Below, piece after piece: positions 1-64,000 of a stretch of 64,000 bases of DNA; the stretch's first letter is position 1, and each line of letters starts with the position of its first letter. The position numbers and the translations under genes were made by a program. The notes beneath the pieces were generated by a model that worked only from the letters and a program-made list of their open reading frames with translations, did not search any database and was not told where the DNA came from. The DNA comes from Acidobacteriota bacterium (GTDB lineage Bacteria > Acidobacteriota > UBA6911), in NCBI GenBank assembly GCA_012719455.1, contig JAAYAJ010000060.1, forward strand, positions 1 through 64,000, written 5' to 3'.

Positions 1-10
1 ACATTCGGAT

Positions 11-82
11 TGGTGGGCCACTTCGGTTTCCTTTCTTTTGAATTCGACGTTCAAAGATCAGAAAAACAGATTTGGCCCACCA
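11..82. repeat. Inverted repeat, 10-bp arms
   Basis: TGGTGGGCCA at 11-20 is matched by its exact reverse complement at 73-82, giving a 10-bp perfect stem around about 52 bases. It lies in AT-rich DNA before the RhuM-family gene. It may be a folded RNA or the edge of a mobile segment; no U-tract follows, so it is not a typical terminator. Confidence 0.4.
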
Positions 83-93
83 CTACAAGGCTG

Positions 94-150
94 GGGTTGG
101 GGGCCTGCGTTCCGGCTCGGTTCCCTCGCCTTCTCTCCGGCCCCCAACCC
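94..150. repeat. Inverted repeat, 12-bp arms
   Basis: GGGTTGGGGGCC at 94-105 pairs perfectly with GGCCCCCAACCC at 139-150 across a 33-base loop. It directly follows the 11-82 repeat, so the first 150 bases hold two nested-size hairpins and no gene. The role is unknown. It could be a remnant of the region upstream of this window. Confidence 0.45.
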
Positions 151-226
151 TAATCAGTTCAAATTTGAATTTACAGAAAGAACGTTACACCCCCGAGGAA
201 GCTAAATCATCAATTGGAGATCTTCC

Positions 227-1279
227 ATGACTGATCCCCCCGCCGCCACGCCCAAAACCGAACTCCTCATCTACCAGGCAGAGGACGGGCGCACCCGCAT
301 CCAGGTGCGGCTGGAAGATGAAACCGTCTGGCTCACCCAGGCGGACATGGCCCAACTCTTTCAGACAACTCCACAGAACATCACCCTTCATCTTAAAAAT
401 ATCTTTCAGGAAGGGGAGTTAGACGAGGCGGCAACTTGTAAGGATTTCTTACAAGTTCAAAGCGAAGGGGAAAGGCAGGTTCAACGCTTACGCAAATTCT
501 ACAATTTGGATGCCATCATTTCTGTGGGCTACCGTATCAAGAGCCATGTTGCCACCCGCTTTCGCCAATGGGCCACGCAACGGCTACGGGAATATATCGT
601 CAAGGGTTTTACCCTGGACGATGAGCGGCTCAAGCAGGCAGGCGGCGGCAATTATTTCGACGAGTTGCTGGCCCGCATCCGGGACATCCGGGCCTCGGAA
701 AAGGTGTTTTGGCGCAAAGTGCTTGATATCTACGCCACCAGCATTGACTACGACCCGAACACTGAAATGTCCCGCCGTTTCTTCCAAATTGTCCAGAACA
801 AGATGCATTGGGCCGCCCACGGACACACGGCCGCCGAGATCATCGCCGCCCGCGCCGATGCCCGGAAACCGTACATGGGGCTGACTTCCTGGACCGGGGT
901 GAGACCAACCCAGGAGGATATCAACGTTGCCAATAACTACCTGAGCGCCGAGGAACTGGACACGCTCAACCGAATCGTGACCATGTATCTTGATTTTGCC
1001 GAGCTTCAGGCCTTGAACCGAAAGCCCATGTACATGAAGGACTGGATCGCCAAGCTGGATGATTTCCTCAAGGTCAGCGAAAGGGAAATCCTCACCCATG
1101 CAGGCAGAGTCAGTCACGAGGCGGCCCTTGAGAAGGCACGGGCCGAATATGAAAAATACCGCGAGCAGGCCTTGGAAGAACCTTCGCCGGTGGAGCGTCA
1201 TTTTATTGCTGCGGTGGAGGAAGTTAAAAAACTGGAAAAGAAAACCCCACGGAGAAGGAGAAAAAAGGATGATTTATGA
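227..1279 (+). CDS. RhuM family protein
   Basis: A 350-residue protein of the RhuM family (first named from a Salmonella pathogenicity island; molecular function unsettled). Residues about 35-60 form a helix-turn-helix-like stretch (WLTQADMAQLFQTTPQN), and the family core follows: an RLRKFYNLDAIISVGYR-type segment near 90-105, then the long helical middle and a Lys/Arg-rich tail ending in PRRRRKK. Length fits the family. The ATG at 227 has GGAG eight bases upstream. RhuM genes usually sit in accessory or defence islands, and this one is followed by a truncated AAA ATPase. Base composition is clearly less GC-rich than the rest of the window, suggesting transfer. Family assignment is firm; a defence or toxin role is only inference. 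Confidence 0.85.
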   Translation: MTDPPAATPKTELLIYQAEDGRTRIQVRLEDETVWLTQADMAQLFQTTPQNITLHLKNIFQEGELDEAATCKDFLQVQSEGERQVQRLRKFYNLDAIISVGYRIKSHVATRFRQWATQRLREYIVKGFTLDDERLKQAGGGNYFDELLARIRDIRASEKVFWRKVLDIYATSIDYDPNTEMSRRFFQIVQNKMHWAAHGHTAAEIIAARADARKPYMGLTSWTGVRPTQEDINVANNYLSAEELDTLNRIVTMYLDFAELQALNRKPMYMKDWIAKLDDFLKVSEREILTHAGRVSHEAALEKARAEYEKYREQALEEPSPVERHFIAAVEEVKKLEKKTPRRRRKKDDL

Positions 1280-1348
1280 TCTCAGATTGGTGATTGAAAA
1301 ATGCGCTTTACAATCGGCGAGCATTGATCGTCAATCGGAGATGCTTTT

Positions 1349-1483
1349 ATGCTGACTGCCTTACGAATCGGAAATTTCAAGGCCTTTGCCGAAACTCAGC
1401 GGATTCCTGTCCGTCCCCTGACCCTGATCTATGGCGCGAACAGTTCCGGGAAATCGAGCGTACTGCATCCGGTCCGAATGTGA
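1349..1483 (+). pseudogene. AAA ATPase N-terminal stump (truncated)
   Basis: A 44-codon frame beginning at ATG 1349 reads as the start of an overcoming-lysogenization/DUF3696-type AAA ATPase: MLTALRIGNFKAF, then a Walker A loop GANSSGKSS at about residues 31-39, then TGA at 1481. Intact members continue for several hundred residues, with ABC signature and Walker B; none of that is seen in any frame downstream. It lies 70 bases after the RhuM gene on the same strand, as in accessory islands. I read it as a gene decayed by deletion or recombination right after the P-loop. It is too short to be an active ATPase. Confidence 0.7.
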
Positions 1484-2007
1484 GGTTCTTCTTGTATCCC
1501 AAGAATTCCGCCTGATCACGGATTCCCTTTCAGCACAATAATTATGTGGTACTTGTTGTCTTTTTCCTCTGCTTACGGGAAGCCGGAATAGCCACCGAAA
1601 CAAACTCACAACAAAATCAATCAGGCATGGCCTACTATTTACTTAACGCTATAAATTGTTGGCTACATTAGGAAATTCCAAGATAAATGTTGGTTCCGGC
1701 CATGTTGGCTATCCATTTCGGAGTAACTCCCAAAGGCCGGAATGCGGAGGTTGGGAAAAGGTTGATGGCCGGCGCGCAGGAAAGGCGGAGCGGCATGGAG
1801 GGGCCTGGGGGAAGGCCCGGATGATGCGTTGGGCCCCCCCAGGCTTTTTAGGGTTGTTACTGTGAAATACGTCAATACCGGCCTAGCGTTTTGCTTTTTT
1901 TCAAAAAAACTTTTCCCGGCGCGTTATACTGATAAGAGATGCAACAGGAGCCTCCCCTCGCCCGGCCCGCTCCTGCGGGCCGCGGGGGAAGAGGGCGGGG
2001 AACGATC
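1484..2007. other. Gene-free accessory spacer
   Basis: About 520 bases with no supportable coding region. The first half is AT-rich like the RhuM gene. The second half becomes GC-rich and contains a strong plus-strand terminator (1803-1849). No upstream gene in the window would need that terminator, so a small RNA or a lost gene are both possible. A TATACT hexamer at 1925-1930 could be a -10 box for the downstream gene, but no convincing -35 accompanies it. Confidence 0.4.
1803..1849 (+). terminator. Rho-independent terminator (orphan)
   Basis: GCCTGGGGG (1803-1811) pairs with CCCCCAGGC (1836-1844). Inside it GGCCC (1814-1818) pairs with GGGCC (1831-1835), so the stem is about 14 bp with a two-base bulge. 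TTTTT follows immediately at 1845-1849. The U-tract is on the plus strand only. No intact plus-strand gene precedes it closer than the ATPase stump. Confidence 0.65.
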
Positions 2008-5000
2008 ATGGACTGTCTGCGGCTGGGTATCGACGTCGGCTCCACCACCTCGAAGGTGGTGCTGGCCGGGCAGGACGGGCGCGTCCTTTTCTCGGATTAC
2101 GCCCGGCACCACACCCGCACGCGGGAAACCCTCCTCGGCCAGCTGGAGAGGATCGAGGCCGATTATGGCGACCGCCCCCTGCGGGCGGCCTTCACCGGGT
2201 CGGCCGGGATGGGGCTGGCCGAAAACGCCGGGGTCCCCTTCGTCCAGGAGATCATCGCCGCGGCCGCCCTGGCCACCGCGCGCTACCCGGGACTCGGGAG
2301 CATGGTCGACATCGGCGGCGAGGACTCCAAGCTGATCCTGTTCGAAGAGGGGCGGGGGCCGGACATCCGGATGAACGGCAACTGCGCGGGGGGGACCGGG
2401 GCCTTCATCGACCAGATGGCCGTCCTCCTCGACCGGAGCATCGGGGAACTCGACGAGATGGCCCTCGGGGCCTCGGCCTCCTACCCGATCGCCTCCCGCT
2501 GCGGGGTGTTCGCCAAGACCGACGTGCAGAACCTCCTCAGCCGCAGGATCGACCCCGGCGACATCGCCCTTTCGATCTTCGAGGCGGTGGCGGGGCAGAT
2601 CATCAACTCCCTGGCGCGCGGCCGCACCATCCGGCCGCCGGTCCTGTTCACCGGCGGGCCGTTCACCTGGATCCGCTCGCTCCGCCGGGCGTTCGCCCGG
2701 CTGCTCGCGCTGGAGAAGGCCGACATCCTCCTGCCCGAACACCCGGAGCTGTTCACCGCGCAAGGGGCCGCGCACTCCGTCCCGGAAGACTCGCCCCTCC
2801 TTTCCCCGGCCGAGCTCGCCCTGCGGATGCGGCGGTCGCGCCCGGCGGCGGCCGCGGGCACCACCCTCCCCCGTCTTTTCGATAGCCGCGAGGACCACGA
2901 GCGCTGGGAACGGGAGCGGCCCCGGGTACGGCTCCCCGAGGCCGAGGGCGCGGGGGGCGACTGCTGGCTCGGGATCGACTCGGGGTCGACCACGACCAAG
3001 ATCGTCGCCATCGACGACGCCGGGGCCATCCGCTTCGAGTTTTACCGCGGCAACCAGGGGCGGCCGCTCGAGACGGTGCTCGAGGGGCTCAAGGAGTTTT
3101 CCCGCAGCGGACCGGTGCGCATCCGGCGCGCGGCGGTGACCGGGTACGGCGAGGAGCTGGTCAAGGCGGCGCTCGGGATCGAACTCGGGGTGGTGGAGAC
3201 CGTGGCCCACTACCTTGCCGCGCAGAGGATCGCGCCGGAGGTGTCGTTCATCCTCGATATCGGCGGGCAGGACATGAAGGCCATCTTCGTGCGCGACGGC
3301 GTTCTGGGTAACATCGAGATCAACGAGGCCTGCTCGTCGGGGTGCGGGTCGTTCCTCGAGAATTTCGCCCAAACCCTGGGGTACACCCCCGCCGAATTCT
3401 CCCGGCTGGCGATCGGATCGGACGCCCCGTACGACCTCGGTTCGCGCTGCACCGTGTTCATGAACTCGCGGGTGAAGCAGGCGGTCGGGGACGGCGCCAC
3501 CCCGAGCGACATCGGCGCCGGGCTGGCTTACTCGGTGGTCAGGAACTGCCTCGACAAGGTGCTGCGCATCCGCAACCGGGACGAGATCGGCTCCACGGTG
3601 GTGGTCCAGGGGGGGCTGTTCCGCAACGAAGCGGTCCTGCGCAGCCTCGAACTCCTGTCGGGGAAGAGGGTGGTCGTTTCCGACCGGCCCGAACAGATGG
3701 GGGCCTACGGGGCGGCGCTGTATGCCCTCGGGCGCGGCGGGGAGAGTTCGTTCATCGGGCTCGACCGGCTGGAGGAGGCCGCAACCCCCGCGACCCGGAC
3801 CAGTACCTGCGGCGGCTGCGCCAACCGCTGCCGCGTCACCGTCTACCGCTTCGCCCACGGCGGGATCTGCCACAGCGGGAACAAGTGCGAGAAGATCTTC
3901 GGGGGGAAGGGAGAGGCCTCCTTCCGCGGCGCCAATATCTTCGACCGCAAGCGTGAACTCCTCTTTCCATCCGCCGGGCCGGCCGCGGGGGAGGAGCGCC
4001 CGGAGGCGGATGCGCGGGTGCGCATCGGGATCCCCCGGGTGCTCGACATGTACGAGCATCTCCCCTTCTGGCGCACCCTGCTCGAGGGGTGCGGCTTCCG
4101 GGTGGTACTGTCGGACGAGAGCGACCAGGCGCTGTACGAGCAGGGGATCGGGGCGCTGATGTCGGACAACATCTGCCTGCCGGCCAAGCTCGCCCACGGC
4201 CACGTGGCCAACCTGGCCGAAAAGGGGGTGGACCGCATCTTCCTTCCCTACGTGGTCTACGGGGAGAAGGAGTTCGAGCAGACCGCCAACAGTTTCAACT
4301 GCCCCATCGTCACCGCCTATGCCGAGGTCCTGAAAAACACCTCCCTGCCGCGGGGCGCGGACGCCGTTCCTTTTGATTACCCCCCGGTCGCCTTCCATGA
4401 CCCCGTGCTGCTCGCCAAGGCCTGCCGGCGCTACCTCCGCACCCTGGGGGTCGGGGAGGCGCGGTTCCGCCGGGCGTTCGACCGGGCGCTCGAGGCGCAG
4501 CGGGAGTTCCGCCGGGAACTGGCGGACGCCAACGAGCGGATCCTCCGGCAGGCGCGGAGCCGGGGGGAGACGGTGGTCCTCGTCGCCGGCCACCCCTACC
4601 ACGCCGACCGGATGGTGCACCAGCAGGTGTCCCAGATGCTGGCCGACATGGGGGTGCACGTGATCAACGAGGACCTCGACACCGGCGCTCATGGGGAGGG
4701 GTTCGAGGAATTCTTCGCCGTCGCCCAGTGGGTGTACCCGAACCGGATCCTGCAGGCGGCCTGGTGGGCCGCGCGCCAGTCCTTCCCGCTCGGCCTCATC
4801 CAGCTCAACTCCTTCGGCTGCGGCCCCGATTCCTTCATCATGGACGAGGTCCGCGACCTGGCCCGGCGCGCGCGGTTGCCCTTCACCCTCCTCCGGGTCG
4901 ACGAGATCTCGAGCCCGGGCTCGGTCCGGCTGCGCCTGCGCTCCCTGGTCGAATCGCTCCGGCTCAAGCGCCGGGCGCCGGGCCAGGTCGTGACCGACAT

Positions 5001-6318
5001 CGAGTCGATCGCCCCTCCCTCCTATTTCGGCAGCGCCGAGCGGGAGCGCACCATCCTGGCCCCCTGGTTTTCCGATTTTCATTCCCCCTTCATCCCGCTG
5101 ATCGGCCGGCAGGCGGGGTACCGGATCGAGAACCTCCCTCCTCCCGACGAGGAGTCGGCGGAGCTGGGGCTCCGGTACGTGAACAACGAGGTGTGCTACC
5201 CCGCGATCCTGGTCGTGGGGGACATGATCCGGGCGCTGCAGGGGGGACGCTACGACCCGGCGGAGGTGGCCGTCGGCATCACCCAGACCGGCGGGCAGTG
5301 CCGGGCGAGCAACTACATCGCCCTGATCCGGCGGGCGCTCGGCGACGCCGGTTTCGGCGATGTCCCCGTGGTCTCCCTGACGGTGTCGAATGCGGTGGGG
5401 GGCCCCAAGCGCGGCTTCGGGCCCGACTGGCTGCGGGCGCTCCGGCCCACCCTGCACTACCTCCTCTACGCCGACGCCCTGTCGCGGATGTACCACGCGA
5501 CGGCCCCGCGCGCGCATGACGCGGGGGAGGTCGATCGGCTGCGGGACCGGTATATCGAGCGGGCGTGCGCTCTCTGGGACGACGGCGGGCTGGAGCGGCT
5601 GCCCGCCCTGCTCCGCTCCGCCGTCGCCGATTTCAACGCGGTCCCGACGGTGGCGGACGAGATCCGGGCCGTCGGCATCGTGGGGGAGATCTACGTCAAG
5701 TACAACCGTTTCGGCCAGGCGGGGATCGTCGACTGGCTGATCGCCAACCGGGTCGAGGCGGTGCTGCCGCCGCTGATGGAGTTTTTCACCCAGGCCTTCG
5801 TCAACGCCGAGGTCCGCCGGGACGATTATCTCCAGCGCCGCCGGCCGCTCGATTTCCTCTCCCGCTTCGTCGAACGGGCGACCGAGCGCCCGGCCGAGCG
5901 CTGCGAGGAGATCCTGCGCGGGTTCCGGTTCTACCGGCCCGTGGAGGGGATCCGGTCCGCCTCCCGCATGGCCGCGGAGGTGCTCAGCCTGAACAACCAG
6001 TACGGGGAAGGGTGGCTCATCCCCGCCGGGATCGCCGCCTGCGTCCGGCAGGGGGTCCGGCACGTCGTCTGCATCCAGCCCTTCGGCTGCATCGCCAACC
6101 ACATCGTCGGCAAGGGGATGGAAACGGCGATGAAGCGCCTCTACCCTGACCTCGACCTGCTCTATCTCGATTTCGATCCCGGGGTCAGCCGGGTGAACGT
6201 CCTCAACCGGCTCCAGTTCCTGATCCAGAAGCTCCCCCCCGCCGACCGGGGAACTTTTTCCGCCGCCGCGGACGCGTATGCCGAGTGCAGGAAAGGGAAG
6301 GGAGGAGGGACGGCATGA
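2008..6318 (+). CDS. 2-hydroxyacyl-CoA dehydratase activase/dehydratase giant fusion
   Basis: A protein of about 1436 residues joining two ATP-dependent activase modules (BadF/BadG/BcrA/BcrD, ASKHA fold) to a DUF2229 region and an HgdB-like dehydratase segment. Module 1 (about 1-260) opens GIDVGSTTSKVV and carries NCAGGTG and SRCGVF. Module 2 (about 315-590) opens GIDSGSTTTKIV and carries ACSSGCG and SRCTVF. These paired cysteines are where such activases hold a [4Fe-4S] cluster. A Cys-rich CGGCANRC stretch follows near 600, then DUF2229, then NQYGEGWLIP/QPFGCIANH near the end. Related activases drive one-electron reduction in anaerobic dehydration of 2-hydroxyacyl-CoA, but the substrate of these giant fusions is unknown. 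ATG 2008 was chosen because the GIDVGSTT core follows directly. It overlaps the next gene by 4 bases. Confidence 0.85.
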   Translation: MDCLRLGIDVGSTTSKVVLAGQDGRVLFSDYARHHTRTRETLLGQLERIEADYGDRPLRAAFTGSAGMGLAENAGVPFVQEIIAAAALATARYPGLGSMVDIGGEDSKLILFEEGRGPDIRMNGNCAGGTGAFIDQMAVLLDRSIGELDEMALGASASYPIASRCGVFAKTDVQNLLSRRIDPGDIALSIFEAVAGQIINSLARGRTIRPPVLFTGGPFTWIRSLRRAFARLLALEKADILLPEHPELFTAQGAAHSVPEDSPLLSPAELALRMRRSRPAAAAGTTLPRLFDSREDHERWERERPRVRLPEAEGAGGDCWLGIDSGSTTTKIVAIDDAGAIRFEFYRGNQGRPLETVLEGLKEFSRSGPVRIRRAAVTGYGEELVKAALGIELGVVETVAHYLAAQRIAPEVSFILDIGGQDMKAIFVRDGVLGNIEINEACSSGCGSFLENFAQTLGYTPAEFSRLAIGSDAPYDLGSRCTVFMNSRVKQAVGDGATPSDIGAGLAYSVVRNCLDKVLRIRNRDEIGSTVVVQGGLFRNEAVLRSLELLSGKRVVVSDRPEQMGAYGAALYALGRGGESSFIGLDRLEEAATPATRTSTCGGCANRCRVTVYRFAHGGICHSGNKCEKIFGGKGEASFRGANIFDRKRELLFPSAGPAAGEERPEADARVRIGIPRVLDMYEHLPFWRTLLEGCGFRVVLSDESDQALYEQGIGALMSDNICLPAKLAHGHVANLAEKGVDRIFLPYVVYGEKEFEQTANSFNCPIVTAYAEVLKNTSLPRGADAVPFDYPPVAFHDPVLLAKACRRYLRTLGVGEARFRRAFDRALEAQREFRRELADANERILRQARSRGETVVLVAGHPYHADRMVHQQVSQMLADMGVHVINEDLDTGAHGEGFEEFFAVAQWVYPNRILQAAWWAARQSFPLGLIQLNSFGCGPDSFIMDEVRDLARRARLPFTLLRVDEISSPGSVRLRLRSLVESLRLKRRAPGQVVTDIESIAPPSYFGSAERERTILAPWFSDFHSPFIPLIGRQAGYRIENLPPPDEESAELGLRYVNNEVCYPAILVVGDMIRALQGGRYDPAEVAVGITQTGGQCRASNYIALIRRALGDAGFGDVPVVSLTVSNAVGGPKRGFGPDWLRALRPTLHYLLYADALSRMYHATAPRAHDAGEVDRLRDRYIERACALWDDGGLERLPALLRSAVADFNAVPTVADEIRAVGIVGEIYVKYNRFGQAGIVDWLIANRVEAVLPPLMEFFTQAFVNAEVRRDDYLQRRRPLDFLSRFVERATERPAERCEEILRGFRFYRPVEGIRSASRMAAEVLSLNNQYGEGWLIPAGIAACVRQGVRHVVCIQPFGCIANHIVGKGMETAMKRLYPDLDLLYLDFDPGVSRVNVLNRLQFLIQKLPPADRGTFSAAADAYAECRKGKGGGTA

Positions 6319-6635
6319 AATGCAGGGGTTGTGCGCGGGACATACCGGAAGATTCGAGGTACTGCCTTTTCTGCGGGATCGCCGCACCGGGCGCGGCCGG
6401 GGGCCCGGGCCGGGCGGGCCGCCGGCGCCTGATGCGCTCGCGCGCCGACCGCAAGATCGCCGGGGTCTGCGGGGGGGTGGCTGAAAGCTTCGACCTGGAC
6501 GCCACCGTCGTGCGCCTGGTCTGGGCGCTGGCGGTCGTTCTTCCCATTCCGCTGGTGCCGGCGTGTCTCGCTTACCTGCTGGCGTGGATCATCCTGCCCC
6601 AGGCGCCCGCGCCGGAGGGCGGGGCGCCCGCGTGA
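6315..6635 (+). CDS. Zinc-ribbon PspC-domain protein
   Basis: A small membrane protein of 106 residues. An N-terminal zinc ribbon (CRGCARDIPEDSRYCLFC, about residues 3-20) precedes a PspC domain (RSRADRKIAGVCGGVAESF, then a hydrophobic span LVWALAVVLPIPLVPACLAYLLAW). PspC proteins act at the inner membrane in envelope stress responses. ATG 6315 overlaps the preceding stop (ATGA) and has GGAGGAGGGA just upstream, so it is translationally coupled to the dehydratase/activase gene. Whether the two act together is unknown. Confidence 0.8.
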   Translation: MKCRGCARDIPEDSRYCLFCGIAAPGAAGGPGRAGRRRLMRSRADRKIAGVCGGVAESFDLDATVVRLVWALAVVLPIPLVPACLAYLLAWIILPQAPAPEGGAPA

Positions 6636-6861
6636 CGATGCCCGACCGGGGGCTCCGCTATCTCCTCGACAGAACATAATCAACCGCTAGCGGCCGGGCT
6701 CACGGCCGCGCCCTGGTCGCGATGAAGCGCGACGATTTTCCTTTCTTCGGCCCGCCCGGCGGCGACGGGCGCGGATAAGCGCATTCGCGAGAGAATTTGG
6801 GATGGAAAGCGGGGCGGGGGATGCCTTATCCTGAAAAGCTGGATTGCACCACGAGGATGTC

Positions 6862-7584
6862 ATGGTTGAACCGAACGGCGCCGCGGAAGAATTGGAGCGG
6901 CTGCTCGGGTACGCCTTCCGGGACCGGGCGCTGCTGGAGCAGGCGCTGACCCACCGTTCCTGGGTCAACGAGAGCGGGGAGCAGGGGCCCGGGCACAACG
7001 AGGCGCTCGAGTTTTTGGGGGACGCGGTGCTCGGGTTCCTGGTCAGTTCCCGCATCTTTCACGCCTGCCCGGGCATGACCGAGGGGGACTTGTCGAAGAT
7101 CAAGGCCTACCTCGTCAGCGCGGCCTCCCTGGTGAAGCTGGCAGAGGCGATCCGCCTGGGGGAGTTCATCCGTCTCAGCCGGGGGGAGGAGAAGACCGGG
7201 GGGCGGGCCAAGCGCGCCATCCTCGTGGACGCCTTCGAGGCCGTCATCGGGGCCGTCTACCTCGACGGCGGTGTCGAGGCCGCCGACGATTTCGTCGGGC
7301 GCCAGATCGGCCCTTTCCTCGAGGCGGTAGACCTCCGGCAGCTGACCTACGGGGATTTCAAATCGGCGCTGCAGGAGCGGTTGCACGACCTGGGGCGCCC
7401 GGAACCGGTCTACCGCGTGGTCGACGAGCTGGGGCCCGATCATAAAAAGACCTTCGTGGTCCAGGTCGAGGTCGCAGGGAAGAAGGTGGCCGAATCTTCG
7501 GGCCCGACCAAGAAGGAGGCGCAGCAGTCGGCCGCGCGCCTGGCGCTGGAGAAGCTCCCCCCGCCGCAGCCGGACCCCTCCTGA
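6862..7584 (+). CDS. rnc: Ribonuclease III
   Basis: A double-strand-specific endoribonuclease of about 240 residues that processes rRNA precursors and other structured RNA. The catalytic signature NEALEFLGDAVLG lies near residues 46-58, and the second acidic cluster DAFEAVIGAVYLDGG near 125. A C-terminal double-stranded RNA binding domain (about 160-235) includes GPDHKKTFVVQV and KKEAQQSAA. ATG 6862 has an ACGAGG motif upstream; an in-frame TTG at 6844 is less likely. It converges with the following minus-strand gene, with only 9 bases between stops. Confidence 0.95.
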   Translation: MVEPNGAAEELERLLGYAFRDRALLEQALTHRSWVNESGEQGPGHNEALEFLGDAVLGFLVSSRIFHACPGMTEGDLSKIKAYLVSAASLVKLAEAIRLGEFIRLSRGEEKTGGRAKRAILVDAFEAVIGAVYLDGGVEAADDFVGRQIGPFLEAVDLRQLTYGDFKSALQERLHDLGRPEPVYRVVDELGPDHKKTFVVQVEVAGKKVAESSGPTKKEAQQSAARLALEKLPPPQPDPS

Positions 7585-7593
7585 ACCCGCCGC

Positions 7594-8973
7594 CTACCGG
7601 CGCCGGCCGCGCATTTCGGCCTGGAGCCGGAGGGCTTCCTGGTTTTCCCGGTCCCAGCGCAGCACCTCCGCGACCTGCGCCTCCGCCCTGCGTCTGAGCC
7701 CCGCCTCGAGATAGATCCGGGCCAGTTCCAGGCGGCTGTCGAACCGGAGCGGGTCCAGCTCGATCGCCTTCAGCAGGTGCCCTTCGGCGCTCTTCTGCAT
7801 CCGCGGCAGGCGGGCTTCGGCCATCCCCAGGGCGTGGCGGTAGGCCGCATGCTCGGGACGGAGCCACACGCTCCCCTTCAGCCGCTCGGCCGCCTGCGCG
7901 AACTCCCCCCGGGCCAGCAGCGCCCGCCCGCTCCGGTAGAGGGTGTCCGCGGTCTTTTGGTCGTCTTCTTTGGTCGCCTTCTTTTCCGCCCCGGCGGCGA
8001 GCGAACGGTCGTAAGCGGCGCGGGCGGCGGGGTCCCGGAGCGTCGACCAGGCTTCGTTGACGGCGGCGAAGAGGCGCTGGGCCGATGCGCGCACCGCCGT
8101 CCCATGCTCCGCCGATTGAAAGCGGTCGGGGTGGAAGCGCCGGGCGAGGGCGTGATAGGCGTCCCGGATCGCGTTCGGGCGGGCGTCGGGGGGGACCTCC
8201 AGGAGGTCGTACAGGGTGCCGCCGGCCGCGCGCTCCAGCCTCTCTTCCAGTTCCCGGTCCGCCGAGGGGGGTTCCACCGGGGCCGCGACCTCCCCGACTT
8301 CCTTGCCCGGTTCGAAGCGCGCCCGTCCCAGCAGGGCCAGGACCAGGAGAACCTCTTCCGGCCGGTCGGCGCCCGGGCGCAGGATTTCGACAAGCTCCGT
8401 GGTGCGCCGCGGCTGCTCGAGCGCGGCAAGCGCCGTCGCCTCTCCCCGGTCCCAGGGGAGGTCCGCGGTCCCGGCCGGGGACCAGCTCCCCGCGGCGTAA
8501 CCGGCCGGGAGGGAGACCAGGCGGGAGGAGACGGCGCGGCGCGCCGAGGCCACCAGGGCCTCGGGCAGCGGCAGGGCGAGGTTCAGCCGGTCCGGGAGCA
8601 ACCCTTCCCCCTGGTAAAAACGGAGGAGGGGGTCCTTCCACGCCCACAGGGAGGCCAGGATGGCGATCGCCTGCTCGCGCCGCCCCTCGGCCACCTTGGG
8701 CGCCCCGGCAAGCGAGCGGAGGGCTTCTTCGAGGCCGCGCCCCCCTTTCATCAGGGAGGTGACCTCCCGGAGGGCCGGTTTGGGGAGCGCCCCCTGGGCG
8801 ACCATGATCCGGGCCAGGTGTTCGCCGGGCAGGTTGCTTTCCGCCCCGGCCAGGGTCCCCCCGATCAGCAGCAGCTGTTTTTTTTCCTTCCCGCGCTCGA
8901 AGCGCAGCACGCCGCTCTGCCCCTCCCGGTGCATTTCGAGGAGGATAGGGGTGAGATTTCCGTGGTTGGCCAT
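7594..8973 (-). CDS. DUF4388 - J domain - TPR protein
   Basis: 459 residues in three parts. Residues 1-110 resemble the DUF4388/PatA-like N-terminal domain found on Myxococcota and Acidobacteriota signalling proteins (LLEMHREGQSGVLRF). Residues about 250-310 form a J domain (YDLLEVPPDARPNAIRDAYH) with the HPD tripeptide at 281-283, the residues that stimulate DnaK ATPase. Residues about 335-455 contain TPR-like helical repeats. It is not a canonical DnaJ: there is no Gly/Phe region or zinc-finger domain. A DnaK co-chaperone devoted to a particular complex is likely, but the client is unknown. No signal peptide, so cytoplasmic. Confidence 0.75.
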   Translation of the reverse strand: MANHGNLTPILLEMHREGQSGVLRFERGKEKKQLLLIGGTLAGAESNLPGEHLARIMVAQGALPKPALREVTSLMKGGRGLEEALRSLAGAPKVAEGRREQAIAILASLWAWKDPLLRFYQGEGLLPDRLNLALPLPEALVASARRAVSSRLVSLPAGYAAGSWSPAGTADLPWDRGEATALAALEQPRRTTELVEILRPGADRPEEVLLVLALLGRARFEPGKEVGEVAAPVEPPSADRELEERLERAAGGTLYDLLEVPPDARPNAIRDAYHALARRFHPDRFQSAEHGTAVRASAQRLFAAVNEAWSTLRDPAARAAYDRSLAAGAEKKATKEDDQKTADTLYRSGRALLARGEFAQAAERLKGSVWLRPEHAAYRHALGMAEARLPRMQKSAEGHLLKAIELDPLRFDSRLELARIYLEAGLRRRAEAQVAEVLRWDRENQEALRLQAEMRGRRR

Positions 8974-9025
8974 ATTCGGCCACCTTATCGGATGATCGGG
9001 GCGGGAGGGTTAGGCGGGCGGGGCC

Positions 9026-9754
9026 TCAGCCCCTGCCGGTGAACCAGTACAGGCAGAGGGCCGCGGCGTCGTAGGCGCCGTGGGCCACCATCGGCGCCAC
9101 CAGGCTCCCCCGCGCGAGGTAGAGGAGGCCGAACACGAGGCCGAACAGGGTCGCGAGGATCATCCCCTGGACCCCCTGCAGGTAGTGTCCCGCCCCGAAG
9201 GCCAGGCTCCACAGGAGCAGCCCGACGCCGAACCCCCCAAGGTGGTGGCCGAAGCGGTTGAGGATAAAGGCGCGCTGCAGTTCTTCCTTGACGCCGCCCG
9301 CAACCAGGGTGACGGCAAGGAACAGGGCCAGGTCGGCGGGGGTGTGGATGATGTCCGTCAGCGGGTTGCGTTCGAGGTAGTGCCCGGGCAGGTAGAGGAA
9401 AAAGAGGCGGCCGACGACCTGTTGACAGAGCAACAGGAGCGGGGCGATCGCGAGCCCGACCAGGACGTTCGACTTCCAGCGCCGCCGGCCCGCGTCCAGG
9501 TCGCGCACCCGCTCCCGGTTGACCCGGAGCAGGGCGAAGAGGAGGAGAAACAGGATGGCCGCCTCCACCAGGAGAAAGAGGGCGACCCCTGCGGCCCCGC
9601 CGGAAAGGAGCTCGACCCGTTCCCCCCGGACCAGCGCGAGGGCCAGGCCGGCCAGGAAGCTCGACACCACCCCCGACACCAGCAGGATCTCGAACAGGGC
9701 CCGCAGCCGCTCCGGGTGCGGGGCCGGGTCGACGGCAAAGGGGGAGCGGTTCAT
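9026..9754 (-). CDS. CPBP family intramembrane metalloprotease
   Basis: 242 residues with about six to eight hydrophobic spans. The CPBP (Abi/CAAX protease) core is in the second half: E157-E158 in GGVKEELQRAF, FGAGH about 30 residues later, and MVAHGAYD near 225. The usual first motif is EExxxR. Here it reads EELQR, with Arg one residue early, a spacing I associate with an environmental subfamily. Substrate unknown; relatives cleave prenylated proteins or peptides in the membrane. It stands alone between the J-domain gene and a divergent secreted-protein gene. Confidence 0.8.
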   Translation of the reverse strand: MNRSPFAVDPAPHPERLRALFEILLVSGVVSSFLAGLALALVRGERVELLSGGAAGVALFLLVEAAILFLLLFALLRVNRERVRDLDAGRRRWKSNVLVGLAIAPLLLLCQQVVGRLFFLYLPGHYLERNPLTDIIHTPADLALFLAVTLVAGGVKEELQRAFILNRFGHHLGGFGVGLLLWSLAFGAGHYLQGVQGMILATLFGLVFGLLYLARGSLVAPMVAHGAYDAAALCLYWFTGRG

Positions 9755-9923
9755 GCCCAGAACCTACCAGCGGGGGCGGGGAGAAGTCAAGCCGGCCGAA
9801 GGGAAGGATTTTCAGTTGTTTATCCCCACTGCGACCGATCGGTGAACCCTTTGGCCGCCGCGTGAATCCATCATGTAGATTAAAGGTTTGGAAGCGTCCA
9901 TGGTCTCGTGCAAGAATTGGGGT

Positions 9924-10475
9924 ATGAACCACAGGGTGGGGCTCGGTCTGTTGCTGGTGTTTGCGCTCCTGGCGGCCGGGGTGTGCGCAGCGGCCGGTGA
10001 CGCCGCGCTTCCCCAGGGGACCCGCATCACCCTGCAGTTGAACAACTCGCTGAGTACCCGGTCGAGCGGGGAGGGGGACCCCTTCACGGCGGTCGTGACC
10101 ACCCCCGTCTACCGGGAGGGGCGGATCGTGATTCCCAAGGGGAGCGTGGTCGACGGCAGCGTGGCCCGTGTCCTCCGCCCCGGCCGGCTCAAGGGGAAGG
10201 CGCTCATAGACCTCAAGTTCCAGTCGATCAGCATCCCGGGGCGGGGGGAGCGGGAGATCGTCGCCACCCTGGACCGGGTCGATGTCGAGGGGGGCGGCCG
10301 CGCCGCGCTGGAGAAGGGGAACAGCGCCCTCCCCACCGCGAAAGCCGGCGTCGGCGCGCTGTCGGTGGGGGAGAAGGGGTCCGTTTTCAGTTCGCAGGGG
10401 CTGGACCTGGAGATCCCGCGCGGGTCCACCCTCGATATCCAGCTCGAGCGCCCGCTGGCGATCCCCGGGGAGTAG
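9924..10475 (+). CDS. Secreted protein of unknown function
   Basis: 183 residues. A Sec signal peptide (MNHRVGLGLLLVFALLAAGV, cleavage near AAAG at about 25) is followed by a small beta-rich domain: LPQGTRITLQLNNSLSTRSSGEG, GRIVIPKGSVVDGSV and LEIPRGSTLDIQLERPL. The repeated I-P-x-G-[ST] turns resemble periplasmic TrbI/VirB10-like or pilus-assembly beta domains, but I cannot assign a family with confidence. ATG 9924 was chosen because the signal peptide starts there. It is convergent with serS. Confidence 0.65.
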   Translation: MNHRVGLGLLLVFALLAAGVCAAAGDAALPQGTRITLQLNNSLSTRSSGEGDPFTAVVTTPVYREGRIVIPKGSVVDGSVARVLRPGRLKGKALIDLKFQSISIPGRGEREIVATLDRVDVEGGGRAALEKGNSALPTAKAGVGALSVGEKGSVFSSQGLDLEIPRGSTLDIQLERPLAIPGE

Positions 10476-10481
10476 CCCGGA

Positions 10482-11759
10482 TCACGATTCCCGGCGGATG
10501 ACGTCCATCCCCCGCATGTAGGGGCGCAGGGCTTCGGGGATCACGACCGTACCGTCCTCCTGCTGGTAGTTCTCCACGATGGCCAGCCAGGTCCGGCCGA
10601 TGGCGAGGCCCGAACCGTTCAGGGTGTGCACGTACTGCTTCCGGCCTTCCTCGCCGCGGAAGCGGATGTTGGCGCGCCGCGCCTGGAAAGCCTCGAAGTT
10701 GCTGCAGGAGGAGATCTCCCGGAAGCGGTTCTGGCTCGGCAGCCACACCTCGATGTCGTAGGTCTTGGCGCTCGAGAACCCCATGTCCCCCGTCGAGAGC
10801 GCCACCACCCGGTGGTGGAGCCCCAGCCGCTCCAGCACCTCGGCCGCGTCCCGCGTCAGGGCCTCCAGCTCGTCGTACGAACGCGCCGGGTCGGCGAATT
10901 TCACCAACTCCACCTTGTTGAACTGGTGCTGCCGGATCAGCCCCCGGACGTCCTTGCCGTAGGAGCCGGCCTCGCTCCGGAAGCAGGCGGTGTAGGAGAC
11001 GAATTTCCGCGGCAGGTCGGCGGCGTCCAGCGTCTCGTCCCGGTAGAGGTTCGTCACCGGCACCTCGGCCGTCGGAATCAGGTAGTAGTCCGTCTCCTCG
11101 ACGTGGAAGAGGTCCTGGGCGAACTTGGGGAGGTTGCCGGTGCCGAACAGGCTGGCCGAGTTGGCCATCAGGGGGGGGAGGACCTCCCGGTACCCGTGCT
11201 CCCGCGTGTGCAGGTCGAGCATGAAGCCGATGAGCGCCCGCTCGAGCAGCGCCCCCGCGCCGACGAGGAGGGAGAAGCGCGCGCCGGCGATCTTGGCCGC
11301 GCGGTCCATGTCCAGGATGCCGAGGGCGGTTCCCAGGTCCACGTGGTCCTGGGGCTCGAAGTCGAACTCCGGCGCCTGTCCCCAGCGGCGCACCTCGACG
11401 TTGGCGTTTTCGTCCTTTCCGATCGGCACCGATTCGTGCGGCAGGTTGGGGATGGAGTGCAGGCACGCGTTCAGGCGCTCCTCGGCGGCGCGGGCGGCCT
11501 CCTCGAGCGTCTTGATCTCCGCGGAGATCTCCTTCACCCGGGCCTGTTCGGCCGCGGTGTCCCCCCCCGCGCGCTTCGCTTTTCCGATCGCCTCCGAGGC
11601 CTCGTTGCGCCTCCTCCGGAGTTCCTCGCTCCGCGCCAGGAACCCCTTCCAGTCGGCGTCGGCGGCCACCAGCTCGTCGAGCGGGTAGGCGCCCCCCCGG
11701 GCGGCCAGCCGTTCCTTTACCAAATCCAGGTTTTCCCGCACGAAGTTCTTGTCCAGCAT
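10482..11759 (-). CDS. serS: Serine--tRNA ligase
   Basis: 425 residues, normal for class II seryl-tRNA synthetase, which charges tRNA-Ser and tRNA-Sec in the cytoplasm. The N-terminal antiparallel coiled-coil arm (about 1-110, [20 protein letters not shown]) precedes the catalytic domain. Motif 2 lies around [21 protein letters not shown], and motif 3 around [19 protein letters not shown]. The frame stays open far upstream because of GC bias, but homology begins at the ATG at 11759. It is divergent from galU across about 105 bases. Confidence 0.96.
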
Positions 11760-11803
11760 GCCCTTTTCCTTTGCTTGGTCGAATGTCTGTGCGCATTCTA
11801 CCA

Positions 11804-11832
11804 TTGACTTTGACGGATGCCATTGTTTCAAT
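11804..11832 (+). promoter_or_regulatory. Possible sigma-70 promoter for galU
   Basis: TTGACT at 11804-11809 and TTCAAT at 11827-11832 are separated by 17 bases in the serS/galU divergent spacer. The -35 matches five of six consensus bases and the -10 only four, so this is a tentative call. Confidence 0.3.
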
Positions 11833-11864
11833 CGTTTTTCCGGAAACAACAGGGGGCGGGCACG

Positions 11865-12761
11865 ATGGCTGGAATCAGGCGGGCGGTATTTCCGGCGGCG
11901 GGGTTGGGAACCCGGTTCCTCCCGGCCACCAAGGCGCAGCCGAAGGAGATGCTGCCGCTGGTGGACAAGCCGCTCATCCAGTACGCGGTGGAGGAGGCGG
12001 TCGCCTCGGGGCTGGAGAGCCTGGTGATCGTCACCGGCCGGGGGAAGAACGCGATCGAGGATCATTTCGACGTGTCCTACGAGCTGGAAAGGACCCTCGA
12101 GGAGCGGGGCAAGCCGGAACTGCTCCGCGTGGTGCAGGCGGTATCGGACATGGTCCGGATCGCCTACATCCGCCAGAAGGAGGCGCTCGGGCTCGGCCAC
12201 GCCGTCCTGACGGCGCGGGACCTGGTGGACGGGGAGCCGTTCGCGGTGCTGCTGGGGGACGACGTCATCATCACGGACGGCGGGGAGACGGGGGACACCC
12301 CCTGCATCCGCCAGCTGATGGATATCCACGAAAAGCATGGGACCGGCGTCGTGGCCGTGATGGAGGTGCCGGAGGAGGAGACCGGCCGCTACGGGGTGGT
12401 CAAGGCGCGCCCGCTCGACGAACCGGGGGTGTTCGAGGTCGAGGACATGGTGGAGAAGCCGGGACCCGGGGAGGCTCCCTCCAATTTGGCCATCATCGGC
12501 CGGTATATCCTGACCCCTGCCGTTTTCCCCGCCCTGGAGGAGACGGGCCGGGGGAGCGGGGGGGAGATCCAGCTGACCGACGGCCTCCGCCGGTTGCTCG
12601 GCGGCGAGCGGGTGCTGGCCTGTAAATTCAGGGGACGGCGGCTGGACGCCGGGGACAAGCTCGGGTTTCTCCAGGCGACGGTCGAGTGCGCGCTGCGCAA
12701 CGAGGAGCTGGGGCCGGCGTTCGGCGCCTGGCTCCGGGCGCTCGACCTGGAAGGGTTCTGA
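11865..12761 (+). CDS. galU: UTP--glucose-1-phosphate uridylyltransferase
   Basis: About 298 residues. It makes UDP-glucose from UTP and glucose 1-phosphate for polysaccharide and glycolipid synthesis. The nucleotide-binding signature [19 protein letters not shown] is at about residues 13-31, followed by [12 protein letters not shown] and further GalU blocks [18 protein letters not shown] and [24 protein letters not shown] 11865 follows an AGGGGGCGGG element; an ATG at 11817 would add 16 poorly conserved residues. The purine genes follow on the same strand after 33 bases. Confidence 0.93.
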
Positions 12762-12794
12762 AGCGCCGACAACCGAAGAGTGCGAGGCGATGAT

Positions 12795-14099
12795 ATGAGA
12801 GTCTTGGTGATCGGGTCCGGGGGAAGGGAGCACGTGTTGGTCTGGAAACTGCTCCAGGGTTCCAGGGTGGAAATGGTCCTGTGTGCGCCGGGCAACGGCG
12901 GCATCGCCCGCACCGCCCGCTGCGTGCCGGTCCGGGATACGGACGCCGACGGGATCGTCGACCTGGCGCGGCGGGAGCGGATCGACCTGGTGGTCGTGGG
13001 ACCCGAGGCGCCGCTGGCCGCCGGGCTCGTGAACCGGCTGGAGGCCGAAGGGATCCGGGCGCTGGGACCCACGCGCGCGGCGGCGCAACTGGAGTCGAGC
13101 AAGGTCTTCTCCAAGGACTTCATGGCGCGCCACGGGATCCCGACGGCGCGCTGCACCATCTACCGGGACCCGCAGGCCGCCACAAGCTGGCTGCGCTCGG
13201 CGGAAGCCGAGTACCCCATCGTGGTGAAGGCCGACGGCCTGGCCGCGGGGAAGGGGGTGGTGGTCGCCCGGGACGCCGGGGAGGCGTGCGACGCCGTGAG
13301 CCGGATCATGGTGGAACGGGAATTCGGCTCGGCCGGCAACCGGGTCATCGTCGAGGAGTTTCTCCAGGGGATCGAAGCCTCCTACATCGTCTTCACCGAC
13401 GGCAGGACCGTCCTGCCCGCCGTGGCCGCGCGCGACCACAAGGCCGCGTTCGACGGCGACCGGGGGCCCAACACGGGGGGGATGGGGGCTTATTCGTGCG
13501 ACGACATCCTCGGCCCCGCCCTCGAGCGGGAGGTGCTCGAAAAAGTCATTCAACCCGTGATCGACGGGATGCGGAGTGAAGGGCATCCCTTCAAGGGGAT
13601 CCTCTACGCCGGGCTGATGCTGACCGAGGGGGGGCCCAGGGTGCTGGAGTTCAACGTCCGGATGGGGGACCCGGAATGCCAGGTGATCCTCCCCCGGCTC
13701 CGGAGCGATTTCGCCGAGCTGTGCGCCGCCGTCTGCGACGGGCGGCTGGCGGACTACAAGGCCGAATGGAGCCCCGACGCCGCCGTGTGCGTGGTGCTCG
13801 CGTCCGGCGGGTACCCCGGGCACTACGAGCGGGGAAAGAGGATCACGGGGCTGGACATGGCGGGTGAAAACCCCCGCGTGGCCGTCTTCCACGCCGGGAC
13901 GCGGATCGAGGGGGACGCGCTCGTCACCGACGGCGGGAGGGTGCTGGGGGTCACGGCCCTGGACCGGGACCTGGCCGGGGCGATCATGCAGGCCTACGAG
14001 GGGGTCAACAAGATCCATTTCGAGGGGATGCAATACCGCCGGGATATCGGGGCGAAAGGGTTGAAAGCGGGCGCGCAGCCGTCCGGGCCGCGCCCATAG
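12795..14099 (+). CDS. purD: Phosphoribosylamine--glycine ligase
   Basis: 434 residues, ATP-grasp family. It joins glycine to 5-phosphoribosylamine, the second step of purine synthesis. Recognisable blocks are [13 protein letters not shown] at the start, [17 protein letters not shown] near 70, the ATP-grasp segment [16 protein letters not shown] near 145, [15 protein letters not shown] near 225 and [12 protein letters not shown] near 290. The start at 12795 fits the conserved N terminus and has GCGAGG upstream. purE follows after 13 bases, so the two are likely one operon. Confidence 0.96.
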
Positions 14100-14112
14100 C
14101 GAGGAGATTGCC

Positions 14113-14619
14113 ATGAACGGACCGAAAGTGGCGGTGGTGCTGGGGAGCGATTCCGACCTCCCCGTCATCCGGGAGATGCTCGATCTCCTGAAGGAATTCG
14201 ATGTCGCGTACGAGGTGACCATCTCGAGCGCCCACCGCTCCCCGGCGCGCACCCACCACTATGCCGTGGAACTCGAAGCGCGGGGGGTCCAGGTCGTGAT
14301 CGCCTGCGCGGGGGCGGCGGCGCACCTGGCGGGCGTCATCGCGGCCGAGACGATCCTGCCCGTCATCGGCGTCCCGATCGACAGTTCCCCGCTCCAGGGC
14401 CTGGACGCGCTCCTTTCCACCTCGATGATGCCGGCGGGGATCCCGGTGGCGACCATGGGGATCGGGAAGATGGGGGCGGCCAACGCCGCGGTGCTCGCCG
14501 CCCAGATCCTGGCCCGCGGCGACGCCGCGCTGGCCGAACGGCTCCGCGCCTACAAGCGGAAGCTGGCCGACCGGGTTGAGCAGAAGGACCTGGAGCTGCA
14601 GAAAGCGCTGGATGCCTAG
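14113..14619 (+). CDS. purE: 5-(carboxyamino)imidazole ribonucleotide mutase
   Basis: 168 residues, class I PurE. It converts N5-CAIR to CAIR in purine synthesis. Signature blocks are [17 protein letters not shown] at 7-23, the catalytic [12 protein letters not shown] near 38-48, [14 protein letters not shown] near 62-75 and [15 protein letters not shown] near 103. GAGGAG lies upstream of ATG 14113. PurK, its usual partner, is not in this window. The 3' end overlaps the start of mtaB by 8 bases (ATGCCTAG), implying translational coupling. Confidence 0.95.
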
Positions 14620-15880
14620 CTTTTACATCCGGACCTTCGGCTGCCGGGCCAACCAGGCCGACAGCGCCGGCATCCGGGCGGCCCTCGCCCCCCTTCCCGA
14701 GACGGGGGACTGGCGCCGGGCCGACCTGGTCGTGGTCAACAGCTGCACCGTCACCCACCGTTCCGACCGCGAGGTGCGCCAGGTCGTGCGCCGCCTGCAC
14801 GGCGGCAACCCCGAAGCCCGCATCGTCGTCACCGGCTGTTACGCCCAGCGCGATCCCGAAGCGGTCGCCGCGCTCCCCGGCGTCCGCCTGGTGGTGGGGA
14901 ACGCCGAGCGCGCGCGCCTTCCCGAATTGCTGAAGGAAACGGCGGACTCCGGCCCGGCCCGCGTGTGCTGGTCCCCCGTCGACACCGCCGCGGAGTGCCC
15001 CCTCCCCCCGATGGGGCGGACCGGGGGGAAGACCCGGCCCCTGGTGAAAATCCAGGACGGCTGCGACTCCGCCTGCGCCTACTGCATCGTCCCCAAGGTG
15101 CGCGGCCCCGGCCGCAGCGCGCGTCCCGAAGCGGTGCTTGCCGAGATCGCCGCGCTCACGGCGGCGGGGTTCCGGGAGATCGTGCTCACCGGGGTGCACC
15201 TGGGCGCCTACGGCCGCAAGCGCGGGGATCATCCGGACCTGGCGGAGCTGCTCGAACGGATCGTCCGGATCCCGGGCCTGGGCCGCGTGCGCCTCAGCAG
15301 CATCGAACCGATGGACTTCGATCCCGGCATCATCCGGCTCGCAGCGGCGGGCCCCGTCATCGCGCACCACTTTCACATTCCGCTGCAGAGCGGGTGCGAC
15401 CGGATCCTCCGCCTCATGCACCGCCCCTACCGCACGGCGCGGTACCGGGAGCTGGTCGGGGAGATCGTGCGCCTGCTTCCCGACGCCGCCATCGGCACCG
15501 ACGTCCTGGTCGGCTTCCCGGGGGAAACGGAGGAGGATTTCGCCGCCGGCTGCGCCCTGCTCGAAGAGCTGCCGCTGGCCTACCTGCACGTCTTCCCCTT
15601 CTCCCCCCGGGAGGGGACGGAGGCGTTCGCGCTTCCCGGCCGCGTCGCGCCGCGCGCGCTCGCCCGCCGGGTCGAGCGCGTGCTCGCCATCGGCCGCGCC
15701 AAGAGCGCCGCCTTCCGCCGCCGCTTCGCCGGGCGCACCCTCCCGGCCATTACCCTGGCGTCGGGTCCGGACGGCACCCGCGTCCTCACCAGCAACTACC
15801 TCTCCGCCCGCATCCCCGATGCGCTCCCCCCCAACCGCCTCATCACCATCCGCCTAAAAACCGGGGACGGACCAGAGTAA
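14612..15880 (+). CDS. mtaB: tRNA (t6A37) methylthiotransferase
   Basis: 422 residues, radical-SAM methylthiotransferase of the MtaB type, which turns t6A37 into ms2t6A37 in tRNAs reading ANN codons. The N-terminal UPF0004 domain supplies three cluster cysteines (TFGCRANQADS, VNSCTVT, VTGCYAQ). The radical-SAM CxxxCxxC is CDSACAYC near residue 150. The HHFHIPLQSGCDRILRLM and IGTDVLVGFPGETEEDF blocks support the family. ATG 14612 is the start that directly precedes the conserved YIRTFGCRAN. The last codons lie inside a 13-bp direct repeat, so the extreme C terminus may be repeat-derived. Confidence 0.93.
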   Translation: MPSFYIRTFGCRANQADSAGIRAALAPLPETGDWRRADLVVVNSCTVTHRSDREVRQVVRRLHGGNPEARIVVTGCYAQRDPEAVAALPGVRLVVGNAERARLPELLKETADSGPARVCWSPVDTAAECPLPPMGRTGGKTRPLVKIQDGCDSACAYCIVPKVRGPGRSARPEAVLAEIAALTAAGFREIVLTGVHLGAYGRKRGDHPDLAELLERIVRIPGLGRVRLSSIEPMDFDPGIIRLAAAGPVIAHHFHIPLQSGCDRILRLMHRPYRTARYRELVGEIVRLLPDAAIGTDVLVGFPGETEEDFAAGCALLEELPLAYLHVFPFSPREGTEAFALPGRVAPRALARRVERVLAIGRAKSAAFRRRFAGRTLPAITLASGPDGTRVLTSNYLSARIPDALPPNRLITIRLKTGDGPE

Positions 15881-15918
15881 AGCACTGGTAATACAGAAGA
15901 TATTTCGGGGACGGACCA
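15862..15918. repeat. 13-bp direct repeat
   Basis: CGGGGACGGACCA occurs at 15862-15874 and again at 15906-15918, 44 bases apart. The first copy covers the last codons and stop region of mtaB. Short GGGGACGG-type words of this kind are dispersed between genes in several bacterial groups, but only these two copies were noticed here. Confidence 0.5.
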
Positions 15919-16026
15919 CAACAATCATAAGATTATCGTAGTGAATGGAGCAGGGGGCATTCCGATCACCACGGCCGCTTCGCCCTTTAGACCCCCTGGC
16001 TCACGGCGCCGGAATGCGGAAATCCG

Positions 16027-17853
16027 CTATCGCTTTTTTTCGAGGATGACCGACATCCGGCAGGCGTCGCAGTCGAAGCGCAACAGGTAGGTGTGGCCGT
16101 CGTCCCTGATCCGGAGCGGCTCTTCGAGCAGCCGGGCGCCGCCGTACCTGGGGCAGGCGTCGAGCTCGCGGCGGAGGCAGTAGCGCGATGTCATCACCTC
16201 CCGCCCCACGGGGTCGGGCAGCGTCTCGAAGGCGCCCTCGACCACCTCGGCGCCGTGGCGCTCGTAGAAGCGCCGGGCGGAGCGGTTGAGGACGTTGGCG
16301 TGGTAGTCGAGCCGCTGCTCGGGGAAGGGGGCGTCGTTGGGGACGAAGGGCGCCTCGTCGCGGGGGCAGGTTTCGGTCCTGACCCGGGCGAGCGCCTCGA
16401 GCGCGTCGCGCTTGAGCCGGTTGAGGAAGCTCAAAGGGTAGAAGCCGACGGGGCCGGTGATGCGGACCTCGGTGGCGGCGAACGGGGTGTTACCGGTGGT
16501 CGCGAGCTTCGCCCGCACCTGCGCGAGCGATCTCCCGGCATCGAGCGGGGGTTCGAACGCGAGCGGAGCCTCCACCGCGGCCGCGTGCCCATCCTCGTCC
16601 CGGACGGCGAGGCGGACGACGTCCCCGTCATGCGCGAAATCCATCTCCACCCCGATCCGCCGCCGGCCCGTGGCCCGGCGCAGCACCCGGTTGAAGGCGA
16701 TGTCGAGGTTGCGGTAGAGGCGCGTGCCCGGCCGCAGCCCTTTCATGGTCGAGGGATAGACCCGGTCCCCCTCCACCCGCTCCACCCGGAAGCCGGCGAG
16801 GGTGCGCGCGCGGGTGAAGAAGCAGAGGCCGTCCCCGTTCTGCAGGCGCGCCCCGTCGGTCTCGAAGCAGCCTGCGCCCAGCCGCGTGACGGCGCCGACC
16901 GGCTCCCCGATCGATTTCTGGGTGTCGAGCGAGGCGATCTTCGGCCGCCCGCCGGGGAGGAAGAAGCGGGTGTAGCCGCGGTTGAACGTCTTCCGCGGGT
17001 CGGGTTCGAAGTGGAGGTCGCAGCGGCCGGAGGAGGCGCGGCGGTACCCTCCCGCGCCGGCGATGAAGGCGTCGAGCGCCCGGCTGTAGGCGGCGGTGAT
17101 GTTCTTGACGTATTCGATCCCCTTGTACCGCCCCTCGATCTTGAAGGAGGTCACCCCCGCCCCGGCCAGGGCTGGGAGGTCGTTGATCAGGCAGAGGTCC
17201 CTGAGAGAGAGGAGGTGGCGGTCGGACTCGATCACGCGCCCGCGGCCGTCCAGCAGGGTGTAGCGGCCGCGGCAGGGCTGTGCGCAGACGCCGCGGTTGC
17301 CGCTGCGCGCCGCCACCGCCTGGCTCATGTAGCACCGGCCGCTGTAGCTGACGCACAGGGCGCCGTGGACGAAGGACTCGAGCTCGATCGCCGTGGCGCG
17401 GCGGATGGCGGCGATCTCCTCGAGCGCCAGCTCGCGGGCCAGGATCACGCGGCGGAAGCCGACCCGTTCGAGGAAGGCGATCCGCTCCGGCGTGTGGTTG
17501 TGCATCTGGGTGCTGGCGATCAGGGGGATGGGGGGAAGGTCGAGCTCCAGCAGCCCGACGTCCTGGATGATCAGCCCGTCCGCCCCGAGCGCGTGAATCT
17601 CCCGGCAGAGCCCGAGCGCCTCGGGCAGCTCATCGTCGGCGAGGATGGTGTTGAGCGCCACGTAGACCCGGGCGCGGAAGAAATGGGCGTGCCGGACCAG
17701 GCGCGCGATCCCGTCCAGGTCGGCCCCGGCCGCGGCGCGGGCGCTGAAGCGCGGGGCCCCGATGTAGACGGCGTCGGCGCCGTGGTCGATGGCGGCGATG
17801 CCGATGTCGGGGGTCCCGGCGGGGGCGAGCAGTTCGAGCGCCTTCAAGGTCAT
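16027..17853 (-). CDS. U32 family peptidase (RlhA/TrhP-like)
   Basis: 608 residues. The N-terminal TIM-barrel-like half opens with LELLAPAGTPDIGIAAIDHGADAVYIG and includes the family cysteine motif SYSGRCYMSQ followed by GNRGVCAQPCRGRY near 170-205. A long C-terminal extension ends with a Cys-rich stretch (CPRYGG, DCDACR). U32 proteins of this kind are linked to prephenate-dependent hydroxylation of tRNA (TrhP) or 23S rRNA (RlhA) rather than to proteolysis. The length is closer to the RlhA group. The exact target cannot be decided from sequence. acpS is 10 bases upstream, so the two may be cotranscribed. Confidence 0.8.
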   Translation of the reverse strand: MTLKALELLAPAGTPDIGIAAIDHGADAVYIGAPRFSARAAAGADLDGIARLVRHAHFFRARVYVALNTILADDELPEALGLCREIHALGADGLIIQDVGLLELDLPPIPLIASTQMHNHTPERIAFLERVGFRRVILARELALEEIAAIRRATAIELESFVHGALCVSYSGRCYMSQAVAARSGNRGVCAQPCRGRYTLLDGRGRVIESDRHLLSLRDLCLINDLPALAGAGVTSFKIEGRYKGIEYVKNITAAYSRALDAFIAGAGGYRRASSGRCDLHFEPDPRKTFNRGYTRFFLPGGRPKIASLDTQKSIGEPVGAVTRLGAGCFETDGARLQNGDGLCFFTRARTLAGFRVERVEGDRVYPSTMKGLRPGTRLYRNLDIAFNRVLRRATGRRRIGVEMDFAHDGDVVRLAVRDEDGHAAAVEAPLAFEPPLDAGRSLAQVRAKLATTGNTPFAATEVRITGPVGFYPLSFLNRLKRDALEALARVRTETCPRDEAPFVPNDAPFPEQRLDYHANVLNRSARRFYERHGAEVVEGAFETLPDPVGREVMTSRYCLRRELDACPRYGGARLLEEPLRIRDDGHTYLLRFDCDACRMSVILEKKR

Positions 17854-17863
17854 CTCCGCGGCC

Positions 17864-18244
17864 TCAGGCTCTTTCCAGGATCACCGTGGCGGCCGCCCAC
17901 CCCTCCGCGTGGGTGAGGCTGAGGTGGACGGCCGAGACGCCCAGGGAGGCGGCGAGCGCCGCGGCCCGGCCGTGAAGGGCCAGGACGGGGGCGTGGGGCC
18001 GCGCGCGCACCACCTCCGCGTCCTGCCAGGACACCCCGTTCCCCCAGCCGGTCCCCAGCGCCTTCATGAGCGCTTCCTTGGCGGCGAAGCGCGCGGCGAA
18101 GTGGGGGGCGGGGTCGCGGTAGGCCAGGCAGTACTCCCGTTCGCCGGGGGAGAACACCCGGGCGGTGAACCGCTCCCCCTGCCGCCCGAGGATCCCGCGC
18201 AGGCGGGGGATGTCGACGATGTCGATTCCGGTTCCCACGATCAT
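17864..18244 (-). CDS. acpS: Holo-[acyl-carrier-protein] synthase
   Basis: 126 residues, the standard size. It transfers 4'-phosphopantetheine from CoA to the acyl carrier protein. The Mg-binding N terminus VGTGIDIVDIPRL and the second motif FAARFAAKEALMKALGTG are both present, and VHLSLTHAEGWAAATVI closes the fold. It is divergent from pgeF with a 58-base spacer that holds a 16-bp palindrome. Confidence 0.94.
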   Translation of the reverse strand: MIVGTGIDIVDIPRLRGILGRQGERFTARVFSPGEREYCLAYRDPAPHFAARFAAKEALMKALGTGWGNGVSWQDAEVVRARPHAPVLALHGRAAALAASLGVSAVHLSLTHAEGWAAATVILERA

Positions 18245-18264
18245 GCTCGGCTCCGCGAAGCGGG

Positions 18265-18288
18265 TTGACAGCGGGCGGCGCGCCGCCC
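18265..18288. promoter_or_regulatory. TTGACA box next to a 16-bp perfect palindrome
   Basis: In the acpS/pgeF divergent spacer, TTGACA (18265-18270) is followed two bases later by GGGCGGCGCGCCGCCC (18273-18288), a perfect palindrome. A plus-strand -35 box with an overlapping operator is one reading. No good -10 is seen, and GC-only palindromes can arise by chance in this genome. Confidence 0.3.
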
Positions 18289-18302
18289 CACACTAGGCGG
18301 TG

Positions 18303-19007
18303 ATGCCCGACGACGCTTTCATCCTCCGGTCCGCCCGGGGAATACCTTATTACAGCTGCCGGGAGTTTGAAAGCCTCCCGGGGGTGCGCCACGCCTTTTC
18401 CACCCGCGCCGGCGGTCTCCCCGATCTCCCTTCCCCCCTGCTGACGCTGCGCCAGGTGCACTCGAACCGGGTGTGCGTCGTGGAGCTGCCCCCCGGCGCG
18501 TGGGACCCGCCCGAGGGGGACGCCCTGGCCGCCGCCCATCCCGGCGCCGCCCTGGGGGTGCGCTCGGCCGACTGCTTTCCCGTCCTGGTCGCCGACCCGG
18601 TCGCCGGCGCGGTGGCCGCGGTCCATTCCGGCTGGCGCGGGACCCTGGCGGGGATTGCCGCGGAGACGGTCGGCGCGCTCGGCCGGGCGTTCGGCAGCCG
18701 GCCCGGGGATCTCCACGTCGCCGTCGGCCCCGGGATCCGCTCCTGCTGCTTCGAGGTCGGGCCCGAGGTGGCGGACGCCTTCGCCGCGGGCTACCCCGGG
18801 ACGGCTCGCCCCGCCCCCGGCCGGCCCGGGAAATTCCTCCTCGACCTCCCCCGGGTGCTGGAGGCGCAACTGGAGGCCGCCGGGGTGGCGCGCGGGCGCC
18901 GTTACGATTCGGGCCTCTGCACCTTCTGCAACCCCCGGGATTTCTTCTCCTACCGCCGGGAAGGGGCGGCGGCGGGGCGGATGATGTCCGTCATCGCCCT
19001 GGGGTGA
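18303..19007 (+). CDS. pgeF: Purine nucleoside phosphorylase, laccase-domain (PgeF/YfiH)
   Basis: 234 residues of the multicopper-polyphenol-oxidase (YfiH) family, now known to act as zinc-dependent purine nucleoside phosphorylases/adenosine deaminases and to correct peptidoglycan precursor errors. Diagnostic motifs are LRQVHSNRV near 60, VRSADCFPVLV near 90, AVHSGWRGTLAG near 112 and the C-terminal CTFCNPRDFFSYRREG. The metal-binding His and Cys are all kept. ATG 18303 is preferred to the GTG one codon earlier. Its last 17 bases overlap the convergent rlmN gene. Confidence 0.9.
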   Translation: MPDDAFILRSARGIPYYSCREFESLPGVRHAFSTRAGGLPDLPSPLLTLRQVHSNRVCVVELPPGAWDPPEGDALAAAHPGAALGVRSADCFPVLVADPVAGAVAAVHSGWRGTLAGIAAETVGALGRAFGSRPGDLHVAVGPGIRSCCFEVGPEVADAFAAGYPGTARPAPGRPGKFLLDLPRVLEAQLEAAGVARGRRYDSGLCTFCNPRDFFSYRREGAAAGRMMSVIALG

Positions 19008-20049
19008 CCCCCGCTTCCCCCCGCGCCCGCCCGGCCAGCAGGCCGCAGGCGGCGGCGATGTCCTCCCCGCGCGCGCGGCGCACGCTGGCGGTGATGCCGG
19101 CGTCGACGAGGGCCTGCTGAAACCCGAGCACCCGCTCGGGCGGGGGCGGCTCGAGCCCGATCGACGGGTCGGGGTTGAGCGGGATCAGGTTGACCTTGTG
19201 GCGCAGCGTGCTGAGCAGGCGCGCGAGGCGCCGGGCGTCGTCCGGGGAGTCGTTCATCCCCCCGACGAGCACGTATTCGAAGGTGATCCGGCGCCGCTCC
19301 GCCAGGGGGAAGCGGCGGCAGGCCTCCAGGAGCGCGGCGATGTTCCAGGTCCGGTTGATCGGCATGAGCCGGTCCCGGACCTCGTCCGTCGCCGCGTTCA
19401 GCGAAACGGCCAGGTTGGGCCGCACCGGCTCCCGGGCGAGCCGATCGATTCCGGGGACCACCCCCGCGGTGGAGAGGGTGATGCGGCGGGGGGAGACGGC
19501 CATCCCCCCCGGGTCGGTCATCAGCCGGAAGGCACGGAGGACGTTGTCGTAGTTGAGGAGCGGCTCCCCCATCCCCATCAGCACGATGTTGAGGCGCCGG
19601 GAGGCCGGGCCGCGGTCCGCCGCGAGGGTGAGCGCCTGCGCCACGATCTCCCCCGCGGCGAGGTTGCGCCCGGGCGGCTGCCGGCCGGTGACGCAGAAGA
19701 GGCAGCCGAGGGCGCACCCCACCTGGGTCGAGATGCAGAGGGTGTCCCGCTTCTCCTCGGGGATGAAGACCGCTTCGACGTGCGCGCCCGGGGAGACCTC
19801 GAACAGGGAGCGGCGGGTGCCGTCCCGGGAAACGGCCGTTTCCACCACCGGAAGCCAGGCGAGGGAAAATTCCGCCCCGAGGCGCGCGCGCAGCGCTTTC
19901 GGCAGGTCGGGGAAGGCGTCCCACGAGCGCCGCAGGTGGCGGTAGACCCCGGCGTAGATCTGGCGCGCCCGGTAGCGCGGTTCCCCCAGGGCCGCCGCCA
20001 CCGCCTCCATTTCCCCGAGATCCATCCCCACCACGTTCCTGGTCTTCAT
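18991..20049 (-). CDS. rlmN: 23S rRNA/tRNA adenine-C2 methyltransferase
   Basis: About 352 residues, a radical-SAM enzyme that methylates A2503 of 23S rRNA and A37 of some tRNAs. The CxxxCxxC cluster motif is CALGCLFC, preceded by CISTQVG. The second catalytic Cys lies near the C terminus in ARGEDIAAACGLL. GMGEPLLNYDNV is also a family hallmark. ATG 20049 was chosen; a TTG at 20061 is possible and neither has a clear ribosome site. It is convergent with pgeF and overlaps it by 17 bases. Confidence 0.94.
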   Translation of the reverse strand: MKTRNVVGMDLGEMEAVAAALGEPRYRARQIYAGVYRHLRRSWDAFPDLPKALRARLGAEFSLAWLPVVETAVSRDGTRRSLFEVSPGAHVEAVFIPEEKRDTLCISTQVGCALGCLFCVTGRQPPGRNLAAGEIVAQALTLAADRGPASRRLNIVLMGMGEPLLNYDNVLRAFRLMTDPGGMAVSPRRITLSTAGVVPGIDRLAREPVRPNLAVSLNAATDEVRDRLMPINRTWNIAALLEACRRFPLAERRRITFEYVLVGGMNDSPDDARRLARLLSTLRHKVNLIPLNPDPSIGLEPPPPERVLGFQQALVDAGITASVRRARGEDIAAACGLLAGRARGEAGVTPGR

Positions 20050-20147
20050 CGCTGTATCCAAAATACCATGTTCGGCGCCCCCTCTTCGAGTGCCGGGGGT
20101 TCTTTGATACTGGCCGCCGCTCCGGCGTTGTGGTAAGTAATACGCTT

Positions 20148-21416
20148 ATGCGGATGGACATCCGGAAAAAAGCGCTCCCCAACGGTCTCGTCGTGGTTTC
20201 GGAGGCCATGCCCCACCTCCGCTCGGTCTCGCTGGGGGTCTGGGTCAAATGCGGCTCCCGGGTCGATCCGGCCGGGCACGCGGGGATCTCTCATTTCATC
20301 GAACACCTCCTGTTCAAGGGGACGCGCACCCGCTCGGCCGCCGCCATCGCCGCCGCGATCGATTCGGTGGGGGGGGAGCTCAACGCCTTCACCGAAAAGG
20401 AGTTCGTCGGGTTTTACGCCCGGGTGATGGACCGGCACCTGCCGCTGGCCTTCGAACTCCTGTCCGACATCGTCCTCAACCCGACCTTCCCCCCGCGGGA
20501 GATCGAGCGCGAGCGCAACGTGATCTTCGAGGAGATCAACATGATCGAGGACTCCCCCCAGGAGCTGGTCCTCGACATGCACATGGAACAGTTCTGGAAG
20601 GGGCACGCCCTGGGCCGGCCGATTTTGGGGAGCAAGGAAACGGTGGCGGCGATCACCCGCGCCGACGTCCGCGGGTTCTTCCGGGACCACTACACCGCCG
20701 GCAACACCATCGTCGCGGTCGCGGGCAACATCGACCACCGGAAGGTCCAATCGCTGGCGGAGCGCCGCTTCTCCGGCCTGGCTCCGGGAGCCGCGGCCGC
20801 GGCGGAGGCGCCCCCCACGGTCTTCCCGGGGCGGAAGGTCAGGCGCAAGCGCCACCTGGAGCAGACGCACCTCTGTTTGGGGACGGTGTCCCCTCCGGTC
20901 GGTTCGCGGGAGCGGTTCGCCGCCGGCCTCCTCTCGAACGTCCTCGGCGGGGGGATGAGTTCCCGGCTGTTCCAGAACATCCGCGAAAAACGCGGGCTGG
21001 TCTATTCCATCTACTCGATGCTGAACCTCTACCGGGACGCGGGCTCGCTCGCGGTCTACGCCGGGTGCGCCCCCGAGCGGGCGGCCCAGGTCGTGGAGCT
21101 GACGCTCGGGGAGTTCCGCCGGCTGAGGGAGCGGCTCGTGGCGCCCGCGGAGCTCAAGCGCGCCCGGGAGTGCCTGAAGGGGGCGATCGTGCTGGGGCTG
21201 GAGAGTTCCAGCAACCGGATGGCCCACCTGGCCCAGCAGATGATCTATCACGGGCGCTGCCAGGAGCCGGGGGAGATCCTGAAAGCGGTCGACCGGGTCA
21301 CGGCGCGCGAGATCCGCGATCTGGCCCAGCGCCTGTTCGATCCTTCCTCTTTGGCCCTGACCGCGCTGGGCTCCGGGCTTGGCGCCGATTTCGCGGCCGC
21401 GCCCATGGGTGCATGA
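20148..21416 (+). CDS. M16 family zinc peptidase
   Basis: About 422 residues, processing-peptidase type. The zinc motif HFIEHLLFKGT (HxxEH) lies near residues 46-56, with the downstream glutamate in the ERNVIFEEINM segment. GVWVKCGSRVDP, GGGMSSRLFQNIREKRGLVYSIYS and the second, inactive half-domain are typical. Related bacterial proteins degrade or process short peptides in the cytoplasm. ATG 20148 has GGTAAG upstream. The metallo-hydrolase gene starts 4 bases after its stop. Confidence 0.9.
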   Translation: MRMDIRKKALPNGLVVVSEAMPHLRSVSLGVWVKCGSRVDPAGHAGISHFIEHLLFKGTRTRSAAAIAAAIDSVGGELNAFTEKEFVGFYARVMDRHLPLAFELLSDIVLNPTFPPREIERERNVIFEEINMIEDSPQELVLDMHMEQFWKGHALGRPILGSKETVAAITRADVRGFFRDHYTAGNTIVAVAGNIDHRKVQSLAERRFSGLAPGAAAAAEAPPTVFPGRKVRRKRHLEQTHLCLGTVSPPVGSRERFAAGLLSNVLGGGMSSRLFQNIREKRGLVYSIYSMLNLYRDAGSLAVYAGCAPERAAQVVELTLGEFRRLRERLVAPAELKRARECLKGAIVLGLESSSNRMAHLAQQMIYHGRCQEPGEILKAVDRVTAREIRDLAQRLFDPSSLALTALGSGLGADFAAAPMGA

Positions 21417-21419
21417 CCG

Positions 21420-22205
21420 ATGGGGCTCAGTTTCACGGTACTGGGGAGCGGCAGTTCGGGGAACGCCACGCTGGTGAGCGACGGGGAGACCCATATCCTG
21501 GTGGACGTCGGGCTGAGCGGCAGGGAAACCGCGCGCCGGCTGCGCCAGCTCGGGATGGAACCGGGGCACGTGTCCGCCATCGTGATTTCCCACGAGCACG
21601 GCGACCACTGCCGCGGGGTCGGTCCCTTCGCCAAAAACCTGGAGATCCCCGTCTTCATGACGGAGGAGGCGTTCGACGGTTCGGGCCTGAAGCTGGAGGA
21701 GCGCAGGCTCCGCCGCATCCGCCCGGGCGAGGGGTTCGACATCGGGGGGATCTGCATCACCGGGTTTTCCGTTCCCCACGACGCCAGCAACCCGCTCGGC
21801 TTCGTCCTGGAGAAGGACGGGGTGCGGATCGTGATCGCGCTCGACCTGGGCTTTCTCTCGAACCTCGTCCTGGAGCGGCTGCGCGGAGCCGACGGCATCG
21901 TGATCGAGTCGAACCACGACGAGCGGATGCTCAAGGTGGGGCCCTACCCCTGGGCGCTCAAGCAGCGGGTGATGAGCCGGCGCGGCCACCTTTCCAACGA
22001 TTCGGTGGCGCACTACCTGACGAACGATTTCGACGGCCGGGCGGCCGTGGTGGTGCTGGCACACCTCAGCAAGCAGAACAACCTTCCCGAGCTGGCGCTC
22101 CTGTCGGCCCAGAGGGCCCTGGAGGAGCGCCCGGGCCTGCGGGCGCGGCACACCCGGCTCGAAGTGGCGCACCAGGACAAGATCGGCCCGACGTTCCGGT
22201 ACTGA
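21420..22205 (+). CDS. MBL-fold metallo-hydrolase (YycJ/WalJ-like)
   Basis: 261 residues, metallo-beta-lactamase fold. SHEHGDHCRG near residue 58 is the HxHxDH metal motif, and SVPHDASNPLGFVL supplies a later His. The opening FTVLGSGSSGNATLV matches the YycJ/WalJ group, which has 5'-to-3' exonuclease activity linked to repair and cell-wall signalling in Firmicutes. That specific role is not established here. It is tightly packed between the M16 gene and purB. Confidence 0.88.
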   Translation: MGLSFTVLGSGSSGNATLVSDGETHILVDVGLSGRETARRLRQLGMEPGHVSAIVISHEHGDHCRGVGPFAKNLEIPVFMTEEAFDGSGLKLEERRLRRIRPGEGFDIGGICITGFSVPHDASNPLGFVLEKDGVRIVIALDLGFLSNLVLERLRGADGIVIESNHDERMLKVGPYPWALKQRVMSRRGHLSNDSVAHYLTNDFDGRAAVVVLAHLSKQNNLPELALLSAQRALEERPGLRARHTRLEVAHQDKIGPTFRY

Positions 22206-22226
22206 CCCAGCTGCAAGGAGGCAGCC

Positions 22227-23537
22227 ATGATCGATCGTTACATGCCCCGGGATTTCGCCGGGATCTGGTCGGAAGAAAACATGTTCCGCACCTGGCTGCG
22301 GGTGGAGCTGGAGACCTGCCGCGTGCTGGCCGAAAAAGGGTGGATCCCGCAGGCGGCGATGGAGACCATCGAAAGGAAGGCGGATTTTTCCATCCAGCGG
22401 ATCCGGGAGATCGAGGCGGTCACCCACCACGACCTGATCGCGTTCACCACCAGCGTGGCCGAGTTCGTGGGCCCCGATTCCCGCTACATCCACTGGGGAC
22501 TCACCTCGACCGACGTGGTGGACACCGCCCGCGGGGTGCAGTTGCGGGAGGCGAGCGACAAGATCCTCGAAGCGATGGACGAGCTCTCCGACGCCATCCG
22601 CGCCCGCGCCCTGGAGCACAAGCGGACCGTCATGATGGGGCGCACGCACGGGGTGCACGCGGAAATCACCACCTTCGGGCTCAAGCTGGCGGTCTGGTAC
22701 GACGAGATGGGGCGCAACCGCGAGCGGATGCGCCGGGCGGCCGAAACGGCGGCCGTCGGCAAGCTGTCCGGGGCGGTCGGTACCTTCGCGCACCTCGACC
22801 CCGACGTGGAGGCGCGGGTGTGCGAGCGGCTGGGGCTGCGGCCGGCGCCCGTGTCCACCCAGACGCTGCAGCGCGACCGCCACGCGGAGTACCTGGCGGC
22901 GATCGCCATCGCCGGCAGCTCGCTCGACAAGTTCGCCACCGAGATCCGCCACCTGCAGCGGACCGAGGTGCGGGAGGCGGAGGAGCCGTTCGCCTCCGGG
23001 CAGAAGGGGTCCTCGGCGATGCCGCACAAGCGGAACCCGGTCAAATGCGAGCAGGTCTCGGGGCTTTCGCGCCTGCTGCGGGGGTACTGTGTCACCGCGC
23101 TGGAAAACGTGGCGCTCTGGCACGAGCGGGACATCTCCCACTCCTCCGCCGAGCGGGTGATCCTCCCGGACGCGACCTCGGTCCTGGCCTACATGCTCCG
23201 GTCGATGACGCGCATCGTCGCCGGCCTGGTGGTCCACCCCGACCGCATGCTCAAAAACATCGAAATGACGCGGGGGCTGGCATATTCGGGGCAGCTGCTG
23301 CTCGACCTGACCCGGAAGGGGGTGTTGCGCGAGGAGGCCTACCGCTGGATCCAGCGCTGCGCCATGAAAGTCTGGGACGAGGACAAGGACTTCCTGGAGG
23401 TCCTCGTCGAAGACCCCGACATCACCCGGGTCCTGACCGGTGAGGAGGTGCGCGCGGTCGTCAACCCCGAGCTGCAGTTGCGCAACGTCGACGCCGTTTT
23501 CGCCCGGGTCTTCGACGGGGCCGAACGGCGACGCTGA
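22227..23537 (+). CDS. purB: Adenylosuccinate lyase
   Basis: 436 residues. It cleaves SAICAR and adenylosuccinate in purine synthesis, releasing fumarate. The fumarase-superfamily signature GSSAMPHKRNPVKCEQ, carrying the catalytic serine loop, lies near residues 261-276. The conserved HWGLTSTDVVDTA (about 90) and GRTHGVHAEITTFG (about 137) are intact. GGAGG sits just before ATG 22227. The promoter of the next gene overlaps its stop codon. Confidence 0.96.
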   Translation: MIDRYMPRDFAGIWSEENMFRTWLRVELETCRVLAEKGWIPQAAMETIERKADFSIQRIREIEAVTHHDLIAFTTSVAEFVGPDSRYIHWGLTSTDVVDTARGVQLREASDKILEAMDELSDAIRARALEHKRTVMMGRTHGVHAEITTFGLKLAVWYDEMGRNRERMRRAAETAAVGKLSGAVGTFAHLDPDVEARVCERLGLRPAPVSTQTLQRDRHAEYLAAIAIAGSSLDKFATEIRHLQRTEVREAEEPFASGQKGSSAMPHKRNPVKCEQVSGLSRLLRGYCVTALENVALWHERDISHSSAERVILPDATSVLAYMLRSMTRIVAGLVVHPDRMLKNIEMTRGLAYSGQLLLDLTRKGVLREEAYRWIQRCAMKVWDEDKDFLEVLVEDPDITRVLTGEEVRAVVNPELQLRNVDAVFARVFDGAERRR

Positions 23538-23563
23538 CAGGCGCCCGCACCCTTTGCTATAAT
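23534..23563 (+). promoter_or_regulatory. Sigma-70 promoter for the dihydropyrimidinase homologue
   Basis: CTGACA (23534-23539, five of six consensus bases) and a perfect TATAAT (23558-23563) are 18 bases apart. The -35 overlaps the purB stop codon. This implies that the downstream gene is transcribed independently of purB. Confidence 0.55.
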
Positions 23564-23604
23564 CGGGGCGCCCGATCGTCGCGGCAACGCCGGTTGGAGA
23601 AGCT

Positions 23605-24981
23605 ATGACGACGCTGATCAAGAACGGGACCATCATCACCGCCGCCGACACCTACCGGGCGGACATCCTGGTCAAGAACGGCAGGGTGTTCGAAATCGGG
23701 AGAGAGATCTCCAAGATCGCCAACGAGATCATCGACGCGACCGGCAAGTGGGTGCTGCCGGGGGCGGTCGACGCCCACACGCACCTCGGCGCGCTGTGCG
23801 ACGGCATGGCGCCGGCCGACGATTTCGCGAGCGCCACGGCGGCGGCCGCCGTCGGGGGGACCACCACCGTGATCGATTACGCGGAACAGGCCCCCGGGGG
23901 GACGCTGGCCGCGGCGCTCGAGGAGTGGAAGGGGAAGGGGGCCGGCAGCTCGGTGGTGGATTACGCCTTTCATCTCGCGATCTGCGAGGTGAACCCCGGC
24001 GTCCTCGGGGAGATCCCCGCCATGGTCGACGCCGGCGTCACCAGCTTTCACGTCCGGCTCGACGGCTGCGGGGAACGGTATATCAACGACGGCGACCTGC
24101 TGGAATTCTTCGAATGCGTCCGCGGAGCCGGGGCGATCGCGTGCCTGCACGCCGAAAACGGGGAGATCGTCCGGAGCTGCCTGCGCCGGCTGCGGGCGGA
24201 GGGGAAGACGGCGGTCCGCTACCTCCCCCTGGCCCGCCCGCCGGAGGTGGAGGCCCAGGCGACGGCCCGCGCCATCAGCATCGCCGAGATGGCCCGGGCT
24301 CCCATCTACCTGAGCGGCGTCTCCTGCGCCCACGCGATCGAGAGGGTCAAGGCGGCGCGGGACCGCGGGCAGGCGGTCTACGCCGAGACCTCCCCCCACT
24401 TCCTGCTGCTTGCGAGCGACCGGTACGAAGACCCGGACGGGGAGAAGTACATCTGCATTCCGCCGCTGCGCCCCTCCTGGCACGCCGACGTGCTCTGGAA
24501 GGCGATAGCGAGCGGCGACGTCCACGCGGTCGCGAGCAATCACCGGGCGTTCGACCACGCGGGGCAGAAGGAGCTCGGGAGGGATGATTTTACCCGGGCC
24601 CCGCACGGGTTTGCGGGGATCCAGGAGCGGGTGTCCCTCATGCACTCGGCCGGCGTCGGCGCGGGAAAGATCTCGCCCAACCGCCTGGTCGAGCTGGTGA
24701 GCGCCTTCCCGGCCAGGATCTTCGGGCTCTTCCCGCGCAAGGGGACGCTGTCGGTCGGGAGCGACGCCGACATGATCCTCTTCGACCCCGAGGCCGAGGT
24801 CACCCTGACGCAGGCTAAGAGCGTTTCACGTTCCGATTACACCCCCTACGAGGGGATGAGTGTGCGCGGCGCCCCCTGGATGGTACTGCAGCGGGGGAAG
24901 GTGATCGCGCGCAAGCACAAGATCATGACGGGCGCCGGCGCCGGGGAGTTCCTCCCCTCGGTCCGGTCGAGCCTGCCGTGA
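23605..24981 (+). CDS. Dihydropyrimidinase-like protein lacking metal ligands
   Basis: 458 residues, clearly of the dihydropyrimidinase/D-hydantoinase branch of amidohydrolases: TLIKNGTIITAADTYRADI at the start, HTH in VDAHTHLG near 58, LHAEN near 181 and LFGLFPRKGTLSVGSDAD near the C terminus. The ligands that normally build the two-metal site are damaged. The carboxylated Lys of SFK is H149 (SFHVRLD), the His of the HxS motif is G238 (LSGVS), and the catalytic Asp of TDHCPF is N312 (SNHRAF). The substrate Tyr after the Lys is also lost. Only three of six ligands remain, so hydantoinase activity is unlikely. A scaffold or regulatory pseudoenzyme, or new chemistry, is possible. It has its own promoter and GGAG ribosome site. 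Confidence 0.85.
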   Translation: MTTLIKNGTIITAADTYRADILVKNGRVFEIGREISKIANEIIDATGKWVLPGAVDAHTHLGALCDGMAPADDFASATAAAAVGGTTTVIDYAEQAPGGTLAAALEEWKGKGAGSSVVDYAFHLAICEVNPGVLGEIPAMVDAGVTSFHVRLDGCGERYINDGDLLEFFECVRGAGAIACLHAENGEIVRSCLRRLRAEGKTAVRYLPLARPPEVEAQATARAISIAEMARAPIYLSGVSCAHAIERVKAARDRGQAVYAETSPHFLLLASDRYEDPDGEKYICIPPLRPSWHADVLWKAIASGDVHAVASNHRAFDHAGQKELGRDDFTRAPHGFAGIQERVSLMHSAGVGAGKISPNRLVELVSAFPARIFGLFPRKGTLSVGSDADMILFDPEAEVTLTQAKSVSRSDYTPYEGMSVRGAPWMVLQRGKVIARKHKIMTGAGAGEFLPSVRSSLP

Positions 24982-25024
24982 CGGCCCGGTTCACCCCCGG
25001 CACGTCTACCGACAGGGAGCGGCC

Positions 25025-26836
25025 TTGAGCAGAGAGTGTCCAGAGTGCGGCAAGGGATACCCGGACGAATTCTCCTACTGTCCCGCGGACGGGGCGGCGC
25101 TCGCGGGCGCCCCGCAGGGGTACGGGCTGCGGGGGGGGAAGGCGAAACCGGCCGTGATCCGGGTCCGTACCGTGATGCTGGGATTCGCGGTCCTGGTCCT
25201 GATGGCGCTGGTCTCCTTCACCGCCGCCTTCCTGTACCAGTACTGGAAACCGAAGTTCGGGGGGTTGATGGTCAAGACCACGCCCGCCGGCGCCCTCGTG
25301 TCGGTCGACGGCGAGGTGCGCGGGACCACCCCGGTCTCGATCGAGAACCTGCGGAGCGGGGGGCACCGGTTGAGCCTCGCGCTGGAGGGGTACAAGGAGC
25401 AGGTCCGGCAGGTGATGGTGATCCCCTACGCCACCGAAAGCCTGCACTACAGCCTCGAGCCCGTCGTCCCCCGGCTCAGCAACGAGCAGCTGGCGGAGAT
25501 CGAAGCGCTCGGCAGGAAGCTGGACGGCGCGCTGAAGGACAACATCCTCCTCCCCCCCCCCGAGGACTACAACGTCCTCTACTTCGTCGACCGGATCCTC
25601 GCGATCGACCCCGCCAACCAGAACGCGGCCGGCGTCCGCTCCCGGCTGGCCGATACCATCCGCCGGGGCGCCGAGGTGGCCTACGCGCGCGAAGACTGGC
25701 TGGAGTCGGAGAAGCAGTACCGGAACCTCCTGCTCCTCTTCCCGGGGGACGCCGCCATCGGGGAGCGGCTCGAGGATATCGCGGCCAAGCTCGACGAGAG
25801 CCTGCAGGACCGCGAGGAGCAGATCCTGCGGTGGTGCGCCCGGGCCGAGGCGGCCATGAAGGTCGGGAGTCTCCTCCCCCCGGACCGGGACAACGCCCTG
25901 GACGCCATCCGGAGCATTCAGCGTCTCGACCCGAACAACGGCTACATCCGGGAGGCGGTCGCGCGCCTGAAGGAGCTGATGCAGAACCGCGGGGACGCCA
26001 AGATCGCCGCTTCCGACTGGACGGGGGCGCGCGATGATTTCCGGGCGATGCTCGAGTATTTTCCCGAGGACAGCTACAGCCGGGCCCGACTGGAGACGAT
26101 CGAGTCCCGGTTGGCCGAGCTGGCGCGGGCGGAGCGGCAGAAGAGCGAGGAGAAGGAATCGAGCGCGAGGATCGCCGCGCTGCGCCAGGCGGCCCTGCAA
26201 TCCTTCCGCGCGGGCGCCTATGAAAAGTCGATCGCGGAGTGGCGCGATTTTCTCAAGGCGGAGCCGGCGAGCGACGAGGCCTACTTCTACCTCGGCGCCA
26301 GCTACCAGAACCGGAAGCAGCTCGACACCGCCATCCTGAATTTCGAGAAATGCCTCCAGCTCAACCCCAACAACGTCCTGGCGCACCTCAACCTGGGCCT
26401 GCTCTACGACTACCACCGCAACAACCTCAAGCGGGCCGAGGAGCACCTGGTCCGGGCCCGGGAGCTGGGGGGGGCGGACTCCTACACCCCGGAGCGCCTG
26501 TTGTCGATGATCCAGGACCTCCGGGACAGGGAGCGCGCCGCCGCCGTCATGAAGCAATCGTACCCGGTGGAACATCGGCACGCGTTTTCGAGTTGCCGGG
26601 GGAGCCTCCATTTTTCGGAAGAGGGGATGGAGTTCCGGACGACGGAGACCGACCATAGTTTCTACGAGTCCTACCGCGACATGCGCCACTTCGCCATCGA
26701 GGGGGACCAGATGTCGGTCCGGACGCGCAACAACAAGAAATACAATTTCCGTTTCCTCGACGCCGGCGACCCGGAGCGGATCCGTGCCTGGATCTCCTCC
26801 ACCCGCCGCATCATCGTCGGCGGCAAGGTGGAGTGA
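25025..26836 (+). CDS. Zinc ribbon - TM - PEGA - TPR protein
   Basis: 603 residues starting at TTG 25025 with GGGAG upstream. Order: a zinc ribbon (CPECGKGYPDEFSYC, 4-18), a transmembrane helix (about 46-66), a PEGA domain (about 75-140, GGLMVKTTPAGALVSVDGE and LRSGGHRLSLALEGY), then helical TPR repeats to about 510, and a C-terminal beta-rich region reading RHAFSSCRGSLHFSEEGMEF. The topology suggests a cytoplasmic ribbon and a periplasmic PEGA/TPR part. PEGA domains are associated with cell-surface polysaccharide or S-layer binding. Precise role unknown. It converges with the next gene with one base between stops. Confidence 0.75.
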   Translation: MSRECPECGKGYPDEFSYCPADGAALAGAPQGYGLRGGKAKPAVIRVRTVMLGFAVLVLMALVSFTAAFLYQYWKPKFGGLMVKTTPAGALVSVDGEVRGTTPVSIENLRSGGHRLSLALEGYKEQVRQVMVIPYATESLHYSLEPVVPRLSNEQLAEIEALGRKLDGALKDNILLPPPEDYNVLYFVDRILAIDPANQNAAGVRSRLADTIRRGAEVAYAREDWLESEKQYRNLLLLFPGDAAIGERLEDIAAKLDESLQDREEQILRWCARAEAAMKVGSLLPPDRDNALDAIRSIQRLDPNNGYIREAVARLKELMQNRGDAKIAASDWTGARDDFRAMLEYFPEDSYSRARLETIESRLAELARAERQKSEEKESSARIAALRQAALQSFRAGAYEKSIAEWRDFLKAEPASDEAYFYLGASYQNRKQLDTAILNFEKCLQLNPNNVLAHLNLGLLYDYHRNNLKRAEEHLVRARELGGADSYTPERLLSMIQDLRDRERAAAVMKQSYPVEHRHAFSSCRGSLHFSEEGMEFRTTETDHSFYESYRDMRHFAIEGDQMSVRTRNNKKYNFRFLDAGDPERIRAWISSTRRIIVGGKVE

Positions 26837-26837
26837 G

Positions 26838-28592
26838 TCACAGCTCCTTCCTGGGGGCGTGGGCCCGGGGTGCGGGCGGGGGCGCGCCCGGCGCACGCCG
26901 CCGCGGACGCCGGAACACGCCGACGATGCCGCACAGGAGGAAGCCCAGAACCGCGCCGACGCCCAGGGGGATCGGCCGCAGGGCTTCGCGCACGCGGCGC
27001 ACCGCGCCCGGGGCCGCCAGCGCCGGTTCGCGCTCCAGGAGCGGGAGCGCGGCGCCGTTCTGGTCGATCAGGCTGACCGAGAAGCGGAGCCGACCATCCC
27101 GGCCGCTCTCGAGCGTCCAGGTCCACAGCGAGCGCTCCCGCTCCCGGATTTCCTTCACCGCTTCCCCGGGGCCGGCCTGCGCCCGGACGGCGTCGGTCGC
27201 CGGGGCGAGTTCGATGCGCACCCGGAGCGGATCGCCAAGCGAACGCAGCACGCGCTTTTCCTCCGGCGTGGCGCGCACGTAGTCGATCGATTCGGCGGTG
27301 AACGCGGCCTCCGCCTCCCCCTGCCGGCCGTGCGGGACCGAGGAAGGGATCCTCCACTCGAGGAAGCCGATGACGAGGTTGTCGATGAGCACCCGCGCGC
27401 TCCCCACGCGGAAGCCCCCCTCCTCCTTCTCCTCCACCAGCCGTGTTTGCAGGGCGCGGACGCCCCCGGCGAACAGCTCCAGCTTCTCCTTCTCGTTTTT
27501 GAGTTCCAGGTACTGCCGGGCGAGCGAATCCTCCTTGGAGGTCAGGGTGCGGATGGTATCCTGCAGCCCGGCCTTGTCCCGCTTGAGATCGGCGTTCTCC
27601 CCCTCGAGGCGGGCGGCGTCCGCCAGGCGGGACGCGACCTCCTTTTCCAGCGCGGCGACCTTGGCCGTGAGGACGTTCTTCTCACCCTGCAGCCCGCGCA
27701 GGGCCTGGCCCAGGTCCGCGATCTGCCGGGAGAGGTCCTTGCCCGCCTCCACCTTCAGGTTGAGCGAGCGCTGGATGTCCGCCAGTTCCTTCTGGTACCC
27801 GTGGGCCGTCCCCTGGGCCGCGCGCAGTTCTTCCCCCAGGCGCGAGATCTGGGAGGAGGAGCTGCGCATCCGTTCCTCCAGCGCCGCGTTGGAGCTCTTC
27901 AGGCGGGCCGATTCCTCCTCGGCGCTTTTGACTTTTGCCGCCAGCGCCCGGTTTTCCGCCTGGGCGGAGGAGAGTTGGCTGGAGACCTTCTGGAGCCGGC
28001 TTTCAAGGGAAGAAACCTCCCGCTTCACCTGCTGGTAGGCGGGCAGGAGGGGGGCGATCTGCTCGAGCGCCTCGTCGCGGCTGATCGCCGCGGCGTCGGC
28101 CAGCTCGCCGACCGACCGCTCGAAATGGCCGGCCACGACCTGGCGCTTGGCATCGTCGATCTCGGTGTACCGGAGCCCCTCGGTGAGGACGGCCGCGACG
28201 GCCCGGTCGAACGCCGCCCGGATCGGGGCGTCGTCCTGCAGTCCATCGTCGAACTGGAACAGGAGCTCGAACGTTCCGGGAGAGGTGATGGGGCTCAGGC
28301 GGAGCCGGATCTGGTCCCCCGGGAAGCCGATATCGAGAATGCGCAGCTGGTCCCCCACCCTGAAGCGCGGGGACCCGGATCCAGGCTCGACGCGCTGGCC
28401 CTGGCTGGTGACGCGCACCGTCTGCCGCTCGCCGTACAGGGGGACTTTCAGCACCATCGCCCGGTTCTCGTAGCGTCCCCGGATCTCCTGCTGGAGGGCG
28501 CGCGAAACGCCGGCCAGGGCGGGGATGGAGCCGCAGCCGAGCAGGAGGAGAAGGAAAACAATCGGGTACGGTTTTTTGTGTCGTGGAATCAT
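26838..28592 (-). CDS. Envelope coiled-coil protein, unknown family
   Basis: 584 residues. The N terminus is a signal sequence with a plausible lipobox (FLLLLLGCGS), so it may be a lipoprotein. A beta-rich segment (about 30-130) is followed by a long coiled coil (about 190-400) rich in heptad Leu and Glu/Lys. Next comes another globular segment, then one hydrophobic helix near the C terminus (GVGAVLGFLLCGIVGVF) and an Arg/Pro/Ala-rich tail. I do not recognise the family. A protein anchored at both ends across the periplasm would suit this layout, but that is inference. Confidence 0.6.
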   Translation of the reverse strand: MIPRHKKPYPIVFLLLLLGCGSIPALAGVSRALQQEIRGRYENRAMVLKVPLYGERQTVRVTSQGQRVEPGSGSPRFRVGDQLRILDIGFPGDQIRLRLSPITSPGTFELLFQFDDGLQDDAPIRAAFDRAVAAVLTEGLRYTEIDDAKRQVVAGHFERSVGELADAAAISRDEALEQIAPLLPAYQQVKREVSSLESRLQKVSSQLSSAQAENRALAAKVKSAEEESARLKSSNAALEERMRSSSSQISRLGEELRAAQGTAHGYQKELADIQRSLNLKVEAGKDLSRQIADLGQALRGLQGEKNVLTAKVAALEKEVASRLADAARLEGENADLKRDKAGLQDTIRTLTSKEDSLARQYLELKNEKEKLELFAGGVRALQTRLVEEKEEGGFRVGSARVLIDNLVIGFLEWRIPSSVPHGRQGEAEAAFTAESIDYVRATPEEKRVLRSLGDPLRVRIELAPATDAVRAQAGPGEAVKEIRERERSLWTWTLESGRDGRLRFSVSLIDQNGAALPLLEREPALAAPGAVRRVREALRPIPLGVGAVLGFLLCGIVGVFRRPRRRAPGAPPPAPRAHAPRKEL

Positions 28593-28788
28593 AAGGGCAT
28601 CGTGCCTCCGGTTGGCGCCTATCATAACATAGGAACCAAGCCGTCGGGGCGCCCGGGCCGGGGGAAGGTTCGATTTCGCCCCATGGTTTCGGTGTCGCCG
28701 GGGCCGAAAGCGGGTTATGATGACAGCGCGGGACCGGGCGCCGCACGGGCGGGGGGCCCGGGCTCCCCGCGGACGCCGGGGTGACTGC

Positions 28789-29517
28789 TTGCGGATCGAA
28801 TTCGGGGTGCTGAGCGACCAGGGCCGGGTACGGTCCTCCAACGAGGACTCTTTCGTTGCCGACACCTCGAATCGTCTTTTCCTGGTGGCCGACGGGATGG
28901 GGGGACACGCCGCCGGCGAGGTCGCCAGCCGGATCGCGGCCTCGGTCGTCGAGGAGGTCGTCCGCACCGGCGGCGCCGGGGAGGCGGGGGCGCGGCTCCG
29001 CGCGGCCGTGCGGCAGGCCAACGCCCGGGTCTACGAAACGCAGCGGGCGCGGGACGAATACCGGGGGATGGGCACCACCCTGACGGCGCTCATGTTCGAC
29101 GGCCCCCGTTACCACGTGGCCCAGGTGGGGGATTCGCGCGCCTACCTCCTGCGGGAGGGGGTTCTCGAACAGCTGACGCGCGACCACTCCCTGGTCTGGC
29201 AGCTGTACGAAAGCGGGATCCTCTCCAAGGACGAGATTGCCCGCCATTCGCACAAACGCCTCGTCACCCGCGCCATCGGCACCCACGCCGACGTCGAGGT
29301 GGACCTCCGCTCCGACGTTTGCCGGGAAGGGGACCTCTACCTCCTCTGCTCCGACGGGCTCACCGACGTGCTCGGCGACGGGGAAGTCGGGGGGATCCTC
29401 GCCGGGCCGGACGCCTCCCCGGAGGAGATCTGCCGGCGCCTGGTGCGGGCGGCCAACGAGGCCGGGGGGCCGGACAACATCACCGTCGTCGTCATCCGCC
29501 TCGGCGCCGAGAGGTGA
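28789..29517 (+). CDS. PP2C-type protein phosphatase
   Basis: About 242 residues, a complete PP2C/PPM serine-threonine phosphatase with no extra domain. Metal-binding motifs are SSNEDSFVAD (about 17-26), VADGMGGHAAGE (about 35-46), CSDGLTDVLGD (about 190) and GGPDNITVVVIR near the end. The TTG start at 28789 is preferred because homology begins at once (LRIEFGVLSDQGRVR); an upstream start would add Arg/Gly-rich sequence of poor quality. Such phosphatases usually counter Hanks-type kinases, none of which is in the window. Divergent from the coiled-coil protein gene. Confidence 0.88.
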   Translation: MRIEFGVLSDQGRVRSSNEDSFVADTSNRLFLVADGMGGHAAGEVASRIAASVVEEVVRTGGAGEAGARLRAAVRQANARVYETQRARDEYRGMGTTLTALMFDGPRYHVAQVGDSRAYLLREGVLEQLTRDHSLVWQLYESGILSKDEIARHSHKRLVTRAIGTHADVEVDLRSDVCREGDLYLLCSDGLTDVLGDGEVGGILAGPDASPEEICRRLVRAANEAGGPDNITVVVIRLGAER

Positions 29518-29664
29518 TCGTTCCCCCCGCCTGCCGATCGCACGGCGGGCACGATTTCCACAGCCGGCGCTCACCCTGTGCATATTTTCTAAATCCTTGT
29601 GATAGAGCGTTAACGGGGAATCATCCGCACCCGTTTCCACAGGTTTTGCACAGCGGCGGGAGAT

Positions 29665-29964
29665 TCAGGGCGCCCCGAGGCGGGCGAGGAATTGCGCGGG
29701 GGACAGGCCGCGGATGGCGAGGGTCTTGTTCCGTGATTTCGCCCCGGCCGCGATGGTGATGGAGGACTTGGCGATCCCCAGGACCGAAGCCAGGAACTCG
29801 ACCACGGCCCGGTTGGCGGCGTCGTCGACCGGCGGGGCGGCCACCTTCAGCTTGAGGGCGCGGTCGTGGGTCCCGGCGATCTCCATCCGCCGCGCCCGCG
29901 GCTGGACGTGGACCCGCACTTCGATCCCCTGCGCGGTCTCCCGGAGGTCGAGATCTCCGGTCAT
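29665..29964 (-). CDS. YggU family (DUF167) protein
   Basis: 99 residues, complete DUF167. Family features are IEVRVHVQPRARR near 14-26, LKLKVAAPPVDDAANRAVVEFLA near 37-60 and ITIAAGAKSRNKTLAI near 70-85. Function is not established. Its ATG overlaps the yggS stop (ATGA), and the yggS-yggU pairing is common in bacteria. Confidence 0.9.
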   Translation of the reverse strand: MTGDLDLRETAQGIEVRVHVQPRARRMEIAGTHDRALKLKVAAPPVDDAANRAVVEFLASVLGIAKSSITIAAGAKSRNKTLAIRGLSPAQFLARLGAP

Positions 29965-30650
29965 GTGCGCGCCCCGAAGATGGCGCCGCCGATCCGGACG
30001 ATGGTGGCCCCCTCCCGGATCGCCTCGGCGAAATCGTGGCTCATCCCCATCGAAAGGTGGCGCCGCCCCAGGCAGCCGGGCCGCTCCGCCTCGAGCGTTT
30101 CCAGCAGCCGGCGCAGGCGCTCGAAATAGGGGCGCGAGCGGGCGGGGTCGTCGAAGAAGGGGGGGATCGTCATCAGCCCGTCGACGCGGAGGTTCCGGAA
30201 ACCTGGAGCCGCCGCCAAAAGCGCGCGGATCTCCTCCGGGGAGGCGCCGAACTTGGTCGCCTCCCCCGCAAGGTCCGCCTGGAGCAGGACCGACAGGGTC
30301 CGGTCCGCCTCCCCGGCGGCCTGGTCGAGGCGCGCGGCCAGTTTCACGCTGTCCACCGAATGGATGACGTCGAACAGTTTCGCCGCCCGGCGCGCCTTGT
30401 TTGATTGCAGGTGGCCGATGAGGTGCCACTCGAGCCCGGGGCCGGAGAGGGGGATCTTCCCCTCGGCCTCCTGGACGCGGCTTTCGCCGAACAGCGTCTG
30501 CCCCGCCGCCGCCGCCGCCGCGACCGCCTCCGGGGGGAAGGTCTTGCTCACCGCCAGGAGGAGGATGTCGCCGGGGGAGCGCCCACACCCTTCCGCCGCC
30601 ACGCGGATCTCCTCGCGGATGGACTGCAGGTTGCGCGCAATCTGGTTCAT
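29961..30650 (-). CDS. YggS family PLP homeostasis protein
   Basis: 229 residues, alanine-racemase-like barrel that binds pyridoxal phosphate and helps maintain PLP balance. The PLP lysine is in LLLAVSKTFPPEAV near residue 36. FGESRVQEAEGK and WHLIGHLQSNKAR are family hallmarks, as is HLSMGMSHDFAEAI near the C terminus. ATG 30650 has GGAGG upstream. No catalytic activity is known for the family. Confidence 0.92.
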   Translation of the reverse strand: MNQIARNLQSIREEIRVAAEGCGRSPGDILLLAVSKTFPPEAVAAAAAAGQTLFGESRVQEAEGKIPLSGPGLEWHLIGHLQSNKARRAAKLFDVIHSVDSVKLAARLDQAAGEADRTLSVLLQADLAGEATKFGASPEEIRALLAAAPGFRNLRVDGLMTIPPFFDDPARSRPYFERLRRLLETLEAERPGCLGRRHLSMGMSHDFAEAIREGATIVRIGGAIFGART

Positions 30651-30751
30651 GCGCCTCCACGCCGGGGCGGAACATTCGGTTTGAGTTGAGGGTCGTGCTT
30701 TGTTACCCTGATGCATTCTAGAAGGCTTCGGCCTCCCTGGCAAGGATTCCG

Positions 30752-31381
30752 ATGTTTATTACATTCGAAGGGATCGAAGGTTCCGGCAAGAGCCTGCAGA
30801 TCGGGCGGGCGGCCGCCCGTCTCGAGAAGCGGGGCGTCCCCTGCCTGCTGACGCGCGAGCCCGGGGGGACCGAGTTCGGCCGGGCGCTGCGCCGGGTCCT
30901 GCTCAGTCCCGGGGGCGGCCGGCGGGAGCCCTGGTCGGAACTCCTCCTCTACCTCGCCGACCGGCACCAGCACCTGAAGGAGGTGATCGGGCCCGCCCTC
31001 GAGCGCGGCCGGGTGGTGCTGTGCGACCGCTACCATGACGCCACACGCGCCTACCAGGGTGCCGCGCGCGGGATTCCCCTGGACGACATCGAGCGGGTGG
31101 CCCGGCTGCTGGGGGTGGTCGAGCCGGACCGGACGATCCTGCTCGACCTCGATCCGGAAACGGGGCTCGGCCGGGCGCGCGCACGCAACAGCTGCGACCC
31201 GGCGGCGGCGGCCGAAGGGCGGTTCGAGGCCGAGGAAATCTCCTTCCACCGCAGGGTGCGCGCCGCCTACCTCGATCTGGCCCGGCGCTTTCCCGGCCGG
31301 ATCGAGGTCGTGGACGCCGCCGGGAGTCCGGACGAAGTCTCCGCGCGGGTCCGGGACCTGCTCGACCGGTGGTTGCCGTGA
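30752..31381 (+). CDS. tmk: Thymidylate kinase
   Basis: 209 residues. It phosphorylates dTMP to dTDP for DNA synthesis. The P-loop is FEGIEGSGKSLQ at 4-15, the TREPGGTEFGR motif lies near 34, and the DRY motif with the AYQG loop is CDRYHDATRAYQGAARG near 93-109. Its stop overlaps the GTG start of holB (GTGA), the usual tmk-holB arrangement. Confidence 0.95.
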   Translation: MFITFEGIEGSGKSLQIGRAAARLEKRGVPCLLTREPGGTEFGRALRRVLLSPGGGRREPWSELLLYLADRHQHLKEVIGPALERGRVVLCDRYHDATRAYQGAARGIPLDDIERVARLLGVVEPDRTILLDLDPETGLGRARARNSCDPAAAAEGRFEAEEISFHRRVRAAYLDLARRFPGRIEVVDAAGSPDEVSARVRDLLDRWLP

Positions 31382-32475
31382 GCGGCCCCTCCCCCCTGCC
31401 GAAAACGGCGCCGGACTTCGGCAGCTTCATCGGCAACGCCCGGGCGGTCGACATCCTGCGCCGCGCGATCGCCCGCGACCGGTTGCCGCACGGCATGATC
31501 TTCGCCGGCCCCCCCGGGGTCGGCAAATGCACCCTGGCGCTCATGCTCGCCCGCTTCGTCAATTGCCTCGCCCCGGAGCGGGACGAGGCCTGCGGCCGCT
31601 GTTCCCCCTGCAAAAGGATCGGGGCCGCCATCCTCTCGCGCCGCCTCCATTGTGAAAGGCGGGCGGACCGCCCCTGCGGCGGCTGCCCGAGCTGCAAGAT
31701 CATGGCGATGCGCCATCCCGACCTGCACCTGGTCGAGCCGAAAGAGGGGAAGAGCGTGATCAGCATCGAACAGGTCCGGGACCTGATCGGGGAGGTCGCC
31801 TTCCAGCCGATCGAGGCGCGCTACCGGGTCATGATCCTCGACCCGGCCGACCGGATGTCGATCGAGGCCCAGAACAGCCTGCTCAAGACCCTGGAGGAAC
31901 CCCAGAGCCGTACCCTGCTCATTCTCGTGACTTCCAACCCCCACGCGCTGCTCGACACCACCCGCTCGCGCTGCCGGTTGCTCCATTTCGGGGAGATCCC
32001 GGCCGGGCTGATCGAGCGGCGCCTGGTCGAGGTCGAGGGAAGGCCGGCGGCGGAGGCGCGCCTGGCGGCCCTCCTCGGCGGGGGGAGCCTGGCGGCCGCC
32101 CTCGATTTCGACGTCGCGGCCTATGGCGGGATCCTGGAGCCGGCGTTCGATTTCGTTTCGCTCCTGCTCGGGAAGGGGGCCTTCCGCGCGGCCAGCGCCA
32201 CGGCCGCCGCGGTGGCCAAAGACAAGCAGGAGTTCCGGTTCTTTCTCGATACGGTCTCCCTCCTGCTCGAAGATGTCTACTACGCGAAGATCGACCCGGG
32301 GCGGGTGGGGCGGCTGGGCCTCGGCGACCGGATCGGCCCGCTGGCCCGGTCGGTGCCGCGCCGTGTCCTGGTGCGGGCCATCGAGGGGGTGCGCAAGCTC
32401 CAGGGGGACCTGAGGAGCAACGTGAACCGGCAGATCGCGCTCGAAGCGCTCTTTATCCAGGTCGCCCGGCGCTGA
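31378..32475 (+). CDS. holB: DNA polymerase III delta-prime subunit with doubled zinc module
   Basis: 365 residues from GTG 31378, which overlaps the tmk stop. It is the clamp-loader delta-prime subunit. The Walker-A-like loop is GPPGVGKCTLA (Cys instead of Thr), and LKTLEEPQSRTLLILVTSNP near 170 carries the SRC-type sensor region downstream (RSRCRLL). Most family members have one zinc site of four cysteines. Here there are two: C63, C72, C75, C78 and, after an insertion, C92, C100, C103, C106. Both have the CxxCxxC core, and HPDLHLVEP follows the second. The second looks like a tandem copy of the first. Confidence 0.9.
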   Translation: MSGPSPLPKTAPDFGSFIGNARAVDILRRAIARDRLPHGMIFAGPPGVGKCTLALMLARFVNCLAPERDEACGRCSPCKRIGAAILSRRLHCERRADRPCGGCPSCKIMAMRHPDLHLVEPKEGKSVISIEQVRDLIGEVAFQPIEARYRVMILDPADRMSIEAQNSLLKTLEEPQSRTLLILVTSNPHALLDTTRSRCRLLHFGEIPAGLIERRLVEVEGRPAAEARLAALLGGGSLAAALDFDVAAYGGILEPAFDFVSLLLGKGAFRAASATAAAVAKDKQEFRFFLDTVSLLLEDVYYAKIDPGRVGRLGLGDRIGPLARSVPRRVLVRAIEGVRKLQGDLRSNVNRQIALEALFIQVARR

Positions 32476-32481
32476 ACGCGC

Positions 32482-32913
32482 CTACGGCCGCTCCAGCCGC
32501 TGGAGCTTCCGTCGGTACTCCGCGACCCTGCGGGCGTCCGGGTCCTTTTCGATCAGCGTCTTGAGGGCGTCGATCGCCCGGGAGCGCTGCCCGCTCTTTT
32601 CGTAGGCCCGGGCGAGGGCGTCCCAGGCCCGAAGGGAGTCCTGCTGGTACCGGAGCGCCTCGAGGTAGCGCTCGATGGCGGCCGCGTAGTTCTTCTGTTT
32701 GAAATAGTAGTTGCCGATGCCGAGGGTTTTTTCCGCCCGGACGGGGTCCGGCTCCGGCGCCTGCTCCTCTGCGGCCTCTTCCTCCACTCCTTCGGCCACG
32801 CCGGTGTCCCGGATCAGCTCCGGCCGGCGGATCTGCTGCGCCCCAGCCTCGGCTCGCACCGGGACGGCGGACGCCACCAGGAGCAGCGACAGGACCAGGA
32901 GCGCCTTCCGCAT
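32482..32913 (-). CDS. Secreted TPR protein
   Basis: 143 residues. A Sec signal peptide (MRKALLVLSLLLVASAVPVRA) is followed by a Glu/Ala/Pro-rich linker and about two TPR units (LGIGNYYFKQKNYAAAIERY, AWDALARAYEKSGQRSRAID) in the C-terminal half. BamD-like or outer-membrane assembly roles are conceivable, but nothing here is specific. ATG 32913 is preferred because the signal peptide begins there. A TATAAT lies upstream on the minus strand near 32949-32954. Confidence 0.7.
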   Translation of the reverse strand: MRKALLVLSLLLVASAVPVRAEAGAQQIRRPELIRDTGVAEGVEEEAAEEQAPEPDPVRAEKTLGIGNYYFKQKNYAAAIERYLEALRYQQDSLRAWDALARAYEKSGQRSRAIDALKTLIEKDPDARRVAEYRRKLQRLERP

Positions 32914-32980
32914 GCGGCCCCCGGGCGGATAAGATATTTCTAAACTCATTATATGCTAAATTTAGCGGATTGATTTTCTC

Positions 32981-33009
32981 TTGTCAAAGAGACAGTGACG
33001 GACTACAAT
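32981..33009 (+). promoter_or_regulatory. Sigma-70 promoter for hfq
   Basis: TTGTCA (32981-32986) and TACAAT (33004-33009) are exactly 17 bases apart, each five of six consensus bases. Transcription would start near 33016, leaving a leader of about 95 bases before hfq that contains the palindrome GCGCTAGCGC. Confidence 0.65.
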
Positions 33010-33110
33010 TCCGCTTAATCCGACTAATCGACCGCGTACGGACACAGGCAGCCCGCTGCGGCTCGCGGAGTATCTCCAAGTCGCGCTAGCGCAACCCCAC
33101 CGGAGGGTAC

Positions 33111-33452
33111 ATGGTTAACAGGAAGCTCATTCGTCCCAGTTTGTCCGAAATCAAGGACCAGATGCCGCGTTACGGTTCGGCCCCTCGCAAACGCGTTCCG
33201 CCGGAGGTGACCAACGCCGAGAACTATTACTACATAAAGCAGATGGCGGCCAAAACTCCGATGGTCGTCGTCCTCATCGACGGCGAGGAGATCCTGGGCG
33301 TCATCGAGTGGTACGACCGCAACTGCATCAAGGTGCATCGCGACGACGGACCCAACCTCCTCATCATGAAGCACGTGATCAAGTACATCCACAAACAGAA
33401 CGAAGACCAGGAACCGGACCAGGTCGATATGAATCAAGGAGACGAGGAGTAG
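33111..33452 (+). CDS. hfq: RNA chaperone Hfq, extended form
   Basis: 113 residues. The Sm core (about 40-95) is recognisable: NAENYYYIKQM, Sm1 MVVVLIDGEEILGVIEWYDR and Sm2 LLIMKHVIKYI, whose Lys-His matches the KH of classical Hfq. Before it lies a 40-residue extension rich in Arg/Lys and Pro; after it comes an acidic tail (NEDQEPDQ...GDEE). Classical Hfq begins almost directly at the core. Hfq rings bind small RNAs and mRNAs. GGAGG precedes ATG 33111, and pdxA follows after 21 bases, so the two are probably one operon. Confidence 0.85.
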   Translation: MVNRKLIRPSLSEIKDQMPRYGSAPRKRVPPEVTNAENYYYIKQMAAKTPMVVVLIDGEEILGVIEWYDRNCIKVHRDDGPNLLIMKHVIKYIHKQNEDQEPDQVDMNQGDEE

Positions 33453-33473
33453 TCCGGGAGACAGGAAACCGCC

Positions 33474-34508
33474 TTGTCCGAGCACAAACCCTCCCTACCC
33501 AGCATCGGCATCACCACTGGAGACCCCGCGGGGATCGGGCCGGAGATCTCTCTCCGGGCGGCCCTGGAGGGGGAGTTCGTGGGGAAGTGCCGCCTGGTGC
33601 TCTTCGGCGGCCGCGACCTGCTCGGGGAGCGCGCGCGGGAGCTCGGGCTCCCCTTCCCCTTCGAGACGATTCCCCCCGAAGCGCTCCAGGGTTCCCTCCC
33701 CCTGCCGGAGCGGGCGGTCGTGGACCTTCCCGTGGCGGACGTCGTCGCCGGAACGGGGTCGAGGGCGAGCGGGGCCGCCGCGGCGCGCAACGTCATGGAA
33801 TGCGCCGCCGCCTGTTTGCGCGGGCGGCTCGACGCCATGGTCACCGCCCCCCTGAACAAGCGGTACTTCCAGGAGGCGGGTTACGCCTTCCCGGGGCACA
33901 CCGAATTCCTGGCCCACCTCGCCGGTGCGCCCGAGACCGCGATGGCCTTCCTGACCGAGCGGCTCCGGGTGGTCCTGGCCACCATCCACTCCCCGTTGCG
34001 CACGGTCGTCGACACCCTCTCGCCCGACATCGTCCATGGCAAGCTGCGCATCATCCTGACCGAGTTTCCGCGCCTCGGGCTCCCCTGCCGGCGGATCGCG
34101 GTCGCGGGGCTCAACCCGCACGCGGGGGAGGGGGGGATCATGGGGATGGAAGAAGAAAGCGTAATCAGGCCCGCGATCGAGCGGGCGCGCGCGGATTTTC
34201 CCTCCGCCGCCATCGAGGGGCCGCTCCCGGCCGACACCCTCTTCTGGCGCGCCTGGAGCGGTGAGTTCGACGCGGTGCTGGCGATGTACCACGACCAGGG
34301 ACTCGGACCGATCAAGCTCATCGGCTTCGGGGAGACGGTCAACGTGACGCTGGGGCTCCCCTTCGTGCGCACCTCGGTCGACCACGGCACCGCCTACGAC
34401 CTTGCGGGGAAGGGGACGGCGCGCCACGATAGCATGAACTCGGCCATCCGCTGGGCCCTGCGCTTGGCGGCCGCCCGCGCCCGGCGGCGGCCTATTCCAG
34501 CCAGTTGA
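33474..34508 (+). CDS. pdxA: 4-hydroxythreonine-4-phosphate dehydrogenase
   Basis: 344 residues from a TTG start with AGGAA upstream. It acts in de novo pyridoxal phosphate synthesis (DXP-dependent route). Conserved blocks: GITTGDPAGIGPEI near 12-25, the metal histidines in FPGHTEFLA near 140 and MYHDQGLGPIKLIGF near 271-285, and ATIHSPLRTV. The 3' end overlaps the convergent pepA by 17 bases. Confidence 0.94.
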   Translation: MSEHKPSLPSIGITTGDPAGIGPEISLRAALEGEFVGKCRLVLFGGRDLLGERARELGLPFPFETIPPEALQGSLPLPERAVVDLPVADVVAGTGSRASGAAAARNVMECAAACLRGRLDAMVTAPLNKRYFQEAGYAFPGHTEFLAHLAGAPETAMAFLTERLRVVLATIHSPLRTVVDTLSPDIVHGKLRIILTEFPRLGLPCRRIAVAGLNPHAGEGGIMGMEEESVIRPAIERARADFPSAAIEGPLPADTLFWRAWSGEFDAVLAMYHDQGLGPIKLIGFGETVNVTLGLPFVRTSVDHGTAYDLAGKGTARHDSMNSAIRWALRLAAARARRRPIPAS

Positions 34509-35973
34509 CGAGGGTCCGCACCCCGAACCCGGTCGCCCCCTTGCAGGCGAAGGGGCGCCCGTCGGTCTCCAGGTCCATCCCGGCGATGTCGAGGTGGACC
34601 CAGGGGGTGTCCTCGACGAACTCCTCCAGGAATTTGGCCGCCGAGATCGCCCCGCCCCAGCGCTCGCCGATGTTCTTCACGTCGGCGATCTCGCTCCGGA
34701 GCGCATGGCGGTAAGCGTCGTCCATGGGGAGCTGCCAGAGCCCCTCCCCGGTAAGGGGGCAATTGCGCCGCAGCAGGTCCATGGTCTTCTGGTCGGTCCC
34801 CATCATCCCGGCGTTGACCTTCCCGAGGGCCACCATGCAGGCCCCGGTCAGGGTGGCGATATCGAGGAGGCGGGCGGCTCCGAGGGTCCGGGCGTAGGCC
34901 AGCGCGTCGGCCAGGATGAGGCGCCCCTCGGCGTCGGTGTTGATGATTTCCACCGTCTTGCCGAGGTAGGAACGGACCACGTCCCCCGGCCGGGTGGCCC
35001 GCCCGCCGGGAAGGTTTTCGACCGCCGGGATCAACCCGATCACCGGGACGCGCGGCTTGAGCTGCGCCAGGGCGGCCATGGCCCCCAGAACGGCCGCCCC
35101 CCCGGCCATGTCCCCCTTCATCTCCTCCATCTTGTCCCCGGGTTTGAGCGAGATCCCCCCGCTGTCGAAGGTGACCCCCTTCCCGACCAGCGCGTGCAGC
35201 GGACCGCGGCGCGGCCGCTTCCCCTTTTCCCCGGGGATTTCGAGGAGGATGAGCCGGGGGGGCTCGGCGCTGCCGCGGCTGACGGCCAGGAGCGCGTGCA
35301 TCCCCATTTTTTCCATCTCTTCCCGCTCCAGGGCGTGCACGGCGAGACCCGGGATGGCCCGGGCGCGCTCGACCAGGCACTCGGGGGTCAGGATGTTGGC
35401 CGGCTCGTTGGCCAGGGTGCGGGCGAGGTTGGTGGCCTCCCCCGTGATGATGCCGCGCCGGACCCCTTCCGCCCCCTCCCCTTCGGCGCCCGGGGCCGCC
35501 CCGGGCGCCAGGTGCAGGAGTTCCAGCTCCCGCCGCCCGGGCGCTTGCGTCTTGTACAGGCCCGCGTCGTAATCGGCGTAGACGGCCCCCTCGGCCGCGA
35601 CCCGGGCCCCGAGCCCCGCCGGGTGCTCCCCGCGGCAGATGAAGGTCATCGTGCGGCACGCGGCCGCCCGGGCCGAGCGTACCGCGGTGCCGGCGACGTT
35701 GCGCAGCACGGCGGGATTGAAGCGGGCCTTTTTCCCCGCCCCCACCAGCAGCAGCCGGGCCGCCCGCAGCCCCGTTCCGGGGAAGAGGACGCAGGTCCGG
35801 TACGGTTCCGGTTTGAACGCCCCCGATTCCAGAGCCTTCCGGACCGCCCCGCGGACCTTCCGGTCCAGCGGCTCCAGGGGGGCGAAGTCCTCCGCCTCCT
35901 CTTCAAAAACCGGGTATGCCAGCAGGTCGCAGGCGATGTCGGAATAGTTGCCGGGCCGGTACTCTATCCGCAT
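34492..35973 (-). CDS. pepA: Leucyl aminopeptidase (M17)
   Basis: 493 residues. A two-metal cytosolic exopeptidase removing N-terminal residues. The signature NTDAEGRLILADAL lies near 350, the lysine- and metal-binding VGKGVTFDSGGISLKPGDKM near 270, and the substrate segment KGDMAGGAAVLGAM near 293. The N-terminal DNA-binding-like domain is divergent, as is usual. It follows smpB on the same strand after 16 bases. Confidence 0.94.
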   Translation of the reverse strand: MRIEYRPGNYSDIACDLLAYPVFEEEAEDFAPLEPLDRKVRGAVRKALESGAFKPEPYRTCVLFPGTGLRAARLLLVGAGKKARFNPAVLRNVAGTAVRSARAAACRTMTFICRGEHPAGLGARVAAEGAVYADYDAGLYKTQAPGRRELELLHLAPGAAPGAEGEGAEGVRRGIITGEATNLARTLANEPANILTPECLVERARAIPGLAVHALEREEMEKMGMHALLAVSRGSAEPPRLILLEIPGEKGKRPRRGPLHALVGKGVTFDSGGISLKPGDKMEEMKGDMAGGAAVLGAMAALAQLKPRVPVIGLIPAVENLPGGRATRPGDVVRSYLGKTVEIINTDAEGRLILADALAYARTLGAARLLDIATLTGACMVALGKVNAGMMGTDQKTMDLLRRNCPLTGEGLWQLPMDDAYRHALRSEIADVKNIGERWGGAISAAKFLEEFVEDTPWVHLDIAGMDLETDGRPFACKGATGFGVRTLVNWLE

Positions 35974-35989
35974 ATGCAGTTCCCCCTGT

Positions 35990-36457
35990 TCAGCGCCGAT
36001 ACTTGATGGCGGCGGCCGCTTCGCGGTCCGCCTCTTTCTTCCGCTCCGATTCCCTCTTGTCCACCAGCTTTTTCCCGCGCGCGACGCCGAGTTCGACCTT
36101 GATCTTCCCGCGCTTGAAATAGACGCGCAGGGGGGTCAGGGTCAGCCCTTTCTCCTGCGTCTTCCCGATCAGTTTGCGGATCTCCTGCCGGTGCAGCAGG
36201 AGCTTGCGGGGGCGCGTCGGCTCGTGGTTTTCGCGGTTGCCGTGGGAGTAGGGGCTGATGTGGCAGTTATGGAGCCAGACCTCGCCGTTTCTGACCAGGG
36301 CGTAGCTGTCCTTGAGGTTGAGCCGCCCTTCGCGGATCGCCTTGACCTCCGTCCCCAGCAGGGAGATGCCGGCCTCCAGCTTGTCCAGGATGAAGTATTG
36401 GTAATACGCCTTCTTGTTGGAGGCGATCGTCTTTTCGCCCGCTTGCTTCTCCGCCAT
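35990..36457 (-). CDS. smpB: SsrA-binding protein
   Basis: 155 residues, the normal size. SmpB binds tmRNA and brings it to stalled ribosomes for trans-translation. Hallmarks are [18 protein letters not shown] near 14, [18 protein letters not shown] near 35, [12 protein letters not shown] near 83 and the basic C-terminal tail [18 protein letters not shown]. The ssrA tmRNA gene is not in the window. A TATACT lies upstream on the minus strand near 36508-36513 and could be its own -10. Confidence 0.95.
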
Positions 36458-36532
36458 GACCCCGCCGCATCGAAAACCGAGTGAACGAAACCGGTCTTTG
36501 CGGGGAAAGTATACTACAGGAAGGATTAAGTT

Positions 36533-37381
36533 CTATTGATTCAGGTAATTTTCTATGTATTCGCGCGCCGCTTCCTGCCAGGGGCGCAACGGCGTGAAGC
36601 CCTCGCGCCGCAGCCGCGCGTTGTCCAGGGTGGAGTTGGCCGGGCGCGGCGCCGGGCGCGGGAATGCGGACGTGGGGACGGGCGCGAGGCTCACCCCCGT
36701 TATCCCGGCCCACTCGAGCGAGCGGCGGGCCAGCTCGTACCAGCTGCAGGAGCCGCCGTTGGTGGCGTGGTAGACCCCCCGGCAGCCCGACCGCACCAGG
36801 GTCACCGTCAGCGCCGCCGCGTCCCGGGCGTAGGTCGGGCTCCCCGTCTGGTCGTCCACCACCCGCAACGCCTCCCCCCGGCGGGCGGCGCCCAGGATGG
36901 TGCGGATGAAATTCTTCCCGTGGGGGCCGAAGAGCCAGGAGATGCGCAGGACCAGGTGCTCCGGGGCATGCTTGCGGACCAGCGTTTCCCCCAGCAGCTT
37001 GGAGCGGCCGTAGACGCTTTCGGGGTCCGGGGCGTCCTCCTCGACATAGGCGCGTGCCGCTCTCCCGGAGAAGACGTAGTCGGTGCTGTAGTGGACCAGG
37101 AGGGCGCCCGCGGCGGCGGCGGCCCGGGCCAGGTGTCCCGCCCCGTACCCGTTGACGCGGAAAGCGTCCTCCGGGCGGTTTTCGCACTCGTCGACGAGGG
37201 TGAAGGCGGCGGCGTTGACGACGAGGTCCGGGGCGGCCGCCCGCACCAGCTCGAGGCACGAAGCCTCGTCGGTGATGTCCAGGTCGGGCAGGTCCAGTCC
37301 CGCCACGTCATGGTGCGGGCCGAAGGCCTCCACGAGCTCCATGCCCAGCATCCCGCGCGCGCCGACGACGAGAACCTTCAT
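36533..37381 (-). CDS. rfbD: dTDP-4-dehydrorhamnose reductase
   Basis: 282 residues, SDR fold. Last step of dTDP-L-rhamnose synthesis. The cofactor loop is VVGARGMLGMEL at 5-16, the conserved YSTDYVFSG lies near 98-106, and the catalytic YxxxK is YGRSK near 125-129. The other rhamnose genes (rfbA, B, C) are not nearby, so this copy is unlinked. It follows the GWxTD gene by 28 bases on the same strand. Confidence 0.92.
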   Translation of the reverse strand: MKVLVVGARGMLGMELVEAFGPHHDVAGLDLPDLDITDEASCLELVRAAAPDLVVNAAAFTLVDECENRPEDAFRVNGYGAGHLARAAAAAGALLVHYSTDYVFSGRAARAYVEEDAPDPESVYGRSKLLGETLVRKHAPEHLVLRISWLFGPHGKNFIRTILGAARRGEALRVVDDQTGSPTYARDAAALTVTLVRSGCRGVYHATNGGSCSWYELARRSLEWAGITGVSLAPVPTSAFPRPAPRPANSTLDNARLRREGFTPLRPWQEAAREYIENYLNQ

Positions 37382-37409
37382 CCCTTTCCCTCCTGCATGG
37401 CGGCCGGGA

Positions 37410-39065
37410 TCAGTCCGGGTTGGAAGCTTGCGTCGGCACGGCCGGGGGGTTCTTGACCTTGAAGTCCGTTGATGTCGTCAGCGAGTTGCCGGAGATCTTG
37501 TCCACCGCCTGGATTTCCAGGGTGTACTTCCCCGGGGAGACCCCCTTCAGGGGGATCCGGCCGACCAGCACCACCCGCTGCCCGTAGTAGAACTGCTCGG
37601 AATTGGCGGCCGTGTCCTCGGTCTCCTCCACCACCTTGCCGTCCTTCTTGATGACGAACTTGATGTCGAGCGAGGGCTTGTCGCTGGTCTGGTCGACCTC
37701 CATGTTGTAGATCTGCATGTAGGGGACCAGGTTCTGCCCCGGGATGTATTCGGCGGTGACGTTGGGGACCACCCGCATGTCCCCGATGACGTACTGGTCG
37801 AGCTGGGTGGCGTTCATCGGCGCGGGGCCGATGGTGTTGGCGAGGATGATGGTGCTCGACTGCAGCCCGGGGGAGTCGTACTTGGGCACGTTCAACCCGA
37901 TACTCATGGCCCCCACCTTCTTGCTGTTGACGTCCTTGAGCACCAAGTCGAGCTTGTAGCGCTGTCCCGGCGGCAGGGCGATGATGCGCTGGTAGGCCGA
38001 GCGCTTGTCCTTCCCCGTGTCGAAGTAGAGGTCGATGAAATCGCGCGCGATCTCGTCCTCCCATTCCGCGTGGATGCGGTTGGTGAGCCCGGTCACGATG
38101 CCGTAGACGTTGACGTGCGCCCGGTTGAAGTCCTTGTCCTTCTTGAATTCGAGGTCCCGGTTGCTCAGCTCCACCGTGATCGGGACCATGACCTTGTCTT
38201 CGGAGAGCTTGATGTAGTCGGTCTTCAGGTCGTAGGCCAGGTTGCTGAAGGTGACGTTGGTGGTGACCACGCTCTTGAGGTCCTCGAACTTGATCTTGGG
38301 CGGGCGCTGCACGGCGAAGAACCGCTCCATCCGGTCGAACGGCCCGTCCTTGGTGCGGCGCCCCGCGGCCTGCGGATTGGTGTGGTCGTACCACACGCTC
38401 GGGTTGAAGTAGGCGCGGTCCCTCTTGTCGGCCATCCCCATCTCCTCCGCCAGGGTCAGCCCGGCGCCGGGGACGTTGATCAGGGCATCCTTCTCGTCCG
38501 GGCTCATCGCCAGGCGGTACTCGCCGCTGTTGGAGCTGTCGACGAACTCCAGCTCGATGTCGTCGCCGACTCCGTCGATGTGGCGGTACCACCACCGTTC
38601 AAAGGGGAAGACGGAAGTCGACCCCCCACCCTCCAGGTGGTTCCGGTAGTAGATGCCGCCGGTCGGGCGCGATTCGGTCTGGTCGGGGGGGCCCCAGAGG
38701 ATGTAGACGCGCCCGCGGTCGGTGCGCCATCCGGGGATGCCGGAGGTGTAGTGCTGGTTGGCGTAGGCGATGCGCCGGTAGTGCTCTTCCTTGAAGGCAT
38801 TGTAGGGGGAACGCGGGTCGGGGTTGCGCCGCTGCCAGAACTGCTCGATGAAGCTCTCCCGCTCCTCGTCGTTCTTCAGGTCCTTGAAGAACTGCTTCTC
38901 CTCCTCGGAGATGATGTAGACCACGTCCTTGTCGAGCCACTCCTTGTAGCGCGCAGTCTGGCTCCGCTCCCTTTTCCTGGAACTGTCCTGGGCCGCCCCG
39001 GTGATGCAGAGGCCCCATCCCAGGCCGAGGATGGCCCAAGCGGCGATGATTCTTGAAAAGCGCAT
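37410..39065 (-). CDS. GWxTD domain secreted protein
   Basis: 551 residues. A Sec signal peptide (MRFSRIIAAWAILGLGWGLC) precedes the domain named for its GWxTD motif: YKEWLDKDVVYIISEEEKQ, SFIEQFWQRRNPDP, RRIAYANQHY and finally PGWRTDRGRVYILWGPPDQ near 115-132. The C-terminal half is beta-rich. The family is mostly found in Acidobacteriota and relatives and has no known function, though envelope or outer-membrane work is likely. It has the best minus-strand promoter in the window, 35 bases upstream, with GGAGG before the start. Confidence 0.88.
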   Translation of the reverse strand: MRFSRIIAAWAILGLGWGLCITGAAQDSSRKRERSQTARYKEWLDKDVVYIISEEEKQFFKDLKNDEERESFIEQFWQRRNPDPRSPYNAFKEEHYRRIAYANQHYTSGIPGWRTDRGRVYILWGPPDQTESRPTGGIYYRNHLEGGGSTSVFPFERWWYRHIDGVGDDIELEFVDSSNSGEYRLAMSPDEKDALINVPGAGLTLAEEMGMADKRDRAYFNPSVWYDHTNPQAAGRRTKDGPFDRMERFFAVQRPPKIKFEDLKSVVTTNVTFSNLAYDLKTDYIKLSEDKVMVPITVELSNRDLEFKKDKDFNRAHVNVYGIVTGLTNRIHAEWEDEIARDFIDLYFDTGKDKRSAYQRIIALPPGQRYKLDLVLKDVNSKKVGAMSIGLNVPKYDSPGLQSSTIILANTIGPAPMNATQLDQYVIGDMRVVPNVTAEYIPGQNLVPYMQIYNMEVDQTSDKPSLDIKFVIKKDGKVVEETEDTAANSEQFYYGQRVVLVGRIPLKGVSPGKYTLEIQAVDKISGNSLTTSTDFKVKNPPAVPTQASNPD

Positions 39066-39099
39066 TCTTTACCCTCCAGGCGGTTCGTTCCCTTGAAAA

Positions 39100-39128
39100 A
39101 GTATAGGCATAATGCACCACCGAGTCAA
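39100..39128 (-). promoter_or_regulatory. Sigma-70 promoter for the GWxTD gene
   Basis: On the minus strand TTGACT (39123-39128) and TATACT (39100-39105) are exactly 17 bases apart, each five of six consensus bases. The start codon lies 35 bases further on. This likely drives the whole run GWxTD-rfbD-smpB-pepA. Confidence 0.65.
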
Positions 39129-39276
39129 CGAAGGGGGGTACGATCCCGGCGCCTTGCGGTTCCAGTATCTTCGCGCGCGCGGGCCGCGGGGGCAAAGTCG
39201 GCGTTGAAAAAGAATGCCCGGAGTGAGACTATTTCCGCTTGCGCACGACATTTACAAAGGAAACACGAAAAACGCC

Positions 39277-40269
39277 ATGACCGACGCGACGAAGAAGAAG
39301 ATCATTGTCTCGGGCATCCAGCCCTCGGGAAACCTCCATCTCGGCAATTATTTCGGGGCGGTGCAGCAGTTCATCCAGCTCATCCGGGAAGGGCACGATT
39401 GCTACTACTTCCTGGCGAACTACCACGCGCTGACCTCGCTGCACGAGCCGGGGCGGCTGCTCGAGCTGACCCACAGCACCGCGGCCGACTACATCGCCCT
39501 GGGGCTGGACCCGGAGCTGGCGGCCATCTACGTGCAGAGCGACCTGCCCGAGGTGTGCGAACTGCAGTGGCTGCTGACCACGGTGACGCCGATGGGGCTG
39601 CTCGAGCGCTGCCACGCCTACAAGGACAAGATCGCGCAGGGGCTCTCCTCCGACCACGGCCTGTTCGCCTACCCGGTCCTGCAGGCGGCCGACATCCTCA
39701 TCGTGCGCGCCGATTGCGTCCCCGTCGGCCAGGACCAGCGCCAGCACATCGAGGTGACGCGCGACATCGCCGGGTATTTCAACCGTCTCTACGGGGAGCT
39801 GCTCACCGTCCCCGAGGCCTACATCCCGGAGAGCGTGGCGGTGGTCCCGGGGTGCGACGGCCGCAAGATGTCAAAGTCCTACCACAACACCATCGAACTG
39901 TTCGCCCCGGAGGAGGAGGTGCGCCAGCAGATCTTCTCCATCGTCACCGACTCGGCCTCCCTCAAGGAGCCGAAGGACCCGGACAAGAGCATGCTCTACG
40001 CGGTCCTGAAACTCTTCTGCACGGAGGAGGAAAAGGCGTACTGGCGCGACCGCTTCACGAGCGGGGGGCTCGGCTACCGCGAGGTGAAGCAGGCGATCTT
40101 CGACCTCTACATGCGCCTGTTCGAGCCGATGCGCGCGCGCCGGCGCGAACTCGACAGCCAGCCGGAGTATATCGACGAGGTCCTGCGCCGCGGCGCGGAG
40201 AAGGCGCGCAAAATCGCCCGGCCGCTCGTCGCCGAGGTGCGCGCGGCGATGGGGATCCCCAACCGCTAG
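39277..40269 (+). CDS. trpS: Tryptophan--tRNA ligase
   Basis: 330 residues, class I synthetase, standard bacterial size. The HIGH-type motif is PSGNLHLGNYFGA near 14-26 and the KMSKS motif is intact in CDGRKMSKSYHNTIELF near 193-209. DHGLFAYPVLQAADILIV and VGQDQRQHIEVTRDIA are also typical. ATG 39277 is preferred to an upstream in-frame ATG at 39214 because homology starts at KIIVSGIQPSG. Convergent with the M24 peptidase gene. Confidence 0.95.
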   Translation: MTDATKKKIIVSGIQPSGNLHLGNYFGAVQQFIQLIREGHDCYYFLANYHALTSLHEPGRLLELTHSTAADYIALGLDPELAAIYVQSDLPEVCELQWLLTTVTPMGLLERCHAYKDKIAQGLSSDHGLFAYPVLQAADILIVRADCVPVGQDQRQHIEVTRDIAGYFNRLYGELLTVPEAYIPESVAVVPGCDGRKMSKSYHNTIELFAPEEEVRQQIFSIVTDSASLKEPKDPDKSMLYAVLKLFCTEEEKAYWRDRFTSGGLGYREVKQAIFDLYMRLFEPMRARRRELDSQPEYIDEVLRRGAEKARKIARPLVAEVRAAMGIPNR

Positions 40270-40295
40270 CGGCGCCCCGGCAGGCCCGCACACTC

Positions 40296-41732
40296 CTACC
40301 GGGCGCACGCCTCCTCCACTTCCGCGACCGTCTTCGGGATCGGGGGGCCCAGGACGCGGGCGCCTTCGGGGGTGACCAGGACGTCGTCCTCGATGCGGAT
40401 CCCGCCGAAGCCGACCAGGGCGGCGATCCGGTCGTAGTCGAGGAATTCCCGGTGGAGCCCCTCGGAGCGCCAGCGCTCGATGAGGGCGGGGATGAAGTAG
40501 ACGCCCGGCTCCACCGTCAGCACGAACCCCGCCTCGAGCGGGCGGCTGAGCCTCAGGTAGTTGAGTCCGAACTGCCCCGGGCGCTTCGCCTTCCCATGTC
40601 CGACGATGTCCCCGAGGTCTTCCATGTCGTGCACGTCGAGCCCGAGCATGTGGCCGATCCCGTGCGGCAGGAAGAGGGCGTGGGCCCCGGCCTCGACCGC
40701 GGCCGCGGGGTCCCCCTTCATCAGCCCCAGGTCGCGGAGGGCGCCGGCCAGGACGAGGCAGGCGCCGAGGTGGACTTCGCGGTAGGAGATGCCGGGGCGG
40801 ATCATGGCGATGGCGCCCAGCTGCGTCCGCAGCACGGCGCGGTAGAGGTCGGCCTGGAGCGGCGAGAAGCGCCCGGAGACCGGGAAGGTGCGGGTGATGT
40901 CCGAAGCGTAGCCCAGCGGGGATTCCGCCCCGGAATCGTTGAGCACCAGCTCCCCCGCGGCGAGGACGTTCCGGTAGGAGTGGTTGTGCAGCACCTCCCC
41001 GCGCACCGTCACGATCGGGTCGAAGGCCTGCGCGCGGTCTTCGGCGAGCGCGATCCCCTGGATCAGGCCCGCCAGCTCGCTCTCCCGCATCCCGGGGCGG
41101 GCGGCCGCCATCGCCGCGCGGTGCATCCGGGCGGTGATGCCGAGCGCCTCCTCGATTTCGGCCACTTCCTCCTCCCCCTTGACGCTGCGCTCGAGCGCCG
41201 CCTGTTCCATCAGGATGGAGGAGGCGCGCCCTCCCACCTCCTCCATCGGGATGTCGAGGAGGCGCGCAAGGGCGTAGACCGAGGAGTGCTGGTAGGGGGG
41301 GAGGTAGTGAACCGGCGTTCCCTCTTTGCGCGCCCCGTCGAGCATCCCCCGGAGATTCTTCGTCGGGCGGACATCGTCGATTCCGGCGGCGGCGGCCATT
41401 TCCTTGAGCGTGGGGCGCGGGCCGGTCCAGACGATGTCGTCGAGGCTCGCCTCGTCGCCGAACAGGATGTCGTGCCCCGCCTCCGGCAGCGAGAGGAGGA
41501 AGAGGTCCGGTTCCGCCAGCCCGGTGACATAGAGAAAGTGGGAATTCTGCCGGAAAGGGTAGGCGTTGCCGGCGTAGTTGCGCGGCTGGAGCGAGTGCCC
41601 CGGCCAGAGGATCAGGCCGCCTCCGGTCCGGGCCCGGATCCGGTCGCGCCGCCGCCGGAAGATTCCGGCCCATTCGGTGTCGGGGGAAGCTGTGTTCACG
41701 TCGGGCGCCTCCTTTGTCGCCGGGTCTGTCAT
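40296..41732 (-). CDS. pepP: M24 Xaa-Pro aminopeptidase
   Basis: 478 residues. Removes an N-terminal residue ahead of proline. The N-terminal creatinase-like domain (about 1-190) precedes a pita-bread domain. All five metal ligands are visible: Asp in LNDSGAES, Asp in ASDITRTFPVSG, His in LPHGIGHMLGLDVHD, Glu in VLTVEPGVYFIP and Glu in GIRIEDDVLVT. A TATAAT lies only 8 bases upstream of the ATG, so any transcript from it would be nearly leaderless. The ribosome site GGGGAG sits between them. Confidence 0.92.
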   Translation of the reverse strand: MTDPATKEAPDVNTASPDTEWAGIFRRRRDRIRARTGGGLILWPGHSLQPRNYAGNAYPFRQNSHFLYVTGLAEPDLFLLSLPEAGHDILFGDEASLDDIVWTGPRPTLKEMAAAAGIDDVRPTKNLRGMLDGARKEGTPVHYLPPYQHSSVYALARLLDIPMEEVGGRASSILMEQAALERSVKGEEEVAEIEEALGITARMHRAAMAAARPGMRESELAGLIQGIALAEDRAQAFDPIVTVRGEVLHNHSYRNVLAAGELVLNDSGAESPLGYASDITRTFPVSGRFSPLQADLYRAVLRTQLGAIAMIRPGISYREVHLGACLVLAGALRDLGLMKGDPAAAVEAGAHALFLPHGIGHMLGLDVHDMEDLGDIVGHGKAKRPGQFGLNYLRLSRPLEAGFVLTVEPGVYFIPALIERWRSEGLHREFLDYDRIAALVGFGGIRIEDDVLVTPEGARVLGPPIPKTVAEVEEACAR

Positions 41733-41839
41733 CGCTCCCCATTATATCAGCGGGGGACCGATTTCTTGACAGTCCGCACCCGTGTCTTGCTTGTGTTTGC
41801 CGCCAGGAAGGGGGAACGGGTCGCCCAACTCGCCGCGGA

Positions 41840-41980
41840 CTAGGTCCTGTCGATCTGCCTGCGCAGGCGGTCGATTTCCTCCCGCAGCTTCCGCTCCCCG
41901 GCGTGGATCCGGAGGAGGAAGAGGGCGAGCACGATCCAGATGACGGCGTTGGCCGTGAACAGGTAAGCCATGGTGTTCAT
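41840..41980 (-). CDS. ccmD: CcmD-type heme exporter small protein
   Basis: A 46-residue reading frame not obvious by length alone. It has one hydrophobic helix (LFTANAVIWIVLALFLLRI, about 6-24) followed by a charged amphipathic tail (AGERKLREEIDRLRRQIDR). That is the CcmD pattern: a single-span protein that holds CcmE in the CcmABC complex during heme loading. GGAGT lies eight bases before the ATG. It is last in the ccm run, 20 bases after ccmC, exactly where ccmD belongs. Confidence 0.8.
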   Translation of the reverse strand: MNTMAYLFTANAVIWIVLALFLLRIHAGERKLREEIDRLRRQIDRT

Positions 41981-42000
41981 GGGGCACACTCCTTAAAGAT

Positions 42001-42681
42001 TTATCCCGCCAGGCGCTCGAGCCGCTCCATTTCCTCCCGCATCGACTCCAGGGCGCAGCGCCGCCGCAGCAGGTAGACCAGCAGCAGCTCGAAGGAGGCC
42101 ACGCAGGCCCAGAAGGCGGGGCGCATGGCCGGGTCGATCCCCCCGCTCTCGAGCATCGGCGCGGGGTGGATGTCGCGCCACCAGCGGATGGAAAACCAGA
42201 CCAGCGGGGCGTCGACGAAAGCCACGATGCCGAACACGGCCGCGATCATCGCCCGCCGGTCGGGGTCCTCGATGTACCTCCGGATCAACAGGTAGGCGAT
42301 GTAGAGGAGGCAGAGGACGAGGGACAGGGTCAGGCGCGGCGACCAGGTCCACCACACCATCCAGACCGGCTTGGCCCAGATCGGGCCGGTGATGAGGACG
42401 ATGGCGAAAAAGACCACCCCGGTCTCGGCGGCGGCCAGCGCCAGGCGGTCCCACTTCCGGTCCCTGCGGGCCACGTAGGCGACCCCGGCGGCGAAATTGA
42501 CCCCGAAGGCCGTCATCCCTGTGATGGCGGCGGCCACGTGAAAGTAAAAGATGCGCTGCAGGTCCCCCATGGTCCGCTCCCTGGGGGCGTCGACGAAGGC
42601 GAGGTAGAGCGCCGCGATCATCGCGAGCCCCAGGACCCCCCACAAGACCATGTCCAGGCGGGCCGTCGTCCGCTTGTTCAT
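42001..42681 (-). CDS. ccmC: Heme exporter protein CcmC
   Basis: 226 residues with six hydrophobic spans. CcmC loads heme onto CcmE. The heme-ligand histidines are kept, in IFYFHVAAA near 50 and WWRDIHPAPM near 175. The tryptophan-rich segment reads VWWTWSPRLT, where most CcmC proteins have an Asp (WWxWDxRLT); here it is Ser-Pro. ATG 42681 follows AGGACTAGG. It starts 2 bases after the ccmB stop. Confidence 0.9.
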   Translation of the reverse strand: MNKRTTARLDMVLWGVLGLAMIAALYLAFVDAPRERTMGDLQRIFYFHVAAAITGMTAFGVNFAAGVAYVARRDRKWDRLALAAAETGVVFFAIVLITGPIWAKPVWMVWWTWSPRLTLSLVLCLLYIAYLLIRRYIEDPDRRAMIAAVFGIVAFVDAPLVWFSIRWWRDIHPAPMLESGGIDPAMRPAFWACVASFELLLVYLLRRRCALESMREEMERLERLAG

Positions 42682-42682
42682 C

Positions 42683-43347
42683 CTAGTCCTCCAGTACATG
42701 CTCGAAGAGCAGAAAGGCGATCGTGCCGAACACGACCGTGAACGCCGCCAGGACCGCGACCGGCAGCTTCAGTTCGCCCGGCCCGGCCCCGCCCAGGATG
42801 AGGGCCGTCGCCTCCACCGCGTGGATCAGCACCGGCAGGATCACGGGGAAGAGGATCACGGGGAGCAGCACCTCCCGCATCCGGGTGTTCACGGCGATGG
42901 CCGCCAGGAGCGTCCCGACGGCGGTGAACCCCAGCGTCCCGAGGAGAAACACCAGCCCGAGCCAGGGGAGTTCGCCCCAGACGGTGAGATTGAAGAACAC
43001 GAGGCTCGCGACGAAGATGACGGCTTCGGCCGCGAGCATGAAGACGGTCCCGGCCAGCATCTTTCCCAGGTAGAGCACCCCCCGGTCCGCCGGCATCATC
43101 ATCAGCCCTTCCAGGCAGCCGTTTTCCTTCTCCACGGCGAACATCCGGTTGAGCCCCAGCGTCCCCGCGAAGGCGAAGGCGACCCAGAGGACCCCGGGCG
43201 CGGCCGCCCGCGGGTCGACGTCGCCCGAGCGGAGGGCGAAGTGGAAGACGACGAGGACCACCACCCCGAAAAAGAGCATGGTGTTGAGCGCGTCCTTGGT
43301 CCGCAGCTCGATCGCGAGGTCCTTGCGGAAGACGGCCCAGAGCCTGG

Positions 43348-43351
<4 letters not shown>
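42683..43351 (-). CDS. ccmB: Heme exporter protein CcmB
   Basis: 222 residues, six-span membrane subunit of the CcmAB transporter that releases holo-CcmE. Conserved features include FRKDLAIELRTKDALNTMLFF at the start and FAGTLGLNRMFAVEKENGCLEGLMM near 75-100. Its ATG overlaps the ccmA stop by 4 bases. GGAGG precedes the start. Confidence 0.93.
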
Positions 43352-44070
<719 letters not shown>

Positions 44071-44074
44071 GGCG

Positions 44075-45100
44075 TTACTTCTTCATCCGGCGCCCCCAGG
44101 AGGGGGGCCGGTTGCACGCGTACCAGAGCGGCAGGATGAAGGCCAGAAGCAGCAGGGGGCCGATGACGAGGGCGTATCGCCCCACCGTCGTAGGGCGGGC
44201 CGCGACCCGGTCCCCATCTTCCGCCGTACCGTCCCGAGCGGGTGCGGACGCGGCGGTCCCGCCGGAGAAGGTCCAGGCCGCCTCCGTCCCCGCCGCCGCC
44301 GCGGGGACGGAGTACACGGCCATGCCGCCGGGCGACTCCACCCGCCGGATTCCCGCCCCCTCCAGCAGCATGTCTCCGGGGATGACGCCGATCTGGAGCG
44401 ACTCGACGGCCCGGTGGAACTTCTTGACAAAGGTGTACCTGCGGTCGGCGTAGGGGAGCGCCTGCTCCGCCTCGACGACGGTCAGGCCGGGGCGCAGGGG
44501 GTAGAGGATGTAGTAGCCAGCCCCGTCGGCGCTTTCGAGCGCCGGTTGCACCAGCGGCATGGTGGACCCGGGCGCCGTCACGTGCATCCGCGGCGGCTCG
44601 AGGAGCCCCGGCGCCTTGGAGATCCGGAAGGTGCCCGCGGGGTCGGCGTAGATCCTGGGGGGATGGGTCCGGTTATTGAGGGTCCAGGTTTCGAGCGCCC
44701 GGATCCGGTCCCCCGCAAGTTCGAACGCCATCTGGACCTTTTCCACCTCGATGCCGGCGTCGGAATCGGTGGTCTCGTAGACATCGATTTCCACCCGCGC
44801 CGCCCCGTCGGCGTCAAATCCGAGCGGGCTGTGGTAGTTGACCCCCCGCCAGGAGGCGCGCAGCATCAGCCGCGCCGACTGCGGGAGTCCCTCGACGCGG
44901 AACGCCCCCGTCGCGTCGGCGACGGCGGTGCGGATCGGCCGCATCCCCCCTTCCAGTTCGAGGATTTCGAGGGGGGCGCCGGAGGGGAGGAGCGCGGGGT
45001 CGGTCCGGTTGACCAGCCGCCCTTCGACCACGCCGCGGTCCTGGGCCCAGGCCCCGGCCGCGGAGAGAATCAGGATCAGGATCAGGCGCACCGTTTTCAT
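44075..45100 (-). CDS. Secreted beta-sandwich protein in the ccm operon
   Basis: 341 residues. A signal peptide (MKTVRLILILILSAAGAWA) is followed by a carboxypeptidase-regulatory-like beta-sandwich (about 22-110, GVVEGRLVNRTDP, TGAFRVEGLP). A second beta-rich domain includes an FxLAGDRIRALETWTLNN stretch, and one transmembrane helix (ALVIGPLLLLAFILPLWYAC) precedes a short basic cytoplasmic end. It lies between the CcmI-like gene and ccmA with 4-base gaps on both sides, so it is surely cotranscribed. No CxxC or obvious heme-binding motif is seen. I propose an accessory cytochrome-maturation factor, by position only. Confidence 0.6.
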   Translation of the reverse strand: MKTVRLILILILSAAGAWAQDRGVVEGRLVNRTDPALLPSGAPLEILELEGGMRPIRTAVADATGAFRVEGLPQSARLMLRASWRGVNYHSPLGFDADGAARVEIDVYETTDSDAGIEVEKVQMAFELAGDRIRALETWTLNNRTHPPRIYADPAGTFRISKAPGLLEPPRMHVTAPGSTMPLVQPALESADGAGYYILYPLRPGLTVVEAEQALPYADRRYTFVKKFHRAVESLQIGVIPGDMLLEGAGIRRVESPGGMAVYSVPAAAAGTEAAWTFSGGTAASAPARDGTAEDGDRVAARPTTVGRYALVIGPLLLLAFILPLWYACNRPPSWGRRMKK

Positions 45101-45104
45101 GGTT

Positions 45105-45509
45105 TTAAAGCCGCTTTCCGCAGTCCGCGCAGAATTTTTTCCCCGGGAGCGCCGCGGCGCCGCAGGCGGGGCAGCGGGCGGCGTCCCGCCCTTTTTTACC
45201 GGCCGGCCCGGCTCCCCGCGCGCCGTTCGGGGCCTGGAGCCGATCCAGTTCGGCGAGGATGGCGGCCGCCTCGGCCCGGTGTTCCGCCCGGAGCTCTACG
45301 TAATCGGTTTCGGGCAGCCGCCCCATCTGGAACTGGAATTCCAAGTCCTTGATGTTGCGGTAGCATGCCGTCTTGCGTTCGCGCAGGCGCTCCCGCTCCG
45401 TCTCTCCCCCGGGGTCGGTCCCTGGCGCGGGCGCCTGTTCCCGGAAGAGGGGGGAGAGGACGAACCCGCCCGCGACGACGACGGCCACCGCGTATACGAT
45501 CCAGAGCAT
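45105..45509 (-). CDS. CcmI-like protein with C-terminal zinc ribbon
   Basis: 134 residues. One N-terminal membrane helix (MLWIVYAVAVVVAGGFVL), then a charged helical segment (ERERLRERKTACYRNIKDLE and LPETDYVELRAEHRAEAAAI) that matches the N-terminal domain of CcmI/CycH, and then a zinc ribbon CPACGAAALPGKKFCADC (CxxC-x10-CxxC). The TPR half of full-length CcmI, which binds apocytochrome c, is missing. It lies 26 bases after ccmF. An adaptor in the CcmF complex is likely, and the ribbon would be cytoplasmic or periplasmic depending on topology. Confidence 0.7.
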   Translation of the reverse strand: MLWIVYAVAVVVAGGFVLSPLFREQAPAPGTDPGGETERERLRERKTACYRNIKDLEFQFQMGRLPETDYVELRAEHRAEAAAILAELDRLQAPNGARGAGPAGKKGRDAARCPACGAAALPGKKFCADCGKRL

Positions 45510-45535
45510 TGCAACTCCCTGTTTGCCGGCCCCCG

Positions 45536-47512
45536 TCAGCTCCGGGCCTCCCGCGGCCGGCTGCCGGGTATCAACGTCATTAGGGTCCCCAGGACCAGGA
45601 TCCCGGACCCGAACCAGAGCCAGAACACCAGCGGGTTCACGTGCGCCTTGATCTCGCACGCGTTCCCGGCGATGCCGGTGAAGACCACGTAGAGGTCCTC
45701 CTTCGGGGTGCTGTGAAGGCCCACGGTCGTGGTCGTCTGCCCCCCGGAATTGAAGATGCGTTTCTCCGGGGCCAGGGTGCAGAGCGGCTTGTCGTCGCGG
45801 GTGACCTCGAGCAGGGTGCGGCCGTACGCGTAGTTGGCCTTGCGCCCCTCGAGGAAATCGACCAGCCGGAGGGTGTAGGCGCCCACCCGCCCCGTCTCCC
45901 CCGTCTCGAGGCGGAGCGTGGCCTCGCGGTTGAAGGCGTTGCCCACAAATCCCACGAACATGATTACCACGCCTAGGTGGACGATGTAGCCCCCGTAGCG
46001 GCGCGGGTTGCGCCCCACGAGACGGGCGAGCGCGGCCGGCGGCGGCTCCCCGCGGTGCCGCATCCGGACCGCGGCCCCCGCGGCGAACTCCTGGACGATG
46101 GTCGCCAGGACGAAGGCGCACAGGGTGAGGCAGACGGTCACGGTGAAATTCCTCATCCCCCCGGCAAGGAGCGCGGCCAGGGCCAGGAGGGCGACGACGC
46201 CGGGCCACCGAAACGACCGGCGCAGCGCGGCGGGCGAGGTCTTGTGCCAGGCCAGCAGCGGGCCGATCCCGGTCAGGGCGAGGAGGAGGAGGCCGATCGG
46301 GATGTTGATCCGGTCGAAGAAGAGGGGACCGACCGAGATCTTGGTCCCCCGGAGCCATTCCGACAGGGCGGGGAAGAGGGTGCCCCAGAACACGGCGAAA
46401 GCGGCGGCTACCAGCACGAGGTTGTTGAACAGGAAGGCGCTTTCGCGCGACAGCATGGAGTCGAGCCGCCGCTTGCTCGCGAGGAACGACTGCCGGTCGG
46501 CCACGAGCAGCAGGGCGCCGGCGAGCACGAAGGCCATGTAGTAGAGGAAGAAGCGCCCCAGGTTCGAGTCGGCGAACGCGTGCACCGAATTGACGAGCCC
46601 GCTGCGGGTGAGAAAGGTCCCGAAGATCCCCAGGAGGTAGGTGAGGGTCACCAGGACCACGTTCCAAGTCTTCAGCATCCCGCGCCGCTCCTGCACGATG
46701 ATGGAGTGCAGGAGCGCCGTACCTACCAGCCACGGCACCAACGAGGCGTTCTCCACCGGGTCCCACCCCCAGTATCCCCCCCAGCCGAGCACGACGTAGG
46801 CCCACTTGCCGCCGAGGATGATCCCGATCCCCAGCAGGAGCCAGGTCCCCAGGGTCCAGCGCCGGACGATACGCACCCAGTCGTTGCCCTGTTGCCGGGT
46901 GACCAGGGCGGCGATGGTGAAGGCGAAGGGGACCACGAAGCCGATGAAACCCAGGTAGAGGATCGGGGGGTGGATGACCATGGCCCAGTACTGCAGGAGC
47001 GGGTTGAGTCCCTGCCCGTCGGCGGGGACGAAGGGGGCCGTCGCGCCGTCGGGCGTGATCCGGACCAGCTGGTTGAACGGGTTGGACAAAAAGAGGTTGA
47101 GGGCCAGGAAGAAGGCGAGGTTGACCATCAGCACGACCACGACCCAGGGCATCATGTCCCGGCAGCGGCGGCGGTTCTGAACAATGGCAAGGCCGGAGAG
47201 AAGGGCGGTGAAAAACACCCACAGCAGCATCGACCCGTCATGTCCCCCCCAGATGGCCGAGATCTTGTACAGGAGCGGGAGCGTCCGGCTGCTGTTGTTG
47301 GCCACGTGGGCGGTGGCGAAATCGTCCGCCAGCATGAGGTAGAGGAGAGCGCCGAGGGCCAGGATCGCGGCGGCCGTGGCGGCCAGGGCCGCCCGCTCCC
47401 CGCTCGCCGTCACCCGCCGCTTGCCCAGGGAGACTCCGGTCAGCGAGGCAATGATGGCGTAGAGCGAGAGGCAAAGGGCCAGGAGAAGGGAGAAAGTTCC
47501 GAAGTCGGCCAT
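45536..47512 (-). CDS. ccmF: Cytochrome c heme lyase subunit CcmF
   Basis: 658 residues with about 14 to 15 hydrophobic spans. CcmF receives heme from CcmE and attaches it to apocytochrome c. The tryptophan-rich heme-handling segment is VLGWGGYWGWDPVENASLVPW near 205-230. WGGHDGSMLLWVFF near 85 and MVIHPPILYLGFIG near 165 supply the conserved histidines. ATG 47512 is the start at which homology begins; the frame is open further upstream over ccmE. It follows ccmE by 13 bases. Confidence 0.95.
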   Translation of the reverse strand: MADFGTFSLLLALCLSLYAIIASLTGVSLGKRRVTASGERAALAATAAAILALGALLYLMLADDFATAHVANNSSRTLPLLYKISAIWGGHDGSMLLWVFFTALLSGLAIVQNRRRCRDMMPWVVVVLMVNLAFFLALNLFLSNPFNQLVRITPDGATAPFVPADGQGLNPLLQYWAMVIHPPILYLGFIGFVVPFAFTIAALVTRQQGNDWVRIVRRWTLGTWLLLGIGIILGGKWAYVVLGWGGYWGWDPVENASLVPWLVGTALLHSIIVQERRGMLKTWNVVLVTLTYLLGIFGTFLTRSGLVNSVHAFADSNLGRFFLYYMAFVLAGALLLVADRQSFLASKRRLDSMLSRESAFLFNNLVLVAAAFAVFWGTLFPALSEWLRGTKISVGPLFFDRINIPIGLLLLALTGIGPLLAWHKTSPAALRRSFRWPGVVALLALAALLAGGMRNFTVTVCLTLCAFVLATIVQEFAAGAAVRMRHRGEPPPAALARLVGRNPRRYGGYIVHLGVVIMFVGFVGNAFNREATLRLETGETGRVGAYTLRLVDFLEGRKANYAYGRTLLEVTRDDKPLCTLAPEKRIFNSGGQTTTTVGLHSTPKEDLYVVFTGIAGNACEIKAHVNPLVFWLWFGSGILVLGTLMTLIPGSRPREARS

Positions 47513-47525
47513 GGAGTCCCTGAAG

Positions 47526-47930
47526 TCAGGAGGTTCGCCCGTCGTACTCCGCTTCGTATTTCGAAGCGCACTTCGCCTCGATCCGCGAGGCTTCGAAGAC
47601 GCCGTCGGGTGCGACGGTTCCTTCCACCAGGGCCTTCGATCCCTCCCGGAAGGTGTCGGGGATGATGTCGCGGCCGGCGTAGCGGACACGGATGCTCGAC
47701 TGCGGGCTCGCGATGACGAATTCCAGCTGCGGCCGGCTCCGGTCGATCGACCCCGCGACGACGTCCCCGGCGAGCTTGAACCGCTTCCCCTCGGTATCCC
47801 CGCCCCTGGAGGTGAACTCGTCCACGGTGATGTAGTAGGCCTTGCTCTCCTCGAAAGCGACGAACGCGAGCCAGCCCAGGGCTGCGACGATGACGAGGCC
47901 CCCGATCCAGAATTTTACCCTTGCGCCCAT
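47526..47930 (-). CDS. ccmE: Cytochrome c maturation protein CcmE, cysteine type
   Basis: 134 residues. One N-terminal membrane helix (FWIGGLVIVAALGWLAFVAF), then the OB-fold periplasmic domain (YYITVDEF, FKLAGDVVAGSI, VRYAGRDIIPDTFREG, VEGTVAPDGVFEA). In most CcmE proteins the heme is bound covalently to His in an HxxxY motif. Here the aligned motif is C121-x-x-x-Y125 (AKCASKYE), codon TGC at 47568-47570. CxxxY CcmE is the mark of the System I* form known from Desulfovibrio and some archaea. ATG 47930 has GGAGG upstream. First gene of the ccm run. Confidence 0.93.
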   Translation of the reverse strand: MGARVKFWIGGLVIVAALGWLAFVAFEESKAYYITVDEFTSRGGDTEGKRFKLAGDVVAGSIDRSRPQLEFVIASPQSSIRVRYAGRDIIPDTFREGSKALVEGTVAPDGVFEASRIEAKCASKYEAEYDGRTS

Positions 47931-47993
47931 AACCCTCCGAAACGGCGATCCGAATCGCTTGGAGTATACCATAGGCCCGGCCGGCCCCGCGAG

Positions 47994-48866
47994 CTACAGC
48001 GCCCGCATGAATTCGGGGCGCAGCATCTCCGGGTCCTTCCGTTCCAGCACTTCCCGGATGAGGTCGAGCGCGCGCTCCTTCTCCTGGGGCAGGCGGATCC
48101 TGAGCGGCAGGTAGTTGGAGGCGTGGTTGGAGGCGAAGAAGCAGCGGGTGAGGTCAGAGTGGGCCACCATCATCCCCAGCTCCCGGATGAGGCCGAAGGG
48201 GGAGGGGAGGACCAGGCGGCCGCTCCGGAGGTCCGCCTCGATCGGGGTGCCGGGTACGACCATGAGGGAGAGGGCGCCGACGAAATCGGGATCCATCTCC
48301 GTCAGGATCCGGCCGGTGTCCCGGGCGTGCTCGAGGCTCAGCTCGACTCCGCCGATTCCGAGCAGCACCGTGACCGAGAGCAGGATCCCCGCTTCCTTCA
48401 CCCGCCTCCCCGCCCGGACCATTTGCTCCGCAGTGGCGTTTTTCCGGATGCGCCGGAGCACCTCCGGGTTGCCCGACTCCACCCCCAGGTAGATGATGCC
48501 GAGCCCCAGGGAACGGAGTTCCTCCAGTTCCGCCGGTTCCTTTTTCAGGATGTCCAGGGCGTTGGCGTAGGTCCCCACCCGCTCGAGTCCGCGGATCTTC
48601 TCCTTCAGGCAGCCGAGCACCCGCACCAGCTCCGGCTGCGTCATCACCAGCGCGTTGCCGTCGGCCAGGAACACGCGCCGGATCGGGCCGAAGGTGGAGG
48701 CTTCCTCGATGTCCTCCCGGATCTCCTCGAAGGTCTTGACCCGGAAGGTCTTTTCCCGGAAGGAGTGGCAGAAGGTGCACTGGTTGTAGGAGCACCCCAC
48801 CGCCACCTGCAGGATCAAGCTGTCGGCTTCGCTCGGAGGCCGGTAGATCATTCCTTCGTACTTCAT
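47994..48866 (-). CDS. Radical SAM protein
   Basis: 290 residues. The cluster motif is CSYNQCTFC near residues 28-36, with the four-residue first gap (Cx4Cx2C) seen in a subgroup of radical SAM proteins. IIYLGVESGNPEVLRRI and VTVLLGIGGVELS are SAM-binding and barrel segments. No B12-binding or TRAM domain is present, and the substrate is unknown. A good promoter ends 7 bases before the ATG, so the transcript could be leaderless. It precedes ccmE by 63 bases. Confidence 0.85.
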   Translation of the reverse strand: MKYEGMIYRPPSEADSLILQVAVGCSYNQCTFCHSFREKTFRVKTFEEIREDIEEASTFGPIRRVFLADGNALVMTQPELVRVLGCLKEKIRGLERVGTYANALDILKKEPAELEELRSLGLGIIYLGVESGNPEVLRRIRKNATAEQMVRAGRRVKEAGILLSVTVLLGIGGVELSLEHARDTGRILTEMDPDFVGALSLMVVPGTPIEADLRSGRLVLPSPFGLIRELGMMVAHSDLTRCFFASNHASNYLPLRIRLPQEKERALDLIREVLERKDPEMLRPEFMRAL

Positions 48867-48873
48867 GGCACCT

Positions 48874-48902
48874 AATATATACAGACGGAGAGAAGATGAC
48901 AA
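48874..48902 (-). promoter_or_regulatory. Sigma-70 promoter, possibly leaderless, for the radical SAM gene
   Basis: On the minus strand TTGTCA (48897-48902) and TATATT (48874-48879) are 17 bases apart. Only seven bases (AGGTGCC) separate the -10 from the ATG at 48866, so transcription would begin at or next to the start codon. Confidence 0.5.
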
Positions 48903-49045
48903 ACGGGGAACCCCGGGGTCGCGATTTGTCTAAAGATTCCGCTTCCACCCAACGATAACCAAATTGCAGTGCCGGGAATCATAAGCCGTTCATATAAAAA
49001 CATTTGAGTCCCTGGTACCCGGTCCCGCGCGGGGCAAGAGAAAAG

Positions 49046-51319
49046 ATGGATCCAAAAGACACGCCGAAGAGCGACTTGGCCGAGGAGCTGGAGTCTTTGC
49101 GCGAGGAGATCGCGCATCTGCACAGCCTCACTCTCCGCCCGTCCGCCCGCTCCGCCGAGGCCCCCAGCTCCGCCACCCCCCTCCCCGCCGAAATCCTGGA
49201 GGATGCCCCGTTCGGGATGGCCCTGGTGGACGCCGCCGGCCGCCTGGCCGGGTGCAACCGGGCGCTTTGTCTCATGTGCGGCTATGACGAAGGGGAACTC
49301 CGCGCCCTCCCCGTCGAGCGGCTCGGCGGGGAGCCGGGTCTCGTGTCGAGGCTCATCGCCCAGGTGGCCGGCGGGGTGGCCCGGACGATGAAGGCCGAGG
49401 GGCCGCTGGTGACCAAAGGGGGGGAGAACTTCTGGGCCCGGCTCACCGTCTCCCCCTCCGCCGCGGCGGGGCCCGGGGGATGCCTGCTCGTGGTGGAGGA
49501 CGCGAGCGACCGCAAGTACGCTTCCGGGGTGCTCGAGACGGAAAAGCGGCTCCTGGAATGGCTCGTCAACAGCAGCGTCGACGGTATCGTCGCCTTCGAC
49601 CGCGACGGCTTCCTGATAGTCTGGAACCCCGCGATGGAAAGGATGTTCGGCCTCGCCGCGCAGGAGGTCCTGGGCCGCCCCGCGTTCCTGGCCTGCCCCT
49701 TCCTGAAGGAGCTGGGGGAGGATGAGCATATCGCCGCGGCGCTCAAGGGGCGGAAGAGCGTTTCGAAGGAGAAGTGCTACACCGTTCCGGGGGGCGGGAG
49801 CATCTGGTTCGAGGGGTACTACGGCCCCATCCAGAGCCCCGGGGAGGAGGGGGTGATCGGCGGGCTGGCCATCGTGCGCGACGTGACCGAGCGGGCGCTG
49901 GCCGAGGAGGCCCGGCGCGTGAGCGAGGAGCGCTACCGGGAGCTGTTCGAAAACGCCTACGACGTGGTCTACACCCACGACCTCTCGGGCAAAATCACCT
50001 CGATCAACAAGGCGGCGGAGCGGGTTTTGGGTTATTCGCGGGACGAAGCCCTGCAGATGCGCTTCAGCCAGCTGGTGGCCCCCGAGTGCCGGGCCGCCGC
50101 CCGCCGGATGATCGACCGCCAGATCGCCGACGCGGTTCCGATGACGGCCGAACTCGACGTGCTCACCAAGGGGGGCGCCCGCCTCACCCTCGAGGTGAGC
50201 CACCGCCTCGTCTTCCGCGAGGGGCGGCCCTACGGGATCCAGGGGATCGCCCGGGACATCAGCGAACGCAAGCGGGCCCAGGAGGCGCTCGGCGAAGCCA
50301 ACCGCAAGCTCGAGGCCTGGGTCCGGGACCTGGAGCAGCGCACCCGCGAGATGACCCTGCTCGGCGAGATGGGGGACATCCTGCGCGCCTGCCTCACCTC
50401 CGAGGAGGTCTACGAGGTGGTCGTGCGCATCGCGCAGGAGATCTTCCCGGAGGCGGCGGGGGCGCTCTACGTGCTGGGCCCGCTGCGCAACATCGTGGAA
50501 TCGGTCGCCATGTGGGGGGATAGCGCGCGGCTGGAGACCACCTTCACCCCGGATGAATGCTGGGCCCTGCGCCGGGGGCGGGTGCACTGGGTGGAGGACA
50601 CCGGGGTCGGCCTGCTGTGCAAGCACCTGGGGACCCCTCCCCCGTGCGGCTACCTCTGCGTCCCGATGATGGCCCAGAGCGAGGCGGTGGGGGTGCTGTA
50701 CCTGAGCCACGACAACGGGAGCCCGCTGACGGAGTCGAAGCAGCGGCTCGCCGCCGCCATGGGGGAGCGCGTCGCCATGGCGCTGTCGAACCTGCGCCTG
50801 CACGAGACCCTGCGCAACCAGTCGATCCGCGACCCCCTGACCGGGCTCTTCAACCGCAGCTTCATGGAGGAATCGCTCGAACTGGAACTGCGGCGCATGG
50901 CGCGCACCCAGGGGACGCTGGTGGTGATCATGGCCTCGATCGACCGGTTCCAGGAGATCAACGATGAATTGGGCCTCGACGCCGGGGACTCCCTCCTGTG
51001 CCGGACCGGCGTGCTGCTGCAGTCCAAGGTCCGGAAAGGGGACATCGCCTGCCGCTTCAGCGGTCACGTCTTCGTCATGCTCCTCCCCCAGAGCGGGCGC
51101 AAGGTCGGCCGGCGCCGCGCGGAGACGCTGCGGGACCTGGTGCGGGGGATGGACTTGCAGTACCCCGGTGTGCGGGAGGGGGAAAAGATCACCGTGTCGA
51201 TCGGGATGGCGATCTATCCCGACCACGGGCAGACCGCGGAGTCCCTGCTGCGCTCGGCGGAAGCGGCCGTCGGCCGGGCGCGCGCGGGCGGGGGGGACGC
51301 GGTGGTGGTCGCCAGCTGA
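49046..51319 (+). CDS. Sensor protein, PAS-GAF with degenerate GGDEF
   Basis: 757 residues with no membrane helix. After a short coiled coil come three PAS-like domains (about 50-165, 170-285 and 290-410), a coiled linker (EANRKLEAWVRDLEQRTREM), a GAF domain (about 440-590) and a GGDEF-fold domain (about 595-755). The domain opens normally (SIRDPLTGLFNRSFME), but the active-site loop is degenerate: S672-G673-H674-V675-F676 (CRFSGHVF) in place of GGEEF. Metal and substrate segments also differ (LGLDAGD versus the usual GHxxGD). Diguanylate cyclase activity is not expected. It may be a regulatory partner of the next gene, which shares its last 450 residues. Confidence 0.85.
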   Translation: MDPKDTPKSDLAEELESLREEIAHLHSLTLRPSARSAEAPSSATPLPAEILEDAPFGMALVDAAGRLAGCNRALCLMCGYDEGELRALPVERLGGEPGLVSRLIAQVAGGVARTMKAEGPLVTKGGENFWARLTVSPSAAAGPGGCLLVVEDASDRKYASGVLETEKRLLEWLVNSSVDGIVAFDRDGFLIVWNPAMERMFGLAAQEVLGRPAFLACPFLKELGEDEHIAAALKGRKSVSKEKCYTVPGGGSIWFEGYYGPIQSPGEEGVIGGLAIVRDVTERALAEEARRVSEERYRELFENAYDVVYTHDLSGKITSINKAAERVLGYSRDEALQMRFSQLVAPECRAAARRMIDRQIADAVPMTAELDVLTKGGARLTLEVSHRLVFREGRPYGIQGIARDISERKRAQEALGEANRKLEAWVRDLEQRTREMTLLGEMGDILRACLTSEEVYEVVVRIAQEIFPEAAGALYVLGPLRNIVESVAMWGDSARLETTFTPDECWALRRGRVHWVEDTGVGLLCKHLGTPPPCGYLCVPMMAQSEAVGVLYLSHDNGSPLTESKQRLAAAMGERVAMALSNLRLHETLRNQSIRDPLTGLFNRSFMEESLELELRRMARTQGTLVVIMASIDRFQEINDELGLDAGDSLLCRTGVLLQSKVRKGDIACRFSGHVFVMLLPQSGRKVGRRRAETLRDLVRGMDLQYPGVREGEKITVSIGMAIYPDHGQTAESLLRSAEAAVGRARAGGGDAVVVAS

Positions 51320-51481
51320 CCCGGTTTCAGCATCCGGCGCATTTTTTACTTGGCCTTTGCCTCGAGTTGGTACAAAATTGCCCTTTCAGGTAAACAGCGC
51401 TCCCCCTCGCCCCTGAAGCAGAATACCGTGGATGCGTCGCCGCGTCACGGGAGTATGCTATTCACTCGGGTTCATCGCGTA

Positions 51482-53680
51482 ATGGAACAGGAAGGCCGCA
51501 CGGATGGCGAACTGGAGGCCCTCTGGGGGAAACTCGAGGAGCTGAAGCGCCTCGAGCCGGAAATAGATTTCGGGCTCGAGCCCGAGCCCCCGGTTCCCGC
51601 GACCGCCCCCGGCGGAGAAGCGGCCCGGATCCGCGCCGAGATCGAGGAGCGGGTCGGTTTCCTCCCCCCCTGCTTCATCCCCGCCCTCGGGTTCCCCGAC
51701 ATCCTCGAAGACCTCTGGCGCCGGTACCGGGCGGGTGTGTGCGACAGCCCCCTGCCGGAGCTGTTCAGGGAGAAGCTCCTGCTGCGCCTGGCGCGCGCGA
51801 CCGCTTCCCCCTATTTCGTCGTGACCCATGCCTGTTCTCTGCGCGAACTGGGCGTCAGCGCGCGCGCGGTGAGGGAATTGCTGGAACTTCCGGAGCCCGA
51901 CACCGGGGAGATCGAGCGCGCGCTGTCGGCGCTGGCCGGCCTGGAGCACCCGCTTTGCGCCTGGCCCGGGGACACCCCCGGGTTCGAGGAGGGGGTGTCC
52001 ACCCTCGCCCTGGCCCTCTTCCTGGGGATCCCCGGAGCGGAACGCGCCACGGCCGGGTTGAAGGACCTGCTGGGGGACTCCTGGTACCTCCCCCTGATGC
52101 TGCTGCTCTCCTCGGCCCGGGGGGCGCACATGTGGATGGAGGCGCACCCGGAAATCGGGAGCGAAAGCCATCCGGCGGTGCGGGCCCATTTCCTCCCCCT
52201 GGTGAACCAGGAGCCGCTCCTGCTCGAGATCTTCCATAACCCCGCGGAGTATTTCCGCCGCGCCGGGAACGGGGAAAAGAAAGAGCGCGAGGGGCTCTAC
52301 CGGGAGATGTTCGAAAACGCCAGCGACATCATCTACACTCACGACTTCGAGGGGAGGATCCGATCGATCAACCGGGCGATCGAGCGGATCGCCGGGTACA
52401 CCCGCCCGGAAGCGCTCGAAATGAATATCAGCGACCTGCTGACGCCCGAATTCGCCCACTTGGTGGAGACTTTGACCGACCCGCAGGTGGCGGGGGAGAT
52501 CCCCCTGAATTACGAACTGGAGATTTCGGCCAAGGACGGCGGCCGCATCATCCTGGAGGTCAGCACCCGCCCCCTCTTCCGCGAGGGGAAGGCCGTGGCC
52601 GTGCAGGGGATCGCGCGCGACGTCACCGCGCGCAAGCGGGCCGAGGCCCAGCTGCACGAGGCGAACCAGAAACTCGAGGCCTGGGTGGGCGAGCTGGAAC
52701 AGCGGACGCGCGAGATGGCCATGCTCAACGAGATGGGGGACATCCTGCGCGCCTGCCTGACGACGGAGGAAGCCTATGGCGCCATCGTCCGGGTGGCGCA
52801 GCAGATCTTTCCGGCGAAGGTGGGAGCGCTCTACATCATCTCCCCCGCCCGCGACTCGGTGGAGGCCAAGGCGGTCTGGGGAGACCCGAGCCTGGCGGAG
52901 TCCTCCTTCCCCCCCGCGGAGTGCTGGGCGCTGCGGCGGGGCCGGACCCACTGGGTCGAGCACGCGGGCTCCGGCCTGGTCTGCCGCCACGTGCACCACC
53001 CCGCCCCTGCCGGCTACATGTGCATCCCGATGATGGCGCAGAGCGAGGCGCTCGGGATGCTCCACCTGATGCATCCCGACAGCATGAAGATGACCGAGAG
53101 CAGGCAGCGGTTGGCCGTGACCATGTCCGAGCACATTGCCATGGCGCTGTCGAACCTGCGCCTGCACGAGACGCTGCGCAGCCAGTCGATCCGCGACCCG
53201 CTGACGGGGCTCTTCAACCGGAGGTTCATGGAGGAGTCGCTCGAGCTGGAAATGCGCCGGGCGGCCCGGAACCAGCGACCGCTGGGGATGATCATGATGG
53301 ACCTCGACCACTTCAAGTATTTCAACGACACCTTCGGGCACGAGGCGGGGGACCTGCTGCTGAAGGAGCTGGGGAAGCTGCTGCGCAGCAACATCCGTGG
53401 CGAGGACATCGCCTGCCGCTACGGGGGGGAGGAGTTCACCCTGATCCTGCCCGAGGGGAACAGCGCCGTCACCCGGCAGCGGGCCGAGTTCTTCAAGGAG
53501 GCGATCCAGCGCCTGGACGTCCACTACCGCGGCATCCCCCTGGGGCGCGTCACGGCGTCGATGGGGGTGGCCGTCTTCCCCGACCACGGCCGCACCGCCC
53601 AGGAACTCGTGGAGGCGGCCGACAAGGCCCTCTACCACAGCAAGAACGCCGGGCGCGACCGCGTGACGCTGGCGGAATAG
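51482..53680 (+). CDS. AhpD-like/PAS/GAF/GGDEF diguanylate cyclase
   Basis: About 732 residues. The N-terminal 270 residues form an AhpD/carboxymuconolactone-decarboxylase-like helical region (IEERVGFLPPCFIPALGF, then SPYFVVTHACSLRELGVSAR near 110-130) that keeps the His but lacks the CxxC redox pair. Then come one PAS domain (about 275-390), a GAF domain (about 415-565) and a GGDEF domain with an intact G648-G649-E650-E651-F652 loop plus MMDLDHFKYFNDTFGHEAGD. It should make cyclic di-GMP. Start uncertain: ATG 51482 or 51455. The last 450 residues are near-duplicates of the preceding protein. Confidence 0.82.
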   Translation: MEQEGRTDGELEALWGKLEELKRLEPEIDFGLEPEPPVPATAPGGEAARIRAEIEERVGFLPPCFIPALGFPDILEDLWRRYRAGVCDSPLPELFREKLLLRLARATASPYFVVTHACSLRELGVSARAVRELLELPEPDTGEIERALSALAGLEHPLCAWPGDTPGFEEGVSTLALALFLGIPGAERATAGLKDLLGDSWYLPLMLLLSSARGAHMWMEAHPEIGSESHPAVRAHFLPLVNQEPLLLEIFHNPAEYFRRAGNGEKKEREGLYREMFENASDIIYTHDFEGRIRSINRAIERIAGYTRPEALEMNISDLLTPEFAHLVETLTDPQVAGEIPLNYELEISAKDGGRIILEVSTRPLFREGKAVAVQGIARDVTARKRAEAQLHEANQKLEAWVGELEQRTREMAMLNEMGDILRACLTTEEAYGAIVRVAQQIFPAKVGALYIISPARDSVEAKAVWGDPSLAESSFPPAECWALRRGRTHWVEHAGSGLVCRHVHHPAPAGYMCIPMMAQSEALGMLHLMHPDSMKMTESRQRLAVTMSEHIAMALSNLRLHETLRSQSIRDPLTGLFNRRFMEESLELEMRRAARNQRPLGMIMMDLDHFKYFNDTFGHEAGDLLLKELGKLLRSNIRGEDIACRYGGEEFTLILPEGNSAVTRQRAEFFKEAIQRLDVHYRGIPLGRVTASMGVAVFPDHGRTAQELVEAADKALYHSKNAGRDRVTLAE

Positions 53681-53688
53681 GATCCATC

Positions 53689-53723
53689 CCCCCATTTTGT
53701 CGAACTGTTCGACAAAATGGGGG
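53689..53723. terminator. Perfect 16-bp hairpin, possible bidirectional terminator
   Basis: CCCCCATTTTGTCGAA (53689-53704) and its exact reverse complement (53708-53723) flank a 3-base loop, nine bases after the diguanylate cyclase stop. The stem is very stable, but no T-tract follows on either strand. It separates convergent transcription of the cyclase and the aquaporin stump. It may be a rho-assisted terminator or a protein-bound palindrome. Confidence 0.55.
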
Positions 53724-53763
53724 TGTCATTCTGTTCAATCATTTGCCGGAATGAGGGTATGGG

Positions 53764-53877
53764 TCAGGCCTTTTCCTCGAAAATCCCGCGGTAGGCGACC
53801 CCCGCCAGGACCGCGCTTCCGCCGCCGAGTACAAGCCAGAACGTGCCGAGGAACTCGGCGCTCAGTTTCTTACCCAC
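53764..53877 (-). pseudogene. Aquaporin N-terminal stump
   Basis: A 37-codon frame from GTG 53877 with a strong AAGGAG ribosome site. It reads GKKLSAEFLGTFWLVLGGGSAVLAG, which matches the first transmembrane helix of AqpZ-type aquaporins (KxxAExxGTFxLVxGG-GSAVLA), then ends YRGIFEEKA and TGA. Full-length aquaporins have about 230 residues and two NPA motifs; neither is here. It looks like the 5' remnant of an aqpZ gene cut just before the hairpin at 53689-53723. A short expressed membrane peptide cannot be excluded, given the intact start region. Confidence 0.6.
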
Positions 53878-53965
53878 GGCGGAATCTCCTTGGTGGAATA
53901 CTGCTGTTTGAATCGTGGAAACAGCATCGACTATAGATTTCAGGATAATAAACAAAAACGATCGG

Positions 53966-54835
53966 TCAGGGGGTGTCGACGAGGCGGACGGTGCTCGCCG
54001 GGTCAAGGTCCACCCGGCCGGAGCGGGGGTCGTAGGTGTAGGGGGTCCCCATCGGGTCCCGGGGCGTTGCGAGCGCCGGGGGGAAGGATCCGGTCTCGGC
54101 GCGGTGGCGTTCGATCTGCTCCCGGAGCGCGGCCAGGTCCCGCTTGACCAGGAGCGAGTGAAGGTGGTCGCGGGCGTTGTCGCGCACCGCCTCGTTGGTC
54201 GCCTCCTGGTACTGGCGCCGCCAGAGGGCGATGGCGATCTCCTCGGCCCCCCCCTTTGACAATGCCATGGCCGCCAGCCCCCCGAGCCACCTGGGCGACC
54301 CGGGGATCCGGTCCGCCTCGAGCCAAATCTTCCCCGCGGCCGCGTAGTCCTTCCGGTAGAGGTAATGGACGAAGCCCCGTTCGTAGACCAGGCGCCACTC
54401 CAGGGGGTGTGCCCGCTCCCCCTTTTCCAGCAGCTTGAGGGCGAGGTCCGGGCGGCCGGCCCCGATCGGCGGGGGTTCTGAGAGGAAGCAGCTCCCGGCG
54501 TGGTAGGCGTCCTGCAGGCCCGGGTCGAGGGTGGTCGTGATGTCGAGCAGGGTGTAGAGATTGTCGAAGCTCTGCCGCCGCTTCCCCGTCTCGTCGCGCC
54601 GGCCGTAGTACTGGATCGTGCGCATCCAGTAGAAGTCGGCCAGGAGCGGCTCGAAGCCGAGGGCCATCTTTTGGACGAGGGAAGGGGAGTTGAAGAAGAG
54701 GAGGTCGGGCTGCTCCCCCCGCTCGGCGCGGGCGTCGATGAAGTCCTGCACCGGCCGGATCAGGGCCGCAGCGACCAGGATGACGGCGATGGAGCGGAGT
54801 ACGGGCTTCGTTTTCGGTCCCCTCCCGCTTTTCAT
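53966..54835 (-). CDS. Membrane-anchored helical-repeat partner of ABC exporter
   Basis: 289 residues. One N-terminal membrane helix (VLRSIAVILVAAALIRPV), then TPR-like helical repeats from about 60 to 250 (FYWMRTIQYYGRRDETG, TLLDITTTLDPGLQDAY, FVHYLYRKDYAAAGKIW, PRWLGGLAAMALSKGG). The C terminus is GTPYTYDPRSGRVDLDP, a stretch resembling pseudopilin-type GxPYxYDPxxG ends. Its ATG overlaps the permease stop (ATGA), so it is tightly coupled to the ABC-2 transporter. Function unknown; an accessory lipid- or protein-export component is the simplest guess. Confidence 0.65.
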   Translation of the reverse strand: MKSGRGPKTKPVLRSIAVILVAAALIRPVQDFIDARAERGEQPDLLFFNSPSLVQKMALGFEPLLADFYWMRTIQYYGRRDETGKRRQSFDNLYTLLDITTTLDPGLQDAYHAGSCFLSEPPPIGAGRPDLALKLLEKGERAHPLEWRLVYERGFVHYLYRKDYAAAGKIWLEADRIPGSPRWLGGLAAMALSKGGAEEIAIALWRRQYQEATNEAVRDNARDHLHSLLVKRDLAALREQIERHRAETGSFPPALATPRDPMGTPYTYDPRSGRVDLDPASTVRLVDTP

Positions 54836-55620
54836 TTGAAGTCCCGCCGGGAGAAGATGACGATCGCAATGGCGAGGAGGAGGGCGATGTAGATGACGGC
54901 GTAAGCGCCGGCCCCCGCCACCGCCCACCCCTCGATGGGGCGGGCGTAGCCCGCCGTCTGCAGCACCGCGCGGCCGTCGATCAGGTTGAAATTGCTGAAA
55001 TTGGGGATGACGTAGTAGAGGGTGCGGCCGAGCGCCTCGCCGACGGCCGACCCTTTGCCGACGCGGGCGAGGTCGGCGTTGAAATGCCCGATGACCCAGA
55101 TGAAGAAGGTGAAGAGGGCTGAAAGCGCCGGGGTCGAGAAGGTCGAAAAGAGGAGCGCGAGCGCGGTGGCCAGGGCGAGCGCGAGGAAGATGAGGCCCAC
55201 GGCCGGCAGGAGGCGGAGATAGGCGCCGGCCGGCGCCCGCCCCGTGTAGGCCAGGGCCAGGGCGAGCCCCACCGTCATCACCGCCACGTTGACCGCGAGC
55301 GTCAGGAGGAGCCCGAGATATTTCCCCAGGATCAGCTCGTGGCGGCGCACCGGCTTGGCCAGCAACGCGTAGACGGTTCGCTTTTCCAGTTCCTTGTAAA
55401 CCAGGCCGATCCCGATGAAGATGGCGATCAGGAGCCCGAATATCGAGATGGCGCCCAGGCCCAGGTCGAGGATCACCTTGTCCTCGTTGCCCAGGGTGAG
55501 CTGTCCCAGGGCGAGCGAGCTCGCGATCATGACCAGGGCGAAGAGGATCAGGTTGTACAGGATCTTGTCGCGCACCGTTTCGCGGAAGGTGTTTTGGGCG
55601 ATGGCCAGGATGCGGTTCAT
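54832..55620 (-). CDS. ABC-2 type transporter permease
   Basis: 262 residues, six hydrophobic spans. The NosY/ABC-2 pattern is clear: IAQNTFRETVRDKILYNLILF at the start, LGLLIAIFIGIGLVYKELEKRTVYALLAKPVRRHE with the conserved Glu-Lys-Arg patch near 70-95. It pairs with the ATPase encoded 10 bases upstream. The exported substrate is not indicated. Confidence 0.88.
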   Translation of the reverse strand: MNRILAIAQNTFRETVRDKILYNLILFALVMIASSLALGQLTLGNEDKVILDLGLGAISIFGLLIAIFIGIGLVYKELEKRTVYALLAKPVRRHELILGKYLGLLLTLAVNVAVMTVGLALALAYTGRAPAGAYLRLLPAVGLIFLALALATALALLFSTFSTPALSALFTFFIWVIGHFNADLARVGKGSAVGEALGRTLYYVIPNFSNFNLIDGRAVLQTAGYARPIEGWAVAGAGAYAVIYIALLLAIAIVIFSRRDFK

Positions 55621-55630
55621 GACGGGGCCT

Positions 55631-56557
55631 CTAGCTTCCGACCACCAGGGTCTGAAAATACTCTTCGAGCGAGGGGCGGATCGGGTTGACCGACACGAGC
55701 TCCAGCCCGTGGGCGAAGACGAAGCGGAGCACCGCCTCCAGGTTTTCGCGGTCGTCCGCCCGCAGGTGCAGCCGCTCCCCCATGGGGCGCACTTCGGAGC
55801 ACCATGGGCGGAGCAGTTCCAGGGTGGCGTCGGTCCAGCCGGAGAGGATGAGTTCGTGCCCGGCGATCCGCGCCCGGAGGATATCCTCGAGCGTCCCGGC
55901 CTCCTGGAGCCGGCCCCGGTTCAGGATCGCCACCCGGTCGCAGATCGCCTCGACGTCCGGCAGGATGTGGGAGCTTAAAAACACGGTCACCCCCCGCTCC
56001 CTCAGCCCGGTCACGATCCGGCGCACCTCCATGCGCCCGAGGGGGTCGAGTCCCGACATCGGTTCGTCGAGAAACACCACCTCGGGATCGTTGATGAGGG
56101 CCTGGGCGATCCCCAGGCGCTGGACCATCCCCTTGGAGAATTTGCGCAACTGCACGTCGGCCGACTCCCCGAGCCCGACCTGCCGGACGAGTCCGTCGAC
56201 TTTGCGGGCAAGGGAGGGGCCGCCCATGCCGAACAGGCGGCCCATGAAGGCGAGAAGCTCCCGGGGGGTCAGGTAGTCGTAGAAGTAGGGGTTTTCGGGC
56301 AGGTAGCCGATGCGCTGGTGCATTGCCGGGTCCCCCGCGGGGCGCCCCAGGATGCGGGCCGAGCCCGAAGTCGGGAAGAGGAGGCGCATCAGGAGCTTCA
56401 GGGTGGTGCTCTTGCCCGCCCCGTTCGGCCCGAGAAAGCCGAAGATCTCCCCCGCGCGCACCTCGAGCGTGAGGTCGTCGAGCACGCGCACCGGCCGCTT
56501 GCGCCAGAAGCCGACGGCGAAGTCCTTGGTCAGGTTTTCGATTTCTATCACGGCCAT
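55631..56557 (-). CDS. ABC transporter ATP-binding protein
   Basis: 308 residues. The Walker A is [16 protein letters not shown] near 42-57, the signature is [16 protein letters not shown] near 140, and the Walker B is [16 protein letters not shown] near 163. The last 80 residues (about 225-308) are an extra domain common in ABC-2 exporters with drug or lipid substrates. First gene of a three-gene transporter unit with the permease and the repeat protein. Confidence 0.9.
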
Positions 56558-56579
56558 AGGAGCAACCCCGAAAGTCCAA

Positions 56580-57353
56580 TCAGACCGGGCATTCCTGCTT
56601 TTCGGCAGCGGAGGCGGTTCCCTTCAATTTTTGGGCCCGCTGGCGCTGTACCTCGTACAGGGAGATCCCGGCGGCCACGCTCACGTTGTAGGAGCCCACC
56701 CGCCCGGTGATCGGGAGCGAGGCCAGCAGGTCGCACTTCTGCCGCACCAGCCGGTGCAGCCCCGTCCCTTCGCTGCCCAGCACCAGGGCGACCGGGACGG
56801 TCAGGTCGATCTTCCACAGCGGTTCGGGCGCAGCCGCGTCGAGCCCCACGCTCCAGTAACCCGCGTCCTTCAGGCTCTCGAGGAGGCGGGAGACATTGGG
56901 CACCCGTCCGACCCGGACATGGGCGGCGGCCCCGGCGCTCGCCTTGACCGCCGCGGCCCCGAGGGCGGCGGAGCGGCGGCGCGGTACGAACACGCCGTCG
57001 GCGCCCGCCGCCTCGGCCGAGCGCAGGACGGCGCCGAGGTTGTGGGGGTCTTCGATCCCGTCGAGCACCACCACCAGGCCCGGCGTCCGGGCCGCGGCCA
57101 GGACCTCCTCGACTTCGAGGGTGTCGATTTCCGCGGTGACGGCGAGCACCCCCTGGTGGCGCTCCCCGCCGCACCGGCGGTCCATCCACTCCCGCGGCTC
57201 GAAGGAGAGGCGCACGCGGCACTCCCCTGCTTTCCGGACGATCTCCTGGACGCGGGGGTTGCGCCCGCCGCGCTCGACGGTGATCCGCTCGATCCGTTCG
57301 GGGTGGGCCCGCAGCGCTTCCGTCACCGCGTGGATGCCGTAGATCAGGGCCAT
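56580..57353 (-). CDS. rlmB: 23S rRNA (guanosine-2251-2'-O)-methyltransferase
   Basis: 257 residues, SPOUT (TrmH) family with the N-terminal substrate-binding domain (MALIYGIHAVTEAL). Motif 1 is EDPHNLGAVLRSAEAAGADG near 108-127, motif 2 is VALVLGSEGTGLHRLV near 190-205, and motif 3 is GRVGSYNVSVAAGISLYE near 218-235. The last reads SYN where most members have SLN. It follows gltX by 6 bases. Confidence 0.92.
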   Translation of the reverse strand: MALIYGIHAVTEALRAHPERIERITVERGGRNPRVQEIVRKAGECRVRLSFEPREWMDRRCGGERHQGVLAVTAEIDTLEVEEVLAAARTPGLVVVLDGIEDPHNLGAVLRSAEAAGADGVFVPRRRSAALGAAAVKASAGAAAHVRVGRVPNVSRLLESLKDAGYWSVGLDAAAPEPLWKIDLTVPVALVLGSEGTGLHRLVRQKCDLLASLPITGRVGSYNVSVAAGISLYEVQRQRAQKLKGTASAAEKQECPV

Positions 57354-57359
57354 GGCGCC

Positions 57360-58856
57360 TCAGACCGCTTCGAGGATGCGGCGCGCACGCGCGGCCGGGG
57401 GTGGGACCGGGCGCGGGAGCGGCAGGCGCGCCCCCTCGTCGCAGAGCGGGACCAGGGTTTCGAGGTCGGGTCCCGAGCCGCGCCCGGTCAGGGCCGCCCG
57501 GATGGGGTGGTAGAGGTGCCGCCCCTTCCGCCCGGTGGCCGCTTTGACCTCCCCCACGATCCGCCGGTAACTGTCGGCGCCGAGCGCCCCCTCTTCCTCC
57601 AGGCGCCGGACGAAATCGAGGGCCACCTCCCGCCCTTCGGGGGTCGAGAGGGCGGCGCGGGCGTCCGGGTCGATCCCGGCCGGGTCGGGGCCGTAGAGGA
57701 CGCCCGCTTCCTCCGGGAGCTGGTCGAGATGGTCCACGTGCGTCTTGACCAGGTCGATCACCCTGCCGGCCCAGGCGTCGATGGCGGGGGAGGGTTCGGC
57801 GGGGAGGAGGCCGGCCGCCGTGAAAAAGGGGCGGGCGCGGGGGAGGAGGTCAGCTCCCGGGGTCCGGTTGATCCAGGTGCGGTTCATCCAGTCGAGCTTG
57901 GCCGGGTCGAAGATGGCCGGGCTTTTCTGCACCCGCGCGAGGTCGAACTGCTCCCGGATTTCAGCGGGCGCGAGGATCTCCTGGCCGTCGACCGGCGGGG
58001 ACCACCCGAGCAGCGCCAGGTAGTTGATCAGGGCTTCGGGGAGGTAGCCCCGCCGCCGGAATTCCTCGATGGAAGTCGCGCCGTGGCGCTTGCTCAGCTT
58101 CTGCCCGTCGGGGCCGAGGATGGTCGACAGGTGGGCGAAGCGCGGCGGCTCCGCCGCGAGCGCCTCGTAGATCAGGACCTGGCGGTGGGTGTTCGACAGG
58201 TGGCCGTCGCCGCGCACCACGTGGGAGATCCGCATCAGCAGGTCGTCGACGACGCAGCAGAAGTTGTAGGTCGGGCTCCCGTCGCTGCGCACGAGCACGG
58301 GGTCGCTCACCTGCACGGTCTCGATCTCGATCCGGCCGAAGACCAGGTCGTCGAAGCCCACGATCCCGGGACGCACCCGGAGGCGCAGGGTATAGGGATC
58401 CCCCCTATCGACCCGCTCCCGGACCTCGTCCGGGGGGATGTGGCGGCATTTGCCTCCGTAGCGGGGGGTCTCCCGCCGCTCGAGCTGCAGCCGGCGCGCC
58501 TCCTCCAGTTCCTCCGCGGAGCAGAAGCAGCGGTAGGCCCGGTCCTCCGCGAGGAGGCGCGCGGCGTACCGCCGGTAGAGGTCGTAGCGGTCGGTCTGCC
58601 GGTAGGGGCCGTACTCCCCCCCCCGGTCGATCCCCTCGCTCCAGTCGAGGCCGAGCCAGGCGAGGTCCTCCACCAGCTGCCGCTCGTAGCGCGGCTCGCT
58701 GCGCTCGGCGTCGGTGTCCTCGACACGGAGGAGGAAGGTCCCCCCGTGCCGGCCGGCCAGGAGCCAGTTGAACAGCGCCGTGCGCACGTTCCCCACGTGC
58801 AAAAAGCCGGTGGGGCTGGGCGCGAAGCGCACCCGTATCGGATGATCAGGGTTCAT
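57360..58856 (-). CDS. gltX: Glutamate--tRNA ligase
   Basis: 498 residues, class I synthetase. The HIGH-type motif is PSPTGFLHVGNVRTALFNW near 14-32 and the KMSKS motif is QKLSKRHGATS near 253-263. A zinc site is formed by CFCSAEEL near 110 and the later YGGKCRH. WSEGIDRGGEYGPYRQ is the glutamate-recognition region. The start overlaps the ispDF 3' end by 11 bases. Confidence 0.94.
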   Translation of the reverse strand: MNPDHPIRVRFAPSPTGFLHVGNVRTALFNWLLAGRHGGTFLLRVEDTDAERSEPRYERQLVEDLAWLGLDWSEGIDRGGEYGPYRQTDRYDLYRRYAARLLAEDRAYRCFCSAEELEEARRLQLERRETPRYGGKCRHIPPDEVRERVDRGDPYTLRLRVRPGIVGFDDLVFGRIEIETVQVSDPVLVRSDGSPTYNFCCVVDDLLMRISHVVRGDGHLSNTHRQVLIYEALAAEPPRFAHLSTILGPDGQKLSKRHGATSIEEFRRRGYLPEALINYLALLGWSPPVDGQEILAPAEIREQFDLARVQKSPAIFDPAKLDWMNRTWINRTPGADLLPRARPFFTAAGLLPAEPSPAIDAWAGRVIDLVKTHVDHLDQLPEEAGVLYGPDPAGIDPDARAALSTPEGREVALDFVRRLEEEGALGADSYRRIVGEVKAATGRKGRHLYHPIRAALTGRGSGPDLETLVPLCDEGARLPLPRPVPPPAARARRILEAV

Positions 58857-60069
58857 GGTCCTTTTCCTTGACAGGTGCGGGGGTGCGGGCGATGAGGGCG
58901 ACGGCCTGTGCGGACACCCCTTCCCCCCTCCCCTCGGCGTTCATTCCCTCGCTCGTGGTCGCCTTGACGCTGACGGCCCCCTCGTCCAGGCCCAGGGCCG
59001 CGGCGATGTTGCGCCGCATCCGGGGAGCGTGCGGCGCGATCTTCGGCCGCTCCAGGACCAGGGTGGCGTCGACGTTCAGCGCGCGCCACCCCGCCGCGGC
59101 GAGGCGCCGGGCCACCTCCTCCAGGAAGTGGAGGCTCGCGCGGCCGCGCCAGGCGGGGTCGGTGTCGGGGAAGAGGCGGCCGATGTCCCCCATCGCGGCG
59201 GCGCCCAGCAGGGCGTCGCAGACGGCGTGCAGCAGCACGTCGGCGTCCGAGTGCCCCTCGAGCCCCCGCTCGAACGGGATCTCCACCCCCCCCAAGACCA
59301 GCCTGCGCCCGGCCGCCAGGCGGTGGTAGTCGATCCCCTGGCCGATGCGCACCTGCGTTGCGTTCATGTTCCCAGTTTCCTTTCCCATCAGCCGCGCGGC
59401 GAGTTCCAGGTCGAGCGGGCGAGTGATCTTCAGGTTGTCGGGGGAACCGGGGACCACCCATACCGCGTGCCCCGCCCGGCGCACCACCGAGGACTCGTCG
59501 GTTCCCTGGAACCCTTCCGCATCAGCGGCTTCGAGCGCCCGCCGCAAAAGCGCGGCGTGAAACCCCTGCGGTGTCTGGATCGCGTACAGTTCCGCCCGCG
59601 GCGGCGTCTGGAGCAGCCGCCCGCGGCGGGAAACGCGCCCGATGGTGTCGGTGGCGGGCAGGCCCGGGATCGCGGCCCCCTTTGTCCAGGCGGTTTCGAG
59701 CACCCGCAGCATCACGTCCCCGGGGCAGAGCGGGCGCACCGCGTCGTGCACCAGGATGACGTCGATCTCCGCGGGGAGCGCCCGGACGGCGTTCAGGACC
59801 GAGTCCTGGCGCGACGCCCCGCCCGCGACGCAGCGCGCGCGGGCGCCGACGAGGGCCTCCGCCCGCGCGATGTGCTCCGGGGGGAGGGCGACGACGATCT
59901 CCCGCACCTGCTCGAGTTCGGCCAGGCGCTCCACGGTGTGGCACAGGATCGGCCGGCCGGCGATTTCCAGGAACTGCTTGGGGATCCCGGCGTTCATGCG
60001 CGTGCCGGTCCCGCCGGCCGCGACCACCGCCGCGACCCGGAGCCGGCTGAGAGTGCGATTGTTTCCCAT
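58846..60069 (-). CDS. ispDF: Bifunctional IspD/IspF, non-mevalonate isoprenoid synthesis
   Basis: 407 residues, two enzymes fused. The IspD half (about 1-235; CTP + MEP to CDP-ME) opens VAAGGTGTRMNAGIPKQFL and has VLVHDAVRPLCPGD near 108. The IspF half (about 240-407; CDP-ME2P to MEcPP) has RIGQGIDYHRLAAGRRLV with the metal-binding DxH, then GHSDADVLLHAVCDALLGAA and GDIGRLFPDTDPAW. The fusion is well known in several groups. IspE is not in the window. Confidence 0.94.
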   Translation of the reverse strand: MGNNRTLSRLRVAAVVAAGGTGTRMNAGIPKQFLEIAGRPILCHTVERLAELEQVREIVVALPPEHIARAEALVGARARCVAGGASRQDSVLNAVRALPAEIDVILVHDAVRPLCPGDVMLRVLETAWTKGAAIPGLPATDTIGRVSRRGRLLQTPPRAELYAIQTPQGFHAALLRRALEAADAEGFQGTDESSVVRRAGHAVWVVPGSPDNLKITRPLDLELAARLMGKETGNMNATQVRIGQGIDYHRLAAGRRLVLGGVEIPFERGLEGHSDADVLLHAVCDALLGAAAMGDIGRLFPDTDPAWRGRASLHFLEEVARRLAAAGWRALNVDATLVLERPKIAPHAPRMRRNIAAALGLDEGAVSVKATTSEGMNAEGRGEGVSAQAVALIARTPAPVKEKDHEP

Positions 60070-60077
60070 ACGGGCGG

Positions 60078-61166
<1,089 letters not shown>

Positions 61167-61298
61167 TGAAGGACTCCTTTGGTATAAACCGAACAATATC
61201 AATAAAAAAGAGAATGATGGGCCATAAATGGACTACGGCTGACATACAAACAATTTAGCAGGAATCGGCGGCGCAGTCACCCTATTTCCTGGACCGCC

Positions 61299-62648
61299 TC
61301 AGGGGAAGATCAGTTCGGTGAGTTCCGCCACGGTGTCGATCGGTTCGAGCTCGATGCCGCCGACCGGGTCCACCAGGGGGAGGTTCCCTGCGGGGAGGAT
61401 GACGCGGGAAAAGCCCATGGCCGCCGCCTCGCGCACCCGCAGGTGCGCCTGCGGGACGGGGCGCACGTCCCCTGACAGGCTCAGCTCCCCCACGAACACG
61501 GTGCGGGAGGCGATCGGGCGGTTGCGCAGGCTGCCGAAGATGGCGGCGAAGAGGCCCAAGTCGGCCCCGGGATCGTTCACCTCGATCCCGCCGGCGGTGC
61601 TGACGTAGATGTCGCTCCCGGTCATCTGCACCCCCAGCCGCTTTTCGAGCATCGCCACCAGCACCGAGATCCGGTTGTAGTTGACGCCGTCGGCGACGCG
61701 GCGCGCATTGCTGTACTGCGTGGCGACCACCAGCGCCTGGATTTCGACCAGGAGCGGCCTCGTCCCCTCCAGGGCGCACACGACCGAGCTGCCGGCCGAC
61801 AGCTCCCGGTCGGGGAGGAAGAGGCCGGAGGGGTTGGCCGCCGGGAGCAGCCCGCGCGAGGTCATCTCGAAGATGCCGACCTCGTTGGCCGCCCCGAAGC
61901 GGTTCTTCACCGCCCGGATGATGCGGTGGTTGCGCTTCCCCTCCCCCTCGAAGTAGAGGACCACGTCGACGATGTGCTCGAGCGCCTTCGGTCCCGCGAT
62001 CGCCCCGTCCTTGGTGACGTGGCCGATGAGGAAGACCGGGAGGTGGGTGCGCTTGGCGAGGTTGAGCAGGGTCACGGCGACGTGGCGCACCTGGCTCATG
62101 CTCCCCGGCGCCGATTCGAGCGATTCCGAGCACGCCGTCTGCACCGAGTCGACGACCAGGGCCCCGGGCTTGACCTCTTCCACGGCCGCGAGGATCCCCT
62201 CGAGGCTCGAGTCCGCCAGGAGGTAGAGCTCCCCGGCGCCGGCGGGAGGCTCCCCGAGCCGGTCGGCCCGGAGCCGGATCTGCTGCATCGACTCCTCGCC
62301 CGAGGCGTAGAGCACGCTCATCCCCTCGAGGCTGCGGGCGATCTGCAGGAGGAGGGTGGACTTGCCCACCCCCGGCTCCCCCCCGAGCAGGATGAGCGAC
62401 CCGGGGACGATCCCCCCCCCGAGGGTGCGGTTGAACTCCGGGTTGCGGGTGTCGATGCGGGGGATCGCTTCGGTGGAGATGTCGCCGAGGCGCGCCGGCC
62501 GCGCCGTGCGCTTTCCGCCCGGGCGCCCGCGCTCGCGCCGCTCCTCCACCAGGGAGTTCCAGCCGCCGCAGTCGGGGCAGCGCCCCAGCCATTTTGGGGA
62601 GGCGTAGCCGCATTCCTGACACTCGAAAACGGAGTTTCTCTTTTCCAT
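61299..62648 (-). CDS. radA: DNA repair protein RadA
   Basis: 449 residues. The N-terminal zinc finger is CQECGYASPKWLGRCPDC near 9-26. The RecA-like ATPase carries Walker A GGEPGVGKSTLLLQI near 88-102 and the RadA-specific KNRFG (AVKNRFGAANEVG) near 245-257. A Lon-like C-terminal domain follows (TAGGIEVNDPGADLG, GELSLSGDVRPV). RadA promotes branch migration in homologous recombination. GGAAGG precedes the ATG. Confidence 0.95.
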   Translation of the reverse strand: MEKRNSVFECQECGYASPKWLGRCPDCGGWNSLVEERRERGRPGGKRTARPARLGDISTEAIPRIDTRNPEFNRTLGGGIVPGSLILLGGEPGVGKSTLLLQIARSLEGMSVLYASGEESMQQIRLRADRLGEPPAGAGELYLLADSSLEGILAAVEEVKPGALVVDSVQTACSESLESAPGSMSQVRHVAVTLLNLAKRTHLPVFLIGHVTKDGAIAGPKALEHIVDVVLYFEGEGKRNHRIIRAVKNRFGAANEVGIFEMTSRGLLPAANPSGLFLPDRELSAGSSVVCALEGTRPLLVEIQALVVATQYSNARRVADGVNYNRISVLVAMLEKRLGVQMTGSDIYVSTAGGIEVNDPGADLGLFAAIFGSLRNRPIASRTVFVGELSLSGDVRPVPQAHLRVREAAAMGFSRVILPAGNLPLVDPVGGIELEPIDTVAELTELIFP

Positions 62649-62694
62649 CGTCCTTCCGATCGGTCCCGGGTCCCATGTTTCGGCCCGGCCCCCG

Positions 62695-63471
62695 TTATTT
62701 CACTTTTTCGCGCCGTTCGATGACGGGGTCCGGCTGCAGCAGCGAACAGAGGAGAGCGCGGTCCACCCCAGGGTGCTGCACGAGGAGCGCCAGGATCTCC
62801 CGGCCGCGCGCGGCGGCCGCGGCGTCGTCCGCGCGGTTGACGAGGGGAACGAACCGGGCGCCGTCGGGCCGCCCCTTGGCGCCCCCCAGCGGGTGGGCCA
62901 GTACCCGGGCCACGATCTCCGCGGTGACGGGGACCCCTTCGGGCACCCCCGCCAGCGCGGCCGCCCGGCGCGCCCGGTGCACGTGCTCCTCGTCGAGCGG
63001 CGCTCCCAGGATGTCGATCCCCGCGACCGCGACCAGGAGCGTCGTCAGGGGGTGTACCACCGGCTCGTGCTCCGCCGGCGCCTTGAAGGGGAGGGAGCGG
63101 CTCCCGTCCGCCTCGATGACGACGACATCGACATCGGCGCGGGCGGCCAGCAGCGCGATCTCCTCCGGCGGCGACCCGAACACCCGGTCCCGGTCGTCGG
63201 GAGCCCCGACCACCAGGCACTGCCCGTGCCGGTCGAGCAGCGGGCCCAGCCGCGACAGGCATCCGGTGGAAACGACGGCGGGGGAGAGCTCCACCTGCTC
63301 CCGGCTGATGTGGGTGCTGGTCGTGGTCACCACCCGGAGCCCCCGCGCCGCTAGTTCCCCGGCCAGGCGGAACATGGAGGTGGTTTTCCCCCCGCCCCCC
63401 ACCAGCGACACCACCGCGCCCGCCCCCACGTCGAGGGCGTCGGCCAGCGACATTTTGATATCCTTGTTCAT
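62695..63471 (-). CDS. yqeC: Selenium-dependent hydroxylase accessory protein YqeC-like
   Basis: 258 residues. The N-terminal P-loop is VVSLVGGGGKTTSMFRLA near 20-38, with VTTTSTHISREQVE shortly after and VVIEADGSRSLPFKAP near 118-133. These are the blocks of YqeC, found near genes for selenium-dependent molybdenum hydroxylases. No such hydroxylase is in the window, so the link is to the genome elsewhere. Start: ATG 63471. It slightly precedes radA on the same strand. Confidence 0.85.
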   Translation of the reverse strand: MNKDIKMSLADALDVGAGAVVSLVGGGGKTTSMFRLAGELAARGLRVVTTTSTHISREQVELSPAVVSTGCLSRLGPLLDRHGQCLVVGAPDDRDRVFGSPPEEIALLAARADVDVVVIEADGSRSLPFKAPAEHEPVVHPLTTLLVAVAGIDILGAPLDEEHVHRARRAAALAGVPEGVPVTAEIVARVLAHPLGGAKGRPDGARFVPLVNRADDAAAAARGREILALLVQHPGVDRALLCSLLQPDPVIERREKVK

Positions 63472-63494
63472 CAGGCGATTATACCCCCGCCGTG

Positions 63495-64000
63495 TCACCG
63501 GGGAAGGCCGATCCGCCCCGGCGCGCGCTGGAGGTCGATCTCCTTCAGCCGCTCCAGCTCCTTCTCCAGTTGGCGTATCCGCTCCTCCCGCTCCTTCGCC
63601 TCCGCCGCCAGCCGGTCGATCCGGGCCTGGAGCCGGAGCAGGTACTCCGCCGGGCGGCGGTAGACGCTCTGGGGGAACTCGGCCGCCAGGCGCTTCAGCG
63701 CCGCTTCCGCCTGCACGCGGTTGCGGCTGGTGTCCTGCGCCAGGGTGCGGGAGAGGCCGAGGAAGAAGAGCGCGGGCTCCCGGCCGGGCGCATCCGGGTG
63801 CTGGCGGAGAAAGTCCTCCAGCGACTGGGAGGCCATGGCATAGTCCCCCGCCTGGAACTGCGCCATCCCCACTTCCAGGAGCGTCGGCTCGGTCGTCGCC
63901 GGCGGTTCGGGCGCAGGCGGATCATCCGGGGCGGGTGCGGGGGGCTCGGGGATGATGGCCTTGGGCGCCGGGGGGGCGGCCGGGGCCGCTACCGGCGCCG
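63495..64000 (-). CDS. Partial secreted repeat protein (5' end beyond window)
   Basis: At least 168 residues, reading in from beyond the right edge, so the start is not seen. The visible N-terminal part is a Pro/Ala-rich linker (PEPPAPAPDDPPAPEPPATT). Then come TPR/YbgF-type repeats (GMAQFQAGDYAMASQSLEDF, PALFFLGLSRTLAQ, RLAAEFPQSVYRRPAEYLL) and a coiled coil rich in Glu and Arg near the C terminus. An outer-membrane or periplasmic role is suggested by this layout only. A GTG at 63872 could be an internal start but the frame is open upstream. Confidence 0.65.
   Translation of the reverse strand, partial: APVAAPAAPPAPKAIIPEPPAPAPDDPPAPEPPATTEPTLLEVGMAQFQAGDYAMASQSLEDFLRQHPDAPGREPALFFLGLSRTLAQDTSRNRVQAEAALKRLAAEFPQSVYRRPAEYLLRLQARIDRLAAEAKEREERIRQLEKELERLKEIDLQRAPGRIGLPR

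Follow-up and report, generated by a model that had tools for sequence, protein, structure and literature searches.

The dihydropyrimidinase homologue encoded in this window (the whole stretch of DNA analysed, 64,000 nucleotides) raises the question of whether a protein that has the fold of a hydantoinase, and has lost several of the residues with which hydantoinases work, is still an enzyme and, if it is not, how it came to be kept. A first, sequence-only reading had placed the feature at 23534-24981 and proposed either a pseudoenzyme or a new one-metal chemistry. Position 23534 in fact opens the -35 box, and the coding sequence starts at 23605, in the following setting:

22227-23537, + strand: purB, adenylosuccinate lyase, the upstream neighbour (TIGR00928, 514 bits; adjacency conserved in the genus)
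23534-23563, + strand: sigma-70-type promoter, CTGACA-18-TATAAT, overlapping the purB stop codon
23596-23599, + strand: ribosome-binding site GGAG, 5 nt 5' of the ATG, read from the sequence
23605-24981, + strand: coding sequence of the putative dihydropyrimidinase/D-hydantoinase-like pseudoenzyme (ATG start, 458 aa)
25025-26836, + strand: PEGA/TPR protein, the downstream neighbour (Pfam PEGA and TPR), adjoining the gene in most family members

The near-consensus promoter and the ribosome site reported at the outset were both confirmed. The promoter matches the consensus at 11 of 12 positions (expectation from shuffles, 0.0), and both hexamers are identical in the congeners G004 and G006, with the sequence 3' of them diverged; GGAG occurs at a similar location in most relatives' genes. 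The intact frame, which had been taken to mean that the gene is kept for a purpose, is by itself weak evidence, since the window has a GC content of 68.6% and also holds a 1064-codon open reading frame (20249-23443, + strand) that runs out of frame over the M16 peptidase, MBL and purB genes and is a chance product of that composition. A selection test is better evidence for the gene's retention. Orthologues were recognised by their syntenic neighbours, which within the genus are the M16 peptidase, MBL protein, purB and PEGA/TPR genes and in the wider family the PEGA/TPR gene. Across the genus this gene has an omega of 0.089 (purB 0.058, M16 peptidase 0.094, PEGA/TPR protein 0.121), so the dihydropyrimidinase-like family is constrained by purifying selection; the check on selection proposed with the first reading thus came out in its favour.

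Scored against TIGR02033, the protein reaches 493.6 bits and exceeds the curated equivalog cut-off of 393.25, so that an automatic pipeline would call it a dihydropyrimidinase. An equivalog-level rule here gives that name to a protein without the catalytic residues, and, to judge by those residues, a working dihydropyrimidinase is almost certainly what it is not. The query protein is like the D-hydantoinases and dihydropyrimidinases (TIGR02033; 1k1d, 3sfw and PaDHPase, the Pseudomonas aeruginosa dihydropyrimidinase, 5e5c) in length, fold, family score, the HxH motif and the strand-5 His, but differs from them in that the bridging Lys, the beta-site His, the catalytic Asp and three substrate residues are replaced. 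Its alignment to the solved D-hydantoinases 1k1d and 1yny (E-values of 1e-115 to 1e-118) has no gaps around the catalytic sites. Set against the metal ligands of PaDHPase (H59, H61, Kcx150, H183, H239 and D316; PMC8860565), three of six are kept and three are lost, the latter exactly as first read:

23776-23784, + strand: HxH motif His58-Thr-His60 (protein strand 1), alpha-metal ligands kept; invariant in 10 family members
24049-24051, + strand: His149 replacing the carboxylated bridging Lys, from alignment to 1k1d/1yny; His in 7 genus members
24148-24150, + strand: His182 (protein strand 5), beta-site ligand kept; invariant in the clade
24316-24318, + strand: Gly238 replacing the strand-6 beta-metal His; all family members have Gly, Ser or Asn here and G016 has Cys
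24538-24540, + strand: Asn312 (AAT) replacing the strand-8 catalytic Asp; private to the query in the family, relatives having GAC/GAT (Asp) or GAG (Glu)

The description of a metal site half gone is accurate for the ligands and understates the loss, as the columns of the PaDHPase substrate residues Y155, S289 and N337 (PMC8860565) hold Gly154, Ile285 and His334 in the query, and the first stereochemistry-gate loop is altered too. The AlphaFold2 model of the query, built from 48 sequences, has a mean pLDDT of 96.1 and superposes on 3sfw with a TM score of 0.98 and an rmsd of 1.2 Å over 461 columns. The TIM-barrel plus beta-sandwich fold of hydantoinases is predicted to be intact, and the superposition makes a shifted alignment register unlikely; the suggestion that a structure-based alignment might place standard ligands elsewhere was not borne out.

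All six metal ligands are present in 113 of the 125 homologues compared. The 12 that deviate, namely the ten members of the query's family, one protein from another family of the class (G016) and one from another class of the phylum (G052), form a single clade with a support of 98/95 in a tree from which all active-site segments had been removed; a tree artefact of convergent site loss was rejected on this ground, and G052 is a long branch whose exact placement is less sure. In G016 the His at position 238 is replaced by Cys, and in G052 the first His of HxH has become Ser, the Lys Ile and the Asp Asn. The G052 gene (L124:5993-7369) retains the beta-site His238 despite its differently broken site, and an N-terminally extended RpiB-like gene begins 3 bases after it, followed by DeoC. 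When 396 Acidobacteriota genomes were searched with a profile, full-length matches above 725 bits were clade members alone, 607 bits being the best score after them. All loci checked under this line had their six ligands complete, and no further clade members were found; with matches in 12 of the 396 sampled genomes, the paralogue is rare. Plasmid relatives of the query were also considered, and all fall below 60% identity.

Codon comparison at the six sites places the three substitutions at different depths. At position 238 all ten family members have Asn, Ser or Gly, the beta-site His having been lost family-wide. At position 149 the three family members from other genera have Lys, and the seven gene-bearing members of the query's genus have His; position 312 is Asp in eight family members, Glu in G008 and Asn in the query only. 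The G003 protein, for instance, combines H149, S238 and D312, and the G011 protein K149, N238 and D312. The full alpha-site set (H58, H60, Lys/His149 and Asp/Glu312) is present in all nine family relatives. These codons indicate that the beta site was affected before the alpha site and that D312N is recent. The Glu of the G008 orthologue (L115:9661-11034) is a second, independent change at the catalytic-Asp position. Within the family, H149 is found in seven members and the loss of H238 in ten, the query counted in both, but N312 in the query only, and the substitutions, which had been presented together, are not one package. The 106 six-ligand proteins compared have 77 columns conserved at 95% or more, and all ten family members retain 53 of these; the outright losses (columns 154, 207, 237, 238, 265, 334 and 340) lie mostly within or adjoining the active site, in agreement with the view that the loss is aimed at the active site and is not random decay. 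A recent pseudogene with random damage was rejected, the frame being open and the changes concentrated on the active site. Living relatives thus display a two-metal amidohydrolase dismantled in a readable order (beta-site His, bridging Lys, catalytic Asp), and the staged series provides a testable model for enzymes turning into pseudoenzymes or one-metal enzymes.

The query is probably a copy that is catalytically dead or dying, the last stage of this stepwise loss, and orthologous to a dihydropyrimidinase/D-hydantoinase paralogue inherited vertically within the Acidobacteriota. Loss would have begun with the beta-site His and the residues that recognise the substrate, the bridging Lys would then have become His in the query's genus, and the catalytic Asp would have gone last, in the query's species alone. 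The product would retain the fold of a hydantoinase and no more than a weak one-metal site (H58, H60, H149 and perhaps H182), would be without hydrolytic catalysis and, if still working, could be a folded non-catalytic subunit or a ligand-binding protein; it is in this conditional sense that its lack of activity, metal state, oligomeric state and any binding role are to be understood. The pseudoenzyme proposal stands to the extent that hydantoinase chemistry would, on the residues present, have been lost. Two observations count against a dead site: all family members, with the query among them, have HxH and H182 unchanged, which would be odd if the site had no role, and the promoter and ribosome-binding site of the gene are intact. 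In the open literature searched, which gave partial coverage, no account of a pseudoenzyme among bacterial dihydropyrimidinases was found.

The conserved alpha site could also mean that the family, including the query, is a one-metal amidohydrolase that uses the alpha site alone (H58, H60, His/Lys149 and Asp312) on a new substrate. The type-I dihydroorotase of Aquifex aeolicus is mononuclear and kinetically competent, its single zinc being held by His61, His63 and Asp153, the last at the Lys position (PMC3880350); it is a precedent for a single alpha-site metal without carboxylated Lys and makes position 149 of the query a candidate direct ligand. By analogy with this pattern the query's relatives may be one-metal enzymes: all nine keep the alpha set, their loss of metal ligands is confined to the beta-site His apart from the Lys-to-His change, the family has fixed new residues (G154, H243, H265 and Q340, with R334 in nine of ten), and catabolic genes for an aldehyde dehydrogenase, a class III aminotransferase, a class III CoA-transferase or DeoC neighbour some of them. 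For the family with the query in it, however, this reading is rather unlikely. The Aquifex enzyme is catalytic and keeps its Asp305 where the query has Asn312; the mononuclear type-I alpha site (HxH, a ligand at the Lys position and the strand-8 Asp) is complete by sequence in all nine relatives from the family (one having Glu for Asp) and incomplete in the query, which also lacks R334 and has the altered gate loop; removal of the beta site in binuclear amidohydrolases abolishes activity (PMC3880350); and the catabolic neighbours are not beside the gene in the query's genus. The one-metal chemistry first suggested consequently suits the relatives, with their full alpha sites, better than the query, which has lost the Asp. 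It is doubtful, too, that the clade is a new one-metal class of cyclic amidohydrolase, marked by beta-site loss and the change of the bridging Lys to His, in which a mononuclear site would act on an acidic substrate bound by Arg334, new ligands or bases possibly being supplied by His243 and His265; were this so, nature would have knocked out the last catalytic residue in the query. His243 and His265 are invariant across the clade, occur in less than 5% of six-ligand homologues and might replace lost ligands or bases.

For the dead or dying copy that we favour, the tempo of recent change is informative. At positions fixed in four other congeners the query has 20 private changes, compared with 3 on the sister stem, a contrast that amounts to 66:50 in eight neighbouring genes pooled (Fisher p=0.009). 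Nine of the query's 17 changes at family-fixed positions fall inside active-site segments (p=0.002), the segments of this clustering test being the author's own choice, and the congener G005, whose genome is 99% complete, has no copy at all, purB running directly into the PEGA/TPR gene. The accelerated active-site region suggests that the role of the query is weak or being lost. The claim that the gene is kept for a purpose accordingly holds for the family and its constraint, but less so for the query copy, given this acceleration and the absence from G005. At the extreme, no function would be left in the query's species, the frame being open merely for want of time since selection relaxed; the private D312N and the 17 private changes, in excess over the sisters, fit such early decay, as does the gene-less congener. 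We consider it unlikely in view of the open frame, the conserved promoter, the confident fold prediction and a dN/dS of 0.36-0.42 between the query and G004 or G006, a value well below 1 and no higher than (indeed similar to) those of the M16 peptidase or rlmN, which indicates that the protein is still constrained.

If the dead or dying copy is retained for some non-catalytic task, it might be a regulatory or structural partner of another enzyme, after the model of the pseudo-dihydroorotase of P. aeruginosa (pDHO), an obligate partner of aspartate transcarbamoylase without activity of its own (PMC7053772). This precedent from the same superfamily and the presence of purB directly upstream throughout the genus speak for such a role; we nevertheless find it improbable, as there is no conserved partner gene, the adjacency to purB is limited to the genus, G005 has purB without the gene, and the dihydroorotase gene is not adjacent, lying on another contig. 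Like what is predicted for the query, pDHO is a bacterial cyclic-amidohydrolase relative without activity, but it belongs to a different subfamily; dihydroorotase models give the query 226 of the 279 bits of their cut-off, and the pyrB link of pDHO is not seen, the query's neighbours being purB and the PEGA/TPR gene. A partnership with a true dihydropyrimidinase was rejected, since in the query's genus only the orthologues themselves exceed the cut-off. The CRMP/DPYSL proteins, non-enzymatic animal relatives of dihydropyrimidinase to which the first reading had likened the query, share with it a dihydropyrimidinase fold from which ligands have gone, two of six remaining in CRMP-4 (PMC4051505) and three of six in the query. 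The likeness is one of analogy, however, for the query is independent and bacterial, keeps HxH, scores up to 400 bits against bacterial hydantoinases and at most 289 bits against CRMPs, and is closer to the former in structural comparison as well; it ends at residue 458, matching the hydantoinase end, with none of the long C-terminal regulatory tail of CRMPs. Both CRMPs and pseudo-dihydroorotase are analogies and not families containing the query.

That the protein is a normal hydantoinase whose losses are misalignment or sequence error is scarcely credible: its sole support is that the query genome (107 contigs) appears to be metagenome-assembled, as the relatives' genomes are, so that N312 rests on a single consensus, whereas H149 recurs in seven genomes and the loss of H238 in ten, the sites are ungapped and the predicted fold superposes at 1.2 Å. 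Chance was rejected as well, with 113 of 125 homologues keeping all six ligands and the other 12 falling in one clade.

The gene's surroundings bear on its origin. In the query's genus its neighbours are housekeeping genes. In other relatives a class III aminotransferase (G012 and G014) or an aldehyde dehydrogenase (G011) adjoins it, resembling those beside true dihydropyrimidinases; a class III CoA-transferase follows it in G011 and G016 (57% identity between the two), and DeoC lies near it in G014 and G052 (53% identity). This suggests that the gene descended from a nucleoside or pyrimidine breakdown operon. In the query genome no dihydropyrimidine dehydrogenase was found above the cut-off (the best match lies near the dihydroorotase gene) and no true dihydropyrimidinase was found, so the pathway appears to be missing from this organism. 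A role in reductive pyrimidine breakdown was rejected, dihydropyrimidine dehydrogenase being absent above the cut-off from 13 genomes; the one strong match, in G188, stands beside an active-type dihydropyrimidinase. A microcompartment link was likewise set aside, no shell protein having been found in the query genome. Elsewhere in the window, an Hfq-related small protein of 81 aa (33207-33452, + strand) is conserved in the congeners. In G012 (L127; contig 12, 108001-127000) an 8-oxoguanine deaminase is succeeded by an active-type dihydropyrimidinase, and downstream of the latter lie a GntR regulator, RpiB, DeoC, an aldehyde dehydrogenase and several shell genes (BMC, EutN_CcmL), which is possibly a nucleobase-breakdown microcompartment locus.
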